Source: Petrotoga mobilis SJ95 (GTDB lineage Bacteria > Thermotogota > Thermotogae > Petrotogales > Petrotogaceae). Taken from it: 64,000 nucleotides of DNA. Under the pieces are notes generated by a model. The model made no database searches. It was not told where the DNA came from and saw nothing but the letters and a program-made list of their open reading frames with translations. Each line of letters opens with the position of its first letter. The stretch's first letter is position 1. Positions 1 to 64,000 of the stretch are shown in pieces. Location of the stretch: positions 1,712,501-1,776,500 of the forward strand of contig NC_010003.1 of NCBI RefSeq assembly GCF_000018605.1. Direction: 5' to 3'. The translations under genes and the position numbers were made by a program.

Positions 1-2
1 TA

Positions 3-164
3 AAGGATATACCCAAAGAATTCACACCGAAAGTACCAAAAGAGATTAATCCATTCGTGAAAAAATATACGTTGAAAAGAAAACCTTCTGCTATTTCTTT
101 TTATGTGTTTGAAGGGGAGGAAAGAGAAGAGTTTGTGGAAATAGTCAAGGCTTTTGAAATTTAG
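3..164 (+). CDS. C-terminal end of an unidentified protein (partial)
   Basis: An open frame enters from the left edge and ends at TAG 162-164, giving 53 residues rich in Lys and Glu (from KDIPKEF to VKAFEI). I do not recognise the family from this tail. No terminator follows; the next 140 bases look like transposase debris, so the gene's 3' flank has been disturbed. Confidence 0.55.
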   Translation, partial: KDIPKEFTPKVPKEINPFVKKYTLKRKPSAISFYVFEGEEREEFVEIVKAFEI

Positions 165-307
165 AGGTTCTATCTTTTGAAACGTAGAATTCTAACAATT
201 TCCACAACCTATTTTGGGTTATATTAAACTTTTTAACCAACTCGGCTACCATCATGTGGTTATTTTAGTCCTATGTTCATATTTCGCTTTTTCTACCCAT
301 ACTTCTT
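165..307 (-). pseudogene. ISL3-family transposase fossil (internal fragment)
   Basis: Read on the minus strand from about 262 down to 168, one frame gives HMMVAELVKKFN followed by RLWKLLEFYVS. This resembles the helix-turn-helix stretch near the end of the N-terminal region of ISL3-type transposases (a pattern like VAxLVxxxxTRLWRVLxxYV). It is closed upstream by stops. At 288-298 the sequence TTTTTCTACCC with a following CATACTT also occurs next to the better-preserved fossil at 29361-29826, where it lies near the element's end. I infer an old insertion with most of the gene deleted. The family assignment is by eye. Confidence 0.4.
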
Positions 308-333
308 AGAAGCAAGTTAAATTTTATAAACCA

Positions 334-456
334 TGAAAAAATTTTCATATTTTAATTATTCTGGTAATATTTGCTTTTAATTGGTCTTAATCGTTTATAA
401 TTCCTTCAAATAGACTGTAATCGAACTTGATAAAAATCTAATTTTGTGGAATACTA
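334..456. repeat. 123-bp dispersed repeat, copy 1
   Basis: About 123 bases from TGAAAAAATTTTCAT to GTGGAATACTA recur at 2745-2867 with only a handful of differences. The copies are in the same orientation, both intergenic, and bracket the racemase and transglutaminase genes. No ORF is shared. It may be a MITE-like or duplicated intergenic segment; no clear inverted ends were seen. Confidence 0.8.
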
Positions 457-540
457 GAGAAGAAAAGTAAATCAATTTTTAAGAACAAAATATGCTTTTT
501 TTAATATTTTATAACTTGGATTCCATATGATAGGGGCAAT

Positions 541-585
541 ATAACCCTATGAAATAAAAACCTTTAAAGTGTGGTTAAAATGAAG
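541..585 (+). repeat. 45-bp repeat spanning a start-codon region, copy 1
   Basis: The stretch from ATAACCCTAT to GTGGTTAAAATGAA reappears at 27781-27826 with few changes. In this copy it runs into the start of the racemase-like gene; in the other it leads only to a 14-codon frame. It may be the leader and first codons of a duplicated gene, or a small mobile segment. Confidence 0.65.
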
Positions 586-1290
586 AATGAGACTATAAAG
601 TATCCAAAAAAAATTTTAGGGATTTTGGGAGGTATGGGGCCGGCAGCCACCGCTGAATTCGTTAACATTTTGATCAGACAATTTCCTGCACCTTGTGATC
701 AAGAATATCCAAAGATTATTTTATTTTCAAATCCACAAATCCCTGATCGAAACAAAGCTATATTGGAAAACGGCCAAGATCCTACTCCATACTTAAAAGA
801 AGGTCTTCTTACTTTAAAGAAATGGGGCGCAGATTTTTTGGCAATCCCGTGTAATACTGCCCATTATTTTATTGATTCGTTTATTAGTGAGATCGACATT
901 CCTTTAGTTCACATTGTTGAAGCAACGATAAAAAAAGCAAAAATTTTTTCTCCTGAAGGGGCATGGGTTCTTTCAACTCTAGCAACTAAAAAAACTGAAT
1001 TATATGGAAAATACGCTAAAAAAGAAAACTACAACTTATTTCATCCTGATTGGGACTTTATGAAAAAAATTCAAAGAGTTATTGATATGGTGAAAATGGG
1101 AAATATTGAAGAAAGTGCAAAAGATTTAAAGCCATTATTAGAAAATTTATGGAAAGCAAAAAATGTTCCAATAATAGCAGGTTGTACCGAACTACCTATT
1201 GCCTACAAAGCAACTAAATTACCTAAGGATCTTATAATTTCAAGTTTGGAAGCTTTGGCTGAGGAGTGCATCGAGGAGGTTTTGAAGTAG
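571..1290 (+). CDS. Aspartate/glutamate racemase family protein
   Basis: This 239-residue protein matches the cofactor-independent Asp/Glu racemase superfamily in length and motifs. The N-terminus carries GILGGMGPAAT (about 17-27). Both catalytic cysteines of a two-base racemase are present: Cys94 in IPCNTAHYF and Cys205 in AGCTELPI. By family it interconverts L- and D-aspartate (or a related amino acid) in the cytoplasm; the substrate is not readable here. The start is uncertain: GTG 571 and ATG 580 are both possible and neither has a good Shine-Dalgarno. The start lies inside a repeated 45-bp segment. It is followed by a transglutaminase-like gene and a peptide transporter, which would fit peptide or amino-acid use. 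Confidence 0.8.
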   Translation: MVKMKNETIKYPKKILGILGGMGPAATAEFVNILIRQFPAPCDQEYPKIILFSNPQIPDRNKAILENGQDPTPYLKEGLLTLKKWGADFLAIPCNTAHYFIDSFISEIDIPLVHIVEATIKKAKIFSPEGAWVLSTLATKKTELYGKYAKKENYNLFHPDWDFMKKIQRVIDMVKMGNIEESAKDLKPLLENLWKAKNVPIIAGCTELPIAYKATKLPKDLIISSLEALAEECIEEVLK

Positions 1291-1368
1291 AAGGAGATAC
1301 ACAATAATTCTTTCGGACAAACCTGGTTTAGGAATAGAAATCAATATGTGAAAGGCGGGGAGAGAACT

Positions 1369-2730
1369 TTGAACGATAACAATTTAGGTTTTTTAATCGC
1401 AAATTTACCAGAAGATGTGGAAAAACTTGTAGATTCTGGAGAGTTTGAAAAAGCTAATAAACTAATAGATATTTATTTACAAAGAAACATCTCAGGTGCT
1501 TTAAAAGAAAGGTTGAACTTTGAAAGATACCGAATGGAAATTCTAAAAAAAGAGTATATTTATGATTTTGAAATGGCCTTGAAAATGCTTCAAGAACAAA
1601 TAAAAGACTTTGAAGTAGAAGAATTAGAAAGGTTGAAAGAAGAAAGATACGCTGATTGGATCAATATTAATGGTAAAGTAATGTTTCACAAAAGATTTCT
1701 TGAAAACATCCCAAAAACACATCCATCGATGAAAGAACGTCTAATAAATAAACCTCAAGAAAATGAAGAAGCAAGAAAATTACAAGAAAGTATTATAAAA
1801 GAAATTATCGAAAAAGGTGAGAAAAGTTACTTCATACATTTAAAAACAGGAATTAAGTTTAAAAAGGGAAAAGGGCGATTAAACGAAACCGTGAGAGTTC
1901 ACCTGCCTATTCCACAAAAAGCTCGGCAAATCAAAAATATCAAGATTCTAAACACCTCTCACATACCAAAATTTATTTCTCCCGAAACTTATCCTCAAAG
2001 AACAATATACTTCGAAGAAAAGCTGAAAGAAGAAGAGAGTTTCACCGTTGAATATTCCTACGAAAACCATGTTAAATATATAGATCTTGACTATAACAAA
2101 GTGTTAGACCGTCAACCCAATTTTTACACATCTGAATGGCCGCCTCAGATTGTTTTTACCCCTTTTTTAAAAGACTTGGCAAGAGAGATTGTAAAAGACG
2201 AAAAGAATCAGTTAAAAAAAGCCAGAAAGATCTATGATTACATAACCCAAAACGTTATATATTCTTATGTCAGACCATATGTTTCGATAATAAACATACC
2301 AGAATATGCAGCATATAATTTAAAAGGCGATTGTGGCGTTCAAGCACTTTTGTTTATAACGTTGTGTAGAATTGTTGGTATTCCCGCAAAATGGCAATCG
2401 GGTCTATACGTCGATCCATATAGTATAAGTCCTCATGATTGGGCACAATTTTATGTCGAACCATTTGGATGGTGTTTTGCTGATCTCTCTTTTGGTGGCA
2501 GTTCATTAAGAAAGCAAAATGAAGAAAGATGGAACTTTTATTTTGGTAACCTTGATCCTTTTAGAATGGTTGCTAACTCAGAGTTTCACTACAATTTCTA
2601 TCCTCCCAAGCATTTCTTAAGGTTGGACCCTTACGATAACCAAATTGGTGAAGCAGAATATTTCGATAAAGCTATAGATAGAGATGACTTTGAAATTATT
2701 ATGGAAAAAATCGAAATACGTGAAATTTAA
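1369..2730 (+). CDS. Transglutaminase-like superfamily protein
   Basis: The 453-residue product has a charged helical N-terminal half (about 1-150) and a C-terminal transglutaminase-like fold. The papain-type triad is visible: Cys322 in KGDCGVQALL, His356 in SPHDWAQFY and Asp372 in CFADLSFGG. Bacterial members are usually peptidases or amide-cutting enzymes rather than crosslinkers; the substrate is unknown. No signal peptide is seen, so it is probably cytoplasmic. TTG 1369 is preferred because GGGGAGAG lies 4-8 bases before it; GTG 1348 would add 7 residues and has no good ribosome site. A peptide-uptake operon lies downstream. Confidence 0.75.
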   Translation: MNDNNLGFLIANLPEDVEKLVDSGEFEKANKLIDIYLQRNISGALKERLNFERYRMEILKKEYIYDFEMALKMLQEQIKDFEVEELERLKEERYADWININGKVMFHKRFLENIPKTHPSMKERLINKPQENEEARKLQESIIKEIIEKGEKSYFIHLKTGIKFKKGKGRLNETVRVHLPIPQKARQIKNIKILNTSHIPKFISPETYPQRTIYFEEKLKEEESFTVEYSYENHVKYIDLDYNKVLDRQPNFYTSEWPPQIVFTPFLKDLAREIVKDEKNQLKKARKIYDYITQNVIYSYVRPYVSIINIPEYAAYNLKGDCGVQALLFITLCRIVGIPAKWQSGLYVDPYSISPHDWAQFYVEPFGWCFADLSFGGSSLRKQNEERWNFYFGNLDPFRMVANSEFHYNFYPPKHFLRLDPYDNQIGEAEYFDKAIDRDDFEIIMEKIEIREI

Positions 2731-2744
2731 GTTGTCAAGGTTAT

Positions 2745-2867
2745 TGAAAAATTTTTCATATTTTAATTATTTCGGTAATATTTGCTTTTAATTGGTCTTA
2801 ATCGTTTATAATTCCTTCAGATAAGCCGTAATCGAACTTGATAAAAATCTAATTTTGTGGAATACTA
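2745..2867. repeat. 123-bp dispersed repeat, copy 2
   Basis: Same element as 334-456, same orientation, ending in GTGGAATACTA. It occupies much of the gap between the transglutaminase-like gene and the peptide-binding protein gene. The rest of this 305-bp gap is AT-rich and holds the transporter promoter. Confidence 0.8.
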
Positions 2868-2933
2868 TTAATATGATGATTTGCGCCAAACTTGTAAACA
2901 AAAGGCTTTTATTTTTCAATTAAAGTTTATTAC

Positions 2934-2962
2934 TTGTTTATTAAATTGAAATGTGATAAAAT
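2934..2962 (+). promoter_or_regulatory. Likely promoter of the peptide ABC transporter operon
   Basis: TTGTTT at 2934-2939 and TAAAAT at 2957-2962 are spaced by 17 bases, and TGNTAAAAT gives an extended -10. It lies about 75 bp before the binding-protein start. The same -10 form occurs in the gdhA promoter. Confidence 0.55.
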
Positions 2963-3035
2963 ATATTAGAAGATTATTCAGGAAAGTATTGTTGGTATGT
3001 ACAAACGCTAATAAATCTGCAAAGGAGGTAGAGGT

Positions 3036-4889
3036 ATGAAAAAAGTTTTTATTGTTCTTATGGTTACTTTGATGGGTGTTTTCGCTTTCTCACAGGTTAA
3101 AAACCCTGATATGATCTTCGATGCAACACTAAGTGAGCCAGATACTTTAGACCCTCACCATGCTTATGACACTTCTAGTGGTGAAGTTATTTTCAACGTA
3201 TATGACAACTTGATAGCATACGATGGAGAAAGTTTGTCCAAGTTTGTTCCTATGCTCGCGACAGTTGTCCCTACAGTTGAAAATGGTTATTTGAGAGATG
3301 GTGGAACAACATATGTCTTCCCAATAAGAGAAGGTGTTAAATTCCAGAACGGTAACGATTTAACCCCTGAAGATGTCGAATACACCTTCGAAAGAGCGCT
3401 GTTATACAACCCTGCTGGAGGACCAGTATGGATGTACTTAGACCCTATGTTTGGTGTTTTCAGCATTAGAACACTAGTAGAAGACTATGTAGGTGCTTCA
3501 TGGGATACCATATTTGATGATGATATGAATCCAACAACTCCAGAATACGAAGAAGCTTTAGTTAATTTCTATTATGATGTAATAGATCCTGCAGTAGAAG
3601 TTCAAGGTAACGAAGTTCATGTTCATTTGGCAAGACCTTTTGCCCCATTTTTGAATGTACTTGCTTCAGGAAGTGGTTGGGGTGCGATATTAGACAAAGA
3701 ATACTCTATAGAAATAGGTGTATGGGATGGAAATGCAGAAGGTTGGTGGAAGTATCACGGATGGACGAAAGAACAGTCTCCTTATTTTGATCATGCTATG
3801 GGAACTGGTCCGTATAAGTTAGTAGAATGGGATCACGCTCAACAAAGGATAACGCTCGAAAGATTCGACGATTACTGGAGAGGTCCCGCACCAATAAGAA
3901 GAGTAATTATTCAAGGTATAGACGAATGGTCAACAAGAAGAGCTATGCTTGAAACAGGCGATGCAGACATAGCTTATGTTCCTGCTCAGTATTTAGATGT
4001 TGTGCTTTCTATGGATGGTCTGACCGTTATTCCTGGTACGCCTGAGGTTTCAATTACTTCTTTAGGCTTCAATTGGCAAGTTGATCCTGAGTCCCCATAC
4101 ATTGGCTCTGGTCAATTGGATGGAAACGGTATTCCACCAGATTTCTTTGAAGATCATAATGTTAGATTAGGTTTCGCGTATGCCTTTGATTATGATGGTA
4201 TGATAAATGAAGTCTTGAACGGTTTGGGTGAAAAAGTTCCTACCGCTTTGCCAACCGGATTCTTAGGGTATAGTGAAGATCTCCCGACATACGAATTGGA
4301 TCTGCAAAAGGCTGAAAATTACTTTAAACGTGCTTACAAAGGTAGATTATGGCAAACAGGTTTCAAAATGACTATTCTTTACAATACAGGGAACGATTCA
4401 AGGAGAGTATCTGCTGAAATATTGAGAGATAATTTAGCAAAGATAAATCCTAGATTCCAAGTTGAAGTTAGAGGAGTTCAATGGCCAACTTACTTAGATG
4501 AAAGAGAAAATATGATGCTTCCTGTTTACATCATTGGTTGGGTTGCTGATTTTCCTGATCCACATAACTTTATTTTCACCTATTACCACAGTGAAGGTGA
4601 TTACGGAGGGTACTACGGCGATAACTTTGCGGAATTTGCAAGCTTGCCAAGACCAGAATTTGGTGGAAAATCATTGAACAAAATGATAGAAGACGCAGCC
4701 CTTGAATCTGATCCTGCTGTAAGAGAGCAAATGTATATAGATATTCAAGAATTTGTCTTTGATTATGCTCTTGTTTTGCCTCTTTATCAGCCACAAGGGT
4801 TGAGAGTCCATCGTTCTTGGCTAAAAGGATGGATAAATAATCCAATTTGGCCCGGCGATTATTACTATAACTACACTAAAGTAGAGTAA
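3036..4889 (+). CDS. Peptide/sugar ABC transporter substrate-binding protein (SBP_bac_5)
   Basis: This 617-residue exported protein belongs to the oligopeptide-binding family 5. A signal peptide is evident (MKKVFIVLMVTLMGVFAFS, about 1-19). The family entry motif follows as SEPDTLDPHHAYDT, and further on come YTFERALLYNP and GTGPYKLVEWDH. It should bind oligopeptides, dipeptides or, as in several Thermotogae homologues, oligosaccharides outside the membrane and pass them to the permeases encoded next. ATG 3036 has AAAGGAGG upstream. A terminator hairpin directly after the gene would give more of this protein than of the membrane parts. Confidence 0.9.
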   Translation: MKKVFIVLMVTLMGVFAFSQVKNPDMIFDATLSEPDTLDPHHAYDTSSGEVIFNVYDNLIAYDGESLSKFVPMLATVVPTVENGYLRDGGTTYVFPIREGVKFQNGNDLTPEDVEYTFERALLYNPAGGPVWMYLDPMFGVFSIRTLVEDYVGASWDTIFDDDMNPTTPEYEEALVNFYYDVIDPAVEVQGNEVHVHLARPFAPFLNVLASGSGWGAILDKEYSIEIGVWDGNAEGWWKYHGWTKEQSPYFDHAMGTGPYKLVEWDHAQQRITLERFDDYWRGPAPIRRVIIQGIDEWSTRRAMLETGDADIAYVPAQYLDVVLSMDGLTVIPGTPEVSITSLGFNWQVDPESPYIGSGQLDGNGIPPDFFEDHNVRLGFAYAFDYDGMINEVLNGLGEKVPTALPTGFLGYSEDLPTYELDLQKAENYFKRAYKGRLWQTGFKMTILYNTGNDSRRVSAEILRDNLAKINPRFQVEVRGVQWPTYLDERENMMLPVYIIGWVADFPDPHNFIFTYYHSEGDYGGYYGDNFAEFASLPRPEFGGKSLNKMIEDAALESDPAVREQMYIDIQEFVFDYALVLPLYQPQGLRVHRSWLKGWINNPIWPGDYYYNYTKVE

Positions 4890-4939
4890 TAATTCTGCTA
4901 AGATAATGTAAAAAGAAAGTTTTTTGTAGTAAAATTTGA

Positions 4940-4966
4940 AGAGAGGGGTTTTCCCCTCTCTTTTTA
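4940..4966 (+). terminator. Terminator or partial terminator inside the peptide transporter operon
   Basis: GAGAGGGG (4941-4948), a TTTT loop and CCCCTCTC (4953-4960) are followed by TTTTTAA. It sits between the binding-protein gene and the first permease, where read-through stops are common. Confidence 0.85.
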
Positions 4967-5012
4967 AGTGATTACTTATTAAGTATAATTCACAGAGCGG
5001 AGGTGTCTACTT

Positions 5013-6050
5013 TTGACAACATACATCATCAGAAGGTTGTTATTACTACCTTTGATTATGTTAGGTGTTACTTTGATAGTTTTTTCTATGCAACAATTAC
5101 TAGGACCTTTGAAACTTTTATCTACCTATGTTGATCCAAATACTTATGCAAAATTATCCGATCAAGATAAAATCGTTTTAATGGAGCAGTACGGTTTAAC
5201 AGATCCTTGGCCAGTTAGATACGGCAAATGGATAGGGAATTTGTTCAAGGGTGATCTTGGTTGGTCTGTAGTGGGGAAAGAACCTGTTTTAGATGCTTTA
5301 TTACACAGGTTCCCCTATACGGTAGAATTAGCACTATACGCTATTTTTCCTATAATAGGGATTGGTATATGGTTGGGGGTTACCGCTGCAGTTCATCATA
5401 ACTCATTTATAGATCAGGCTATTAGAATATTTGCTTTAATAGGTTGGTCTTTGCCAGATTTTGTTTGGGCAATACTGGTCTTATTGATATTTTATATAGG
5501 TTTGGGATGGTTTCCACCAGGTAATCTGAGCTTATGGGCAGACGAAGTTGTAAAAAGTGCTACCTTTAATAATTATACTAATCTTTTGACTATAGATGCA
5601 TTACTCAACGGAAGAATCGATATATTTTGGGATGCTTTAAGGCATATTTTAGGACCCATTATTGCCATTTCTTGGTTATGGTGGGCTAATCTATTGAGAA
5701 TTACCCGATCTTCGATGTTGGAAGTTCTTAGAAGAGATTATATAAGAACTGCAAGATCAAAAGGTTTACCAGAAAGAGTAGTCATAAACAAACATGCCCG
5801 AAGAAATGCTCTAATTCCAGTTGTAACAACCGCAGGTCAAATGGTTATTGGTTTATTGGCAGGCGTTGTTATAGTAGAGATGGTTTTTGTTAGAACAGGT
5901 TTGGGATCATTTGCGGCAACAGCGGCTCAGACTCTAGATTATGCTTCTATAATGGGTGTTTTATTATTTACTTCTTTCATACTTATTGTTGGAAATCTTA
6001 TAATCGATATATCGTATGCATTTATTGATCCAAGAATCAGGTTAGGGTGA
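5013..6050 (+). CDS. Peptide ABC transporter permease (DppB/OppB type)
   Basis: A 345-residue inner-membrane permease with about six membrane segments. The N-terminus (YIIRRLLLLPLIMLGVTLIV) is the typical first helix of DppB/OppB. The coupling loop that docks on the ATPase is present near residues 245-265 (DYIRTARSKGLPE, then HARRNALIPV). The start is TTG 5013, preceded by GCGGAGGTG; no ATG fits. It pairs with the following permease. Confidence 0.9.
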   Translation: MTTYIIRRLLLLPLIMLGVTLIVFSMQQLLGPLKLLSTYVDPNTYAKLSDQDKIVLMEQYGLTDPWPVRYGKWIGNLFKGDLGWSVVGKEPVLDALLHRFPYTVELALYAIFPIIGIGIWLGVTAAVHHNSFIDQAIRIFALIGWSLPDFVWAILVLLIFYIGLGWFPPGNLSLWADEVVKSATFNNYTNLLTIDALLNGRIDIFWDALRHILGPIIAISWLWWANLLRITRSSMLEVLRRDYIRTARSKGLPERVVINKHARRNALIPVVTTAGQMVIGLLAGVVIVEMVFVRTGLGSFAATAAQTLDYASIMGVLLFTSFILIVGNLIIDISYAFIDPRIRLG

Positions 6051-6060
6051 GGTGAAAATT

Positions 6061-7386
6061 GTGAATGAAGAAACAAAAAGGGCTTTAAAGCGTTTTTTTA
6101 CTAATCCTTCCGCCATTATTGGCTTTTCTATATTAGTTTTTTTCATAATTGTAGCAATATTTGCACCAGTGATTGCACCTCCTCAATTACCAAAAGAAAG
6201 AAACTTGGAAAGGGCCCTTGAATTAGTAAATGAAGATCCAACAGGGAATAAAGATTCTATTATTCAAGAGTTTCAAAGCTATTGGGAAGATACATATTTT
6301 TTCGCTGAAATGGATTATCAAGATATGTCAAGATTGATGGAAAGTGTTGAAAAGTTTGAAGATGGAGAGATTGAAAAAGAAGTATTAAAATCTCAAATTG
6401 AAGAATTAGTTGATATGTACGTTCTAAATAGGTCCTACTATGAAGATTTTGATGAAGATACCAATGGAGTAATTAGAAGGTTGAGAAATGAATATGAAAG
6501 TGTTGTAGAAAGATATGAAAGGTCTTTACAACTTTCTGAAATGATCAGTGATCTCCAGTCACTCGAAGGACAAGATTTCAAAAATGAAGCTTTAAACGTT
6601 TATGAAACCTTAAACAAAGATTTTTTGAACTCAATTGATTTTGACCCTTTCATGATCCCCAACGCAGTTTCAACATTAGAACCTATACCACCATCTCCTG
6701 AACATCCCTTTGGGATAGTAAATCAAAAGGATATTTTTTATGGTGTTGTATGGGGAACTAGAACCGCTTTTCAGATAGGGTTGGTGGTAGTTTTAATTTC
6801 AACCGCTGTTGGGCTTTTTATTGGTTCAGTAGCTGCCTATTTTGGTGGTTGGCTTGAAGAAGTTTTGATGAGAATTACAGATATTTTTATGTCCATACCT
6901 TTTATGCTTGCAGCTATGGTTTTAACAACTATTTTAGGTCTTGGAGTTAGAAATATGATGATTGCTTTGATAATTTTTGGGTGGATGGTTACGGCAAGAT
7001 TGATCAGAGGGAACATACTTCAAGCCAAAAACGAGCAATACGTAATGGCTGCAAAAGCTCTTGGGGTAAGAGACGCGGCAATTATAGTTAAACATATCTT
7101 ACCTAATACGATATTTCCAGTTTTGATAAACGCTACCATGAGGATTGGATCGATGGTTATCACTGCCGCAGCTTTGAGTTTCTTGGGTTTAGGTGCTCCA
7201 CAAGGATACGCGGATTGGGGATCTATATTATCGTATTCAAGAGACTGGATCATTGGAGGTACAAGTCCGGGTCAATACTGGTTCACGATCTTGTATCCTG
7301 GTGTGGCTATGATTCTTTTTGTCATGGGGTGGAATTTACTGGGAGATGCCCTAAGAGATGTCTTTGATCCAAGAATGAGACGATAA
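6061..7386 (+). CDS. Peptide ABC transporter permease (DppC/OppC type) with extra periplasmic domain
   Basis: This 441-residue protein is the second permease. Family members are usually about 280-300 residues. The excess lies between the first membrane helix (about 20-40) and the second (about 235): roughly 170 mostly acidic, helix-forming residues that should sit outside the membrane. The C-terminal half is standard, with the coupling loop VMAAKALGVRDAAII and HILPNTIFPV. GTG 6061 is chosen because GAGGTG at 6049-6054 fits it; GTG 6052 is inside that ribosome site. The extra domain may contact the binding protein, which is inference. Confidence 0.88.
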   Translation: MNEETKRALKRFFTNPSAIIGFSILVFFIIVAIFAPVIAPPQLPKERNLERALELVNEDPTGNKDSIIQEFQSYWEDTYFFAEMDYQDMSRLMESVEKFEDGEIEKEVLKSQIEELVDMYVLNRSYYEDFDEDTNGVIRRLRNEYESVVERYERSLQLSEMISDLQSLEGQDFKNEALNVYETLNKDFLNSIDFDPFMIPNAVSTLEPIPPSPEHPFGIVNQKDIFYGVVWGTRTAFQIGLVVVLISTAVGLFIGSVAAYFGGWLEEVLMRITDIFMSIPFMLAAMVLTTILGLGVRNMMIALIIFGWMVTARLIRGNILQAKNEQYVMAAKALGVRDAAIIVKHILPNTIFPVLINATMRIGSMVITAAALSFLGLGAPQGYADWGSILSYSRDWIIGGTSPGQYWFTILYPGVAMILFVMGWNLLGDALRDVFDPRMRR

Positions 7387-7405
7387 AGTGAGAGGAGGAA
7401 GTTTT

Positions 7406-8425
7406 TTGAAAGATAATAATAGCGAACCTATACTTCGTGTTAATAATTTGCATGTTCATTTTAAAACAGAGGACGGAATAATAAAGGCCGTCAATGGTGC
7501 AAGTTTTGAGCTTTATCCAGGTGAGACTTTGGCAATAGTGGGAGAGTCTGGTTCAGGCAAAACAGTTACTGCGTTAAGCACTATAAGGCTACTAGACGAA
7601 AACGGATGGATCGCTGAAGGAGAAATAAAGTACAAAGATACTGATGTTTTATCTTTATCGGACAACCATCTCAGAAGGATACGCGGTAAAGAGATTTCCA
7701 TGATCTTCCAAGAACCTATGACTGCACTTAACCCAGTTTACACTGTTGGGGAGCAGATCATGGAATCTCTTGAACTACATCTTAATATGAACGAAAAAGA
7801 AGGTAAAAAAAGAGCGATTGATTTATTAAGAAAGGTCGGCATTCCCGAACCAGAAAGGCGAATAGATCAATATCCTCACGAATTGTCTGGTGGAATGAGA
7901 CAGAGAGCTATGATCGCTATGGCGTTAGCTTGCAACCCTTCCATTCTTATAGCAGATGAACCAACTACCGCATTGGATGTTACCATTCAGGCACAGATAC
8001 TGGAACTTATGAAGGATTTACAAAATGAATTTAAAATGTCCATAATTTTTATCACACATGATCTGGGAGTAATTGCTGAAATGGCTGACAGGGCATTAGT
8101 TATGTATGGTGGTGAAGTGGTTGAAAGTGGTGAAATCAAAACTATTTTTAAAAGGCCACGTCATCCCTATACATGGGGCTTGATGAATTCAATTCCCAGA
8201 ATAGACAAGGAAGAGGAGAGGTTGCTTTCTATTCCTGGAGTTGTTCCAAATCCCTTGAACTTTCCAAAGGGTTGCAAATTTTCAAATAGGTGTTTTTTTG
8301 CTGATCAAAAATGTGTAGATGAAGATCCTAACTTGGAAGAAGTAGAACCTCGCCATTTTTCCCGTTGTTGGCACATAGACAAATTATTGGACGAAATGAA
8401 CAAAGTCAAAGAAGGTGAAGTATAG
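7406..8425 (+). CDS. Peptide ABC transporter ATPase (DppD/OppD type)
   Basis: This 339-residue ATPase has Walker A GESGSGKT (about 46-53), the signature ELSGGMRQR, Walker [13 protein letters not shown] and a switch His in THDLG. The C-terminal tail has the four-cysteine pattern of OppD/OppF proteins (GCKF, RCFF, KCVD, SRCW), which in some relatives binds an iron-sulfur cluster. It powers uptake together with the next gene. TTG 7406 lies 7 bases after AGAGGAGG and is preferred over GTG 7388. Confidence 0.9.
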
Positions 8426-9603
8426 TGCCAAATAGTGACAAAGTGATCTTAAAAGTTGAAAATTTGAAAAAATATTTTCCTGTTAGAGCCGGGGTCTTCA
8501 AAAGAACAGTCGCCCAAGTGCTAGCTGTAGACGATATTAGTTTTGAAATAAAAGAAGGCGAAACTCTGGGGCTTGTTGGTGAGTCCGGTTGTGGTAAAAG
8601 TACAACAGGCATGACAATCCTGAGATTATACGAACCAACAGATGGACGAATTATAATGGAGGAACAAGACACTACACCATGGTTCATGAAAGGTACCACC
8701 GTTAATAAGTATGTTAAGAAGATTTATTCAGACAGATTTGAAAAAATGAAAAAAGAATTAGGTTCAGAAGAAGAAGTAATTAAGAAATTAGATAATCAAA
8801 TAGACAAAAAATACGCACAGTTATATTTTCAAAACGGAGTAAGTGAAATAAGAAAAGATTTGTTGAATAATTTGGCTGAAAAAAGACGATCCTTTAGAAA
8901 AAATGCCCAAGTCATCTTTCAAGACCCCTATTCTTCCTTAAATCCAAGAATGAGAGTTCTGGATATCATAGGAGAAGGTATGAAAGTTAATAAAATGGGT
9001 ACAGCTTCTGAAATAAGAGATAGAGTAGCTAACTTAATGGAAACAGTAGGATTATCGAAAGATTATGTTTATAGGTATCCCCACCAATTTTCTGGTGGAC
9101 AAAGGCAAAGAGTAGGGATAGCGCGTGCTTTGGCATTGGACCCAAAATTAATCATTTCTGATGAAGCAGTTTCCGCTTTAGATGTTTCCATTCAATCTCA
9201 GATAATAAATTTAATGGTTGACTTGAAAAATGATTACGGTTTAACCTATGTTTTTATAGCTCACGATTTGGCCGTTGTGAAGCACATAAGCGACAGAATA
9301 GCGGTTATGTATCTAGGAAAGATAGCTGAATTAACAACGAAAAAAGAGCTCTTTGATGAGCCATTACACCCTTATACGGTTTCTTTGATGTCGGCAATTC
9401 CTATACCAGATCCGGAAGTGAAAAAGAAAAGAGTGGTTTTACAAGGTGATGTACCAAGCCCTCTAAATCCACCCTCGGGTTGTAGATTTCATCCTCGTTG
9501 TCCAATTGCTAAAGATATTTGTAGCAAAGAAGAACCACCACTTAAAGAAGTTAAGCCAGGACATTTTGTATCATGTCATTTTCCTGGTGAGTTTAAAATT
9601 TAA
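8425..9603 (+). CDS. Peptide ABC transporter ATPase (DppF/OppF type) with coiled-coil insert
   Basis: A 392-residue ATPase with Walker [24 protein letters not shown], signature QFSGGQRQR, Walker [13 protein letters not shown] and the C-terminal cysteine motif (GCRFHPRCP). Most OppF proteins are near 320-330 residues. Here about 70 charged residues are inserted between the Walker A region and the Q-loop (about 77-165), likely a helical hairpin. GTG 8425 overlaps the TAG of the previous gene by one base, implying coupled translation. Confidence 0.9.
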
Positions 9604-9629
9604 AAGCTTGGGTTTTACCCAAGCTTTTA
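9601..9629. terminator. Bidirectional terminator between convergent genes
   Basis: AAAAGCTTGGG and CCCAAGCTTTT form an 11-bp stem around TTTTA. The A/T-rich outer ends give a T tract on both strands, suiting the peptide operon from the left and the RseC-like gene from the right. Confidence 0.85.
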
Positions 9630-9635
9630 AATACT

Positions 9636-10091
9636 TTAGATTTCTCCTTTTTCGTGCAACTTTAGATCTATTTTCTTCTCTAACTTTTGTAGTATGACTG
9701 GTAAGTATCTGTCTTTTAATTTTTTTCTATCGTACTGATGAATTAAAAAATAAGTAATTCCCAATCCTAAAATGCCAGCCAAGAAAGAGAAGATATCTGA
9801 AAAGCCCAAAGTATAGAGAATGGAAACTATAGACAAGAAAACTATTAAAGGAATCCCATAAGCTAAAAAAGAAAGTTTCACTACTGGAACTTCAGGTAAT
9901 TCTACAACTACTTTATCTCCTTTTTTTACATCGACTTTTTCGATGTTTTTAGCTTTTAAATTTAGTTCGTTTGCCCCACCTAATAGGGTACAGCCACCTT
10001 TCATTGCACAGCTTTCACATTCTTGCGTTCGTGTGGTTCTCAAATACACGTAACTTTCGTCTTTATCGATAACATCCATTACTTCCCTCAT
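9636..10091 (-). CDS. RseC/MucC-family membrane protein
   Basis: This 151-residue protein has an N-terminal cytoplasmic part with the RseC cysteine cluster (QECESCAMKGGC, about 24-35), two closely spaced membrane helices (about 74-116) and a charged tail. In Proteobacteria RseC acts positively in sigma-E control and in the SoxR-reducing system; outside them it often sits with Rnf genes, not here. The ATG overlaps the thrB stop, with GGAGGTAATAA before it. It is the last gene of a sigma factor-led cluster, which may be meaningful. Confidence 0.75.
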   Translation of the reverse strand: MREVMDVIDKDESYVYLRTTRTQECESCAMKGGCTLLGGANELNLKAKNIEKVDVKKGDKVVVELPEVPVVKLSFLAYGIPLIVFLSIVSILYTLGFSDIFSFLAGILGLGITYFLIHQYDRKKLKDRYLPVILQKLEKKIDLKLHEKGEI

Positions 10092-10986
10092 CGTTTATTA
10101 CCTCCAATCCATTATGACATACGTCCAAAACCGTTACTTTATAACCTTGATCAAAGTGAGAAAGAAAATTAACCATCTCATCTTCTATATTTTTATAATC
10201 TCCGTCCAAAATTCCCATGATTGTTGGCCCAGAACCACTCAAAAAATACCCCTTTGTACCTATTTTCATCAATTTAGATGTTATTTCTTCCCAGTAGGGG
10301 ATAAAATCTTTACGATATGGCTGATGAATTTTATCTTTCGTGGCTTCTGACAAATTTTCAAAATGGGAGGTTACAAGCGAGGCTACGAGAAGACCAACTC
10401 TGCTTATATTAAACACCGCATCTTCAATGGGCACATTTTTTGGTAAAAGTGAACGAGCTTTTTTGGTAGAAAAATGAAAATCGGGGATAATTGCCAATAA
10501 TTTCAACTGAGTTGGTAAATCCATTTTTACATACTTAACTTCTTTTTCCAACAAACTTCCTACTGTCAATCCTCCAACGAATGCAGGTAGAATATTATCC
10601 GTATGTCCATCCATTGTAGCTGCTAAATATATTATCTCTTCTTTCTTCAAAGGATTATTAAGCAGTTCGTTGGCAACTACTAAGCCTCCGACTATACAGG
10701 CTGCGCTACTTCCCAAACCTCTTGCTATGGGTATATTATTTATAAGATTTATGCGAAGACCCTTCGGATGAATATTTACTGCGTCAAACAATCGTTTCAT
10801 CGCCTGATAAACTAAATTATGCTCATTAGTTTCTATATATGCTTGATCTTCAACCGGAATATTAATTTCTAGGCCAAAGTTTATTTCTTCTACTTCTATG
10901 ATATTGTACAATTGTAAGGCTATCCCTAAACTGTCAAATCCTGGTCCTATGTTGGCAGTTGTGGCTGGAACTTTGACTCTTATCAT
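10063..10986 (-). CDS. thrB: Homoserine kinase
   Basis: A 307-residue GHMP kinase that phosphorylates L-homoserine with ATP in threonine synthesis. The start MIRVKVPATTANIGPGFDSLG is typical, and the ATP loop is IARGLGSSAACIVGG (about 89-103). The C-terminal GHMP motif appears as SGSGPTIMGI. It lies 24 bp after the small ORF that follows the sigma factor and overlaps the RseC-like gene by 29 bases. No other threonine gene is in the window. Confidence 0.92.
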   Translation of the reverse strand: MIRVKVPATTANIGPGFDSLGIALQLYNIIEVEEINFGLEINIPVEDQAYIETNEHNLVYQAMKRLFDAVNIHPKGLRINLINNIPIARGLGSSAACIVGGLVVANELLNNPLKKEEIIYLAATMDGHTDNILPAFVGGLTVGSLLEKEVKYVKMDLPTQLKLLAIIPDFHFSTKKARSLLPKNVPIEDAVFNISRVGLLVASLVTSHFENLSEATKDKIHQPYRKDFIPYWEEITSKLMKIGTKGYFLSGSGPTIMGILDGDYKNIEDEMVNFLSHFDQGYKVTVLDVCHNGLEVINDEGSNGCYR

Positions 10987-11010
10987 TTCTTCAGCCCTTT
11001 CATTAAGTGA

Positions 11011-11187
11011 TTATCCAAGATTAAGTTTGTTTTTAACATTGTTGATAACAGAGTTTTCGCAGGAAAAATATGTTTTTATAATGCCCCTATATATATCGAT
11101 CATTTTCTTGCAATTTTCGTTCAACTCATCTTCCTTGATTTTCCCCTCAAAAAAATCGTTCAACAATTCTTCTTCTTTTTCGTTCAT
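11011..11187 (-). CDS. 58-residue small protein coupled to the ECF sigma factor, possible anti-sigma or regulator
   Basis: The minus-strand ATG at 11187-11185 overlaps the sigma factor's TGA (ATGA). A strong ribosome site, AGAGGAGG, lies just upstream inside the sigma gene. It encodes MNEKEEELLN...NKLNLG, 58 residues, acidic at the N-terminus and without a membrane segment. Two cysteines (Cys26, Cys43) occur, but not the HxxxCxxC zinc motif of classical ZAS anti-sigma factors. Position and coupling suggest a partner of the sigma factor. No family was recognised, so function is inference only. Confidence 0.65.
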   Translation of the reverse strand: MNEKEEELLNDFFEGKIKEDELNENCKKMIDIYRGIIKTYFSCENSVINNVKNKLNLG

Positions 11188-11744
11188 ACTAAGTTGGCCT
11201 CCTCTATGAATTGTCGCAATTTTTTTCTCGCATAATGCAGCTTACTTTTTACAGTCCCTAAAGGGATTTCCATTATCTCAGCAATTTCATTGTAACTCAT
11301 ACCATCGATATCTCTTAACTTAATCAGTAGTCTTTCTTCCTTGTCTAGTTTTTCCATTATATTTAAAATCATTTGGTAATCAAGCTCTTCTAGTACTTCA
11401 TTTTTTACATTTGTATTGGAGATTGCTTGTATATTAGGATTTTGATCCGTTTCATCTTCAAAATCCACAGAAGTTTCTTTGCTTCGTTGATATTTGCGAG
11501 AATAATTTTTTCCCACATTGACAGCTATTCTGTAAATCCAAGTAGACAATTTGGAAAGGCCTTTAAATCCATTTATTCCTTTAATAATTCTTATAAACAC
11601 CTCTTGAAGTGCATCTTCTATTTCATCATGGTTAACGTAATTTTTTAAAACCCCATAAATTTTTGGTGCATACTCTTCGTATAATTTTTTAAACGCATCG
11701 GGATCATTTTTTTTAAGATCTTCAATGAATTTTTCTTCTATCAA
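11184..11744 (-). CDS. ECF-type RNA polymerase sigma factor
   Basis: This 186-residue protein has only sigma regions 2 and 4. Region 2 includes the core-binding stretch DALQEVFIRIIKGINGF and the -10-reading STWIYRIAVNVGKNYSR. Region 4 has a clear helix-turn-helix: MSYNEIAEIMEIPLGTVKSK then LHYARKKLRQFI. It should direct RNA polymerase to a small regulon. The cluster continues with a 58-residue ORF, thrB and an RseC-like gene. On the minus strand a TATAAT (11783-11778) lies about 35 bp before the start, with no good -35; instead a large palindrome begins about 20 bp upstream. Confidence 0.9.
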   Translation of the reverse strand: MIEEKFIEDLKKNDPDAFKKLYEEYAPKIYGVLKNYVNHDEIEDALQEVFIRIIKGINGFKGLSKLSTWIYRIAVNVGKNYSRKYQRSKETSVDFEDETDQNPNIQAISNTNVKNEVLEELDYQMILNIMEKLDKEERLLIKLRDIDGMSYNEIAEIMEIPLGTVKSKLHYARKKLRQFIEEANLV

Positions 11745-11804
11745 TTTGACTCTCTCCTATAATAAATTGTTCATTTTATTATACCATAAATTGTTAGGGC
11801 GATT

Positions 11805-11838
11805 CTATGAAAAATATTTCTTGAAATTTTTTTCATAG
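11805..11838. promoter_or_regulatory. 34-bp inverted repeat between divergent sigma factor and gdhA genes
   Basis: CTATGAAAAA (11805-11814) is perfectly mirrored by TTTTTCATAG (11829-11838), with an inner ATTTC/GAAAT pair and TT at the centre; only one position per arm is unpaired. It covers or abuts the -35 region of the sigma factor promoter on the minus strand. It is a candidate operator for a dimeric regulator. A terminator is less likely because no gene ends here. Confidence 0.6.
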
Positions 11839-11913
11839 TTGACAAAAATGTCGATAATTGTTCCTAAATTCATATAATTGCTTCTAATCGCCTAAGAATA
11901 GATTTCTTTGGAT

Positions 11914-11942
11914 TTGAAACTTTGAGAAAAAAGGGATAAAAT
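11914..11942 (+). promoter_or_regulatory. Likely gdhA promoter
   Basis: TTGAAA (11914-11919), a 17-base spacer and TAAAAT (11937-11942) lie about 75 bp before the gdhA start. Confidence 0.6.
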
Positions 11943-12018
11943 ATTTATGTACAATAAAAGTGAAGTTCTATATTTTAATAGAAAGAGAGAAACAATTAGA
12001 AAAAGGAGGATTACAAAG

Positions 12019-13314
12019 ATGGAAGAAACAAAAAAGGTAAGCTTGTACGATAACGCCGTTAAGCAATTTGACAGAGCCGCTAGAATTATGGAACTAGATA
12101 GAAATTTAAGAGAAGTATTAATCAAGCCAAAAAGAGAACTTACTGTTAATTTCCCAGTACGCATGGATGATGGGTCAATCAAAGTTTTTACAGGTTATAG
12201 GGTACAACACAATGTTTCTAGAGGTCCGGCAAAAGGTGGAATTAGGTACCATCCAAATGTTACATTAGATGAAGTTAAAGCATTGGCTTTTTGGATGACT
12301 TGGAAGTCAGCAGTGGTGGATATCCCCTATGGTGGGGCTAAAGGCGGAGTTACAGTGAATCCGTTTAAACTTTCTGATTCTGAATTAGAGAGATTATCAC
12401 GAAGATTTTTCTCTGAAATTCAAATCATAATAGGTGAGGAAAAAGATATCCCTGCTCCAGATGTAAACACTGATGGTCAAATAATGGCTTGGTGGATGGA
12501 TACATATTCGATGAATATTGGTCATACTACCTTAGGCATAGTCACGGGGAAGCCTTTAGAGATCGGCGGATCTGAAGGAAGAACAGAGGCCACTGGAAGA
12601 GGAGTAAATATATGTATTGAGGAAGCTGTAAAGTATTTGAGAGACAAAGGGAAGCTAAATAAGAAAGATGAAGCAATAACCGTTGCCATTCAAGGGTTTG
12701 GTAATGTTGGTTCTTACTTAGCTTTGACCCTTACAGAAGAAACTAAATATAGGTTGGTTGCAATATCTGATTATAGTGGTGGTTTTTATAAAGAGTCCGG
12801 TTTCACAGCAGAAGAGATTCGTAGTCTAATGGATAGAACTAAAGGTAGAAAAGCATTGTTATTGGATGTTAACGAAGAAGGTTATAAAGAGATAACGAAC
12901 GAAGAATTATTGAAGCTAGATGTTGATGTTTTGGCCCCTTGTGCTTTAGAAAATGCAGTAAATGAAGATAATGCAGAGGAAATAAGAGCAAAACTCATTG
13001 TCGAAGGAGCTAATGGACCATTAACTCCCGAAGCGGACGAGATATTATTGTCTAAAAATGTCTTCATAGTACCGGATTTCTTGGCAAATGCTGGTGGAGT
13101 AACGGTTTCGTACTTTGAGTGGGTGCAAGGGCTTCAGTGGAATTTTTGGGAACTAGAAGACATTAGAAAAGCCCTTCATAAAAAGATGAAGAATGCATTT
13201 TGTGATGTTGCTCAAACGATGGGAAAGTATGAAGTTGATATGAGAACAGCTGCTTATGTGAGAGCCATTGAACGTGTGGCAAATGCTACAAAGTTAAGAG
13301 GAATCTATCCCTGA
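12019..13314 (+). CDS. gdhA: Glutamate dehydrogenase
   Basis: The 431-residue enzyme interconverts glutamate and 2-oxoglutarate plus ammonia. It has the usual family length. The substrate domain shows PVRMDDGSIKVFTGYRVQH, Lys96 in MTWKSAV and catalytic Lys108 in PYGGAKGGV. The dinucleotide fold has GFGNVGSYLA. ATG 12019 has AAAAGGAGG upstream; the frame open further left has no ribosome site. It has its own promoter and a strong terminator, so it is monocistronic. Coenzyme choice cannot be read with confidence. Confidence 0.95.
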   Translation: MEETKKVSLYDNAVKQFDRAARIMELDRNLREVLIKPKRELTVNFPVRMDDGSIKVFTGYRVQHNVSRGPAKGGIRYHPNVTLDEVKALAFWMTWKSAVVDIPYGGAKGGVTVNPFKLSDSELERLSRRFFSEIQIIIGEEKDIPAPDVNTDGQIMAWWMDTYSMNIGHTTLGIVTGKPLEIGGSEGRTEATGRGVNICIEEAVKYLRDKGKLNKKDEAITVAIQGFGNVGSYLALTLTEETKYRLVAISDYSGGFYKESGFTAEEIRSLMDRTKGRKALLLDVNEEGYKEITNEELLKLDVDVLAPCALENAVNEDNAEEIRAKLIVEGANGPLTPEADEILLSKNVFIVPDFLANAGGVTVSYFEWVQGLQWNFWELEDIRKALHKKMKNAFCDVAQTMGKYEVDMRTAAYVRAIERVANATKLRGIYP

Positions 13315-13331
13315 TAAGAAATAACAAAATA

Positions 13332-13369
13332 TACCCCTTCCTTAATTATTTAGGAAGGGGTAATTTTTT
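13332..13369 (+). terminator. gdhA terminator
   Basis: TACCCCTTCC (13332-13341) pairs with GGAAGGGGTA (13353-13362), followed by ATTTTTT. Confidence 0.92.
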
Positions 13370-13423
13370 GGTTACTTTGTTTAAGTAAAATAGAACGAGT
13401 TTATTTAATAAAGGGGTGGAAAA

Positions 13424-13864
13424 ATGGCTTTTACATTAATTTCGGTATTCATAAACTCTACAATTGGTTTTTTTCTGGTTGATATGTTGTATTGGATTTT
13501 TTCACTGGTAATCTTAGGTATTATACTTTACATTTCCTGGGAAAAAAGTATGTACAGCAAATTGGGTAACTTTATTTTATTAGTAGGGATTTTATTTTCT
13601 TTTTTTGGTTATTTAAATAATTTTGATCCATCTTATTTTTATTTGTTAATTAACCTGTCTGCCTTTTTTGCTCTTCTTTATACCGCGTTTAATAAAAAAT
13701 TGTTAATTATTTTATCTTGGATGTTAAATGGTTTTTCCCTGGGGTACATCATCGCATCTTTGAGAAACTTAAATTTGGGCATTATATTTGGTATAATTAT
13801 TTTCCTTATTGGATTAAGAGATGCGTTTTTGCCTAAAAAGTTTGATGACCATTTAAATAACTAA
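13424..13864 (+). CDS. Small integral membrane protein of unknown function
   Basis: A 146-residue, very hydrophobic protein with about five membrane helices separated by short turns and a charged C-terminal tail (KKFDDHLNN). AAAGGGGTGG precedes the ATG. I do not recognise a family. It overlaps the convergent aminotransferase gene by 12 bases at its 3' end. Confidence 0.65.
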   Translation: MAFTLISVFINSTIGFFLVDMLYWIFSLVILGIILYISWEKSMYSKLGNFILLVGILFSFFGYLNNFDPSYFYLLINLSAFFALLYTAFNKKLLIILSWMLNGFSLGYIIASLRNLNLGIIFGIIIFLIGLRDAFLPKKFDDHLNN

Positions 13865-15034
13865 TTCGTGTATTGCAGAGGTTAACCTTTTTATACCCTC
13901 TTCGATGCTCTTTTCATTTGCACAGGAATAATTTAGCCTCAATGTGTTTACATTGTTCTTATCGATATAAAAAGGGTCTCCAGGAACGAAGGCTACCTTT
14001 TTTTCTATAGCCTTCTCAAATAACTTCAGAGCGGAAATATTGTTTGGTAAAGTTATCCATAGAAACATTCCACCTTGTGGATCTGTATACTCTACGTTTT
14101 TGGGGAAATATTTTTTGATACTTTTTATCATGGCATTTTTTTGGGTACCATACCTCATTTTTATGTTCATTATATGTTTGTCTAGGTCGTTCTCTTTCAA
14201 GAACTGGTATAGTATTCTTTGCCCTACATAATTAGAATGTAGATCAGCCCCTTGCTTAGCAGTCACAAGATTTTCCAGTACATCTTTGGGAGCAACTACC
14301 CAACCCAGCCTAAATCCTGGGGCAACAATTTTTGAGAAAGATCCTAAAAGTATCGTTTGTTCAGGAATCAATTTTTTGAATGAAACACTATCTTCCCCTT
14401 CAAATCTTAACTCTCCATATGGGTCATCCTCTATTAGGTAAATATTGTGCTTTTTCAACAAGTCAGCTATCTTTTCTCTGTTTTTATTTGTATATGTAAT
14501 TCCCGAAGGATTTTGAAAATTTGGGACGGTGTAAAGTAATTTTGGTGAAAATTCTTCTAAAACATCTTCTAATTCTTCTAAATCAAGACCCTCTTGGGAT
14601 AGTTTTACGGTTTTAAAGTTTTTTGTGTATACTGCTAATGCTTGTATGGCTCCCAAGTATCCAGGTTCTTCAATTGCAATGAAATCATCTTCATTTAAAA
14701 AAAGTTTTCCGAGTAAGTCGAGGGCTTGTTGAGAACCATGAGTTATTAAAACATCATCTTTTGTTATGTTTAAACCTTTCTTTTCGTGGTACCTATTGGC
14801 GATAAATTCTCTTAAGGGTGGATATCCTTCTGTGGTACTGTATTGAAGTATCTCTTTACCGTGATTATCAAACTGAGAAACAGCGGCATTTTTTATTTCT
14901 TCCACGGGAAATAAATCAGCGTTTGGTAAACCGCCCGCAAATGAAATTATTTCGGGGTCATCAACTACTTTAAGTATCTCTCTTATAAAAGAACGTGGAA
15001 CGTTTTTCATACGATTAGCGTATATATTTTCCAT
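13853..15034 (-). CDS. PLP-dependent class I/II aminotransferase (2-aminoadipate aminotransferase type)
   Basis: A 393-residue fold-type I aminotransferase. The start (IISFAGGLPNADLFP) is typical of the LysN/KAT II-like subgroup. Other landmarks are LITHGSQQALDLLGK, PNFQNPSGITYT, EDDPYGELRF and the PLP lysine in SFSKIVAPGFRLGW. Such enzymes act broadly on aromatic, branched-chain, glutamate or aminoadipate substrates. It lies downstream of the branched-chain operon on the same strand, so transamination of valine, leucine or phenylalanine precursors is plausible but not shown. AGGAGGAGATAAAAA precedes the ATG. Confidence 0.85.
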   Translation of the reverse strand: MENIYANRMKNVPRSFIREILKVVDDPEIISFAGGLPNADLFPVEEIKNAAVSQFDNHGKEILQYSTTEGYPPLREFIANRYHEKKGLNITKDDVLITHGSQQALDLLGKLFLNEDDFIAIEEPGYLGAIQALAVYTKNFKTVKLSQEGLDLEELEDVLEEFSPKLLYTVPNFQNPSGITYTNKNREKIADLLKKHNIYLIEDDPYGELRFEGEDSVSFKKLIPEQTILLGSFSKIVAPGFRLGWVVAPKDVLENLVTAKQGADLHSNYVGQRILYQFLKENDLDKHIMNIKMRYGTQKNAMIKSIKKYFPKNVEYTDPQGGMFLWITLPNNISALKLFEKAIEKKVAFVPGDPFYIDKNNVNTLRLNYSCANEKSIEEGIKRLTSAIHELVI

Positions 15035-15065
15035 TTTTTATCTCCTCCTGAAAAGTTTTATAGCC

Positions 15066-15095
15066 TTTAGCGCCCCTTCGCCCCGCAGCCCACCC
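15066..15095 (-). repeat. G-rich repeat with a G-quadruplex pattern in the aminotransferase leader
   Basis: The minus strand at 15095-15073 reads GGG-T-GGG-CTGC-GGGG-CGAA-GGGG, four G runs with short loops, in otherwise AT-rich DNA. The 19-base core GGGGCGAAGGGGCGCTAAA is repeated exactly at 49635-49653. It lies 40-60 bases before the aminotransferase start, on the sense strand of its likely leader. Confidence 0.6.
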
Positions 15096-15159
15096 ATAAG
15101 GATAAAAAAGTATACCTCTCGATACTACCTTTTTAAAATCTTTTATTTTAAAAGTTATG

Positions 15160-16740
15160 TTAGTTTTCTTTTACGGGGAACAAATTATCTACAAACAATC
15201 CATATTCCACACTGTCTAACAAGGCTTTCCAACTGGCTTGAATTATGTTAGTTGAAACACCCACAGTAGTCCAAGTTTTATCAGTGTCTGAAGTTTCTAT
15301 TAAGACCCGTACTTTTGCAGCGGTTCCAGAAGCACTGTCCAGCACCCTTACTTTGTAGTCGATCAATTTCATGCTTTTCAGGGATGGGAAAAAGTCTTCT
15401 AAAGCCTTTCGCAACGCCATATCTAAAGCATTCACAGGTCCATCGCCTTCAGCAACGGCATGGACGGTTTCATCGTTTATTTTTAATTTGACAATAGCTT
15501 CGGTTCCCGTACCTTCACCAAAATTGTAATGAAGAATGTTGAAATTTTCCACTTGAAAATTCGGGGTGTAATCAAAAAATTCTCTTAATACTAGGAGTTT
15601 CAAAGAAGCATCTGCACCTTCAAATTGATATCCATCATGCTCATATTCCTTGATCTTCAATGTTAACTTTTTGAACTGTTCTTCAGAAAATTGTGTAATA
15701 TCAAAGCCCAATTCTTCCAACTTTGATTTCAAATTGCTTTTTCCTGATAACTCAGAAACTAATATTCTTCTAGTGTTCCCAACCCATTCCGGAGATATGT
15801 GTTCATAAGTGAGTGGATTTTTAAGAATGGCGCTAACATGGACACCACCTTTATGTGTGAAGGCACTTCTTCCCACGTAAGGGATCCTGTTGTCAGGAGT
15901 TAAGTTAGCAACTTCAAATACGTAATTATAAAGTGAAGTCGTTTTTTCTACATTTATTTTCGGTAATCTAGATCCGTATTTAAACTTCAAGTTAGGTATT
16001 ATAATACAGAGGTCTGCATTACCACATCTTTCCCCTAAGCCTCCAACCGTTCCTTGTATTTGTTCAACTCCTTCTTGTAAGGCTGTAAGAGAATTCGCCA
16101 CAGCTAGGCCAGAATCGTTGTGAGCATGAATGCCCAAAGGTATTTTTATTCTCGCTTTTACCTCTTCTATTGCCTCTTTGATCTTTGAAGGGGTTTGTCC
16201 TCCGTTTGTGTCACATAAAACAGCGATCGAAGCGCCAGAGTTTTGTGCAACTTCCAATGTTTTAATGGCATATTGTTGATTATGGTAAAAACCATCAAAA
16301 AAGTGTTCGGCATCAAAAAATACTTCTATACCTTTTCTTTTTAAGAAGGTTATCGTATCTTCTATAAGTTTTAGGTTATCATCAAGAGAAATGCCCAAGG
16401 CTTGAGATACATGGAAGTCCCAACTTTTTGCAAATATAGTAACGATTTTTGCCCCAGAAGAAACTAATTTTAAAATATTTGGATCATCTTCTGCTTTTAT
16501 TCCGTATCTTTTTGTAGAGCTAAATGCGACTATCTCACTGTTTTTGAATGACATACTTTGAACCTTTTTAAAAAACTCTTCATCTTTAGGATTGGATCCC
16601 GGCCAACCACCTTCAATGTAGTCTATTCCATATTCATCTAATTTTTTGGCTATCTTTAATTTATCTTCCACAGTTAGAGAAACATTCTCTCCTTGGGTTC
16701 CATCTCTTAAAGTGGTATCAAACAATTTAGGTTCTTTCAA
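15160..16740 (-). CDS. cimA: (R)-citramalate synthase
   Basis: This 526-residue protein joins pyruvate and acetyl-CoA to citramalate, the first step of a threonine-independent route to 2-oxobutyrate and isoleucine. It has the DRE-TIM metallolyase start LFDTTLRDGTQGENVSLT and metal-binding HAHNDSGLAVANS. The C-terminal LeuA-type allosteric domain includes DGPVNALDMALRKAL and SSGTAAKVRVL-like sequence. The IEGGWPGSNPKD stretch is characteristic of CimA/homologous citramalate synthases rather than LeuA. It is the last gene of the operon. TTG 16740 follows GAGGGTG. Confidence 0.9.
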   Translation of the reverse strand: MKEPKLFDTTLRDGTQGENVSLTVEDKLKIAKKLDEYGIDYIEGGWPGSNPKDEEFFKKVQSMSFKNSEIVAFSSTKRYGIKAEDDPNILKLVSSGAKIVTIFAKSWDFHVSQALGISLDDNLKLIEDTITFLKRKGIEVFFDAEHFFDGFYHNQQYAIKTLEVAQNSGASIAVLCDTNGGQTPSKIKEAIEEVKARIKIPLGIHAHNDSGLAVANSLTALQEGVEQIQGTVGGLGERCGNADLCIIIPNLKFKYGSRLPKINVEKTTSLYNYVFEVANLTPDNRIPYVGRSAFTHKGGVHVSAILKNPLTYEHISPEWVGNTRRILVSELSGKSNLKSKLEELGFDITQFSEEQFKKLTLKIKEYEHDGYQFEGADASLKLLVLREFFDYTPNFQVENFNILHYNFGEGTGTEAIVKLKINDETVHAVAEGDGPVNALDMALRKALEDFFPSLKSMKLIDYKVRVLDSASGTAAKVRVLIETSDTDKTWTTVGVSTNIIQASWKALLDSVEYGLFVDNLFPVKEN

Positions 16741-16746
16741 TTTGGT

Positions 16747-17796
16747 TCACCCTCTTTTTAAAATTTTGACAATTTCGTCTCCTACTTCACTGGTGCTTAA
16801 ATTTCCCCCCATGTCTTGAGAAAGTAAGTTTTCATCGATCGATGTTTTAATCGCACCTTCAACTTTTTCAGCTAAGTCTTTTCTTCCAAAATATTCTAAA
16901 ATCATTGCTGCAGCTAAAATAGCAGCTATGGGATTTGCAATACCTTTACCAGCAATATCGGGAGCTGAACCATGAACAGGTTCAAACATGGAAACACTGT
17001 TGGGATTAATATTTCCTGAGGCAGCTAATCCCATTCCCCCCTGGATTTCTGCTCCTAAATCTGTGATGATGTCCCCAAACATGTTACAGGTTACTATCAC
17101 ATCAAAAATTTCTGGATTTCGTACCATTTTCATAGTTATAGCATCTACGTAGTAATGATCAGTCTGAACGTCTGGGTATTCCTTCTTTAACTCTTCAAAT
17201 ACCCTCAACCATAAGCCATGAGAATAAGTAAGTACATTACTTTTATCGCAGAGTGTTAGTTTCCCTTTGTTGTTTTTTGCAAACTCAAAAGCGTAACGGA
17301 TGATACGCTCTACACCTTTTCTAGTTGAAATCATCTCTTGTATCGCTACTTCGTCTTGAGTATCTTTTTTTAAAATTCCACCAATACCCGCGTAAAGTCC
17401 TTCTGTATTTTCTCTTATTACTGTAAAATTGATCTCATTAACGCCTTTCTTTTTCAAAGGCGAAAACCTGTCGTTTAGTAGCTTTATTGGTCTTAAATTG
17501 ACGTATTGATCAAAATGAAATCGTAATTTTAATAGTATCCCATGCTCCAAGATCCCTGCTGGTACTCTTGGATCCCCTACTGCACCCAAATATATGGCAT
17601 CGAAGGTTTCTAATCGTTTCAATAGAAAGTCTGGGATTAATTCTCCAGATTTTAGATACCGTTCGGCTCCAACCTCGAACTCTTCAAATTTGAGATTCAA
17701 ATTATACTTTTCTCCCATAAAATTTAATATTTTAAGACCTTCGTTGATTACTTCCTTCCCAATTCCATCCCCTGGTAGAACAGCTATCGACGGCAT
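16747..17796 (-). CDS. leuB: 3-isopropylmalate dehydrogenase (beta-decarboxylating dehydrogenase family)
   Basis: A 349-residue NAD-dependent dehydrogenase. Landmarks are VLPGDGIGKEV at the start, GDIITDLGAEIQGG for metal and substrate, and FEPVHGSAPDIAGKGIANP near the C-terminus, which fits NAD binding. It oxidises and decarboxylates 3-isopropylmalate in leucine synthesis; with CimA in the operon it may also act on methylmalate. The ATG follows the leuD TAG with no gap; GGAGGTCG provides the ribosome site. Confidence 0.92.
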   Translation of the reverse strand: MPSIAVLPGDGIGKEVINEGLKILNFMGEKYNLNLKFEEFEVGAERYLKSGELIPDFLLKRLETFDAIYLGAVGDPRVPAGILEHGILLKLRFHFDQYVNLRPIKLLNDRFSPLKKKGVNEINFTVIRENTEGLYAGIGGILKKDTQDEVAIQEMISTRKGVERIIRYAFEFAKNNKGKLTLCDKSNVLTYSHGLWLRVFEELKKEYPDVQTDHYYVDAITMKMVRNPEIFDVIVTCNMFGDIITDLGAEIQGGMGLAASGNINPNSVSMFEPVHGSAPDIAGKGIANPIAAILAAAMILEYFGRKDLAEKVEGAIKTSIDENLLSQDMGGNLSTSEVGDEIVKILKRG

Positions 17797-18291
17797 CTAT
17801 TGAGCGACCTCCTTTTTGATCTTCTCTATCAATCCCCCGGAAGATATTATTTCTTGAAGAAATTTAGGATATTTCTCTGAATAGTATTCTTTCTTGTTTT
17901 TTAGATCTTTGATGATTCCATTGTCTAAGTCTACCTCTATTTCCGAACCATCTTGGATATTATGAGAAGCCTCTTTAGAAATAAGTATAGGTAATCCAAT
18001 ATTGATGGCGTTTCGATAAAAAATCCTTGCAAAACTTTCTGCTATGACACAAGAAACACCTGCCGCCTTAATCGATAATGGAGCATGTTCACGAGAACTT
18101 CCAGAACCGAAATTCCTTCCGGCTACTATAATGTCTCCTTTTTGAACTTTTTTTACGAAATCTTTATCTATATCTTCCATACAATGTTGTGCCAATATCT
18201 CTGGTTCAGGGTTGTTTAGATATCTAGCTGGTATAATAACATCGGTATCAACGTTGTCACCGTATTTGAAAACTCTCCCTCTGAATTTCAC
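17797..18291 (-). CDS. leuD: 3-isopropylmalate dehydratase small subunit
   Basis: A 164-residue swivel-domain subunit of the short type common in archaea and thermophiles. [16 protein letters not shown] and [14 protein letters not shown] are the substrate-binding motifs. It pairs with LeuC to isomerise isopropylmalate and probably citramalate. GTG 18291 overlaps the leuC TGA (GTGA), with AGGAGG in front. Confidence 0.92.
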
Positions 18292-19547
18292 CTTATAACC
18301 TCCTCAGGATGAGTGATGTATCCAGTAATAGCAGAAGCTGCCGCCACCGCAGGATTGGATAAATAAACTTCACTTTCTGGATGACCCATCCTTCCAACAA
18401 AATTCCTGTTAGTTGTAGATATCGCCTTCTCACCTTTTGCCAAAACTCCCATGTGTCCACCTAGGCAAGGTCCGCACGTTGGTGTACTTACGGCGGCTCC
18501 CGCTTCGATGAATATTTCAATTAAACCTTCTTTTAGTGCCTGCATGTATATATCTTGGGTGCCAGGAAAAATAATGCATCTTACATCAGAGTTAACTTTG
18601 TGTCCCTTAAGTACGTGAGCAGCGATTCTTAAGTCTTCTATTCTTCCATTGGTGCAAGAACCAATTACCGATTGATCAATTTTTATCCTCTTTGCTTCAG
18701 TAACAGGTTTGGTGTTTTCTGGCAAATGTGGGAAAGCCACCTGTGGTTCAATATTTGATACATCATATTCGATAACTTCTTCATATGAAGCATCGGGATC
18801 GCTACTTACCGGTGTATAATCTCTTACTGCCCTTTCTTTTAAGTACTCTTTGGTTTTTTCATCGTATTCAAATAATCCACATTTAGCCCCTGCTTCTATC
18901 GCCATGTTCGCCATAGTCATTCTCGAATCCATAGAAAGGTCTTCGATCGTTTCTCCAGTAAACTCAATAGATTTATACAGGGCTCCATCCACTCCTATAT
19001 CTCCTATCGTGTAAAGTATCAAATCCTTTCCACTTACCCATGGGTTTAACTTTCCTTTGTATACGATTTTTATACTTTCTGGGACTCGGAACCATAAGTA
19101 ACCGGTAGCCATTGCCGCAGCCATATCGGTGCTTCCAACACCTGTACCTAAACAGTTAAGAGCACCATAGGTACACGTATGGGAATCTGCTCCTACAACG
19201 ATTTCACCTGGTAAGGCTAGTCCTTTTTCAGGTATTAGACAGTGTTCTATTCCCATTTTACCTATCTCAAAATAATTAAGAATATTCATCTCTTTTGCAA
19301 AATTTCTTATAAGTAGAGCATTTTGCGCGGATTTTATATCTTTGTTTGGGGTAAAGTGGTCTGGAACTATTGCAATTCTTTCATTATCAAATACTTTGGA
19401 TAATCCTATTTTTCTAAATTCTTTGATGGCAACAGGAGTTGTTACATCGTTCCCAAGTACAAGATCCACTCTCGCATTAACAATCTCTCCGGGTTTAACT
19501 TCACTTTTATTTGAATGAGATGCAAGGATCTTCTCTACAATTGTCAT
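18288..19547 (-). CDS. leuC: 3-isopropylmalate dehydratase large subunit
   Basis: A 419-residue aconitase-family subunit carrying the [4Fe-4S] cluster. Cluster cysteines are in IGSCTNGR and in [24 protein letters not shown] is also present. The length matches the short archaeal/thermophile type rather than the 466-residue enterobacterial one. Translation is coupled to leuD. Confidence 0.93.
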
Positions 19548-19572
19548 TTCTTTATTTCCTCACTTTATTATT

Positions 19573-21105
19573 TTATTTTTTTGTAGTTTGGAGTTTCTTA
19601 GTCATATATTTATTCAAGGCATTTAGATAAGCCAAAGTACTCGCTTGGGTAATATCTGTTTCAACAGAATGCCCAACGTACACATCTTCTCCAATTTTGA
19701 GTTTAACGGTTGTTTCTCCTAAGGCATCGGTCCCCTCTGTAACCCCTTCAATCTTATACGAAATCAAAGTGATATTTTCTTCTTCAGCGATTTCGTTTAT
19801 GGCTTTAAATATTGCATCTATTGGCCCGTCTCCACTGCAAGCTGCTTTTTCTATCAAATCTTCTCCTCTTGCTATCTTTATAGTCGCTGTCGGTAGTGTA
19901 GTGTTTCCAGTAGTAACGGATAAATATTTGAGTTTGAAATAATCCTCGGTTTTATATAGTTCGTCGTTTATCAATGCTTCAACATCAAGCGGATTTAAAT
20001 TCTTTTTTTTACTGGCTAGATCTTTGAATTTAATGAATAACTTTTCAAAGGTTTCTTCATTCACGGTGTAACCAGATGATGTTAAGAACTCCTTTAAGGC
20101 ATGTCTTCCCGAATGCTTCCCTAAAATTAGTTTATTTGAATTCAACCCTATACTTTCTGCTTTCATTATTTCGTAAGTAGTTCTCTCTTTGATAACACCA
20201 TCTTGATGAATACCAGATTCATGTGCAAAGGCATTTTTACCTACTATTGCTTTATTAGGTTGAACAACCATTCCAGTAAATTGTGAAACCATGTTGCTTA
20301 ATTTTAAAATCTTAGTTGTATCCTGGGTTACGACTAAATCTTCAAAATAATCTTTTCTGGTAACTAACGCCATTAAAACTTCTTCTAAGGCAGCGTTGCC
20401 TGCCCTTTCTCCTATTCCATTGACTGCAACCTCTGCCTGATCGGCACCCTCTTTCAGAGCAACGAGTGTGTTAGCAGTTGCCATCCCTAAATCGTTATGG
20501 CAATGTACACTTAATTCAATCTTGTCTAAGTTCCTTGTGTTTTCTTTTATCTTTTTAATAAATTCACCAAATTCTTGAGGAATTGCATATCCCACCGTAT
20601 CAGGCACGTTAATTACCCATGCACCAGCTTCGATGACTTTTTCAAAGAGTTTGTACAAAAACTCTAACTCGCTTCTTGAAGCATCTTCTGCTGAAAATTC
20701 AACGTTATTAGTATACTTTGCTGCATACTTCACGGCCTCAACTGCTCTTTCCAAAACTTGATCTTCATTCATTTGCAGCTTATATTTCATGTGAATAGGA
20801 GAAGTGGCAATGAACACATGAATTCTTGGTTGTTCTGCTTCCTGAAGTGCTTCCCAAGCACAATCGATATCTTTGTAATTCGCCCTTGCTAAAGCGGCAA
20901 TCTCAACATCTCTGATTTTTTGGGCGATGTTTTTCACACTTTCAAAATCACTACTTGAAGAAATAGGAAAACCAGCCTCTATTACATCAACTTTTAACAA
21001 GGAAAGCTGTTCGGCTATTGCCAACTTCTCCTCCATTGTCAAACTTACTCCTGGAGATTGTTCACCATCCCTCAACGTAGTATCAAAAATTTTTATTTTT
21101 CTCAA
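19573..21105 (-). CDS. leuA: 2-isopropylmalate synthase
   Basis: A 510-residue enzyme that condenses acetyl-CoA with 2-oxoisovalerate, the committing step to leucine. It has IFDTTLRDGEQSPGVSLT, metal-binding HCHNDLGMATANT and GIGERAGNAALEEV. The full C-terminal allosteric domain (about 385-510) suggests leucine feedback inhibition. TTG 21105 is the start, with GGGAGAG before it. Confidence 0.93.
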   Translation of the reverse strand: MRKIKIFDTTLRDGEQSPGVSLTMEEKLAIAEQLSLLKVDVIEAGFPISSSSDFESVKNIAQKIRDVEIAALARANYKDIDCAWEALQEAEQPRIHVFIATSPIHMKYKLQMNEDQVLERAVEAVKYAAKYTNNVEFSAEDASRSELEFLYKLFEKVIEAGAWVINVPDTVGYAIPQEFGEFIKKIKENTRNLDKIELSVHCHNDLGMATANTLVALKEGADQAEVAVNGIGERAGNAALEEVLMALVTRKDYFEDLVVTQDTTKILKLSNMVSQFTGMVVQPNKAIVGKNAFAHESGIHQDGVIKERTTYEIMKAESIGLNSNKLILGKHSGRHALKEFLTSSGYTVNEETFEKLFIKFKDLASKKKNLNPLDVEALINDELYKTEDYFKLKYLSVTTGNTTLPTATIKIARGEDLIEKAACSGDGPIDAIFKAINEIAEEENITLISYKIEGVTEGTDALGETTVKLKIGEDVYVGHSVETDITQASTLAYLNALNKYMTKKLQTTKK

Positions 21106-21133
21106 ATTTGATCACTCTCCCACTTCAGTAGAT

Positions 21134-22126
21134 TTAGCTTTCTATCCAAGGCATCATCGCTCTCAACTTCTCTCCCACTTGTTCTAACAAAGAATTATTA
21201 TCTTTTTCAGTTAAAGCGTTGAAAACAGGCCTATTGGCTTTGTTTTCTAATATCCAGTCCTTTGCAAAATTCCCATTCTGTATGTTTGCAAGTACATCTT
21301 TCATGGTTTCTTTAACCCTATCATCGATAATTTTGGGACCGATGGTAATATCTCCGTATTGTGCAGTGTCACTTATGGAGTATCTCATCTTTTTTAATCC
21401 GCCTTCATACAAGAGATCAACGATTAATTTTAGTTCGTTCAAACATTCAAAATAGGCTATTTCTGGTTGATACCCCGCTTCAACGAGTGTTTCAAAACCT
21501 GCCTTGATAAGTGATGTAGTTCCACCACATAAGACCGCTTGTTCTCCAAATAGATCCGTTTCTGTTTCCTCTTTAAAAGTTGTTTTGATAACACCTGCTC
21601 GTGTACAACCTATTCCTTTGGCGTAAGATAAACCCAACTCTTTTGCTTTTCCGGAAAAATCTTGGTGAACAGCTAATAATCCTGGAACCCCTTTGCCTTC
21701 TAAATACATTCTTCTGACTAAATGACCAGGACTTTTGGGAGCAACCATGAATACATCTACGTTTTTTGGAGGCACAATTTGTCCAAAATGGATATTAAAA
21801 CCATGAGAAAACCCAAGTGCATTACCCTCGTCTAAGTTGGGTTCTATGTCTTTTTTGTACACCTCACTTTGAACTTCATCAGGGATTAATACTTGAATAA
21901 TATCTCCTTTTTTAACCGCTTCAGATGTTTCATAGACTTCAAAACCATCTCTTTGAGCAGTTTCTTTGCTTTTACTATCTTTCTTCAGACCTATAATTAC
22001 TTTTAATCCGCTATCTTTAAGATTTTGTGCCTGAGCGTGACCTTGACTTCCGTAACCTAAAACCGCAATAGTTTTTTCCTTCAATAAACCTAAGTCGGCA
22101 TCTTTTTCATAAAATGTTTCCACCAT
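21134..22126 (-). CDS. ilvC: Ketol-acid reductoisomerase (class I)
   Basis: A 330-residue class I enzyme that rearranges and reduces acetolactate or acetohydroxybutyrate. The NADP fold is [17 protein letters not shown] (about 25-41). The following loop GLKKDSKS has Lys/Ser residues suited to [18 protein letters not shown] and the Glu-rich knotted C-terminal domain are present. Confidence 0.94.
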
Positions 22127-22154
22127 GAACTATCACTCCTTTATTTTTTGATTT

Positions 22155-22655
22155 TTATGAATTTGTCAAAGCGTTGTTGTTCATTTCTCTATCTATAGCT
22201 ACGATCCCTGTTCTCACGACTTCTTTAATGCCAAAATCCTTCATTATTTCGATAAAGGCATTTATTTTATTTTCATCCCCCGTAATTTCAACTGTTATTG
22301 TGTCAAGGGAAAAATCGACAACCTTACCCCTAAAAACGTCGACCACCTGAATAACTTGGCTTCTTTGATTTTTTCCACAATTTACCTTAATTATCGCCAT
22401 ATCCCTCTCTATCATATTGCTTTGATTCAATTCAGTGATCTTTATAACATCTATGAGCTTGTAAAGCTGTTTTTTCACTTGTTCGAGTGTGTCTGTGTTT
22501 CCTTCGACAACTATGGTCATTCTTGAATACTCAGGTAATTCTGTTTCCCCTACATTTAAACTCAGTATGTTAAAATTTCTCCTACTGAATAGACCAGATA
22601 TTCTTGCCAAAACTGAGGGTTGATTATTCACCGTTACTGATAAGATGTGTCTCAT
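22155..22655 (-). CDS. ilvN: Acetolactate synthase small (regulatory) subunit
   Basis: A 166-residue subunit with an N-terminal ACT domain (HILSVTVNNQPSVLARISGL) and the ALS_ss_C domain. It normally confers valine feedback inhibition on IlvB. The ATG overlaps the ilvB TGA. Confidence 0.93.
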   Translation of the reverse strand: MRHILSVTVNNQPSVLARISGLFSRRNFNILSLNVGETELPEYSRMTIVVEGNTDTLEQVKKQLYKLIDVIKITELNQSNMIERDMAIIKVNCGKNQRSQVIQVVDVFRGKVVDFSLDTITVEITGDENKINAFIEIMKDFGIKEVVRTGIVAIDREMNNNALTNS

Positions 22656-24361
22656 GCAACCTCCCCCTGTTTTTCCTTTTCTCTCTTTTTCTTTTTTAGT
22701 TCCAACATCTCATTGATCGATGCCCCTTCTGGAACCATTGGAAATACGTTCTCATCTTGAGGAATAATGACGTCAAGTAAAACTGGGCCATCGTAATTAA
22801 GAGCCTCTTTCAAAGCCATCTCTACATCGTTTGTTTGATCGATTCTTAACGATTTTATTCCATAAGCCTGAGCCAATTTAACAAAATCAGGATTTTCAAG
22901 TATAGTGACAGAATATCTTTCATCAAAAAATAACTCTTGCCACTGTCTTACCATCCCTAACGTTCCATTGTTTAAAATAATTATTTTCACGGGGAGCCTG
23001 TTAGAACTTATTGTAGCCAACTCCTGGAGATTCATTTGAAAACTTCCGTCACCAGATATGTTGATAACCGTTTTATTGGGATTTCCTACCTGAACACCTA
23101 CACTGGCGGGTAAACCGTATCCCATAGTTCCAAGACCTCCAGAGGTTATAAATGACCTAGGTTTCGAAAAACGAAAGTATTGGGCTGCCCACATTTGATT
23201 TTGGCCAACTTCTGTTACTATTACCGTATTTTCATCAGTTAACTCATCCAATTTTTCAATCAAGTATTGTGGTTTAATACTGTTATCATCGTATTCGTAG
23301 TTAAGTGGAAATCGTCTTTTCCATTCTTTTATTTGTTCAAGCCATTCTTTTCTTTCGATCGTCTTTATTAGTGGAATTAATTTATCTAAAACGTTTTTCG
23401 CATTACCAACAATCGGAATATCAACTTTGACATTTTTATTTATTTCTGCTGGATCGATATCTATATGGATGATCTTTGCATGTGGAGCAAATGTCTCTAA
23501 CTTCCCCGTTACCCTGTCATCAAAACGTACTCCAACTCCTATTATCAAATCCGCTTCAGAAATAGCGTAGTTGGCATACATTGTACCGTGCATACCTAAC
23601 ATCTTTAAAGAAAGCTCATGATCTTCTGGAAAAACACCAAGCCCCATGAGAGACGTAACTACTGGTATTCTTCCCTTTATTGCCATATTTGTTAGTTCTT
23701 CTGAGGCATTAGAATTTATAACGCCTCCACCGGCAAAGATGACGGGCCTTTGCGAAGTGTTAATTGTCTCGGCTGCCAATTTTATTTGCATATAGTTTCC
23801 TTCGTATGTTGGTTGATATCCTGGGAGATGAACACTTTCAGGATACATGAAATCAGCATGCGATTTAAGAACATCCACCGGTAAATCAATTAAAACGGGA
23901 CCTGGTCTGCCGGTTCTTGCTATGTAAAAAGCTTCTTTTATTGTCTTGGCTAAATCCTTCACATTTGTTACCATGTAATTGTGCTTAGTTACAGGCAAGG
24001 TTATTCCTCTTATATCTATTTCTTGGAATGAGTCTGTACCTATTAGGCTCGTTGGAGCTTGACCCGTAAAAGCTACAACTGGTACGGAATCCATGTATGC
24101 TGTTGCTAACCCTGTAACTAGGTTCGTAGCTCCAGGCCCAGAAGTGGCTATACACACCCCAACCTTCCCTGTACTCCTTGCATAACCATCTGCAGCATGT
24201 GCTGCCCCTTGTTCATGACGAACTAATATATGTTTTATAGGTGCGTCGTACAGTTCATCATAAAGGGGAATAACCTTCCCTCCTGGATATCCAAATACAA
24301 CTTCAACCTTTTCCCTCAAAAGTGATTCAACGAATATTCTTGCCCCGGAAAGAATCGGCAT
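22652..24361 (-). CDS. ilvB: Acetolactate synthase large subunit
   Basis: A 569-residue ThDP enzyme condensing pyruvate with pyruvate or 2-oxobutyrate. The catalytic Glu lies in RHEQGAAHAADGYAR. The ThDP-Mg motif is GDGSFQMNLQELAT with NN about 25 residues on. The central FAD-binding domain is intact. A charged tail (KKKKREKEKQ) overlaps the ilvN start. Confidence 0.94.
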   Translation of the reverse strand: MPILSGARIFVESLLREKVEVVFGYPGGKVIPLYDELYDAPIKHILVRHEQGAAHAADGYARSTGKVGVCIATSGPGATNLVTGLATAYMDSVPVVAFTGQAPTSLIGTDSFQEIDIRGITLPVTKHNYMVTNVKDLAKTIKEAFYIARTGRPGPVLIDLPVDVLKSHADFMYPESVHLPGYQPTYEGNYMQIKLAAETINTSQRPVIFAGGGVINSNASEELTNMAIKGRIPVVTSLMGLGVFPEDHELSLKMLGMHGTMYANYAISEADLIIGVGVRFDDRVTGKLETFAPHAKIIHIDIDPAEINKNVKVDIPIVGNAKNVLDKLIPLIKTIERKEWLEQIKEWKRRFPLNYEYDDNSIKPQYLIEKLDELTDENTVIVTEVGQNQMWAAQYFRFSKPRSFITSGGLGTMGYGLPASVGVQVGNPNKTVINISGDGSFQMNLQELATISSNRLPVKIIILNNGTLGMVRQWQELFFDERYSVTILENPDFVKLAQAYGIKSLRIDQTNDVEMALKEALNYDGPVLLDVIIPQDENVFPMVPEGASINEMLELKKKKREKEKQGEVA

Positions 24362-24382
24362 AAAATCACCTCTCTAATTTTT

Positions 24383-26053
24383 TTATTCTAAAAACGCCCC
24401 TTTATCCGCTGATTGTACAAACCTACTGTACCTGTCTAAATACCCACTAGTTTTTGGAAGTATCGGTTTAAAAGTATTTAATCTTGCTTGTAATTCTTCT
24501 TCTGATATTTTTAAATTTAGAGTCTTTTGTGGTATGTTTATCGATACCATATCCCCATCCCTTACAACCCCTATTGGACCTCCTGCTGCAGCTTCGGGAG
24601 ATACATGACCTATGGCAGAGCCGCGTGTTGCTCCTGAGAATCTACCATCGGTGATCAGGGCAACCTTCTTATCCAATCCCATACCAGCTAATGCAGAAGT
24701 AGGTGCTAACATCTCTCTCATACCTGGTCCTCCCTTTGGCCCTTCGTACAGGATAACTACTACATCTCCTTCTTTAATTTTTCCCCCATAAATAGCTTTG
24801 ATGGCTTCTTCTTCCTTGTTGAAGACCTTTGCAGGTCCTTCATGTACCAACATCTCATCCGATACAGCTATCTGTTTAACGATTGCCCCGTTAGGAGCTA
24901 TATTACCTTTTAACACCGCTAGTCCTCCATCTTTATGGTACGGATTATCTATAGGCCTTATCACTTCCTGGTTGACATAACCAACGGTTTTGAGATTCTC
25001 ACCTAATGTTTCCCCAGTTACGGTCAAACAGTCTAGATGGAGCAAATTCTTCTTGGACAATTCTTTTAGTACAGCAGGAATACCACCGGCATAATGTAAA
25101 TCTTCAATGTGATGAATCCCTGCAGGGGATAAACTACATAGGTGTGGGGTTTTTGAGCTAATTTTATTTATAATATCTATGTCAAAATCGATTCCAGCTT
25201 CGTGAACAATTGCCGGCAAATGTAAAGCCGTGTTGGTAGAACAACCTAAAGCCATGTCTAGAGTAAAGGCGTTTTCTACAGTTTTTTCGGTGAATATATC
25301 CAACGGTTTAATGTCTTTAGCTACTAACTCCATTATTTTTTCTCCACTTTTTGTTGCCAAAGCCCTCCTACTAGAAAAAACTGCCGGAATCGTCCCATTT
25401 CCCGGCAGCGCAAGTCCTAAAACCTCTGTTAGGCAGTTCATTGAATTGGCAGTAAACATCCCAGCACAAGATCCATACCCAGGACAGGCGTTCATTTCCA
25501 TTTCATTTAACTCTTCATCAGAAATCTTATTGGCAACTCTCGCACCAACCGCTTCAAACATATCGTGCAAATCAATTTTTCTCCCTTTGTAATTCCCTGC
25601 AAGCATTGGGCCTCCACTTACTACAATGGCAGGAATATTTAACCTCAAAGCAGCCATTAACATCCCTGGAACGATCTTATCGCAGTTGGGAATAAGAACC
25701 AATCCATCGAATTTGTAGGCTCTAGCTACAGCTTCAATAGAATCGGCAATTAATTCTCTACTCGGTAATGAATAGTTCATACCGCTGTGTCCCATAGTGA
25801 TACCATCACAGATTCCTATTGTTGAAAAAGCTAAAGGCAAACCTCCAGCAGCGTATACTCCATTTTTTACACTTTCGCATATTTCATTCAAATGTTTATG
25901 TCCTGGTATTATATCGTTCGCAGAGTTAGCTATCCCTATTATAGGTTTATCGATCTCATCTTTTGTCAACCCTAAGGCATAAAGCAAAGAACGATGTGGA
26001 GCTTTTGATACTCCTTTTTTAATTTCGTCGCTTCTTTGTTTATTATCGCTCAT
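24383..26053 (-). CDS. ilvD: Dihydroxy-acid dehydratase
   Basis: A 556-residue iron-sulfur dehydratase making branched 2-oxo acids. Cluster cysteines lie in [24 protein letters not shown] and [23 protein letters not shown]-like and [13 protein letters not shown] motifs form the active site. ATG 26053 is chosen because AGGGAGGATTAT precedes it; the ATG six codons upstream has no ribosome site. Confidence 0.94.
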
Positions 26054-26107
26054 ATAATCCTCCCTTTTCATAATGTTTAAAAATGTTGAAAAAATCCCCG
26101 GTAGAAT

Positions 26108-27043
26108 TCATTCCCGTTCTTTCCATTTTGGATAACTTCCAAGAATTTTAAAGAAAGAACTCATTTTTTCTAATTTAACTAATGCTGTTATTATATCTTT
26201 ATCTTCTTTATAACCTTCAAAATCTATATAAAAAGAATATTCACCTAATTGCTTTTTTGTTGGCCGAGACTCTATCCTTGTTAGATTTATGTTCTTTTCT
26301 TTGAAAGTTTTTAACATGTTGTACAGAACCCCAGGTTTGTTGTGTTTTGGAGAACATATTATCGAGGTTTTGTAATTTTTTTCTGTACCTTCAATCTTTG
26401 TAAACCTTTCGGAATTTGCAATTACGAAAAAACGGGTTGAATTACTTTTTGAGTCTTGAATATCTTTAGCTAAAACCTTTAAATTATAGATATTAACAAT
26501 ATTTTCTGAGCCTATAGCGGCACTTTTTTGAACATCTTTTATTATTTCACAAGCATTTGCGGTACTCGCGGTAAATATAATTTCGGGATTATTCAATCTA
26601 TTTTTTATAAACTTACTGCATTGTCCAATAGCTTGTTGATGAGAAAAAAGCTTTTTAATCTCAGTCAAGTCTAAATTTTCATAGGACAGAAGAAAATGTT
26701 TGATTGGAACAATACACTCCCCAACTACCTGAATATCAGTTTTCTCGAATAAAAGATCCATTGTAATGTTCACTGAACCTTCTACAGAATTTTCAATTGG
26801 AACAACTCCAAAATCTACTTCTTTACTTTGAACCATTTCAAAAACGTCTGAAATAGATTGTAATGGAATCAAAAAAACATTTTCACCAAAATATTTCATT
26901 GCAGCAATTTCACTATAAGTTCCTTTTGGCCCTAGATAACCGCATTTTTTGAAAGTCTGATCTTCTTTCAAGACGTCTAACTCCTTGAATTCAAAATTTA
27001 CGAAAATATTTTCAGAGTTGTAAGAATAAGAAAAAAATTTCAT
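26108..27043 (-). CDS. pheA: Prephenate dehydratase with ACT domain
   Basis: A 311-residue monofunctional enzyme converting prephenate to phenylpyruvate. After about 35 extra N-terminal residues of unknown use come GYLGPKGTYSEIAAMKYFG, VPIENSVEGSVN, the catalytic TxR as NSTRFFVIA and a C-terminal ACT domain with the ESRP motif (IESRPTKKQ) for phenylalanine feedback. It is the first gene of the branched-chain operon, an unusual grouping. The start has only a weak ribosome site (AGGAAAG). Confidence 0.9.
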   Translation of the reverse strand: MKFFSYSYNSENIFVNFEFKELDVLKEDQTFKKCGYLGPKGTYSEIAAMKYFGENVFLIPLQSISDVFEMVQSKEVDFGVVPIENSVEGSVNITMDLLFEKTDIQVVGECIVPIKHFLLSYENLDLTEIKKLFSHQQAIGQCSKFIKNRLNNPEIIFTASTANACEIIKDVQKSAAIGSENIVNIYNLKVLAKDIQDSKSNSTRFFVIANSERFTKIEGTEKNYKTSIICSPKHNKPGVLYNMLKTFKEKNINLTRIESRPTKKQLGEYSFYIDFEGYKEDKDIITALVKLEKMSSFFKILGSYPKWKERE

Positions 27044-27091
27044 CTTTCCTAATTATTGTTAATTATTTGAGATTAGAGTAAATTATTAGCG

Positions 27092-27120
27092 ATTATACAC
27101 TAAAATCTCCGTTTTTGCAA
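27092..27120 (-). promoter_or_regulatory. Likely promoter of the pheA-ilv-leu-cimA operon
   Basis: On the minus strand TTGCAA (27120-27115), 17 bases, then TATAAT (27097-27092). The predicted RNA start near 27085 gives a leader of only about 40 bases, too short for a T-box or attenuator. Confidence 0.65.
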
Positions 27121-27182
27121 GATTTGAAAAAAATTTCATTAAAACCCCTTTCAATTCCTTTTTTTATGGATTTTAAAAAATA

Positions 27183-27213
27183 AGATTAAAACTGTCGTGT
27201 TTAATTTTAATCT
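27183..27213. other. Inverted repeat upstream of the amino acid operon
   Basis: AGATTAAAA (27183-27191) is mirrored by TTTTAATCT (27205-27213) around a 13-base spacer. It lies about 65 bp upstream of the operon's -35. It could be an operator or a weak hairpin. The rest of the 323-bp gap 27044-27366 is AT-rich and shows nothing else. Confidence 0.35.
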
Positions 27214-27366
27214 AAAATTTACCTAAGATAAACAAAAGATTTACTTCTTCGTTTTCTAAATAATGCATACATAGAAAAAGAAAGACGGCAAAAATGGTAC
27301 AATTTAATATAGTTAAAAAATAATTCAAATTCGTTAAGAGTCAAAAAATTGATTTTAAGGAGAGAT

Positions 27367-27718
27367 ATGATGGCTTTATTAGAAGTAAACTTTATGTCGA
27401 AGTCTTTAATGAGAAAAGTACCAGTTATGGTGATTTTACCGGTTGATAAATTAAATTTTTCAATTACATCTGAAATGACAGACAATACTCATTTTAAAAC
27501 GCTATATCTTCTTCATGGGGGATTTGGTAATTATACAAGCTGGGTTTCAGAAACAAGAATTCAAAGATTGGCTGAAGGAAAGAACCTGGCTGTGGTGATG
27601 CCTTCTGGTGATAATTCTTTTTATTTGGATCAACCGGAATTTGGTAATTTTGGGATACTTATATTGAAAAAGTTCTTGACTGGCTTCCATTGAAAAATTG
27701 ATCGCCAGCCGTTGAATG
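27367..27718 (+). pseudogene. Broken esterase (esterase D / EstA-like) gene
   Basis: The ATG at 27367, with TAAGGAGAG in front, opens a normal-looking esterase: FMSKSLMRKVPVMVILP, then YLLHGGFGNYTSW, the oxyanion region, and VVMPSGDNSFYLDQPEFGN. Family members are about 250-270 residues with a GxSxGG nucleophile elbow further on. Here the frame shifts near 27648; the +1 frame continues as WDTYIEKVLDWLPLKN and stops at 27718. The serine, Asp and His are all missing. I read it as a 3'-deleted, frameshifted gene. Confidence 0.75.
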
Positions 27719-27780
27719 TAATTTAATTCAAGGAGAGGAAACTAAAATTACCTTTTAAAAATCATAAAATCGTATTCAAT

Positions 27781-27826
27781 ATAACACCATACGAAATAAA
27801 ACCCTTTAAAGTGTGATTAAAATGAA
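27781..27826 (+). repeat. 45-bp repeat, copy 2
   Basis: Near-copy of 541-585, ending in GTGATTAAAATGAA. Here it is followed by a frame of only 14 codons that stops before the kinase gene. Confidence 0.65.
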
Positions 27827-27869
27827 AAAAATAATTTTTGTAATGGGAATTACTTAGAAGGTGTAAAAA

Positions 27870-29255
27870 ATGAAAGTGTTGGGGATAGATTTTGGGACAA
27901 CTTCTTACAGTGCATGCTTATACGACAGTAAAAGTAAAGAAATTGCCTTCGCAAATAAACAAAATACAAGTTTAATTTTCGATGGTTTAAAAAGTGAATT
28001 TGACATAAAAAAATTAGAAAGTGATTTTGATTCTTTTATAAAATATCTAACTAAAGTTTTTGATTTAAAAGGAACCAAAGCTATTTCGGTCACCGGAAAT
28101 ATGCATAGTTTTTTTCTTGTGAAAGATAACACCCCAATAACAAATATAATTACTTGGCAAGATCAAAGAGCTTTAGAGAAAAATGAAAATGGAATTACAT
28201 ATGTAGATTATATTAATAAAAATTATAAATCGCTATTTTCAAAATTTCAATACTTTCTAAGCCCAGGGTATGCTGTCACAACTTTACTCCCTTTACAAAA
28301 ATTTCTACGTACTTCGGGGTTTTCTCTCCATTTTGCTCCAGATTTCATTGTAAAAAAGCTCACTGGAGATACTACATACGATTCAATACCTATAGATCCT
28401 ACTATAGCGCATAGCAGTGGATTTTACGCATTAGAAAACAAAGATTGGAATTGGAAACTAATCAATGCATTGGGATACAGCGAAATTCACCTTCCCAAAA
28501 TTGCTGAACCTGGAACTTTTGTTGGGAATGTTGGAAAGTACATCCCTCAATTAACTGGTACCCCGATTTTTTTAGGGATGGGTGACAATCAAGCGTCAGT
28601 TTTAGGCGCAATTTTTGAAAAGAAACTTGAAACTTCTTACAATAAAATAAATTCGATGGTTATAAGCATAGGAACAAGTGGGCAAATATCTGCTGTAGTT
28701 AAGGAAATAAAAAGGATTTCAAAATACATAGATTATCGACCTTTTTTAAATAATTATTATTTATTAGTTGGAGCTAGTTTATCCGCTGGTAAGACTATTG
28801 ACACTATTAAAGATTTTATAAAAAGCTTTATAAGCTTGGCTTGTAAAAAAAACGTTGAAGACGATTATGTTTACGAATTCATCAAGAATTCAATGTTACC
28901 TGTTTCACCTTTAAAATTTCGCACTACATTAAACGGTACACGTTATAATCCTCAATTGAGAGGAGCCATTGATAACATAAGTTTAAACAACTTTACAATT
29001 CAGAATCTAGTTACAGCAGCTGCATATGGAATAGTGGAAGAACTCTACAAATATTATAGAGAAATGAATATTGATTATGAAGATATCTTAGGGGTGGGGA
29101 ATGGTCTACAGAAAAATAAATATTTTATAAGCATCATAAAAAAAGTCTTTAATAAAAATTTTTACCTAAGTAAATTGGAAGAAACTACAAGTTTTGGCGC
29201 TGCTGTGTGCGCAATGGAAGGAAAAACGAAAGGGGAGGTCGACATTCAAGGATGA
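27870..29255 (+). CDS. FGGY-family carbohydrate kinase, sedoheptulokinase-like
   Basis: A 461-residue two-domain sugar kinase. The first phosphate loop is GIDFGTTSYSACLYD. SVTGNMHSFFLV and ITWQDQRAL resemble sedoheptulokinase-type FGGY proteins (MHG...WQD). ATP-domain motifs are GMGDNQASVLGA, SIGTSGQISAV and GVGNGLQKNKYF. A C5-C7 ketose is the likely substrate, not certain. A ribosome site GAAGGTG lies before the ATG. The next gene starts within its stop codon but is truncated. A LacI regulator and sugar transporter follow after an IS fossil, suggesting all once worked together. Confidence 0.8.
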   Translation: MKVLGIDFGTTSYSACLYDSKSKEIAFANKQNTSLIFDGLKSEFDIKKLESDFDSFIKYLTKVFDLKGTKAISVTGNMHSFFLVKDNTPITNIITWQDQRALEKNENGITYVDYINKNYKSLFSKFQYFLSPGYAVTTLLPLQKFLRTSGFSLHFAPDFIVKKLTGDTTYDSIPIDPTIAHSSGFYALENKDWNWKLINALGYSEIHLPKIAEPGTFVGNVGKYIPQLTGTPIFLGMGDNQASVLGAIFEKKLETSYNKINSMVISIGTSGQISAVVKEIKRISKYIDYRPFLNNYYLLVGASLSAGKTIDTIKDFIKSFISLACKKNVEDDYVYEFIKNSMLPVSPLKFRTTLNGTRYNPQLRGAIDNISLNNFTIQNLVTAAAYGIVEELYKYYREMNIDYEDILGVGNGLQKNKYFISIIKKVFNKNFYLSKLEETTSFGAAVCAMEGKTKGEVDIQG

Positions 29256-29323
29256 ATAAAGAGAAAATTCAAGAACAACTAAAGAAACCGTTGATAATTA
29301 AAGAAACAAGGTACACTTACTAA
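29252..29323 (+). pseudogene. Truncated start of a gene coupled to the sugar kinase
   Basis: ATG 29252 overlaps the kinase TGA (ATGA), with a GGGGAGG about 16 bases upstream. It reads 23 residues, MNKEKIQEQLKKPLIIKETR and three more, then stops; an ISL3 fossil begins about 40 bp on. The arrangement suggests that the second gene of a kinase operon lost its body to an insertion and deletion. What it encoded is not recognisable. Confidence 0.45.
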
Positions 29324-29360
29324 TCAAAACGTTGTTCTTTCCACTGATTGTTGAACCCTA

Positions 29361-29826
29361 TCAATTATTCTCAAGAAAAAGAATTTCTTGTCTCAACATC
29401 TCAAATCTATTTCTTCCATACATTATCCTCTTAATAACTTTCAATTTATTCACAGAACCATCTGCTAATCTTTCGATGTATAAAATTTCTAACCGCTTGC
29501 ATATCCCGTTTTAAACTGTTCACAAATTGATCTATCTTTTGAAATAAGTGGTTCTGCTTCTTTGAACAGTATTGTATACCTCGTAATGTTTAGGATTGTA
29601 CTCGAAATTGCTTCATTTTCGAAGTCCACATATATGTTGATTATATCTTTTTGATGTTCTATCTTTGATATCTCACCTGGTTCTGTTAGATTCAATATCT
29701 GTTCAAAGAATTTGGGCGGCTCTTTTCTCATTTGGATTTATGCCTTATATATTTTAGCTTTCTTACAGGATACCAGATTATTTAATCATTTATCCAAATT
29801 CCATTTTTTCTACCCTACACTTTTCG
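29361..29826 (-). mobile_element. ISL3-family insertion sequence remnant with gutted transposase
   Basis: On the minus strand ATG 29731 begins an ISL3-like transposase (FFEQILNL, then QKDIINIYVDF). The zinc-finger and DDE middle are gone. After a frameshift at about 29492 the C-terminus continues in another frame as LADGSVNKLKVIKRIMYGRN and RFEMLRQEILFLENN, ending at 29361. The KIKVIKRxxYG-type tail is characteristic of ISL3/IS204 transposases. TTTTTCTACCC at 29805-29815, followed by TACACTTTTCGGAAGAG, is probably the element end. The remaining bases to 30020 are AT-rich with no gene. Confidence 0.65.
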
Positions 29827-30025
29827 GAAGAGAATCTAATGATCTTGTCTAAATTTTAGATGGGATTTTCATTTACACAAAATTTACAATAGATATTTCT
29901 TTGATAAATAGAGGGTTTCTGGAAGTTTTGTCTGAAATCTGCCAATTTACTTCAAAATTTGGAATTATTCCCAAATAAAGGCGATTATTATCGAAAAGCT
30001 TCGATTTACTCATCGAGAGTTAATT

Positions 30026-30053
30026 TTGATTTTATTGTTTATTAATTTATAAT
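30026..30053 (+). promoter_or_regulatory. Possible promoter of the LacI regulator gene
   Basis: TTGATT (30026-30031) and TATAAT (30048-30053) are spaced by 16 bases. The LacI-type operator lies just downstream of the -10. Confidence 0.5.
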
Positions 30054-30066
30054 AAGAATTAGTAAC

Positions 30067-30078
30067 GCAAACGATTGC
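30067..30078. promoter_or_regulatory. LacI-family operator-like site
   Basis: GCAAACGATTGC is a palindrome with the central CG typical of LacI/GalR operators. It lies about 14-25 bases after the -10 and 29 bases before the regulator start, so autorepression is likely. Confidence 0.6.
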
Positions 30079-30106
30079 TTACTAAATGCTTATGGAGGGT
30101 AACCCC

Positions 30107-31147
30107 ATGCAAAAAACAACTATAAAAGACATCGCAAAGGCTTTGAATATCTCTCCCTCTACAGTTTCAAGAGCTTTAAATGGGAAAAATGGCGTAAGCG
30201 AAAAACTCAGTGTAACAATTAGAGAAAAAGCTGAAGAACTTGGTTATGTTGGCAATTTTGCCGCCCGTTCTTTAAAAACATCGCAATCTAAAACTATTGG
30301 AGTTACTGTTTCAGATATAAGAAATCCTTTCTTTTTAGATTTTCTAAAAGGGGTAGACAATATTTTATTTCAAAGAGGTTATAAATTCCTTTTAACAGAT
30401 TCAGGAGAAAATGTTGAAAAAGAAAAAATTTATTTAATGTGGCTTATCGAACACGGAGTAGATGGTATTTTAGCGTCGCCTGTGACTGAAAGAGATGGAA
30501 AAAATAATTTAGAACTTTACAAAAAAATTAAGAATATAAGTATTCCAATTGTGTTTTATGATAGAGTCTTCCCTGAGGAATCCCAATTTGATTCAGTCAC
30601 GGTGGATAATAAAGATAGTATTATTCAAGCTTTAAAATATTTATATAATAAAGGCCATAGAAAAATTGGTATTTTTCTTTCAAAGAGTGGTATTTATACT
30701 ATAGAACAAAGATTAGAAGGCTTTATAGAGGGGTGCGAACTTTTGGGAATTAAAATAAATGAAGAATGGATAGCAAAAGATTTGTTTCCCGAAGAAAAAA
30801 CTTACGATAAATTGAAAAAATTGAAGAAAAATCATAATCTTCCAACTGCAATAATTGCCACAAACAATAAAATAACCAAACAGTTAATTAGTGCTTCAAA
30901 AAAATTAAACATATTAATACCGAATACTCTTTCAATTATGGGATACGATGATTTGACGGAAAATGAAATAATTTCACCCCCCATAACGTGCATCAAACAA
31001 CCAGTCTTTGAAATAGGTAGAATAGCATCGACTATATTGTTAGGAAAAATAGAAAATGATGAAACTAAAACAACTAAGATCGTGTTGAAAACAGAGATTG
31101 TTGAAAGAAATTCGATCATTAATTTGAATAAAAATACACTTAATTGA
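30107..31147 (+). CDS. LacI-family transcriptional regulator
   Basis: A 346-residue repressor with a complete N-terminal DNA-binding domain: TIKDIAKALNISPSTVSRAL (about 4-23) and hinge helix NFAARSLKT. The periplasmic-binding-like sensor domain follows (IGVTVSDIRNPFF, HGVDGILASP, IMGYDDLTENE). ATG 30107 is used because TGGAGGGTAACCCC lies before it; the frame opens at 30086 without a site. It precedes the ribose-type transporter, which it probably controls. A paralogue lacking the DNA-binding domain is at 36965. Confidence 0.92.
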   Translation: MQKTTIKDIAKALNISPSTVSRALNGKNGVSEKLSVTIREKAEELGYVGNFAARSLKTSQSKTIGVTVSDIRNPFFLDFLKGVDNILFQRGYKFLLTDSGENVEKEKIYLMWLIEHGVDGILASPVTERDGKNNLELYKKIKNISIPIVFYDRVFPEESQFDSVTVDNKDSIIQALKYLYNKGHRKIGIFLSKSGIYTIEQRLEGFIEGCELLGIKINEEWIAKDLFPEEKTYDKLKKLKKNHNLPTAIIATNNKITKQLISASKKLNILIPNTLSIMGYDDLTENEIISPPITCIKQPVFEIGRIASTILLGKIENDETKTTKIVLKTEIVERNSIINLNKNTLN

Positions 31148-31202
31148 ATTTATTCTGTTTAAATTTTCAACTTTCATATATTACAACTAGGAGGTGTTTG
31201 GT

Positions 31203-32231
31203 ATGAAAAAGGGTCTAACTGTTTTGTTGTTAGTTACTGTTTTATTGAGTTTTTCGTTGATAGGTTTTGGACAAACTAGCTTTTTTGATATTTCAAAGGC
31301 AAATCCACCTAAAGCTATTCAGTCAAGTGACATGACAATCTTCTTCATAGTAAAAGCTAGTGAGAATGAATTTTGGCAGATTGTTTTGGATGGAGCGCAA
31401 AAAGCGGCGAACCATTTTGGTGTAGAATTTATTCATCAAGAAGCCACTTCGGAGTCTGAAGTCTCAAGGCAAGTTTCTATTTTAGAAACAGCGATTTCTA
31501 CAAATCCAGATGCTATTGTTTTGGCTCCTACTGTAGCAGATGCCTTAGTCCCTGGAATAGAAAGAGCTATGGATAGTGGAATCCCGGTAATAATTATCGA
31601 TTCCATGGCTAACACGGATAACTATGTATCATTTTTAGGTTCAGATAACTACACTATTGGCCAAAGATCCGCAGATGAGTTAGCTAAGGCACTGGAAGAG
31701 AAAAACGGTTCTCCAAGCGGAAAGGTTGCAGCAATAACATATATGAGTGGAGTTGGATCATTAGAAGCTAGAATCTCAGGATTCTTGGATAGAATTGAAG
31801 AGGCATATCCTGATATTGAGGTAGTCAGTGTAAGAGATGCTATGGGGCAAGTCGGTAACACCATAAACATTACTTTAGATTTGCTGACTGCTTATCCTGA
31901 TTTGGATGGTTTGTATGCTAATAATCAAATGACAGGAGATGACATGGTAAGAGCTCTTGATATGCAAGGAAGAAACGATTTAGCAGCTGTTGCAGTGGAT
32001 GCCAGTGCCCAAGAGATTTGGGGGTTAGAAAATGGTTATTTAGACTCCGTTCTTGTTCAACAACCATGGGTTATGGGATACGCTGGAGTCGCCTACGCTG
32101 TTATGGCAAGAAATGGAGTGCCTCTTGCTAAAAATGTCGATACTGGAATATTAGTTATTACGCCGGAATCATTAGCAAGTGGAGAAGCAGATGCTGCTAT
32201 AAATCCTTTTGAATATTACAAGGATTGGTAA
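31203..32231 (+). CDS. Sugar ABC transporter substrate-binding protein (RbsB type)
   Basis: A 342-residue exported protein with a signal peptide (about 1-24: lysines, then LTVLLLVTVLLSFSLIGF). The Peripla_BP_4 fold is recognisable from FIVKASENEFWQIVLDGAQK, DAIVLAPTVADALVPGI and YVSFLGSDNYTIGQRSA. It should bind a monosaccharide for the following transporter. ATG 31203 follows AGGAGGTG. The sugar is not readable. Confidence 0.9.
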   Translation: MKKGLTVLLLVTVLLSFSLIGFGQTSFFDISKANPPKAIQSSDMTIFFIVKASENEFWQIVLDGAQKAANHFGVEFIHQEATSESEVSRQVSILETAISTNPDAIVLAPTVADALVPGIERAMDSGIPVIIIDSMANTDNYVSFLGSDNYTIGQRSADELAKALEEKNGSPSGKVAAITYMSGVGSLEARISGFLDRIEEAYPDIEVVSVRDAMGQVGNTINITLDLLTAYPDLDGLYANNQMTGDDMVRALDMQGRNDLAAVAVDASAQEIWGLENGYLDSVLVQQPWVMGYAGVAYAVMARNGVPLAKNVDTGILVITPESLASGEADAAINPFEYYKDW

Positions 32232-32251
32232 AAATTCAAAAAAACTAAATG

Positions 32252-32278
32252 GGGGAGACTTTATTCTCCCCTATTTTA
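32252..32278 (+). terminator. Intra-operon hairpin after the sugar-binding protein gene
   Basis: GGGGAGA (32252-32258), a CTTTAT loop and TCTCCCC (32265-32271), followed by TATTTTAA. The T run is short, so partial termination or protection of the upstream message from 3' decay is likely. Confidence 0.65.
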
Positions 32279-32296
32279 AAAAGAGGTGGTTTGAAA

Positions 32297-33826
32297 GTGG
32301 CTGATGAAATCAATTCTAGTTACAGTGTCATAATGAAAAATATCACCAAAACTTTCCCGGGTGTAGTAGCTTTAGCAAACGTTAATTTCGAATTAGAGGA
32401 AGGAGAAGTCAAAGGATTAGTTGGCGAAAATGGAGCAGGTAAATCAACATTAATTAAAATTTTAACGGGAGCCTATACTCCTGATCAAGGTGAAATTATT
32501 ATATTTGGTGAAAAATTTGGTGCCTTAAATCCGATTATTGCTGAAAAAAAAGGAATTGCGGCGGTTTACCAAGATTTAATGTTAGCTAACCATCTAACGG
32601 TTCAAGAAAACATATTTTTAGGTAATGAATTATCTAAATTGGGTTTAATAAATAAAAAAGAAATGACTAAAAGAACCAATGAACTATTAGCAAACTTGGG
32701 GTACGAAGGAATCATTCATCCTTTAGATAAAGTTAGGAACCTAAGTTCCGCTCATAAGGGGATGGTGGCTATTGCGAAAGCTCTTGCAAAAAATGCGAAA
32801 ATTATGATTTTTGATGAGCCTACTGCTGTTCTAGCCGAAAAAGAGGTTAAAGAACTATTTCGAGTGGTGAAACAATTAAGGAACAATGGAATTTCTGTTA
32901 TATATATTTCGCATAGATTAGAGGAAGTATTTGAAATTTGTGATACCGTGACTGTTTTGAAGGACGGAAAAGTTGTAGGAAGTAGAAAGGTTGAAGAAAC
33001 AACTGAGGATGAATTGATAACTATGATGGTAGGTAGAGAACTGAAAAAGGATTTGTATCTAGAGCGAAATATAGGGGAAGAAGTTTTAAGGGTCGAGAAT
33101 TTAACAAACAACAAAGTAAAAGACTGCTCTTTTTCAATAAAAAAAGGCGAGATAGTTGGTATATATGGTTTAGTTGGTTCTGGTCGAACAGAACTCGTAA
33201 GAGCTTTATTTGGAGCGGACCCTATTGAAGAAGGGAATATATATATAAGAGGTAAAAAAGTTAATAAACCTTCTCCAAATAGTTCGATTAAAAGAAAACT
33301 TGGATTACTCCCTGAGGATCGAAGAGAACAAGGTTTAGCTCTTAGGCTTTCTGTTAAAGATAATATAAACCTGCCTATATACACCCGTATAAGTAAAATT
33401 GGAATTATCAATTCAAAAAAAGAAAAAGATAATACGTTTCATTTCATAGAATCTTTATCGATTAAAACTCCTACAATTTATCAAAAAGTTGAAAATTTAA
33501 GCGGTGGAAATCAACAAAAAGTAGTTCTTTCCAAGTGGTTAGCTAGTGAATCAGAGGTTTTTATATTAGATGAGCCGACTAATGGAATAGATGTTGGTGC
33601 AAAAGAAGAGATTTATGAATTAATAAATGATTTAGCCTCGCGTGGGAACGCAATTTTATTTATATCATCGTATATTCCTGAGTTGATGTCCATTTGTGAC
33701 AGGATACTTGTAATGAGAGAGGGAACCATCTCGGGAGAGGTAACTAGGGATGAATTCTCTGAGGAAAAAATTCTATCCATCGCTTTAAAAACTGAAAACA
33801 ACAAGGTAGGTGTAAAGAATGACTAA
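32297..33826 (+). CDS. Sugar ABC transporter ATPase (RbsA type, two ATPase domains)
   Basis: A 509-residue double ABC ATPase. The first domain has Walker A GENGAGKST and Walker B IMIFDEPTAVL. Its signature is unusual: NLSSAHKGMVAIAKAL instead of LSxGxxQ. The second has the degenerate P-loop GLVGSGRTE usual in this family, LLPEDRREQGL, signature NLSGGNQQKVVLSK and Walker B FILDEPTNGIDVG. GTG 32297, 7 bases after GAGGTGG, is preferred over upstream codons of the frame that lie within the hairpin. Confidence 0.88.
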   Translation: MADEINSSYSVIMKNITKTFPGVVALANVNFELEEGEVKGLVGENGAGKSTLIKILTGAYTPDQGEIIIFGEKFGALNPIIAEKKGIAAVYQDLMLANHLTVQENIFLGNELSKLGLINKKEMTKRTNELLANLGYEGIIHPLDKVRNLSSAHKGMVAIAKALAKNAKIMIFDEPTAVLAEKEVKELFRVVKQLRNNGISVIYISHRLEEVFEICDTVTVLKDGKVVGSRKVEETTEDELITMMVGRELKKDLYLERNIGEEVLRVENLTNNKVKDCSFSIKKGEIVGIYGLVGSGRTELVRALFGADPIEEGNIYIRGKKVNKPSPNSSIKRKLGLLPEDRREQGLALRLSVKDNINLPIYTRISKIGIINSKKEKDNTFHFIESLSIKTPTIYQKVENLSGGNQQKVVLSKWLASESEVFILDEPTNGIDVGAKEEIYELINDLASRGNAILFISSYIPELMSICDRILVMREGTISGEVTRDEFSEEKILSIALKTENNKVGVKND

Positions 33827-34766
33827 CAACAAAAAAATAAATTTTACCTGGAGTACTCAAACAGTTATATTATTAGTAGTAGTAGCTATGTGGATTTTTC
33901 TTTCTCTATCTACAGAGAATTTTCTAACTATATCAAATATTCAAAATGTACTTAGGCAAGTGACCATCCAAGGAATAAATGCAGTCGGTGTTACACTAGT
34001 TATCATTACCGCAGGGATAGATCTATCCATCGGTTCAGTTGTTGCTTTGGTTAACATACTTTTTGCAACCCTTTTAGTGGGGGGAACTCCAATTTGGTTT
34101 GGAGTTTTGATGGTTCTAGCGCTAGCGGCAGGTCTTGGTTTTGTAAATGGTTTTTTTGTTCATCAGTTTAGGGTACCACCATTTATTGCAACTTTAGCTA
34201 TGATGAGTATCGCAAGAGGAGCTGCATTACTGATTTCCGGGGGAAGAAATGTCTTTGGACTGCCCAGAAGTGTAGCAGAATTTTCATCTGGGACACTGTT
34301 AGGGATTCCTAACTTATTTTGGTTTTTGATAGCTGTAATAGGCTTTATGGAATTTTTATTGAGAAAAACAACATTTGGAAGATATGTTTATGCAGTTGGG
34401 AGTAACCCAGAGGCCGCACGATTATCTGGAATAAATATTAGATGGGTTATTATAGGAGTTTATATGATAGCTGGATTTTTATGGGGGTTATCTGGAATAT
34501 TAGAAACTTCAAGGCTTTGGATGGGAGTTCCAAGCACTGGAACAGGTTATGAATTAGATGCAATAGCTGCAGCCGTCCTTGGAGGAGCAAGTTTAATGGG
34601 TGCGCAAGGAAGCGCTATTGGAGCATTCTTGGGTGCTTTAGTTATGGCGACTATATATAATGGATCCGTCCTTTTGAACATTAACCCATTTTGGCAAAGA
34701 ATAATAGTAGGAATTATTCTAGTGATAACTGTTTCGATTGATCAAATGCGTTCCAGAAGAGGATAA
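33819..34766 (+). CDS. Sugar ABC transporter permease (RbsC type)
   Basis: A 315-residue membrane protein of the BPD_transp_2 family with about eight to ten helices. VTLVIITAGIDLSIGSVVAL and AIAAAVLGGASLMGAQGS are signature stretches. It forms the channel for the sugar imported with the ATPase above. It overlaps that gene by 8 bases. Confidence 0.92.
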   Translation: MTNNKKINFTWSTQTVILLVVVAMWIFLSLSTENFLTISNIQNVLRQVTIQGINAVGVTLVIITAGIDLSIGSVVALVNILFATLLVGGTPIWFGVLMVLALAAGLGFVNGFFVHQFRVPPFIATLAMMSIARGAALLISGGRNVFGLPRSVAEFSSGTLLGIPNLFWFLIAVIGFMEFLLRKTTFGRYVYAVGSNPEAARLSGINIRWVIIGVYMIAGFLWGLSGILETSRLWMGVPSTGTGYELDAIAAAVLGGASLMGAQGSAIGAFLGALVMATIYNGSVLLNINPFWQRIIVGIILVITVSIDQMRSRRG

Positions 34767-34792
34767 TAAAGTGAATTCGTGAGGTGATTTTT

Positions 34793-35215
34793 ATGTTAAA
34801 AAACATACCTAAGATAATATCTCCAGAATTAATGAAAGTCCTATTAGAAATGGGACATGGGGATGAAATATTGTTGGCTGATGGAAATTATCCCTGCCAT
34901 TCGGTGGGAGTCAAAGTAGTAAGATTAGATGGACATGGAATTCCAGAAATTTTAAAAGCTATCTTAAAATATTTTCCTCTTGATACTTTTGTTGAAGAAA
35001 ACGTTCTGTTAATGGATAATAATTTAAGTACTAAACCTGAAATTTGGAAAAGTTACGAAGAAATATTGTATGATTCTAAAGAAGACTTTAGAGTGAAAGT
35101 GTTAGAAAGATTTAAATTTTATGAAAGAGCTAAAAACGTATTCGCCATAGTTGCGACAAGTGAAAGTGCCTTGTATGCTAATATCATTCTTAAAAAAGGG
35201 GTTGTCAAAACATGA
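34793..35215 (+). CDS. RbsD/FucU-family sugar mutarotase
   Basis: A 140-residue protein that should speed conversion between the anomers of a free sugar. The catalytic stretch is LLEMGHGDEILLADGNYP (His22, Asp30), and the end has the family's VFAIVATSESALYANIILKKG. Length and DGNYP favour the FucU/RbsD family; the choice between fucose and ribose cannot be made. ATG 34793 follows GAGGTG. It lies just after the permease and overlaps the transaldolase-like gene by 4 bases. Confidence 0.82.
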   Translation: MLKNIPKIISPELMKVLLEMGHGDEILLADGNYPCHSVGVKVVRLDGHGIPEILKAILKYFPLDTFVEENVLLMDNNLSTKPEIWKSYEEILYDSKEDFRVKVLERFKFYERAKNVFAIVATSESALYANIILKKGVVKT

Positions 35216-35859
35216 TATATATAGACTCGATTAATGAAAAAGCTATTTCATTTTTAAATTTTCCTTTTATTCAGGGGTTGACTACAAATCCTTCCATAAT
35301 AAAAAAGGAGACTAATTCCTGGGGTTTTGTTGAAACCGTCAGTTTCCTCCAAAAAATCCCAGGAAGTCATTTTGTTCAGGGAAGTGTAAAAAAAGATAAA
35401 GATTGGTTTATGGAATTGCATAATCTTTTGGAAAAAGGGGAAATTGATGCTAAGAAATTCATAATCAAACTTCCGTGGGATCCTTCTCTTGCAGCAAATT
35501 ATGTTTTACCTTTGAGAGATTTAGGATTTAAAGTTTGTGCCACCGCAGTTTATACTATACAGCAAACCTTTACGGCTGTTTTTAGCAAAGTGGATTATAT
35601 AGCTTTTTATTATGATAGAATGAAAAAAAGCCATATTGATGTAGAAAACAGATTGTTAGATATATTAAACATATGTGAAAAAAACAACCCAGAACTTAGA
35701 TTATTAGGCGCAAGTATAAAAGATATTACAACTGTCAACAAACTACTAAAATTAGGAATTCATGATTTAACTCTTCCTTTGAACGTTGTGGAGGAAATTT
35801 TAAAGACTAATTTTCCACAAAACGATTTAGAAATATTTGAAGATGATTTTAAATTATGA
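35212..35859 (+). CDS. Small transaldolase / fructose-6-phosphate aldolase-like protein
   Basis: A 215-residue class I aldolase of the TalC/FSA size class. Visible are TTNPSIIKK (24-32), the Schiff-base lysine in FIIKLPWDP (Lys86), VCATAVYTIQQ and a strand with LLGASIKD. The family either moves dihydroxyacetone units between sugar phosphates or cleaves fructose 6-phosphate to dihydroxyacetone and glyceraldehyde 3-phosphate. The normal KIPxTxEG context is altered here to KLPWDPS, so substrate may differ. Start ATG lies inside the mutarotase 3' end (ATGA). The gene ends the sugar operon. Confidence 0.82.
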   Translation: MIYIDSINEKAISFLNFPFIQGLTTNPSIIKKETNSWGFVETVSFLQKIPGSHFVQGSVKKDKDWFMELHNLLEKGEIDAKKFIIKLPWDPSLAANYVLPLRDLGFKVCATAVYTIQQTFTAVFSKVDYIAFYYDRMKKSHIDVENRLLDILNICEKNNPELRLLGASIKDITTVNKLLKLGIHDLTLPLNVVEEILKTNFPQNDLEIFEDDFKL

Positions 35860-35930
35860 GATAAGTAGAAGAAAATTTATTGGTTCCTGCTAAATTTTTT
35901 ACAAACTAAAATTCGAAAGGACATTATACA

Positions 35931-36899
35931 ATGAATACAAATTATTTTGAAATAATTCCTAAGATTATACCGGTTTTCATCTTGTTAAGCGTTGGATATT
36001 TTTTAAAAATCAAGAAGTTTATCTCTAGCAATTCTATTAGTGAGATCAAGAAATTGATCGTTAACATTTCACTTCCTGCACTATTATTCATATCGTTTCT
36101 GGATGTTAATTTAACTATAGAGTTCTTTTTTGTCATTCTAATTGTTTTTTTGATCAATCTTTTGATGTTATTAATAGGTAAGGGTTTTGCATTTTTTACA
36201 AAGTTAAAGGATCCTCACTTACCTTTGCTTTTCACCGGTTTTGAAGTTGGTATGCTTGGCATACCCCTCTTTGGAGCAATATACGGTACGGAAAGCATTA
36301 AATATATGGCTGTGGTTGATCTTGGCCAGGAGATATACGTTTGGTTTGTATTATTTGCTATGTTATTGAGCCTTCAACAAAAAGAAAAGCGACTGCATTT
36401 TGTAGGGTTATTTAAATCTTTTATCACTTCTCCGATAATTATAGCTATTTTACTTGGGATCATTATCAATTCTAGCGGGATAAAATCTTTAATTAGTGAA
36501 AATTTCCTATTTCAAGGTGTTATTAACAGTATCGATATGCTTGGGAGTTTAACAGTGCCTTTAATACTATTAGTGATAGGATACGAAATTAATTTTAAAA
36601 CCAGTAATATGAGTTTACCTTTAAAAATTATTGGCGTTAGACTGTTAATATTAGTACCTATTGCTCTTTTAGTTGGGAATTTTGTTTTTAATAAATTTCT
36701 TGAACTCGAACCCCTTTACAGCGTTGCTCTACTGTCGGTTGTAGTATTGCCTCCCCCTTTTATTATTCCTCTCTTTTTTAATCAAGAAGATGAACAAAGG
36801 GGTGAGAAAAGTTATGTATATAACACCTTGTCAATAAGCACAGTTATATCTATAATAGCTTTTTTAATCACTGCTGTATTTTTCACACCTACTCTTTGA
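35931..36899 (+). CDS. AEC-family transporter (auxin efflux carrier type)
   Basis: A 322-residue membrane protein with about ten helices in two halves. AEC features are IPVFILLSVGYFLK at the start, VNISLPALLFISFLD, and a second-half DMLGSLTVPLILLVIGYEI. Bacterial AEC proteins export or exchange organic acids such as malonate or malate; this substrate is unknown. A ribosome site GAAAGGA lies before the ATG. Its stop is 65 bp before the second LacI-like gene. Confidence 0.82.
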   Translation: MNTNYFEIIPKIIPVFILLSVGYFLKIKKFISSNSISEIKKLIVNISLPALLFISFLDVNLTIEFFFVILIVFLINLLMLLIGKGFAFFTKLKDPHLPLLFTGFEVGMLGIPLFGAIYGTESIKYMAVVDLGQEIYVWFVLFAMLLSLQQKEKRLHFVGLFKSFITSPIIIAILLGIIINSSGIKSLISENFLFQGVINSIDMLGSLTVPLILLVIGYEINFKTSNMSLPLKIIGVRLLILVPIALLVGNFVFNKFLELEPLYSVALLSVVVLPPPFIIPLFFNQEDEQRGEKSYVYNTLSISTVISIIAFLITAVFFTPTL

Positions 36900-36964
36900 A
36901 TAATCTGAAAAATATACAAGAATTAAAAAAACCAGTCATTGAAATATTCTCAGGAGGTAATCCC

Positions 36965-37891
36965 ATGCGAAAACCAACGATAAAAGACATTCCAAAGTCT
37001 TTGAATCTCTCTCCTTCTACAGGCATATTTAAAAACTCAAAATCAAAGATCATCGGTGCTATTGCGTTTGATATAAGTAATCCTTTCTTTTTGGATTTTT
37101 TAAAGGGTGTAGAAGATGTTTTATTTCCACGTGAGTATAAGATTTTGTTAAGTAACGTCGACGAGAATATAGATAAAGAAAAGACCTATTTAAGCTGGAT
37201 GATAGGTCATGGGGTCGAAGGTATTTTAGCTTCACCAGTTAGAGAAAGAAACGGTAAAAGTAATTTGAGATTATATCAAAATTTTTACAAAATGGGCATT
37301 CCAATAGTTTTCTACGATAGGATGTTTTATAGTCAAGGGCAATTTGATCATGTTATTGTAGACAACCAAGATGCAATCATTCAGGCCTTGATGCATCTAA
37401 AAGAAACGGGTCATGAAAAGATAGGTATTTTTTTGTCTAAAAAAGGAATATTCACTATAGAAGAAAGACTCAAAGGGTTTCTAAAGGGTTGTAAACTTTT
37501 AAATATTCCCGTTAAAAATGAATGGATCTGTGAAGATATATACCCTCATGAAAAAGCTATAGAAGTTTTAAATTGTCTAAAGAGAAAGAATACTTTACCA
37601 ACGGCGATAATAGCAACAAACAACAATTTAACTAAGTATATAGTTTACGCTGCTAAAAAAAATAATATAAAAATTCCTGAAGAACTGTCTTTAGTTGGAT
37701 TTGATGATTCACTTGAAAATGAATTGATAGATCCGCCTTTAACGACTATAAAACAACCAATATTAGAAGAAGGTAAGATAGCTGCCACATCTTTACTATC
37801 AAGAATAGAAGACAGATATGCCAGACCTATGAATGTAACATTAAAAAGTCAATTAATAAAAAGGAAATCAGTAAAGAATTTGAATTTATAA
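36965..37891 (+). CDS. LacI-family paralogue with deleted DNA-binding domain
   Basis: A 308-residue near-relative of the regulator at 30107 (for example NPFFLDFLKGV, HGVEGILASPV, GFDDSLENE). The first helix is kept (PTIKDIPKSLNLSPST), then about 36-38 residues are missing compared with the paralogue: the recognition helix and the hinge helix. Reading frame is restored at IFKNSKSKIIG. Ala is replaced by Pro in the first helix. AGGAGGTAATCCC precedes ATG 36965, so expression is plausible. It is either a decaying regulator or a sensor that cannot bind the operator but could form mixed dimers. Confidence 0.85.
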   Translation: MRKPTIKDIPKSLNLSPSTGIFKNSKSKIIGAIAFDISNPFFLDFLKGVEDVLFPREYKILLSNVDENIDKEKTYLSWMIGHGVEGILASPVRERNGKSNLRLYQNFYKMGIPIVFYDRMFYSQGQFDHVIVDNQDAIIQALMHLKETGHEKIGIFLSKKGIFTIEERLKGFLKGCKLLNIPVKNEWICEDIYPHEKAIEVLNCLKRKNTLPTAIIATNNNLTKYIVYAAKKNNIKIPEELSLVGFDDSLENELIDPPLTTIKQPILEEGKIAATSLLSRIEDRYARPMNVTLKSQLIKRKSVKNLNL

Positions 37892-38072
37892 TAGATTAAG
37901 TCATATAAGATATTTTGACAATCTTCTTAACTTAATAATAAATTTCAATTCATATACTCCTATATTAATTATATCTTCTGTCCCGCAAAACGTTTATTAA
38001 TAGTATCGAAAAACTTTTTATGAAAGTCTCGTTATCTCTTAAGGTATTTAACAATAAAGGAGGAAAATTTCC

Positions 38073-40079
38073 ATGTTATTTAAAAGCATAAGAGGAAGGA
38101 TAACTTTAATTATCGTTGTAATTTTTGTTTTATTTGGGGCAGCAATCTCTTTCAATATTTTTTCTTTGATAAGATCCAACGATGGTTTGGGTAGTTATAG
38201 AGATCTTTCTGATGCAACGAATCAAATCTCTGAAATAGAAAACGACTTTTTTGAAACTGCTTTAGCCTTCAAAGACTATGTGATTAATTACGATGAACAA
38301 ACAAGAGAAATTATTACTCAAAATATCAACTCTGTTCAAAGTTTCTTTACAGGTGAAACTACCGATTCAACACTTGTGCAAAACGTAATCACAAAGGTAG
38401 AGAGTTATGAAAGCGGGTTTAATCAAATTGTTCAATTGAACGAAGAAAAAAATAGACTCGTAAATCAAGATTTTAAAGATATATCCAATGAATTACGCCA
38501 AATTATTACCGACTTTAAAACCTTAGCCCAAGAAAATAATGTTTCGATCCTTTCTTTTTATAGTGATAATCTGTTGAATACACTGGATAATATAGATAAT
38601 TTATCTTCCAAGTATTTCTCATCCAAATCTCTTGGAGATAAAAACAATGTTTTAGACGTTTTTACTGAAATGGATTATCAACTTTCGAATATAGAATATA
38701 GGTTAACCTCTGACGAACTAACTGAAATGTTCAACCAGACGAAAGACATGGTTGAACAATTCAAAGACACCTTCGATCAAATAGTCACAGCGATAGAATC
38801 CCAGGAGCCTATAATCGGGCAGATGGAGCAAGCAAGGGTAGAGATACTGTACCTATTAGAAGAACAAAGAAATAAATTAAAGGTCCAACAAGACACGTTA
38901 GGTCCATCACTCATAGAAGAAAACAACAGGGCTATAACCTTGACAGCCATCTTAACCGTAGTAGCTTTCGTAGTATCGATAATCATGGTCATCTATCTAA
39001 TAAGAAGTATAACGAAACCACTGTTAGACTTCAAAAACAAGATAAACCAATTCAAAGAAGGAGACTTAACGGTAAACTTTGAAAGTAAAAGCAAAGACGA
39101 GATAGGACAGATGGCCAACGCCCTATCAGAAATGAGTAAAGAATTGAGAAGATCCATGGGGTCAATAAGGCAGGCATCAGACAAAGTAGAAAACGCATCA
39201 GAAAATCTAACACGCTCATCACAAGAAAGCAGAAAGAACTCAGAAGAACTCAAAAACCAGATGGACAAGATACAAACAAGTACGGAAGAAACGGCAGGAA
39301 ACGTAGAAGAAGTAACCTCAGGTGTAGACGAAGTAGCAAGGGCTGCACAAGGTGTATCCCAAGACGCACAAAGACTAAGTGAAGAAGCAGATGAAACGAG
39401 TAAAGCTGCAGAAGAAGGAAGCAAAACGATAGAAAGTATAAGTCAAGCGGTGAAAGAAGCGGTAGAAAGGACCAAAGAAAGTCAAAAAGAAGTAGAAACA
39501 CTCGCAAGCAACGCCAAGAACGTACAAAGTATAGTAGAAACGATAAACTCGATAACGGAACAAACGAACCTGTTGGCACTAAACGCAGCGATAGAAGCGG
39601 CAAGGGCAGGAGAAGCTGGAAGAGGATTTGCAGTTGTAGCGGATGAGATAAGGAAGTTAGCGGAAGAATCAAGGAATGCAACGGATGAAATATCAGAAAT
39701 ACTAACCAACATAACGCAAGGGACGAACAAAGTAAACGAATCTACGAACAAGGTAGTAGGAACGATAGGAGAAATAAACGAAAAGATGGTGAATGTACAG
39801 AAAAGCTTCAATCATATAAAAGAAAGGATAGAAAGGATGGACCAAGGGATAGAAAACATGACTGCAAGTGCAGAAGAACAAAGTGCAAGTGCGCAAGAGA
39901 TGAGCACAGCAATGGACAGGGTAGCGAAAGCAGTAACAGAGATAAGTGAACAACTAGAAAGGTCAAGAAGTGTAATAGACGAACAAGTAAAACAAGGGGT
40001 AGGAATAAACGAAGAAGCGAAAGAGTTGAGTGAGTTAGCCACAGAGTTGAAAGGATTGGTTGAAAGTTTTAAGATATAG
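38073..40079 (+). CDS. Methyl-accepting chemotaxis protein
   Basis: A 668-residue transmembrane receptor. Helix 1 is at about 11-30, an all-helical outer sensor at 31-286, helix 2 at 288-311, HAMP at 312-363 and a long coiled-coil signalling domain after that. The CheA/CheW-binding tip is intact ([20 protein letters not shown], then [18 protein letters not shown]). No C-terminal CheR-binding pentapeptide is seen. The ligand is unknown; neighbouring sugar genes suggest a nutrient. Base use changes sharply near residue 240: the first part is ordinary AT-rich code, the rest is strongly purine-biased. AAGGAGG precedes the ATG. Confidence 0.93.
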
Positions 40080-40153
40080 AAGGGACCAAGCTTAAAACAA
40101 ATTTTTGATGTTTTAAAAATAATAAATATAAACTAAGAGGAGGTTATTTTTAT

Positions 40154-41569
40154 ATGCAAAAAAGGAAAGTAGGAATAATCACATTTTCAGACGGTAGAGA
40201 TTTTGTTCATGAGGAAACCTTGGAGATGAACAAAAAATTTGAAGACAGGCTAGTAAAAGCGTTAGAAAATACTGGTGAAGTGGAAGTAGTAAGAGCTTCA
40301 GACATTGTAAACAAACCATCCAAAGCCAAAAAAGCTGGAAAAGAAATGCTAAAGGCAGAAGTGGAAATGACGATCTTCAATTATTCTATATGGTGTTGGC
40401 CTCACTTAAGTGTTATGGCTTCACTTTATGCCCCTGGACCGTATTTAACTTATGGCCAAATAAATCCAAAGTATCCTGGAATGGTAGGATTGTTAGCTGC
40501 AGCTGGTGCTTTAGAGCAAATAGGAATATTCCCAGAAAGAGTTTGGGGTGAGCCAGAAGATCCGACGGTTTTAGAAAAATTACTAAAATACATACGTGCT
40601 GCCAGTGCTGCACATAGGTTAAAAGGAGAAAGGTATGGAATGTTTGGTGGAAGACCCATGGGAATGTACACTGCTTCTGCCAACGGAGATCAATGGATGA
40701 AAGAATTTGGAATCGATGTTGAACAAGTAGACCAATATGCATTAGTTTTAAAAGCTGAACAAGTACCATCCCAGAAAAAAAAGAAAGCAAGAGAATGGCT
40801 TGAAAAATTGGCAACCGTTAAATATGACGGCAAAAGACTCACCCCTGAAATTTTAGAGAAACAGATAGGATTATATTACGCTGCACTTGAAATTATAAAA
40901 GAAGAAGAGCTTGATTTTGTTGGATTCAAGGGACAACCTGAAATGACAAATAATTATGCAACATTAGATATCGCAGAAGCTTTTTTGAACGATCCATACG
41001 ATTTTGATGGTGCAAAGGAACCTATTGTTGCAGCAACCGAAACAGATATGGATGGAGCTTTAACGATGGAAATCTTTAAACATATAGCCCAAACCCCTGT
41101 ACTGTTTGCTGATGTGAGGCATTACTTCAAAGAAGAGAATTTATTGGATTTAGCAAACTCTGGACAGCATGCGACATATTTTGCAGGAAAATCTAACAAA
41201 CCTGAAGAAAATTTGAAAAACGTGATTATACACCCTGAAGATTTTTATTTTCCAGCGGGTGGTGGTGCTGTTAAACACTTTGCAGCCCCTGGAAGAGTCA
41301 CATTAGCAAGACTTGCAAGACAAGATGGAAATTATGTAATGACGATAGTTCCCGCTGAGTTTGTCGAACTTTCTGAGGAAGAAAAGAAAAGATTGAGCGA
41401 ACAAGTGCAAATCGAATGGCCACATGCATATGCTAAACTAGATACTGATATGGAAACTTTTTTGGAATATTATCCTTGCAACCATACACATGGGGTATAT
41501 GGAAATTATATAGATGAGTTGGTACATTTTTGTAAGATTAAAAATATCGGTTATCAGATTTTGGATTGA
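40154..41569 (+). CDS. L-fucose/L-arabinose isomerase-like protein
   Basis: A 471-residue protein of the fucose isomerase-like fold. Family features are GIITFSDGRDFVHEE at the start, GFKGQPEMTNNYAT, VAATETDMDGALTMEIF (metal-binding acidic residues), FADVRHYF and FPAGGGAVKHFAAPGRV near the end. Known members convert aldoses to ketoses using manganese. Shorter than E. coli FucI (about 590), it belongs to a less studied subgroup, so the sugar is open. AGAGGAGG precedes the ATG. An FGGY kinase follows by 28 bp, so the pair should make a ketose phosphate. Confidence 0.8.
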   Translation: MQKRKVGIITFSDGRDFVHEETLEMNKKFEDRLVKALENTGEVEVVRASDIVNKPSKAKKAGKEMLKAEVEMTIFNYSIWCWPHLSVMASLYAPGPYLTYGQINPKYPGMVGLLAAAGALEQIGIFPERVWGEPEDPTVLEKLLKYIRAASAAHRLKGERYGMFGGRPMGMYTASANGDQWMKEFGIDVEQVDQYALVLKAEQVPSQKKKKAREWLEKLATVKYDGKRLTPEILEKQIGLYYAALEIIKEEELDFVGFKGQPEMTNNYATLDIAEAFLNDPYDFDGAKEPIVAATETDMDGALTMEIFKHIAQTPVLFADVRHYFKEENLLDLANSGQHATYFAGKSNKPEENLKNVIIHPEDFYFPAGGGAVKHFAAPGRVTLARLARQDGNYVMTIVPAEFVELSEEEKKRLSEQVQIEWPHAYAKLDTDMETFLEYYPCNHTHGVYGNYIDELVHFCKIKNIGYQILD

Positions 41570-41597
41570 AAAAAATTTATATTTGGAGGAACTAAAA

Positions 41598-43118
41598 ATG
41601 TATTTAGTGGGAGTGGATATCGGAACTCAAAGCACTAAATCAGTTATCACGGATGAAAATGGAAAAGTCATTGCAGAAGCTTCTAAAGAATATTCTGTTT
41701 TGACACCTCAACCCAATTGGGCTGAACAATGGCCTAATGTGTGGTTTGATGCTGTGATTGATACTCTGAAACTAGCAATAGAAAAAAGGAAAATAGATCC
41801 AAAAACCGTTGCAGGAATCGCTATCAGTGGATTATATGGAGGTTCGGGAATCCCGGTTGATAAAGATTTCAACCCTCTGAGGCCCTGCTTGATCTGGATG
41901 GATAGGAGAGCAACAAAAGAAACAGATTGGGTTAAAAATAATGTTCCCAAAGAAACTTTATTTGGGATAACAGGTAATTATGTTGATAGTTACTTTGGTT
42001 TCACAAAAATCATTTGGATAAAAAATAATGAGAAGGATATTTGGGAAAAAACTTATAAATTTATAACACCAAAAGATTTCGTCATTCACAAATTAACAGG
42101 TGAAGTAATAATAGATTTCTCTTCTGCTGGTAATATCGGAGGGATTTTCGACATTCATAAAAAATACTGGTCAGAAGAAATGTGCAAAATGCTTGGAATA
42201 GATTCAGATAAATTGCCTGAAAAGATAGTTAAATCTTCTGAGATTGTAGGAACCCTCAACAAAACATATGCTCAAGAGATCGGACTTTTAGAGGGCACCC
42301 CGATAATCGCTGGAGGAATAGATGCACCCGTTGCTCAATTAAGTGCGGGATCTGTCAACGAAGGTGAACACGTAGCTATGGTTGGGACTTCGACATGTTG
42401 GGGCAATATTCACGATGGCAAATACCTAACCCCTGAATTGGTTAGTTTTCCATATGTTGTAGATGATTTAGCAAAGATATACACGTTTGGGGGAGGAGCC
42501 ACTTCGGGAGCCATAGTGAGATGGTTTCGAGAAGAGTTCGGGGAATATGAAAAAGAATTTGAAAGAAAAAGAGGTATTTCTGCTTATTCACTTCTTGAAT
42601 TGGAATCAAAAGATATTCCTCCTGGAAGTGATGGGATTATAGTTTTGCCATATTTTATGGGTGAAAGATCACCTGTTTGGGAATCAAGTGCTAAAGGAAC
42701 TATTATAGGACTTAACTTGTACCACAAAAGAAGACATCTTTACAAAGCTTTTATGGAGTCTGTAGCCTATTCCCTGAGACATAATATGGAATATGCAGAA
42801 AATACTGGAATGAAATTGAATTCCGAATGTTACTTAGTAGGAGGAGCTGCTAAGAGTGATATTTGGACTCAAATATTTGCAGATGTGACAGGATATATTA
42901 TGAAAAGAACGGATCAAGATGTTGAAGCACCTTTAGGAGATGCATTTTTAGCTGGCTTAGGAACAGGTGTATTTCCCGATTCACAAGATATTAAGAAATG
43001 GATAAAGTTCAAAGAAAATACTTCCCCAGACGTTAATAACAAAAGTGTTTATGATAAATACTTCAATTTATACAAAAAGTTGTATGAAAATACCAAAGAA
43101 ATAATGAAACAATTATAG
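41598..43118 (+). CDS. FGGY-family carbohydrate kinase, xylulokinase-like
   Basis: A 506-residue kinase. Domain I has VGVDIGTQSTKSVITD and LIWMDRRATKETDW; domain II has AGGIDAPVAQLSAGSV, AMVGTSTCWG, YFMGERSPVWE and GGAAKSDIWTQIFADV. Length and MDRRA resemble xylulokinase and related ketose kinases. ATG 41598 is used, after TTTGGAGG; the frame runs 28 codons further left inside the isomerase gene. It should phosphorylate the ketose from that enzyme. The gene ends before a clear terminator. Confidence 0.85.
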   Translation: MYLVGVDIGTQSTKSVITDENGKVIAEASKEYSVLTPQPNWAEQWPNVWFDAVIDTLKLAIEKRKIDPKTVAGIAISGLYGGSGIPVDKDFNPLRPCLIWMDRRATKETDWVKNNVPKETLFGITGNYVDSYFGFTKIIWIKNNEKDIWEKTYKFITPKDFVIHKLTGEVIIDFSSAGNIGGIFDIHKKYWSEEMCKMLGIDSDKLPEKIVKSSEIVGTLNKTYAQEIGLLEGTPIIAGGIDAPVAQLSAGSVNEGEHVAMVGTSTCWGNIHDGKYLTPELVSFPYVVDDLAKIYTFGGGATSGAIVRWFREEFGEYEKEFERKRGISAYSLLELESKDIPPGSDGIIVLPYFMGERSPVWESSAKGTIIGLNLYHKRRHLYKAFMESVAYSLRHNMEYAENTGMKLNSECYLVGGAAKSDIWTQIFADVTGYIMKRTDQDVEAPLGDAFLAGLGTGVFPDSQDIKKWIKFKENTSPDVNNKSVYDKYFNLYKKLYENTKEIMKQL

Positions 43119-43188
43119 TCTCATTGATTGAAAAAATTTACCGGTATGGAGTAGCAAAAATCAAGAAAAGGCAACGGATAGAATTTAT

Positions 43189-43216
43189 AGCCCCTTTATG
43201 GGGCTTAATTTTTTTT
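43189..43216 (+). terminator. Terminator after the isomerase-kinase pair
   Basis: AGCCCC (43189-43194), a TTTAT loop, GGGGCT (43200-43205), then TAATTTTTTTT. Confidence 0.9.
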
Positions 43217-43240
43217 GTTTGTTATAAAATCTTAAGAACC

Positions 43241-43269
43241 TTGATAATTATTGTAAAAAGGTATATCAT
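43241..43269 (+). promoter_or_regulatory. Likely promoter of the activase gene
   Basis: TTGATA (43241-43246), 17 bases, TATCAT (43264-43269). About 107 bp before the start codon; no riboswitch-like fold was recognised between. Confidence 0.5.
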
Positions 43270-43376
43270 AATAGTAAGAGAGAAATGATGTGACTGATTG
43301 TAGGGTAATGAGGCACTAAAGTAGGTTTTAGGGCTTCAAAAAAAGAAAAATTTTGGGCTTTAAGGGGAGAAAAGGT

Positions 43377-46300
43377 ATGTATTACGTTGGGTTTGATATT
43401 GGTTCATCAAGCATTCATGTAGCGGTCATTGACGAAGAAGGAAAACTAAAATACGTTAAAGAAAGTATTCCACATTTTGGTGTGCCTTTAAAAAGGCTAC
43501 CGGAGATTTGGGAATCGATAAAACCTGAACTGGATGGGGAAGTACTTTCTACGTCTTTCACGGGAATAGGTGCACAACTTTTCAACAAAGTTTTTTCGGA
43601 ACTCTTGTTTGATTATGAAAGTGTTACCATACCCAAAGGTGCTTCTTTTCTCGAACCAAATGTTTCCTATGTATTCCACATTGGAGCAAAGGACTCATAT
43701 TTTTTAAGACTTGGACATCTTAAAGAAAAGGTGAATCTTTTAGAGTTGTCAGCTAATAGCAAATGTGGCGGGGGTTCAGGAATCTTAGTTGAAAAACAGT
43801 TGAAAAGATTATACTTAAAAAACGATTCAGAGTTTTTTCAGATAGATGATTACTCACAAAAAATTGAACTAATGAGAAAATTGTATGCCCAAGCAGAAAA
43901 CGAGGTGAAAGATTACAGCGATATTCAGGGCTTCAATGCTAGATGTGGTGTTGTAATTCAATCAGATTTGATACACGAACAAAATGAAGGTGCTCAAAGG
44001 CCCTTTTTAGTTGCAAAATTGTACTCTACAGTAGCTAGGAATTTTAAAAATGACGTGATTGGAGCGAGGGAACTTGATCCATCTCTCTCAGCCATAGCTA
44101 CAGGAGGAGTCTTTTCAAGTGATTATATCCTCAAAAGTTTCAATATGTTAACTAATTTAAATGTAAAAAGGCCTAAGTACCATACCGCTGTTGCAGCTAT
44201 TGGGATAGCTCTGGAAGCGTTAGAAAAGAAAAACAAATTTGTGATAGATTTTAACCGACTTTCTGAGATCTCTAATTTTACGAAGAGTAAACGTCCCTAT
44301 GCTAAGCCTCTTTATGCCTTTCTTGATAAAGTCCACAGCTACGAAGGAAAAATTGAGAAAGTGCAACCTGATGTGGTTAGAGATGTAACCATAGGAGTAG
44401 ATGGAGGCTCAACCACCACAAAAGCTGCGATTGTGGACGTTGAAACGGGTGCCCTTTTAGACAAAATTTACATCAGCACCCATGGTGATCCAGAAAGAGC
44501 TCTTAAAGAAGTGTTTAGACACTTAGCCAAAAAATCCAATAATTATAATGTTCTTGGTGTATGTACCACAGGATCAGCCAGAAAATTGTACGAGAGAATT
44601 TTAGTAAGTCAAAAGAAAAAAGAAACTTTAGAAGAAGAAGGATACGCAGTTTTAGATGGAGCCGTTGATGAAGTCACATGTCACGCCAAGGGAATTAAAT
44701 TTCACGATGAAGAGATCGATACGATATTTGAAATCGGTGGACAAGATATGAAGTTCACTTCTTTCAAACTTAATGGAGAAGAAGCTACAGATCAGATAAA
44801 AGAGGCTAGGATGAATTACTCATGTCAAGCCGGAGCTGGTCAAACATTGGAGAACATGGCTCAACTGTTAGGCTTGGATGTCAAATCGACACTTCAAGAA
44901 GCCGCATTGAAAGCAGAAAAAGTACCCATTATAGATTCTACCTGTGGTGTTTTCATGGAGATGGAAGAAAACCGTTTAATTTCTGAGGGTTTTTCACAAG
45001 AAGAGATAGCGGCAGCTATAGTAAGATCCACAGCAGCTAGTTATTTTAATAAATTTGTTGGAGGTCCACAACATGTTCAAAACAAATGCTCTTGTCAAGG
45101 GGGACCAGCCTTGGGGAAAGCATTTTTGGCTGCAATGGCACAAGTTACAAACAAAGATATCTACGCTTATCCCCACAGAGAATTGTTTGGAGCATGGGGA
45201 GCGGGTCTTTTTCTAAGAGAAGAGATATTGAAGGTGAAAAAAGAAGGAAAAGAAGTGCGCTCAGCTTTCAGAGGCTTTGAAGTAGTAGATATGAAATTTG
45301 AAAAAGAAGAGGTAATGTGTTCAGATTACTTCGGCAAATCGTCCTGTAAGGTAAGAAATTGCAAATTGAAAATCTTTACTATAGCAGGCGAAAAAGTTAT
45401 AACAGGTGGTTTTTGTCCAAGAGGGAACAGTGAAGGGGCAGAGAAGGTAAAAGTAGATTATGTTGAAATTTTCCATAGATTGTTTGAAAAACATTTTGAA
45501 GGCATAAAATACGAAAAGTTGGACGAAATAAATGTCGATAATGAAAAAACGGTAGGTATTCACAGAGCTGGAGTAACCTTAGGAGAAATAGGTATTTGGT
45601 CTGCCGCATTGTTTAGTAAAATTGGATTTTTACCAGTATTATCTCCAGTATCAGATGAAGAAATTGCACAAAGAGGTATTAATATTGCTCCTACAGAGTT
45701 TTGTATAGCGATGAAACTCGTTATAGGTCACGGGGATCTGCTGGCAAAAGATAAAAGGATAAAACACCTGTTTAACCCTTCGGTTATTGAAGAAGTAAGA
45801 GATAAAAAACCAATGAGAAAATTTTGCATATATACCGAGGCTGAAGGTTACTTGTTACAAGACATATTGGGATTGGAAGAAGATAGAGAGATTCTGCCTG
45901 TTCTTTACTGGAAAGATAAAGAAAGGTCAGCTCAAGCGATATACGATGAATTAAAAAGAATTGGTTACAATATTTCCAAAGAAGAGATATTGGAAGCCAT
46001 AGATTATGCAGATCAAAAGTTAGAAGCGTTCAAAAGCGATTTACACAAACAAGGGGAAAGATTCTTAAACAAATTAGAAAAAAGTGAAGAGATAGGGTAT
46101 GTAGGATTGGGAAGAGATTATGTTGTATTAGACCCTCAGGCTTCCTCACAATCAGGTTCTATGTTCACCAAGCAAAGAGGTATGAATTATATTCCTCAAA
46201 CTTTTTTGGAAGAGTACTACAAGGATATTCCTATAGATGAACTTTCTTTCAACGAATACTGGTATCAAAATGCGCATATTCTCCAAGCTTCTATATTCGT

Positions 46301-47840
46301 TGCACAACATCCAAAACTATTTCCGATAAGACAGATGAATTTTGCTTGCGGACCAGATTCAGTCAAATTTTATCATGAAGATGAGATATTCAAAAGAGCA
46401 GACAAACCGTTTTTGCATTTAGTGACAGATGCACAAACCAACAACGCTCCCTTTGTTACAAGAGCTGAGGCACACGATCGAGTGGTGAAAAAGAGTAAAC
46501 CAAAAACGGATTTGGAGTTCAAAGATTTTGTCTTATTCCCCGATGGTCATAAGGACAAATTAAAATTGGGGCAGAGGCAGTGGCTCATTCCCTACATGGG
46601 TGAGGCAAGTAACCTAGGAAAAGCTATACTTAAACATTACGGAATAGAAGCGAAGGTTTTACCAACGGCCACAGTTCAAGCCAAAGAAGCGGCAGATAGG
46701 TTCATCACAACGGAAGTTTGTTTTCCGTTAAGAGGCGTGGTTGGTGATGCGATGGCAACCTTGGAAGAAATAGCCAGAGATAAAGGAAAGGACTGGATAA
46801 ATGACAATACCGTTATTTTCTTGCCGACCACTTCTGGCCCATGTCGTTTTGGTAAGTATGGAGAAGTTCTGAAGATTTTTTTACATAAAGAAGGACTTGA
46901 CAATATCCCTATAATCAGCCCTTCTGTTGATACGGGTTACCTCCAAATAGAAGCGCCAGAACAGTTTAAAACTCTTTATCAGAAAGCAGACGCATTAATA
47001 AATGTTTTCAGGGCAATAAAAATGGCGGATATGACAGATGATTTAATCAGAAGATTCAGACCATATGCGGATGATTTTTCTGATTTCGATGAAACTACCC
47101 AAAAATTATGGGAAAACCTACAACAATTACTGATGGAAAAAGGCGGTTCTATAAAATATCTAAAAAGATGGGTGAATGACGCTATAGATACTTTCACAAA
47201 GTTATCCCCAAGTGCGAAAGAGCATTCACTTCCTTTAGTATTGTACATAGGGGAAATATATTCAAGACAACATGATCCTTACACAGATTATGTAATGGAA
47301 AGGATAGAAGAGGAAAGGTTAGAAATAATCAGAGGGACAATAGCTGAATGGTTAGAATATGTGATTTACATTAACGAAAGGAGAAACCCTAATTTTCTTT
47401 TCCGATTTGTGGATAATTACATGGGTTTCACAGATTGGCGCTTCAAAAGAATTTTTGGGGCGTATTCTAAAGACCACGCTGTTTTACCCAAACCTCAAAA
47501 AATCATCGATGACATGCAAAATAGTAGAAAGTACCACGGTGATATTGTAGGAGAATCACCTTTGGTAATTGGGATATTTCTAAAATTTTTAAATGGTGAA
47601 TTGGCAAACGGTAGACAAAAAGTTTCTGGGATATTCCATGTAGGACCTTTCACTTGCATGCAAGAAGGCGTGGCGATGGCAAAAATGGATGCCATCGCCA
47701 AAGAAGTATCAAAACGAGATCCTTCATTGGTTGTTCCAATGATTCATGCATTTTTTGGAGATTCTGCCAATACGAATCTCGAAGCTGAAATTGCAGCATT
47801 CAGAGAACAGTGCTATCTCAAACAAAAATTGACAAAATAA
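43377..47840 (+). CDS. Giant 2-hydroxyacyl-CoA dehydratase activase-type protein
   Basis: A 1487-residue cytoplasmic protein joining several modules. Two ASKHA ATPase domains come first: one opening with YVGFDIGSSSIHVAVID, one near residue 342 with TIGVDGGSTTTKAAIVD. Cluster-type cysteines lie in DSTCGVFMEMEENR and QNKCSCQGGPA. Then come a DUF2229-like part (VGIHRAGVTLGEIGIWSAAL) and a long C-terminal part related to the dehydratase subunit HgdB (TSGPCRFGKYGE, GPFTCMQEG). Homologues of this length are known in anaerobes; the partner and reaction are mostly unproven. ATG 43377 follows AAGGGGAG. It is monocistronic. Confidence 0.85.
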   Translation: MYYVGFDIGSSSIHVAVIDEEGKLKYVKESIPHFGVPLKRLPEIWESIKPELDGEVLSTSFTGIGAQLFNKVFSELLFDYESVTIPKGASFLEPNVSYVFHIGAKDSYFLRLGHLKEKVNLLELSANSKCGGGSGILVEKQLKRLYLKNDSEFFQIDDYSQKIELMRKLYAQAENEVKDYSDIQGFNARCGVVIQSDLIHEQNEGAQRPFLVAKLYSTVARNFKNDVIGARELDPSLSAIATGGVFSSDYILKSFNMLTNLNVKRPKYHTAVAAIGIALEALEKKNKFVIDFNRLSEISNFTKSKRPYAKPLYAFLDKVHSYEGKIEKVQPDVVRDVTIGVDGGSTTTKAAIVDVETGALLDKIYISTHGDPERALKEVFRHLAKKSNNYNVLGVCTTGSARKLYERILVSQKKKETLEEEGYAVLDGAVDEVTCHAKGIKFHDEEIDTIFEIGGQDMKFTSFKLNGEEATDQIKEARMNYSCQAGAGQTLENMAQLLGLDVKSTLQEAALKAEKVPIIDSTCGVFMEMEENRLISEGFSQEEIAAAIVRSTAASYFNKFVGGPQHVQNKCSCQGGPALGKAFLAAMAQVTNKDIYAYPHRELFGAWGAGLFLREEILKVKKEGKEVRSAFRGFEVVDMKFEKEEVMCSDYFGKSSCKVRNCKLKIFTIAGEKVITGGFCPRGNSEGAEKVKVDYVEIFHRLFEKHFEGIKYEKLDEINVDNEKTVGIHRAGVTLGEIGIWSAALFSKIGFLPVLSPVSDEEIAQRGINIAPTEFCIAMKLVIGHGDLLAKDKRIKHLFNPSVIEEVRDKKPMRKFCIYTEAEGYLLQDILGLEEDREILPVLYWKDKERSAQAIYDELKRIGYNISKEEILEAIDYADQKLEAFKSDLHKQGERFLNKLEKSEEIGYVGLGRDYVVLDPQASSQSGSMFTKQRGMNYIPQTFLEEYYKDIPIDELSFNEYWYQNAHILQASIFVAQHPKLFPIRQMNFACGPDSVKFYHEDEIFKRADKPFLHLVTDAQTNNAPFVTRAEAHDRVVKKSKPKTDLEFKDFVLFPDGHKDKLKLGQRQWLIPYMGEASNLGKAILKHYGIEAKVLPTATVQAKEAADRFITTEVCFPLRGVVGDAMATLEEIARDKGKDWINDNTVIFLPTTSGPCRFGKYGEVLKIFLHKEGLDNIPIISPSVDTGYLQIEAPEQFKTLYQKADALINVFRAIKMADMTDDLIRRFRPYADDFSDFDETTQKLWENLQQLLMEKGGSIKYLKRWVNDAIDTFTKLSPSAKEHSLPLVLYIGEIYSRQHDPYTDYVMERIEEERLEIIRGTIAEWLEYVIYINERRNPNFLFRFVDNYMGFTDWRFKRIFGAYSKDHAVLPKPQKIIDDMQNSRKYHGDIVGESPLVIGIFLKFLNGELANGRQKVSGIFHVGPFTCMQEGVAMAKMDAIAKEVSKRDPSLVVPMIHAFFGDSANTNLEAEIAAFREQCYLKQKLTK

Positions 47841-47881
47841 GGATCTACTCTCCCTTTAGCAAAGAGAACCTAAAGTGAAAA

Positions 47882-49588
47882 TTATTCAACTCTAGAAACA
47901 TCTAAAGTTACTTCTTTTATACCGTTGGTAGTGTTTGTTTTGAACAATTCATTTAAAGCCGAAAGCAATTTGTTCTCAATTTCGGCAATTTTCTCACTGT
48001 TTCTAAAATCTTCAGGCTTATAAGTTGAGAATATGAGTCTAAGAGTGTCAAAAACCTGCGAAAAGGAATTTTCCACGGTTTCTTTCATATCTGCGTTGGC
48101 AACTAATAAGGAATATTCCGCAACAAAAACACGGTTGTTAAGGTTGATTCTAACTGGGTATTCTCCTTTTATAATTTCAACTTTTAAGTCTTGCTGAGTT
48201 TGAATATACCTGATTTCAGGTTCTAGGGCACCATAGAATTTGATGTCAGTGTATCCCAGAAATTCAGGATCACGTGGATTATCTTTAATGGAGTATACAC
48301 TAACCTGTCCATTTTCAAATCTAGCGTATAAATAACCATTGGCGATTTTAATTCCGTTAATACCTTCTAAATTCAAGTTTTCTTGTAGTTTGGGAGAGTT
48401 AGGATTACTTATTTCTGCTATGCTTAATCCTTCCATATATCTGAGTATATATAGATAGTTATCGTGATTGATTACATCTGTGACGTTTCCTGGCGTGTCT
48501 ATTGTAGCGATTTCTTGGGGTTTACTTGGATCTGTAACTTCATATATAGTTACCCCCATTTCGCCACTTGGTGAGTAGAGATAAACTTTTTCCTCGGGCA
48601 CTACTTTTGTGGAAAAGCGTATTTGAGAGGTAGATTCTCCACCTTTTTGATCCTTTGCAACAATTCTTAAGGTATAATTTTTTCCCATTTCCAAAGAATT
48701 AAATCGATAAAAATACGTATCGATATTTTCTGCTATGAGTCGCTCTTGTCCAGAGTCCGCAGTTAAATATAAATCAAAAACCAAAGAATCTCTATCGGGA
48801 TCTTCAGCTTGCCATACGAAGTACACACTAGACTCGCTTAATTGTTGATTTTCAGATGGTGATAAGATTATTGGGCTTATGGGAGAACTATTTTTTTGAA
48901 AATAATAATTTTCAGAGAAATTATAAACCATGTTATTTTTAACAACAGCAAATTTCAGATCCAATCCTTCTGAAGGCACTGAACTTAAAATAAGTGTATT
49001 CTGGGTGGAGGTCCTATAAGGTTCGTACATTCCATCACTGTTTCTTCTATAAATTAAATATTGGTCATAGTCTTGTGGGAGTGTTATATACAAATCGTTA
49101 TCATCCCATTCATAATCTATTTGATATCTTAGGGGTAATTTTTCGAGATTTATGTCGCTTAGGGTTTTATCTTCATTCACAAACAATTCTGGGTTGTTAT
49201 AATAGTAATATGCAAGTCCTGTATCATCGACTGCCATGATATTTAGCTCATAAGTCCCTTCTTCTATGGACGTTAATTCTATACTTTCTCCAACAGGAAA
49301 AGATGCTTCGTAAGTATTGGCTCCAATCAATTCAACTTTTATTTCGTTGTAAGGTTCTTGTAGACCTTCTGACGCAACTATTTCGTAGTTGATCGTTACA
49401 TTATACTTTCCACCAAAAAACAACAGAGAAAATATAATCACAATACCCAAGACAACTATTGCAATAATAGTTGTAATAATAATTAATCTCTCTCTGTTTT
49501 GTGGTGGTTTCTTTTCTTCTTGGTTGATTAAACTTTCGTATTCTAATTTATTTTCATTCTTATTTTCTGAATTGTTCTCTTCAGCCAT
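47882..49588 (-). CDS. Membrane-anchored protein with Fn3-like and LVIVD-like beta repeats
   Basis: A 568-residue protein. An acidic cytoplasmic N-terminus (1-33) leads to one membrane helix (about 34-61, IIITTIIAIVVLGIVIIF), so the rest lies outside. The middle holds beta-sandwich stretches; one (SPIILSPSENQQLSE to LRIVAKDQKGG) resembles a fibronectin III fold. From about 338 come LVIVD-like blades (IYEVTDPSKPQEIATID, IAEISNPNSPKLQ). Binding to sugars or envelope protein is possible; no enzyme motif was found. The downstream convergent activase ends 41 bp away without a clear terminator. Confidence 0.7.
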   Translation of the reverse strand: MAEENNSENKNENKLEYESLINQEEKKPPQNRERLIIITTIIAIVVLGIVIIFSLLFFGGKYNVTINYEIVASEGLQEPYNEIKVELIGANTYEASFPVGESIELTSIEEGTYELNIMAVDDTGLAYYYYNNPELFVNEDKTLSDINLEKLPLRYQIDYEWDDNDLYITLPQDYDQYLIYRRNSDGMYEPYRTSTQNTLILSSVPSEGLDLKFAVVKNNMVYNFSENYYFQKNSSPISPIILSPSENQQLSESSVYFVWQAEDPDRDSLVFDLYLTADSGQERLIAENIDTYFYRFNSLEMGKNYTLRIVAKDQKGGESTSQIRFSTKVVPEEKVYLYSPSGEMGVTIYEVTDPSKPQEIATIDTPGNVTDVINHDNYLYILRYMEGLSIAEISNPNSPKLQENLNLEGINGIKIANGYLYARFENGQVSVYSIKDNPRDPEFLGYTDIKFYGALEPEIRYIQTQQDLKVEIIKGEYPVRINLNNRVFVAEYSLLVANADMKETVENSFSQVFDTLRLIFSTYKPEDFRNSEKIAEIENKLLSALNELFKTNTTNGIKEVTLDVSRVE

Positions 49589-49622
49589 TTCTATCCCTCC
49601 AAAGATAAATTTACTATTGCCT

Positions 49623-50450
49623 TTAGAACCCTTTTTTAGCGCCCCTTCGCCCCAACAATTTTTTGTATAGTTGTATGTATGTTTCTAAGGGAATATCTTC
49701 TGGTCGAGATGAGGGGTCAATTTGTACCTCAGTTAAATATTTTTCTGTATCAGGTATAATCTCTTTAAGATTATTTTTTATTGTTTTTCTTCTTTTAGAA
49801 AAACATATGTGAACAAATTTCATGAAATCTTTTGGATCTATTTCTTCTACATACTTGTACACAGGGTTGAATTTCAATATTACTGAATCTACTTTTGGAA
49901 TTGGTATGAAATTGTTTTTAGATACATCCATGATTCTTTCAACAGTACAATAAGTCTGAACGAATATACTTAAAGGGCTGTAACTTTTTTTTGATTTTGC
50001 CATCAACCGTTGTCCAAACTCTTTTTGAAACATAAAAATTGCGTATTCAAATTTTGGTGATTCTTCAAATATCTTTTCTAATATTTTTGAAGAGATATAA
50101 TATGGGATGTTTGCTATATATTTCAGTTTTGGAATATCTTTGAATTTAGAAAGGTCTGTGTTTAAGAAATCTTCAAAATGTATTTCTACATTTTTTGAAC
50201 CTTCAAACCTTTCTTCTAATAGTGGTTTGAGCCTCTCATCAATTTCAAACGTTATTACTTTTTTTGCTTTCTTTGCTATCTCTTCTGTGAGAATTCCATT
50301 GCCGGTTCCAATTTCTATTATTACGTCATTTTCATCGATTTCACTTTTTTTTACTATTTCATGAGACACAGTCGAGTTAGACAAAAAATTTTGACCCAAC
50401 CCTTTTTTTAATCTTATATCGTACTTCTTAAGCCATTCAGAGGTTTTCAA
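49623..50450 (-). CDS. rsmA: 16S rRNA (adenine1518/1519-N6)-dimethyltransferase
   Basis: A 275-residue KsgA/RsmA enzyme that dimethylates two adenines in the 3' hairpin of 16S rRNA. Motifs: KKGLGQNFL at the start, SAM-binding EIGTGNGILTEEIAKKA, acidic FEIDERL, and catalytic NIPYYISS. The last residues (GRRGAKKGF) are encoded by a 19-base sequence also found at 15066-15084, so the tail may have been added by that repeat. The start is TTG 50450 with AAAGGTG before it. Confidence 0.93.
   Translation of the reverse strand: MKTSEWLKKYDIRLKKGLGQNFLSNSTVSHEIVKKSEIDENDVIIEIGTGNGILTEEIAKKAKKVITFEIDERLKPLLEERFEGSKNVEIHFEDFLNTDLSKFKDIPKLKYIANIPYYISSKILEKIFEESPKFEYAIFMFQKEFGQRLMAKSKKSYSPLSIFVQTYCTVERIMDVSKNNFIPIPKVDSVILKFNPVYKYVEEIDPKDFMKFVHICFSKRRKTIKNNLKEIIPDTEKYLTEVQIDPSSRPEDIPLETYIQLYKKLLGRRGAKKGF
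49635..49653 (-). repeat. G-rich 19-base repeat inside the rsmA 3' end
   Basis: Exact copy of the core at 15066-15084 (GGGGCGAAGGGGCGCTAAA on the minus strand). Here it codes for the C-terminal tail; the G-quadruplex pattern of the other site is incomplete because the upstream G runs are absent. Confidence 0.6.
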
Positions 50451-50474
50451 ACAAATTTCACCTTTCTTATTTTA

Positions 50475-52967
50475 TCAAAACAGACCAGATACATTAGCGT
50501 ATGTGTCAAAGCCGGCGTTAATAAAACTCATGAATGTTTGTACCGTACTCATAACTTCTACGATGTTGGTGAGTGTGTTTTTTGGAATATAGATAATATC
50601 TTTTGGTTTTACTTCTGGGTTCATCCCGGTTTTTACAGGGGCTGCGTTTATTATTCCAGATAAGTCCAAAGTTACAGGTGGATTTTCCGGACCATCTTTG
50701 AATAAGTATACCGTTGTTAATTGAGCTGATTGAGAAGCGTTTCCTGCTTTGAGTATTGCGTCTAGCACTGTCATGCCTGCATTGTATGGGATAATACCGG
50801 GTTTTGTTACTTCTCCAAAGACGTAAACAACTTGCTCTTCTGCCGGTGGTACGTAGACTATGGATCCAGGGTTAACAAGTACATTTCTTAGTGATTCAAC
50901 GTCTTTTATATCCACTTTTATTTCCTCGTTGTTTTTTGTATAGATGAAGATGCTCTCTTGGTTTTTCCAATCGATAGCGGAGTTAGAAAGTATCTCAACC
51001 AAGCTCATTGGAACATCTGTTCTTAGACTTTTTGGAGAGATATTTCCCAAAACAGCTATGTATGAACCACTCACTTCTGGTTGAACAACGACGTATGAAC
51101 CTTTTGGAACTTCCATCATTAAATTGTTCAATAATTCTTCAGAATTTATTGTTTTTATCTTTTCATTGTTTTGGTAGATTGCTATTGTTCCAGTATCTAC
51201 TGGGGAGAACCCATTTACAGACGAGAAGACATCTATTAACCTTACATTTTTTTGCTGAATAACTTGTGTTTCTCCTGCTTTGTAGACGATAATTTGGTCT
51301 GGAGCAATTTTTGAAATCTCTACAAAGGCCTTGCCTTCGAGTAGAATATTTTTTAAACTGTCAAATTCATTCGCTATTGAAGTTCCGGTTTTTTCACCGA
51401 TTTGATATCTAACTTGGTAGGATTCATCTAAGTTTAATGGGAGCAGTAGTTCATACAAACTTTCTCCTTGATTGTAGGCCATAACATTAGAGAATTCTCC
51501 GAATATATAAGCCATTCTTAATTCTGTGTCGGCTATTATCGTTGAGCCAGAACTTACTAAGACATCTTTCAACATAGTTAAGTTATTCGGATCAACGGTT
51601 AAACTTTTTGTACTTCCAGAATTATCCACGATAACCAAGTTTCCTGAAAAATTGTTACTGAAACCACCTGCTAATCCAACTATCTTATCCATCCTTATTT
51701 TTTCGTTTGGCAAAAATTCAACCTTTCCAGTTCTGTTGAATGCTCCACTTAGATAAACATAGTTTCTCTTAAGTGTAATTTGAACAAAATCACCTTTTTT
51801 TAGCTCAGTATTCGAATTTACGGGTTGGTTGTTTACTCGAACTTCTTCCACATTTTCTTCACTTATACCAACTTTAGTTAAGAGTGTTCTGATGTTCATT
51901 CTTTCTTGTTTTTCAAAGTCAACTCTTTGTGAATTTTCTTGTGAACTTAAGTATACATAATTTTCAAATCTGTTTATTATTACTGTATCGCCAGGTTGAA
52001 GAAAAAAATCTTCATTGTTGGTTGTTTTCTGTAAAGATAAAGTAGTAGTTTCTCCTTCTCTAACAACTGTTACAGAGTCTTCTACTTCGCTTAGACTAAC
52101 GTTAAGTAACGTTATTACAGATTTTATTCCCATGCCTTCAAAATAATCTAAAGAAGCTGATCCAAAATCAGAAAAGACAAGAACATTATTAGTATAGTTG
52201 TAAGGAATTATTACTGTGTCGCCTGGTTGTAAGGAATAATCTTCTTTTTTTACTATTTCATCAAATGGGACTTCTTGAATTTTTCCCTCTCGAACAATCA
52301 TAATTTCAGCAGGCATCTTGTTAGTAGGTATATTCATGGAAGAGATGACGGTTTTCAACGTCAAACCTTCATAGTAATCTAAAGATGACGTGCCGAAGTC
52401 TGAAAAAACAGTGATTTTGTTCGTATAGTCGTAGGGGAAGAGAATAAAGTAATTTTCATATATATAAGGATCTTCACCAGGTTCTCCACTTTTGATCCAT
52501 TCGATATTAACTTTTTGTTCCTTTCCATCGGGAGATTTGATCAACGCATAAGAGGAGTTAGTGATATCTTTTATCCCACCAGCTAATCCAATTAGATCTG
52601 AAAGTTTAATCTTTTCGTTTTTTATGTTAATGACCCCGTTTATGTTGGTGTTTCCTAAAACCGTTACCGAAAAAGGGGCATACTGGGTGATTCCTACTGT
52701 AACTTTATTAGTTTTTATGTAACTTTCCATTTTAGTGGATATCTCGTTTTCAATTTCTTCTAAAGTTCTACCTTCTGCTTTTATTCTGCCAATAGGAGGT
52801 ACCGTGACGTCTCCTTCTGGCCCCACAATTGCATCGGTTATTGAATATTCAGGATATCCTAAGACCCAAATTCCTAAGATGTCACCCATCCTTACGTTAT
52901 ATGAGAATGTAATAATTGGTAAAGCCAAAAGAATTAAAAGAATGATAATAAAGCTACCTTTTTTCAT
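50475..52967 (-). CDS. Exported SLBB-repeat protein (polysaccharide export type)
   Basis: An 830-residue protein with a signal peptide (about 1-22) and an N-terminal polysaccharide export domain (VRMGDILGIWVLGYPEYSIT, GPEGDVTVPPIGRI). About nine SLBB-like beta-grasp repeats follow, such as VTVLGNTNINGVINI, ITVFSDFGTSSLDYYEG, VLVFSDFGSASLDYFEG, VYLSGAFNRTGKVEF and VYVFGEVTKPGIIPYN. Repeats two and three are nearly identical, a recent duplication. Wza-like proteins have two or three, so this is an extended form. It may span or link the periplasm of the loose outer sheath; no other capsule genes are near. Confidence 0.82.
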   Translation of the reverse strand: MKKGSFIIILLILLALPIITFSYNVRMGDILGIWVLGYPEYSITDAIVGPEGDVTVPPIGRIKAEGRTLEEIENEISTKMESYIKTNKVTVGITQYAPFSVTVLGNTNINGVINIKNEKIKLSDLIGLAGGIKDITNSSYALIKSPDGKEQKVNIEWIKSGEPGEDPYIYENYFILFPYDYTNKITVFSDFGTSSLDYYEGLTLKTVISSMNIPTNKMPAEIMIVREGKIQEVPFDEIVKKEDYSLQPGDTVIIPYNYTNNVLVFSDFGSASLDYFEGMGIKSVITLLNVSLSEVEDSVTVVREGETTTLSLQKTTNNEDFFLQPGDTVIINRFENYVYLSSQENSQRVDFEKQERMNIRTLLTKVGISEENVEEVRVNNQPVNSNTELKKGDFVQITLKRNYVYLSGAFNRTGKVEFLPNEKIRMDKIVGLAGGFSNNFSGNLVIVDNSGSTKSLTVDPNNLTMLKDVLVSSGSTIIADTELRMAYIFGEFSNVMAYNQGESLYELLLPLNLDESYQVRYQIGEKTGTSIANEFDSLKNILLEGKAFVEISKIAPDQIIVYKAGETQVIQQKNVRLIDVFSSVNGFSPVDTGTIAIYQNNEKIKTINSEELLNNLMMEVPKGSYVVVQPEVSGSYIAVLGNISPKSLRTDVPMSLVEILSNSAIDWKNQESIFIYTKNNEEIKVDIKDVESLRNVLVNPGSIVYVPPAEEQVVYVFGEVTKPGIIPYNAGMTVLDAILKAGNASQSAQLTTVYLFKDGPENPPVTLDLSGIINAAPVKTGMNPEVKPKDIIYIPKNTLTNIVEVMSTVQTFMSFINAGFDTYANVSGLF

Positions 52968-52995
52968 TTTTTATCCTCCCCACTAAAATTTTTTG

Positions 52996-53445
52996 TTATA
53001 TCATTTTTTCTATTAGTTCCAATTCTTGAGAATTGTAACCCGAGATTTTTAAATGACTTACTATCTTTTTTGCAACTTCGTTGTTTCCACTTTTCAACGC
53101 GGCTTTTGATTTTATGATCAAAAAGTTTATTTTGTTTTGGCCATCCTGAGGTTCTTTTAAATGTAATATGTCTTCATACTTTTCTATTTCGTATAATGAA
53201 TGGGCAAGGTAAAGGTTTGTCTCGTCTAAGTCTATGCCTTTTTCTAAAGCAATCTCTAAAAATTTACTAGCTTTTTCGTAATCTTCACTTAGCATATAAC
53301 AGACCCCAATGTTATGATAGAACATAGGATCTTCAGGAAGTAAAGATATCGCTTTTTTATAATATGAAGCAGCATTTAGATAATTCCCTTTTTCTAACAT
53401 GGTGTTTGCTTTTTGGTTGTAATAATATGCCAGTTCTTTACTCAT
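52996..53445 (-). CDS. TPR-repeat protein
   Basis: A 149-residue helical protein of about four tetratricopeptide repeats (AYYYNQKANTMLEKGNYLNA, then KKAISLLPEDPMFYHNIGVC). No signal peptide. Such repeats bind partner proteins. The start overlaps the upstream gene's 3' end by 8 bases, so it is probably made together with that exported protein and the SLBB protein. Confidence 0.8.
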   Translation of the reverse strand: MSKELAYYYNQKANTMLEKGNYLNAASYYKKAISLLPEDPMFYHNIGVCYMLSEDYEKASKFLEIALEKGIDLDETNLYLAHSLYEIEKYEDILHLKEPQDGQNKINFLIIKSKAALKSGNNEVAKKIVSHLKISGYNSQELELIEKMI

Positions 53446-55246
53446 TTATATCCCCTTCAGTATAGTAAAAAAGAGTATCAACTAAAGTTTTATCTTCTAA
53501 TAACAGAGAGACACCGGCTGGATTTATCCCACTGATTATTGGAGGAAATAAGTTGTATTCTATGTAATCAATAGGTTTGTATGAAACTTTCAAATAACTT
53601 TTCAGATATTCTTCTTGGCTTTGATCTATAATACCTCCTCCGCTCATGAAGGCAAGGTTTTCTAAGTTAGCGTTTACTTCTTTTCCATTAGTCAGGTGGA
53701 ATAAAGAACTACTTGAAAGGATAAAAGGTATCGTCTTTTCAGGGGTTAGTTCTGTGTCGATCTCACCATGTGTTAATATCTTCGAATCGGTGTTAATTTG
53801 GGGTACATGAACTTGGAAGAGATCGTTAATTTCATATTCATAAGTATCTGATATCGAATAAGTACGATGGTAATTAAAAGGCACTCTACCCCCTGAATCC
53901 ATTACGTATATATTTTTGGTCAAAAAATCCATTTTTTCGCCTGAGATATCGTTGACATTAATTTTTAGGGTCACTGTTCGATCGTTTTTACTATACTTCA
54001 ACCCGTACAAATTCAAAATATACAGGTTACTTTCAGTATTTGAATCTATTCTTTCCAAGTAAACTTTGTTATCTTCTAAATCCGAAAGGATAAGCAAACC
54101 ATTTTCAATTTTGACTTTTCCCCTGAATTGACTAGTATTTTTACCATTAAAACTATTATCGATTGGGTTGAGTTCTCCATCTTCTTCTAAAATTTCTATG
54201 CCATCTTCAACTGATGAAACTAAGATTTTATTCCAGGGAAGAACATCAAGAGAAATATAAGTTTTATTTGGTAGTTTTGTTGTGTTCACCACTTCATTTT
54301 TTAATATATCGAAATTAAAAACTGATGAACTTGCATAATCAATTAAGTATAAATTGTTGTGCCATAAGGCTCCATCGAGAAACGTTGTTGAATGGTCAAA
54401 TTTCTTTTGTTGAAGTATCTCACCGTTGTAACCTATGATTTTTATTTCATTGTTGTATGGATCGTATCCGACTAATCTTCCAGCGTTATCGATGTCGTAA
54501 ATCACAAATGGAAAACCTTCTGTCAAAACTTCCTTTTGGTTTTCTATTTCGTTTGTTAATACCGTACTTTCCACCGTTGAATTGGTTTTAATTTCTTTTC
54601 TAATGATTGGAGAATAACTTTCAAAGTAATAAATCCCTTTATCCGAGCCTAGGTAAACTCTATTTAGATTTTCGTCAGCGTTTATAGAATAATAATTTTT
54701 GCCTTTGTCCAATCTTATCCAAGTTTCTTCGTAGTTACTTGTTTTAAATATCAAGTGATTTTGAGAATCTAAAACGTACAAATTTGAATTGATGATTTCG
54801 CAATCTACTGGATTATAAAATCTTTCAAAAGAATCTTTAACGCCTGCTGTTTGGCTAATTTCAAGAAATACAGGTGTGGCATAGTTGGAAAGTGAAAAAT
54901 TTTTGATACTGTTTATAAAGTTCAACAATGTATTAGCTTCTTCATTTACTGTTGAGAATAACAAAGAATTTTCCAAGTCCTGAATGGCTTTGTCTATCAT
55001 TCCTAACTGTAAATCCAATTTTGCTGCATAGTACCAAAGTTTGGGTATATCTGTTATATATATTTCTCCACTCATTGCTTGATTTAATTGAACACGTGCC
55101 TCGTATTTTTCCCCTTCAAATAACAACTGGAGACTATCTGAAAATAGTTCTCTAGAGTTTAATTCACTTTCTGATAATTCTTGAGAGAATATCCAAACGT
55201 TAGTCAGCAAAAGATAAATAAAAAGGGTGATAAGTGCTTTTTTCAT
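53438..55246 (-). CDS. Exported protein with TPR-like start and beta-propeller-like body
   Basis: A 602-residue protein with a signal peptide (about 1-21). Residues 25-115 form TPR-like helices (LWYYAAKLDLQLGMIDKAIQ). From about 120 to 400 short repeated beta stretches with NHL-like phrasing occur (NLYVLDSQNHLIFKT, NLYLIDYASSSVFNFD, KILVSSVEDGIEIL), consistent with a propeller. The C-terminal third is beta-rich and unidentified. I do not recognise a named family. It overlaps plsY by 4 bases and the TPR gene by 8. Confidence 0.7.
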   Translation of the reverse strand: MKKALITLFIYLLLTNVWIFSQELSESELNSRELFSDSLQLLFEGEKYEARVQLNQAMSGEIYITDIPKLWYYAAKLDLQLGMIDKAIQDLENSLLFSTVNEEANTLLNFINSIKNFSLSNYATPVFLEISQTAGVKDSFERFYNPVDCEIINSNLYVLDSQNHLIFKTSNYEETWIRLDKGKNYYSINADENLNRVYLGSDKGIYYFESYSPIIRKEIKTNSTVESTVLTNEIENQKEVLTEGFPFVIYDIDNAGRLVGYDPYNNEIKIIGYNGEILQQKKFDHSTTFLDGALWHNNLYLIDYASSSVFNFDILKNEVVNTTKLPNKTYISLDVLPWNKILVSSVEDGIEILEEDGELNPIDNSFNGKNTSQFRGKVKIENGLLILSDLEDNKVYLERIDSNTESNLYILNLYGLKYSKNDRTVTLKINVNDISGEKMDFLTKNIYVMDSGGRVPFNYHRTYSISDTYEYEINDLFQVHVPQINTDSKILTHGEIDTELTPEKTIPFILSSSSLFHLTNGKEVNANLENLAFMSGGGIIDQSQEEYLKSYLKVSYKPIDYIEYNLFPPIISGINPAGVSLLLEDKTLVDTLFYYTEGDINE

Positions 55247-55851
55247 TGAATCTTTTCTTCCTTTTTTAGGATTTTTATAATGTCTGCTTTATTTTCAGAA
55301 TTCGATAGTAACCTTTTGATATTCGATCTATGTCTATACAAGCTCAGAAAAAATAAAAGTGTGTAGGTAATACCCAATTTTAAATTCCAAAAATAACTTA
55401 AAATAGCGGTTACAAGCAAACCTAAAAGGGACGATACAGAAACATATTTGGTCAATAATACGACAGATATCCAAACTAACAGAAATATTACACCTAACAT
55501 CGGGCTCAAAGCAAAGTAACCACCTAATGTAGAAGCCACTCCTTTTCCACCTTCGAATTTTAAAAAAATTGGATAGTCGTGACCTAAGACAAGTACAATT
55601 AAAGATAAATAAGGAACCCACGAATCAACACCAAAAATAAGTCTTATTATTAAAATGGGAATGAATGCTTTCAAAAAATCAAGTGTTATTGAAAGGAGTC
55701 CCCATTTTGGCCCCAAAGCCCTTAAAACATTGGTTCCTCCAACGTTTCCGCTTCCAGTTTTTCTTATGTCTATCCCCTTACTCCATGGAATCAAGAAGCT
55801 GAAAGGAATAGATCCACATAGATAACTGATGATCAAAGCAGCAATGGACAT
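55243..55851 (-). CDS. plsY: Glycerol-3-phosphate acyltransferase PlsY
   Basis: A 202-residue membrane enzyme using acyl phosphate to acylate glycerol 3-phosphate. Family motifs: SYLCGSIPFSFL, GSGNVGGTNVLRALG and LKFEGGKGVASTLGGY. Five or so helices. It is the first step of phospholipid synthesis. Positioned after der in the core gene string. Confidence 0.93.
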   Translation of the reverse strand: MSIAALIISYLCGSIPFSFLIPWSKGIDIRKTGSGNVGGTNVLRALGPKWGLLSITLDFLKAFIPILIIRLIFGVDSWVPYLSLIVLVLGHDYPIFLKFEGGKGVASTLGGYFALSPMLGVIFLLVWISVVLLTKYVSVSSLLGLLVTAILSYFWNLKLGITYTLLFFLSLYRHRSNIKRLLSNSENKADIIKILKKEEKIQ

Positions 55852-55906
55852 ATGTTTTCCTCCCTGAAATAGGATTTATAATTTAGTCAAAGTTTAACAA
55901 CAAATT

Positions 55907-57289
55907 TTATAGTGTTTTTTGCTTGGTTTTTGAAGTTTCTTCATTTTTTCTTGCTTCGAATTTTAGAAATATAGGCGAACCAATGAAAGGATCAATGTAA
56001 TTTCTTATCATGTTTCTCAAACCTTGTTGATAGTATTTTGGTATGTCGTATGGTAAATTTGAATAGAATACGAAAACAGGTGGTTTGGTCCCAACTTGTG
56101 TAGCATAGTAAAATTTGATTCTTTTTCCTTTTTTAATTGGTGGTGGAGTAACCAATGTGTATTTTTCTAAAGCTGCATTCAACGCACTTGTTGGGATTTT
56201 TTTGTTTCTTGATTTTTCGACTTCTTTTATAGCGGTTATTAATTCTTGAATCCCCCATCTTTTAGGTGCCGATGTGAAAACTAATGGACTATAATTTACA
56301 AAGTAGAGTTCTTTTTCAAAATAGTTAAAAAACTCTTCCTTTCTTTGATGGTTGTTACTAACTAAATCCCACTTGTTAAATGCTATAATCGTTCCCTTTC
56401 CTCTTTTTTCTGCAATACCTATGATGCTTTTGTCTTGGTGGGTTATTCCTTCTGTTGAATCAACTACTAAAATTACTACATCTGACTTTTCAATTGCGTT
56501 GATTGTTCTTGATATTGAAAACATTTCAATACTTGCATAATGAATGGTACTTTTTTTTCTCATTCCAGCAGTATCTATAAATCTGAAGGTGTTATCGCCC
56601 ATTGTAACTAGATGATCAATGGCGTCTCGGGTTGTTCCAGGTATTTCTGAAACGATAGCCCTTTCTGAACCAATTATGCTATTAAAAAGAGAAGATTTCC
56701 CAACGTTAGGACGCCCGACGATAGATACTTTTATTTCTTCGCTATCCTTCTCGCTATCAACAGATTCCTCCGAATTTAAGCCAGAAGTTTTTAAAGTATT
56801 TGCGATAGTATCCATTAAAGTAAAAATATTTTTGTTATGCTCTGCAGAAACAGGGATTCCTTCACCAAAGCCAAGAGAGTAGATCTCTGGTTTCATCTCA
56901 AGCTCGTATTTTTCAAAATTCTCTGCCTTATTAATAACTAAGATAACTTTCGAATTGGTCTTTCTTAAGTAGTCAGCAATGTGATAGTCTTCTGAGGTAA
57001 GTCCAATCTTTCCATCGATTACAAATATTACCAAAGATACGTCTTTTAAACTTTCAAAAATTATTTTTTTCTGCCTTTCTTCTATGTTGTCTTCCGGTTG
57101 TTCGAATATTCCACAAGTATCTACCAATGTAAAAGATATATCGTCCCATTGGATTGTGGAGGAAACGTTATCCCGCGTTACACCAGGCATATCGTGAACT
57201 ATTGATTTTCTTTCACCAATCATTCTGTTAAATAATGTTGATTTTCCCACATTGGGTTTTCCAATTATGAGAACCGTCGGTTTTTCCAA
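55907..57289 (-). CDS. der: Ribosome-assembly GTPase Der (EngA)
   Basis: A 460-residue protein with two GTPase domains and a C-terminal KH-like domain. Domain 1 has GKPNVGKST, DMPGVTRD, DTCG and NKAE; domain 2 has GRPNVGKSS, EIPGTTRD, DTAG and NKWD. It acts in 50S maturation. Start ATG 57289 lies 33 bp after the S1-type gene. Confidence 0.95.
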   Translation of the reverse strand: MEKPTVLIIGKPNVGKSTLFNRMIGERKSIVHDMPGVTRDNVSSTIQWDDISFTLVDTCGIFEQPEDNIEERQKKIIFESLKDVSLVIFVIDGKIGLTSEDYHIADYLRKTNSKVILVINKAENFEKYELEMKPEIYSLGFGEGIPVSAEHNKNIFTLMDTIANTLKTSGLNSEESVDSEKDSEEIKVSIVGRPNVGKSSLFNSIIGSERAIVSEIPGTTRDAIDHLVTMGDNTFRFIDTAGMRKKSTIHYASIEMFSISRTINAIEKSDVVILVVDSTEGITHQDKSIIGIAEKRGKGTIIAFNKWDLVSNNHQRKEEFFNYFEKELYFVNYSPLVFTSAPKRWGIQELITAIKEVEKSRNKKIPTSALNAALEKYTLVTPPPIKKGKRIKFYYATQVGTKPPVFVFYSNLPYDIPKYYQQGLRNMIRNYIDPFIGSPIFLKFEARKNEETSKTKQKTL

Positions 57290-57322
57290 GTTATTCCACC
57301 TCTTGTTTTTTACTGAAGCATT

Positions 57323-58921
57323 TTACTCTTCATTCATTTCATTAATTACTTGTAGCGCCTCTTCTTTTTCTCTTTCTTCTTCTAGATGTGTTACACTTAT
57401 AATCATGTTCCCTCTTTTAAATTCATTTTCAAGTCCAATCTCTAAAACTTTTGCTTCTATTTGATCACCGATACTATATGTTTCCTCGAGACTTTTTGAA
57501 TTTGTGGAAGCCTTGCTTGCGGGTAGATAAGCCTCTACTTCGTAACCATCAATGAGGACTATTGCTCCTTTATCTAAAAAACGAATTATTTTTCCTTTAA
57601 CAGTATCACCTGGTTTTATCTCTTTTGAAGCCTTTTTCCAAGGATTTTCTTTTGTTTCTCTAACTGATAGTCTCATCCTTTTGTTATCCTTGTCTATTTT
57701 TATTATTTTTACTTTAATCTTTTGTTTTTCATTAAGCACTGTTGAAATATCGTCGACAAAATCCCATGAAAGTTCTGAAACATGTAAAAATCCAGTGATT
57801 CCTTCATCTATTTTTATAATCGCCCCATTATCGAGAACCTTTTCGACGGTTCCTGTAACAATGTTTCCTTCATAGTATTTTTCTTCTATGTTTTCCCATG
57901 GATCTCCTGAAACTTGTTTGTAGCTTAGATTAATCTTTTTATTCTCTTTGTCTATATTCAATATTTTGACTTGAACATCGTCCCCAACATTTACTAAGTC
58001 ACTTATCCTACCTTTCCTGCCCCAGAATATTTCTGTTTCATGGACCAAACCTTCTAAACCTTCGTCTATCTTGACAGTAAAACCAAAAGGTAATATCTTA
58101 GTTACAGTACCTTGAACAATACTTCCTATAGGATATTTTTCATCCACTGTTTTCCAGGGATTTTCTTTCAAGCGTTTAAGAGATAGTGAAATTCTTTTTT
58201 TCTCTCTGTCCAATTTTATTATCAGCGCTTTAACTTTTTGACCCACCTTTAGATAATCTTTTATAGAGATCTTTTCGTCCCAGCTAACCTCACTTGCTGG
58301 TATGAGACCATTCAAATGATCATTCAATCTTACAAAGGCACCAAAGTTTTTTATATCCTCTACCACACCGTCAATTACCATTCCTTCCTCGTATTCATTG
58401 AAAGTTTGACTAATTTTTTCTTCTGCGTAATCTTTTATCGATACGACTATGTTTTTTCCATTTTTAGAAATCACTTTAGCCATTTTTTCTCCTTGAGGTA
58501 AATCATCTTTAGGGCTTAATAAAGATAACGAACCAGGAAGAAAAGCACCGATAAGTCCTTCAATCAATACGCTGTAGCCTTTCTTGAGCCTGTTTTTAAA
58601 AATAATAGGATAATTTTCTCCTTCGTTTATTTTATTCATAGTTTCATTCCAAACGGCCCTTTTTTCGGAGGCAAAGTTTAAACCTTCTGCATCATTTGTT
58701 TTTGTTATTTCTACTAGTATCTTTTGATCTACTTGATATTCTTGGAGAGGTTTTATGAGTTCTACTTGACTTACAAACACATCTCCTGTGGCACCTTCTA
58801 AAGCAACCCATATACCATCGCTATTTATTTCAAATACCTTTCCTTCTATTATTTTTCCTTTTTTTACCTCGTTTATCTCTTGTTCGTTCAAAAGTTTTTC
58901 AAATGTTTTTTCCTCCATCAT
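57323..58921 (-). CDS. rpsA: S1-domain RNA-binding protein (ribosomal protein S1 type)
   Basis: A 532-residue protein with about six S1 domains. Clear ones include GMVIDGVVEDIKNFGAFVRL, GSIVQGTVTKILPFGFTVKI, GNIVTGTVEKVLDNGAIIKI and GDTVKGKIIRFLDKGAIVLI, with linkers repeating KENPWK. It helps message binding on the 30S subunit. The gene overlaps the ispH stop; either of two adjacent ATGs (58921 or 58918) may start it. The ispH-rpsA pairing is also seen in clostridia. Confidence 0.92.
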   Translation of the reverse strand: MMEEKTFEKLLNEQEINEVKKGKIIEGKVFEINSDGIWVALEGATGDVFVSQVELIKPLQEYQVDQKILVEITKTNDAEGLNFASEKRAVWNETMNKINEGENYPIIFKNRLKKGYSVLIEGLIGAFLPGSLSLLSPKDDLPQGEKMAKVISKNGKNIVVSIKDYAEEKISQTFNEYEEGMVIDGVVEDIKNFGAFVRLNDHLNGLIPASEVSWDEKISIKDYLKVGQKVKALIIKLDREKKRISLSLKRLKENPWKTVDEKYPIGSIVQGTVTKILPFGFTVKIDEGLEGLVHETEIFWGRKGRISDLVNVGDDVQVKILNIDKENKKINLSYKQVSGDPWENIEEKYYEGNIVTGTVEKVLDNGAIIKIDEGITGFLHVSELSWDFVDDISTVLNEKQKIKVKIIKIDKDNKRMRLSVRETKENPWKKASKEIKPGDTVKGKIIRFLDKGAIVLIDGYEVEAYLPASKASTNSKSLEETYSIGDQIEAKVLEIGLENEFKRGNMIISVTHLEEEREKEEALQVINEMNEE

Positions 58922-59772
58922 GAAAAATCCTCCTTCTCTTGGCTTAGATACTCCAACACTTTATTTAATTCTGATGTTGGTGTGGATGAACCAGTAACTA
59001 TTCCTATTTTGTCTTGTGGAGAGATAGTTATTTCTTTAAGTTCTTCACCAGATTCAATATGGTATGTCCTTTTACAATATTTTTTTGAAATACGGTATAG
59101 TTTTTGAGTATTTGAACTGTTTTTTCCGCCTAGAACTAGCATCAATGTGCTTTTTTGAGAAAGTTCTAGTGTCTCTTTTTCCCTTAGGATAGTTTCAGAA
59201 CATATAGTATCTCTTATCAACACCTCCGTAAAAGAATTAATAGTTAAAATACTGGTTATAAAATTTTTGTACTCTTCTTCGCCCATGGTTGTTTGAGATA
59301 CTATCAATACTTTTTTTTGAGGTATTGTCACTGGAGAAAGTGTTATTAGCAATTTACTCTCATCTACATTCCCTTTTAGCCCAAGTATCTCAGGATGGTC
59401 GGGTTTCCCATACACGACTACAAAGAATCCATCTTTTTGTTTCTTCTCTACGTATTTTACTAAATTTGTAACTATTGGGCAAGTCATGTCAATAACTTTA
59501 GAGAATCGTTTTTTCAATAGATCCTTTTCAGCCTTTGAAATACCGTGTGCCCTTATGATTAATGTTTCATCTATAGAATCGTCTGGTATGTCATCCATTC
59601 CTGTTATAGTTATCGCACCTGCGCTATTTAATTCTTCTATTACCTTTCTATTGTGTACCAACTCTCCGTAAATATAAATCTTATTTTTGTCAACTAGGGA
59701 ATTTTTAACTTCATTGTACGTTTTTTGAACGCCTGAGCAAAAACCGGTTCTCTTCGCTACATTAATCTCCAT
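58918..59772 (-). CDS. ispH: 4-hydroxy-3-methylbut-2-enyl diphosphate reductase
   Basis: A 284-residue iron-sulfur enzyme, last step of the MEP isoprenoid route. Three cluster cysteines are visible: FCSGV near residue 12, MTCPIV, and RDTICSETILRE. Further motifs: YGELVHNRKVIEEL, IRAHGISK and TGSSTPTSELNKVL. ATG 59772 gives the normal start MEINVAKRTGFCSGV; the frame opens 7 codons earlier. It overlaps cmk by 11 bases. Confidence 0.94.
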   Translation of the reverse strand: MEINVAKRTGFCSGVQKTYNEVKNSLVDKNKIYIYGELVHNRKVIEELNSAGAITITGMDDIPDDSIDETLIIRAHGISKAEKDLLKKRFSKVIDMTCPIVTNLVKYVEKKQKDGFFVVVYGKPDHPEILGLKGNVDESKLLITLSPVTIPQKKVLIVSQTTMGEEEYKNFITSILTINSFTEVLIRDTICSETILREKETLELSQKSTLMLVLGGKNSSNTQKLYRISKKYCKRTYHIESGEELKEITISPQDKIGIVTGSSTPTSELNKVLEYLSQEKEDFS

Positions 59773-60442
59773 AAATACCACTCTCTTTGACAATTTTTAA
59801 TATTTTTTGCAGTACTTCCTCTATGGATAGATTAGTAGTATCTATAATTATCGCATCTTGAGCTGGTTTTAATGGAGCTATAGAACGGTTTGAATCATTG
59901 TAATCCCGATTTTTTATTTCTTCTAGTATCTCAGTGAAAGAGATATTTGCTTTTTGTTCCTTTTCCTCATTCCACCTTCTTTTAGCTCTTTCTTCCAAAG
60001 AGGCGGTTAGATATATTTTAATATCGCTATCGGGGAGAACTACAGATCCTATATCTCTTCCATCAACCACTATATTGTCCTTTTCGGCAATCTTTTTTAT
60101 TATTTGATTAACTTTTTCTCTGACAATATTATTCTTGGAATAAAGGGAAGCTAAATCACCAATTTTTGAGTCTTTAATGGTGATGGTAACATCTTTTCCG
60201 TCTAAAAAATAACGGTTGTTTTTTATTTCAATGTTAAGTTTTTCTAAAATATTTTCTATAATTTTGGAATCTTTCGGATCTATTTTTCTTTCATTTAAGT
60301 AGTAGCCTATGATTCTGTACAAAGCACCACTATTTAGATAATTTATATTTAGCAAATTAGCTAAGTTTTGTGCGATTGTAGATTTTCCCGAACCTGCCGG
60401 ACCATCTATAGCAATTTTTATTTTTTTAGCTTTTTGAGTCAT
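59762..60442 (-). CDS. cmk: Cytidylate kinase
   Basis: A 226-residue kinase that phosphorylates CMP and dCMP. P-loop DGPAGSGKST near residue 9; NSGALYRIIGYYL; the catalytic DGRDIGSVVLP; and RRWNEEKEQ in the lid. ATG 60442 lies inside the aspS 3' end, 17-base overlap. Confidence 0.94.
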   Translation of the reverse strand: MTQKAKKIKIAIDGPAGSGKSTIAQNLANLLNINYLNSGALYRIIGYYLNERKIDPKDSKIIENILEKLNIEIKNNRYFLDGKDVTITIKDSKIGDLASLYSKNNIVREKVNQIIKKIAEKDNIVVDGRDIGSVVLPDSDIKIYLTASLEERAKRRWNEEKEQKANISFTEILEEIKNRDYNDSNRSIAPLKPAQDAIIIDTTNLSIEEVLQKILKIVKESGIYGD

Positions 60443-62225
60443 TTTGCTTCTCACTCTCGTTTATTTTTTTCAAAGCGAGGTGTAATTCTTCCAATTGTTT
60501 TTCGCTGACTTCTGATGGAGCATTGGTCATGGGATCGGTCCCAGAAGCTGTTTTTGGGAATGCGATAACCTCTTTTATTGATTCTTCTCCTACTAGTATG
60601 CTCACCAATCTATCCATTCCAATTGCTATACCTCCGTGAGGAGGAGCACCATATTTGAAAGCCTCTAACAAGAAACCAAATTTCTCTTGTGCCTCTTCTT
60701 TGCTCAAGCCTAAAATATCGAACACCTTTTCTTGTACATCTTGTTTGTGTATTCTTATGCTACCACTTGCGATCTCATAACCATTTATTACAAGATCATA
60801 AGATTGAGATTTAATCTTTAAAGGGTCTTTATTCTCATATTTAGCTAAATCATCTAAGTTGGGCATAGTAAAGGGGTGATGTTCGGCTACAATTCTTTGT
60901 TCTTCCTCATTCCAAGAAAACATTGGAAAATCTGTGACCCAGATTATACTGAACCCGGATTTTTTTTCGAACTCTTCTTTAATCATTTTTATTCTCAATT
61001 GGCCTAAAATCTGGTCTATTTTATCTGTTTCTTCTAAAATAGCGAATAAAACGTCACCTTCTTTCATTATACCACGTTCTACTAAGATATTAATCTCTTT
61101 GGCTGCGGCTTTTTTTATATTTGATCTCATTTCTTTGTCACAAGCGATCCATATCAAGCCAGAGCTTCCTTGTTCTTTAGCGAACTCTGTCAGGTCATCA
61201 AATTTTTTTCTGGAAAAATTGTTGGATCTATCAGGGACAATAAAACCTTTTAATATAAGACCTTTATCTATCCCGTTTTTTATGAAATTAGCCTCAGTGT
61301 TTTGAAAATATGCTGTTAGGTCGATAAATTCCATACCATACCGTATATCAGGTTTATCTGAACCATATTTTTGTATCACTTCATCATAGGTATATTTTTG
61401 AAATGGAATCTCTAATCCATTGTAATTTAGAGACTTTTCGAATATTTCTTTGATTAATTTTTCTGTTAATGCAAATATATCTTCTTTTTCAACAAAGGAC
61501 TGTTCTATGTCAATTTGTGTGAATTCGGGTTGCCTATCAGCCCTAAAATCCTCATCTCTGAAACAACGAGCTATTTGAAAATATTTATCAAAACCTGATA
61601 CCATGAGCAGTTGTTTGAAAAGTTGAGGAGATTGAGGTAAGGCGTAAAAATTGCCAGGTTTCAATCTAGAAGGAACCAAAAAATCGCGTGCCCCTTCTGG
61701 TGTTGATTTTGTTAAGTAAGGGGTCTCAATTTCCAGGAAGCCTTCAGCGCTTAGCGTATCTCTTGTGATTTTCATAACCTTGTGTCTCAGTATTAGATTC
61801 CTTTGCATTCGTTCTTTTCTCAAGTCTAAATATCTATATTTTAACCTTAAGTTTTCCGAAATATCTTCTTCTATGTTGACGTATATGGGTGGTGTTTCAG
61901 ATTCAGAAAGGATTTCTAAATTTGTAGCGAGTATTTCAATATTTCCAGTAACCATATTTGGGTTTTTGTCTTTTTCAGGACGCACCCTAACTTTCCCTTG
62001 GATAGAAACAACGTATTCGTTTTTTAATTTTAAGGCTTTTTGATAAAGCGTATAGTTATCGCTTGAATCAAAAACCGCCTGAGTTTTACCGTATCTATCT
62101 CTTATCAAAACAAAGATAATTCCTCCTAAATCACGAATCCTATCTATCCAGCCGTTTAAAATAACGATCTTATCTATATCGTTTTCGTTTAATTCTCCAC
62201 AAGTGTGAGTTCTTTTTTGGAACAA
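60426..62225 (-). CDS. aspS: Aspartyl-tRNA synthetase
   Basis: A 599-residue bacterial-type class II synthetase with an N-terminal anticodon-binding OB fold (THTCGELN, then GWIDRIRDLGGIIF), catalytic motifs 2 (CFRDEDFRADRQPEFTQID) and 3 (GIAIGMDRLVSIL), and a bacterial GAD insertion (about 290-410). TTG 62225 is chosen since GGAGGTG lies 6 bases upstream; the frame could open 5 codons earlier without a site. It is the first gene of the string aspS-cmk-ispH-rpsA-der-plsY. Confidence 0.95.
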   Translation of the reverse strand: MFQKRTHTCGELNENDIDKIVILNGWIDRIRDLGGIIFVLIRDRYGKTQAVFDSSDNYTLYQKALKLKNEYVVSIQGKVRVRPEKDKNPNMVTGNIEILATNLEILSESETPPIYVNIEEDISENLRLKYRYLDLRKERMQRNLILRHKVMKITRDTLSAEGFLEIETPYLTKSTPEGARDFLVPSRLKPGNFYALPQSPQLFKQLLMVSGFDKYFQIARCFRDEDFRADRQPEFTQIDIEQSFVEKEDIFALTEKLIKEIFEKSLNYNGLEIPFQKYTYDEVIQKYGSDKPDIRYGMEFIDLTAYFQNTEANFIKNGIDKGLILKGFIVPDRSNNFSRKKFDDLTEFAKEQGSSGLIWIACDKEMRSNIKKAAAKEINILVERGIMKEGDVLFAILEETDKIDQILGQLRIKMIKEEFEKKSGFSIIWVTDFPMFSWNEEEQRIVAEHHPFTMPNLDDLAKYENKDPLKIKSQSYDLVINGYEIASGSIRIHKQDVQEKVFDILGLSKEEAQEKFGFLLEAFKYGAPPHGGIAIGMDRLVSILVGEESIKEVIAFPKTASGTDPMTNAPSEVSEKQLEELHLALKKINESEKQNDSKS

Positions 62226-62280
62226 AAATAACACCTCCAATATTTTTTCATCTTATTTTACCATAAAAATTTTAAAAAGA

Positions 62281-62300
62281 CTCGTGTTTTCAAACACGAG
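62281..62300 (-). terminator. Perfect hairpin upstream of aspS
   Basis: CTCGTGTTT and AAACACGAG form a 9-bp stem around a 2-base centre. On the minus strand it is followed by TCTTTTT, as in a terminator. It may end a minus-strand RNA from the right, or form a 5' hairpin of the aspS message if the promoter at 62313-62342 is real. Confidence 0.55.
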
Positions 62301-62312
62301 ATTAATAAAGAT

Positions 62313-62342
62313 ATGATATCATTTGTTTGCAGTATTGTGCAA
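62313..62342 (-). promoter_or_regulatory. Possible aspS promoter
   Basis: On the minus strand TTGCAC (62342-62337), 18 bases, TATCAT (62318-62313). RNA would begin almost at the hairpin 62300-62281. Confidence 0.4.
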
Positions 62343-62378
62343 GCGAAGATCTTTTATAAGAAGAGATTTTTGTTTTCA

Positions 62379-62567
62379 GGGAGTTTGAGGGGGGTTACCC
62401 CCAATCACAGAATTGTGTGATTCAGAATTTTAAGATTTAGAGAAGTTTCTTGTTTGTTGGGGAGTTTGAGGGGGGTTACCCCCAATCACAGAATTGTGTG
62501 ATTCAGAATTTTAAGATTTAGAGAAGTTTCTTGTTTGTTGGGGAGTTTGAGGGGGGTCACCCCCTCA
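62379..62567. repeat. Exact 81-bp tandem repeat, two full copies plus a partial third
   Basis: Units 62379-62459 and 62460-62540 are identical; a third begins at 62541 and is cut short at about 62567. Each unit has a GGGGG/CCCCC hairpin and an AATCACA/TGTGATT hairpin. The partial third copy ends in a better hairpin, TTTGAGGGGG-GTCA-CCCCCTCAAA, which looks like the parent structure. No coding frame is shared. Confidence 0.92.
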
Positions 62568-62630
62568 AAGATTCGAATTATGATCTAACCAATCTTTTTC
62601 AAGGACATCTAATATAATCAAATGAGGAAA

Positions 62631-62659
62631 TTAGATTAATTCGTTGTGTATGGTATAAT
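62631..62659 (+). promoter_or_regulatory. Possible promoter facing an apparently non-coding stretch
   Basis: TTAGAT (62631-62636), 17 bases, TATAAT (62654-62659), with an extended TGG just before it. Downstream, 62724-62740 carries GGGGACACCCCGAAACGGG, able to fold two ways. No ORF above 60 codons follows until 63359. Confidence 0.3.
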
Positions 62660-62979
62660 TATATTATACACATTATACCCACTTCAGAAGTAGATAAAAG
62701 CGATGATTAATGAAAGGGGACACCCCGAAACGGGTTCAAGGAAAACAAGGCAAGAAGAAAAAGAAATAAAATATTAGATAATTATCCAAAATGCTCTTTG
62801 AAAATCGAGATAATTCTTAAAAAAATTGAAAAGTAATTATAATCGAGGCATTTTTTGGGAAAAATAGAGATGAAAGAAGTACAGTTAATGAATAACCGTT
62901 CATTTGGGAAGTATTGAAAAAGATTTAAACCTTCTTAAAGAAACAAGCTAAGAAGTTAAATCCACTAAGATCCAAATAC

Positions 62980-63105
62980 TTAACAACCTTTTCCATAAGG
63001 ACGAAAGAATAATTCTTGTTATTGACAGAAGCAGGTGAAACCATCGGTGTTTCGCAACGGTCGTTGAATTAGGAAGCTCTCCTCATTAGAGTTGAGTAGT
63101 TCACC
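62980..63105 (+). mobile_element. IS200/IS605-type right-end fossil with TnpB tail
   Basis: A frame ending at TAG 63069-63071 reads LLTEAGETIGVSQRSLN, like the variable tail of TnpB proteins, and is cut by a stop upstream. The TAG is followed by GAAGCTCTCCTCATTAGAG and TTGAGTAGTTCAC. This has the form of an IS605-type right end: an imperfect 8-bp stem around ATTA, then a TTCAC-type cleavage sequence. In intact elements this overlaps the guide (omega) RNA. The rest of tnpB is absent. Confidence 0.45.
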
Positions 63106-63183
63106 ATCTTTTGTGGTAAAATAAAATCGATATCAGCAAAAATACTTAAAATTCTTGTTTTCCACTTTAAAAATAAGTTTTTG

Positions 63184-63261
63184 ATTTTACAAGGTTTACT
63201 TGGACACGGCTATCCTTCATCATAGATAGCTGCCGGAAGGACAAAGGCACTGTTGTAAAAT
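63184..63261 (+). ncRNA. Candidate structured RNA upstream of the nuclease gene
   Basis: A 9-bp outer stem, ATTTTACAA (63184-63192) with TTGTAAAAT (63253-63261), encloses two hairpins: GCTATC/GATAGC (63209-63214, 63225-63230, 10-base loop) and TGCC/GGCA (63231-63234, 63246-63249, 11-base loop). Loop one (CTTC, preceded by C) can pair with GAAGG in loop two. The plan is like a purine-riboswitch, a three-way junction with touching loops, but the sequence matches no riboswitch I know. It lies about 100 bp before the nuclease start. Confidence 0.3.
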
Positions 63262-63358
63262 AGAGCGATGTTTTTGTATTAACTGAAATTACCAAAATCA
63301 ATTCTATGATGTAAATTAGATTGTATTAGAAATCAAGAAACAAAGGAGATGATAGAAC

Positions 63359-64000
63359 ATGAAAATGTTTACCATTGATAAAAATGGAAACTTAATTCTA
63401 TATAAAGAACAACTTTACAAAGATTCCAATTTAGAAAAAGATTTAGAAGTTTTGCTTGAAAATAGTCCTGAATACTTTTTTGAAGAAAGCAATGTTCTTA
63501 TAATTGGTCGTCAGGTTATTACCAATTTAAATAGTATTATAGATTTGTTAGGTATTGATAAAAATGGGAATACCGTGGTGATTGAGTTAAAAAGGGACAA
63601 AACACCGCGGGAGACAATTGCTCAGCTATTAGAATACGCTTCCTTTATTGAGAACTTAGATTATTCACAGTTAAATGAAATTTATCGAGACTATTCTGGT
63701 GAAGAAATTAGTTTAGAAGATTATCACCGAGCGTATTTCCAAAACGAAACAGATGAAAAAGTTTCATTTAATAAATCAACAAAATTAGTAATAGTTGCTC
63801 AGGAAATTTCAAAAGAAATTCGGCAAACCGCCTTATTTTTAAGAAAAAAAGGTATTGATATTTATTGTATGGAGTTTAAGTATTTCGAGACCGAGTTTGG
63901 AGAAAGGATAATCTCAAGCGATATTGTTGTTGGTCAAGAAGAATTTATACGTCAAAAAATTTATTCCTCCTCACTTCCAAAGGTTAATAAGCAAAAATTC
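63359..64000 (+). CDS. PD-(D/E)XK nuclease-like protein, NucS-type (partial)
   Basis: ATG 63359 follows AAAGGAGATG; 214 codons are in the window and the frame stays open at the edge. A restriction-like nuclease core is seen: Asp62 in SIIDLLGID, then Glu76 and Lys78 in VVIELKRDK, and Gln89 in TIAQLLEYASF, the layout of the NucS/DUF91 C-terminal domain. The N-terminus (1-45) is helical with acidic residues and differs from archaeal NucS. It could take part in repair or defence; the missing 3' part prevents a firm call. Confidence 0.75.
   Translation, partial: MKMFTIDKNGNLILYKEQLYKDSNLEKDLEVLLENSPEYFFEESNVLIIGRQVITNLNSIIDLLGIDKNGNTVVIELKRDKTPRETIAQLLEYASFIENLDYSQLNEIYRDYSGEEISLEDYHRAYFQNETDEKVSFNKSTKLVIVAQEISKEIRQTALFLRKKGIDIYCMEFKYFETEFGERIISSDIVVGQEEFIRQKIYSSSLPKVNKQKF

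What the first reader, a model, noticed from the sequence alone, without database searches (positions are those of the whole stretch)
11011..11744. ECF sigma factor with an overlapping 58-residue ORF in the anti-sigma position
The small ORF starts in the sigma stop codon, with a strong ribosome site, and has no zinc motif and no membrane helix. It is too small for a known anti-sigma class. It may be a new minimal sigma regulator, followed by thrB and an RseC-like membrane protein in the same cluster.
Basis: partly seen in the sequence, partly recalled or inferred. Interest (0 to 1): 0.65.

Follow-up and report, generated by a model that had tools for sequence, protein, structure and literature searches.

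The report
Stripped-down anti-sigma protein in Petrotogaceae
The 58-residue protein encoded right after this stress sigma factor is real and conserved, and it is what remains of a membrane anti-sigma factor found across the Thermotogota phylum: its membrane anchor and outer sensor part are gone and only the sigma-binding piece is left, which shows how such a sensor can be reduced to a minimal soluble inhibitor.

Summary
An ECF sigma gene (11184-11744, -) overlaps by ATGA a 58-codon ORF (11011-11187, -) with an AGGAGG ribosome site and no zinc motif or membrane helix. The ORF is a real gene: it sits in the same slot in 16 of 19 family genomes that have this sigma, nowhere else, with dN/dS mostly 0.1-0.3. 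It is not a new class. Its profile matches the N-terminal domain of 95-177-residue membrane anti-sigma factors encoded in the same slot across the phylum (E=8e-10). Those match zinc-type anti-sigma factors (E=1.5e-17), whose profile finds RsiW in the PDB (E=0.0015). In this family the membrane helix, the outer domain and a co-encoded exported protein are lost, and an RseC gene has joined the operon. The contact residues of RseA-RpoE are kept (E/D14, Y33; sigma R144, R173). AlphaFold predicts one short and one long helix; a membrane-type relative has three. Three genomes lost the ORF; they also lack the sigma-type promoter that 84 of 87 others keep. Most likely it is a minimal soluble anti-sigma factor derived from class I. 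Binding and inhibition were not tested, and its signal is unknown. It is a new variant of a known kind.

The parts
11184..11744 (-). ECF sigma factor, 186 aa, TTG start
   Evidence: Pfam regions 2 and 4; orthologues in 97 of 103 phylum genomes; closest solved structure E. coli sigma-E 1or7
11011..11187 (-). 58-aa soluble anti-sigma domain (the small ORF)
   Evidence: Conserved in 16 of 19 family genomes with the sigma; dN/dS mostly 0.1-0.3; homologous to the membrane anti-sigma N-terminus
11198..11203 (-). Ribosome site AGGAGG of the small ORF, 10 nt before its ATG and inside the sigma gene
   Evidence: Read from the sequence; strong sites in nearly all relatives
11745..11773 (-). ECF-type promoter TGAAC-N18-GTCAAA touching the sigma start codon; predicted transcript start about 6 nt inside the sigma gene
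   Evidence: GAAC-N17/18-GTC at 86 of 95 loci against 2.8 in shuffles; position relative to the start codon; coordinates
11778..11783 (-). TATAAT of a probable housekeeping promoter (TGGTATAAT), likely source of sigma mRNA
   Evidence: Read from the sequence and kept in the genus; not called by the consensus scan because its -35 is weak; function inferred
10063..10986 (-). thrB, homoserine kinase; present at this place only in the window's genus
   Evidence: TIGR00191 269 bits; absent from the locus in other genera
9636..10091 (-). RseC/MucC-like membrane protein with a CX2CX5C cluster; beside the sigma in every family genome that has the sigma
   Evidence: PF04246 2.1e-26; positions across the phylum
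9598..9632 (.). Terminator-like hairpin (16 pairs) between rseC and the converging transporter gene; T tail scored on the + strand
   Evidence: 2 found where shuffles give 1.4, so weak by number alone

Best explanation
The small ORF encodes a soluble anti-sigma factor reduced to little more than its two sigma-contacting ends. Shown by computation: it descends from the cytoplasmic N-terminal domain of a single-pass membrane anti-sigma factor of class I that is encoded after this same sigma across the phylum, and it is under purifying selection. Inferred: it is made close to 1:1 with sigma by coupled translation. Its first helix caps region 4 of sigma and the far end of its long second helix covers region 2, so sigma is kept off RNA polymerase. 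Because the membrane anchor and the exported partner are gone, release cannot work by the usual cleavage outside the membrane. It probably depends on breakdown of the inhibitor or on a cytoplasmic or redox cue, perhaps through the RseC-like membrane protein of the same operon.
For: Same slot and overlapping start in 16 of 19 genomes. Profile match to the membrane type E=8.3e-10, membrane type to zinc type E=1.5e-17, zinc type to RsiW 5wuq E=0.0015 and other anti-sigma chains; zf-HC2 1.3e-8 in the zinc type. Purifying selection. RseA D11 and Y36 correspond to D/E14 and Y33, RpoE R149 and R178 to sigma R144 and R173, all kept. AlphaFold: helices 3-13 and 24-54, pLDDT 93. Anchor and exported partner absent from all 21 family genomes. 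The three genomes without the ORF also lack the autoregulatory promoter.
Against: No binding or inhibition data and no complex prediction. Helix 2 and the linker to helix 4, which lets class I domains span both sigma regions, are missing in Petrotoga, so reach to region 2 is not certain. Direct match of the small family to the zinc type is weak (probability 22%) and to solved structures absent, so class I descent rests on the intermediate. Three relatives do without it.
Confidence: 0.74

Rival explanations
1. The ORF is a remnant on its way out: sigma is now controlled only by how much of it is made, and the fragment has little or no inhibitory activity.
For: Reduced in size, and lost without replacement in G006, G008 and G012; G012 keeps a 25-codon ORF in the slot that may be a relic.
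Against: Purifying selection in three genera, a strong ribosome site kept everywhere, key contact residues kept, no broken copies among 16.
Confidence: 0.12
2. The domain still binds sigma but now helps it, as a chaperone or activator-type sigma regulator, or tethers it to RseC at the membrane.
For: RseC is beside this sigma in all 19 family genomes that have it and is missing from the two that lack sigma. Some class I relatives of the FecR type are needed for sigma activity (PMC7406223).
Against: No sequence sign of a changed role; sigma without the ORF persists with RseC in three genomes.
Confidence: 0.1
3. It is an unrelated new small protein that happens to lie after sigma.
For: No Pfam or NCBIfam match; fold searches show no anti-sigma factor.
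Against: Profile and pairwise homology to the anti-sigma factor in the same slot of relatives.
Confidence: 0.04

Closest known systems
Membrane anti-sigma factor encoded after the orthologous sigma in other Thermotogota families (class I, RseA/RsiW type)
   Same: Gene slot, coupled start, LDG-type first helix, tyrosine of helix 3, sequence homology
   Different: Here no membrane helix, no outer domain, no exported partner gene, no break between helices 3 and 4
RseA of E. coli (rpoE-rseABC operon)
   Same: Acid and glycine of helix 1, tyrosine of helix 3, matching sigma arginines; RseC in the operon
   Different: RseA is membrane-bound and released by DegS, RseP and ClpXP (general knowledge); here no anchor and no RseB
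Soluble class I anti-sigma factors such as RsrA and ChrR
   Same: Cytoplasmic, class I descent
   Different: Those named carry zinc and are longer (general knowledge); 72% of soluble class I domains have the zinc motif (PMC7406223); this one has none and only 58 residues
CnrY (class II) and NepR
   Same: Small; CnrY uses two helices to reach regions 4 and 2 of sigma (PMC7406223)
   Different: No sequence link found; CnrY is membrane-bound and NepR works with PhyR (general knowledge; PMC8999054)
CfrX with CmpX (SigX, Pseudomonas aeruginosa)
   Same: Small soluble putative anti-sigma factor with a membrane protein encoded beside it (PMC8999054)
   Different: The membrane protein is a mechanosensitive ion channel, not RseC; homology was not tested

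Membership tests
Class I anti-sigma factors (ASDI) | Sequence homology to the class I anti-sigma domain | tested here: met
   Through intermediates; the direct small-to-zinc comparison is weak
Class I anti-sigma factors (ASDI) | Encoded beside an ECF sigma gene | tested here: met
   Overlapping start in 16 of 16 family genomes that have it
Class I anti-sigma factors (ASDI) | Three-helix bundle plus a fourth helix joined by a flexible linker | tested here: not met
   Model has helices 3-13 and 24-54 only; a membrane-type relative has a separate last helix. Hence filed as a derived variant, not a standard member
Class I anti-sigma factors (ASDI) | Charged contact of helix 1 with sigma region 4 (RseA D11 with RpoE R149 and R178) | tested here: met
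   Residues present on both sides; the contact itself was not modelled
Class I anti-sigma factors (ASDI) | Binds and inhibits its sigma factor | not testable with these tools
   Needs a complex prediction or a bench test
Zinc anti-sigma subgroup (ZAS) | HxxxCxxC motif | tested here: not met
   0 of 17 small-ORF loci (16 genomes, one counted twice) against 13 of 72 of the membrane class
Membrane-bound anti-sigma factors | One membrane helix | tested here: not met
   Hydropathy maximum 0.78 or less in the small class, 1.51 or more in the membrane class
Class II anti-sigma factors (CnrY) | Two helices, homologous to CnrY | tested here: inconclusive
   Two helices predicted; no CnrY hit by profile or by fold
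NepR | Partner switch with a PhyR response regulator | not tested
   PhyR was not searched for in these genomes

The most novel reading that the evidence does not exclude
In the window's genus and in G009 the sigma's own promoter sits across its start codon, so the transcript that sigma drives would begin inside the sigma gene. It would make the minimal anti-sigma factor and RseC but no sigma. Together with a two-helix inhibitor derived from a class I domain, this would be an ECF circuit turned from self-amplifying to self-limiting once its membrane sensor was lost, with RseC as the new input.
Probability: 0.25. Interest if true: 0.68.

Novelty: new variant of a known kind. Interest (0 to 1): 0.46.

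Why it matters
One orthologous sigma shows all the stages within one phylum: zinc membrane anti-sigma factor, zinc-free membrane anti-sigma factor, soluble two-helix remnant, none. The autoregulatory promoter is missing in the lineages without an inhibitor. That makes the published idea that soluble anti-sigma factors arise by truncation testable with natural intermediates, and it could give a very small, heat-stable sigma-inhibitor pair.

Tried and rejected
Pfam and NCBIfam scans of the small ORF: nothing. PDB profile of the small family alone: only coiled-coil chance hits. Foldseek and VIA-align with the two-helix model: no useful match. Regulon search in the genus with TGAACN{17,18}GTCWWA: counts like the reversed control, so no regulon can be read from it. 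Calling the exported partner RseB was rejected: no Pfam or PDB link to RseB. Loss of RseC in G011 because of loss of Rnf was rejected: G011 keeps Rnf-type genes. Folding of the window's sigma leader as RNA: not significant, z 0.05. Rfam: nothing. Plasmid collection: nothing.

Full report
OBSERVATION. The sigma gene (11184-11744, -) and the 58-codon ORF (11011-11187, -) are as described, with an ATGA overlap and AGGAGG at 11198-11203. The window lies in a single-contig genome of 2,169,548 bases; from memory this is the size of Petrotoga mobilis SJ95.

CONSERVATION. The sigma search hits 97 of 103 phylum genomes. I oriented 95 sigma loci and read the next gene in each. In the window's family (f1, taken as Petrotogaceae) a 58-69 aa ORF follows sigma in 16 of the 19 genomes that have this sigma, always with an overlapping start. 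A profile of these 16 (A1) finds no other copy with E below 0.02. dN/dS is mostly 0.1-0.3 and below 0.32 throughout. G006, G008 and G012 have sigma followed by RseC; G012 has a 25-codon ORF in the gap that may be a relic. The tree of sigma does not settle whether these three losses are one or several events. G011 and G015 show neither sigma nor RseC; G015 is 94% complete with 6% contamination, so its absence is less sure.

WHAT IT IS. In the sister family f2 (Kosmotogaceae) and in the other families the same slot holds a 95-177 aa protein with one membrane helix, followed by an exported protein of about 240-370 aa. In 13 of 72 of these the zinc motif HxxxCxxC is present, with Pfam zf-HC2 at 1.3e-8 in one. 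The small family matches the N-terminus of the zinc-free membrane type (E=8.3e-10; one pair by BLASTP at E=2e-7), that type matches the zinc type (E=1.5e-17), and the zinc type finds RsiW and other anti-sigma chains in the PDB. So the ORF is a class I anti-sigma domain cut free of its membrane part. The exported partner is absent from all 21 family genomes and present in 15 of 17 genomes of the sister family. A site-2-type M50 protease is present everywhere and therefore says nothing.

STRUCTURE AND CONTACTS. AlphaFold of the window protein, with rows from the window and from related-loci loci, gives helices 3-13 and 24-54, pLDDT 93. The membrane-type domain of L100 gives helices 3-10, 21-41 and 47-63, with a break at its YKPS linker, at lower confidence, pLDDT 76. 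In Petrotoga helix 2 and the linker are thus gone and helices 3 and 4 run on as one. This resembles the two-helix layout of class II CnrY (PMC7406223), but by descent it is class I. The helix-1 contact of class I complexes, RseA D11 with RpoE R149 and R178, where D11H abolishes RseA activity (PMC7406223), has its residues kept on both sides: D or E at position 14 in all 16 sequences, and sigma R144 and R173. RseA Y36, a specificity position, corresponds to invariant Y33. The numbering of RpoE was taken from chain 1or7_A less its three extra residues. The same arginines are also kept in sigmas without the ORF, so the sigma side is weak evidence by itself.

PROMOTER. GAAC-N17/18-GTC lies near the start of sigma in 86 of 95 loci, against 2.8 in shuffles (that count allows spacers of 14-20). 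By genome, 84 of 87 with an anti-sigma factor have it and 0 of 3 without (Fisher p=0.00017, not corrected for relatedness). In the window's genus and in G009 the -10 element touches the sigma start codon, so a transcript from it would start about 6 nt inside the sigma gene and could serve the small ORF, thrB and rseC but not sigma. One genome of the genus (L005) has a one-base change in the motif and the two g3 genomes lack it. The transcript start is a prediction from typical ECF promoter spacing, not a measurement.

MECHANISM. Shown: descent, conservation, selection, loss of anchor and exported partner, kept contact residues. Inferred: binding, inhibition, near 1:1 synthesis by coupling. Unknown: the signal. 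RseC is the obvious candidate partner because it is next to this sigma in every family genome that has the sigma and elsewhere in the genomes of the rest of the phylum. In E. coli RseC has a cytoplasmic cysteine cluster and acts in SoxR reduction (PMC11729352, abstract), and the window RseC carries CX2CX5C. The near-invariant Cys43 of the small protein fits a redox idea but is only suggestive.

NOVELTY. Soluble anti-sigma factors by truncation are known in principle (PMC8103513); [quoted passage not shown] A zinc-free, 58-residue, two-helix derivative with its ancestral stages preserved in one phylum is a new variant of that kind. No paper on this system was found in the library held, which lacks most subscription journals.

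Noticed in passing
L009-L015 (genus g6, probably Marinitoga), upstream of sigma: A hairpin CCTCTT-n-TGTGG ... CCACAAAGAGG covers the ribosome site of sigma, with TATAAT in its loop and the ECF promoter upstream. RNA folding z is -3.5 to -5.5 in the three leaders that span it. The long sigma-driven transcript might hide the sigma ribosome site while the short one does not.
   Followed up: partly
L064-L095 (family f9) and L041, L046, L048, L050, L054 (family f10): The ECF promoter lies inside the predicted sigma reading frame (predicted transcript start 27-97 nt after the best start codon), so sigma-less autoregulated transcripts may have arisen more than once. Start codons there are uncertain.
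   Followed up: partly
L001 against L002 and L005, sigma and small ORF: The sigma genes of the window genome and G004 are 99% identical in DNA but their small ORFs only 88%, while the small ORF of G004 is 99% identical to that of G002: a likely recombination breakpoint between the two genes.
   Followed up: no
L181 (G003), motif at 1501: An ECF-type site TGAAC-N17-GTCTAA lies upstream of what reads as the main sigma gene rpoD. Not checked in the other genomes; it could be chance.
   Followed up: no
G010, G014, G016-G020 (genus g6): A second RseC-like gene or fragment is present besides the one in the sigma operon; in G016, G018 and G020 it scores as partial.
   Followed up: no
L033 (G033) and family f9 loci such as L076, L077, L095: Membrane anti-sigma factors that lack the N-terminal LDG helix and keep only the later helices and the membrane helix: reduction from the other end.
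   Followed up: no
window 9598-9632: A strong 16-pair hairpin lies between rseC and the converging ABC transporter gene and may end both transcripts.
   Followed up: no
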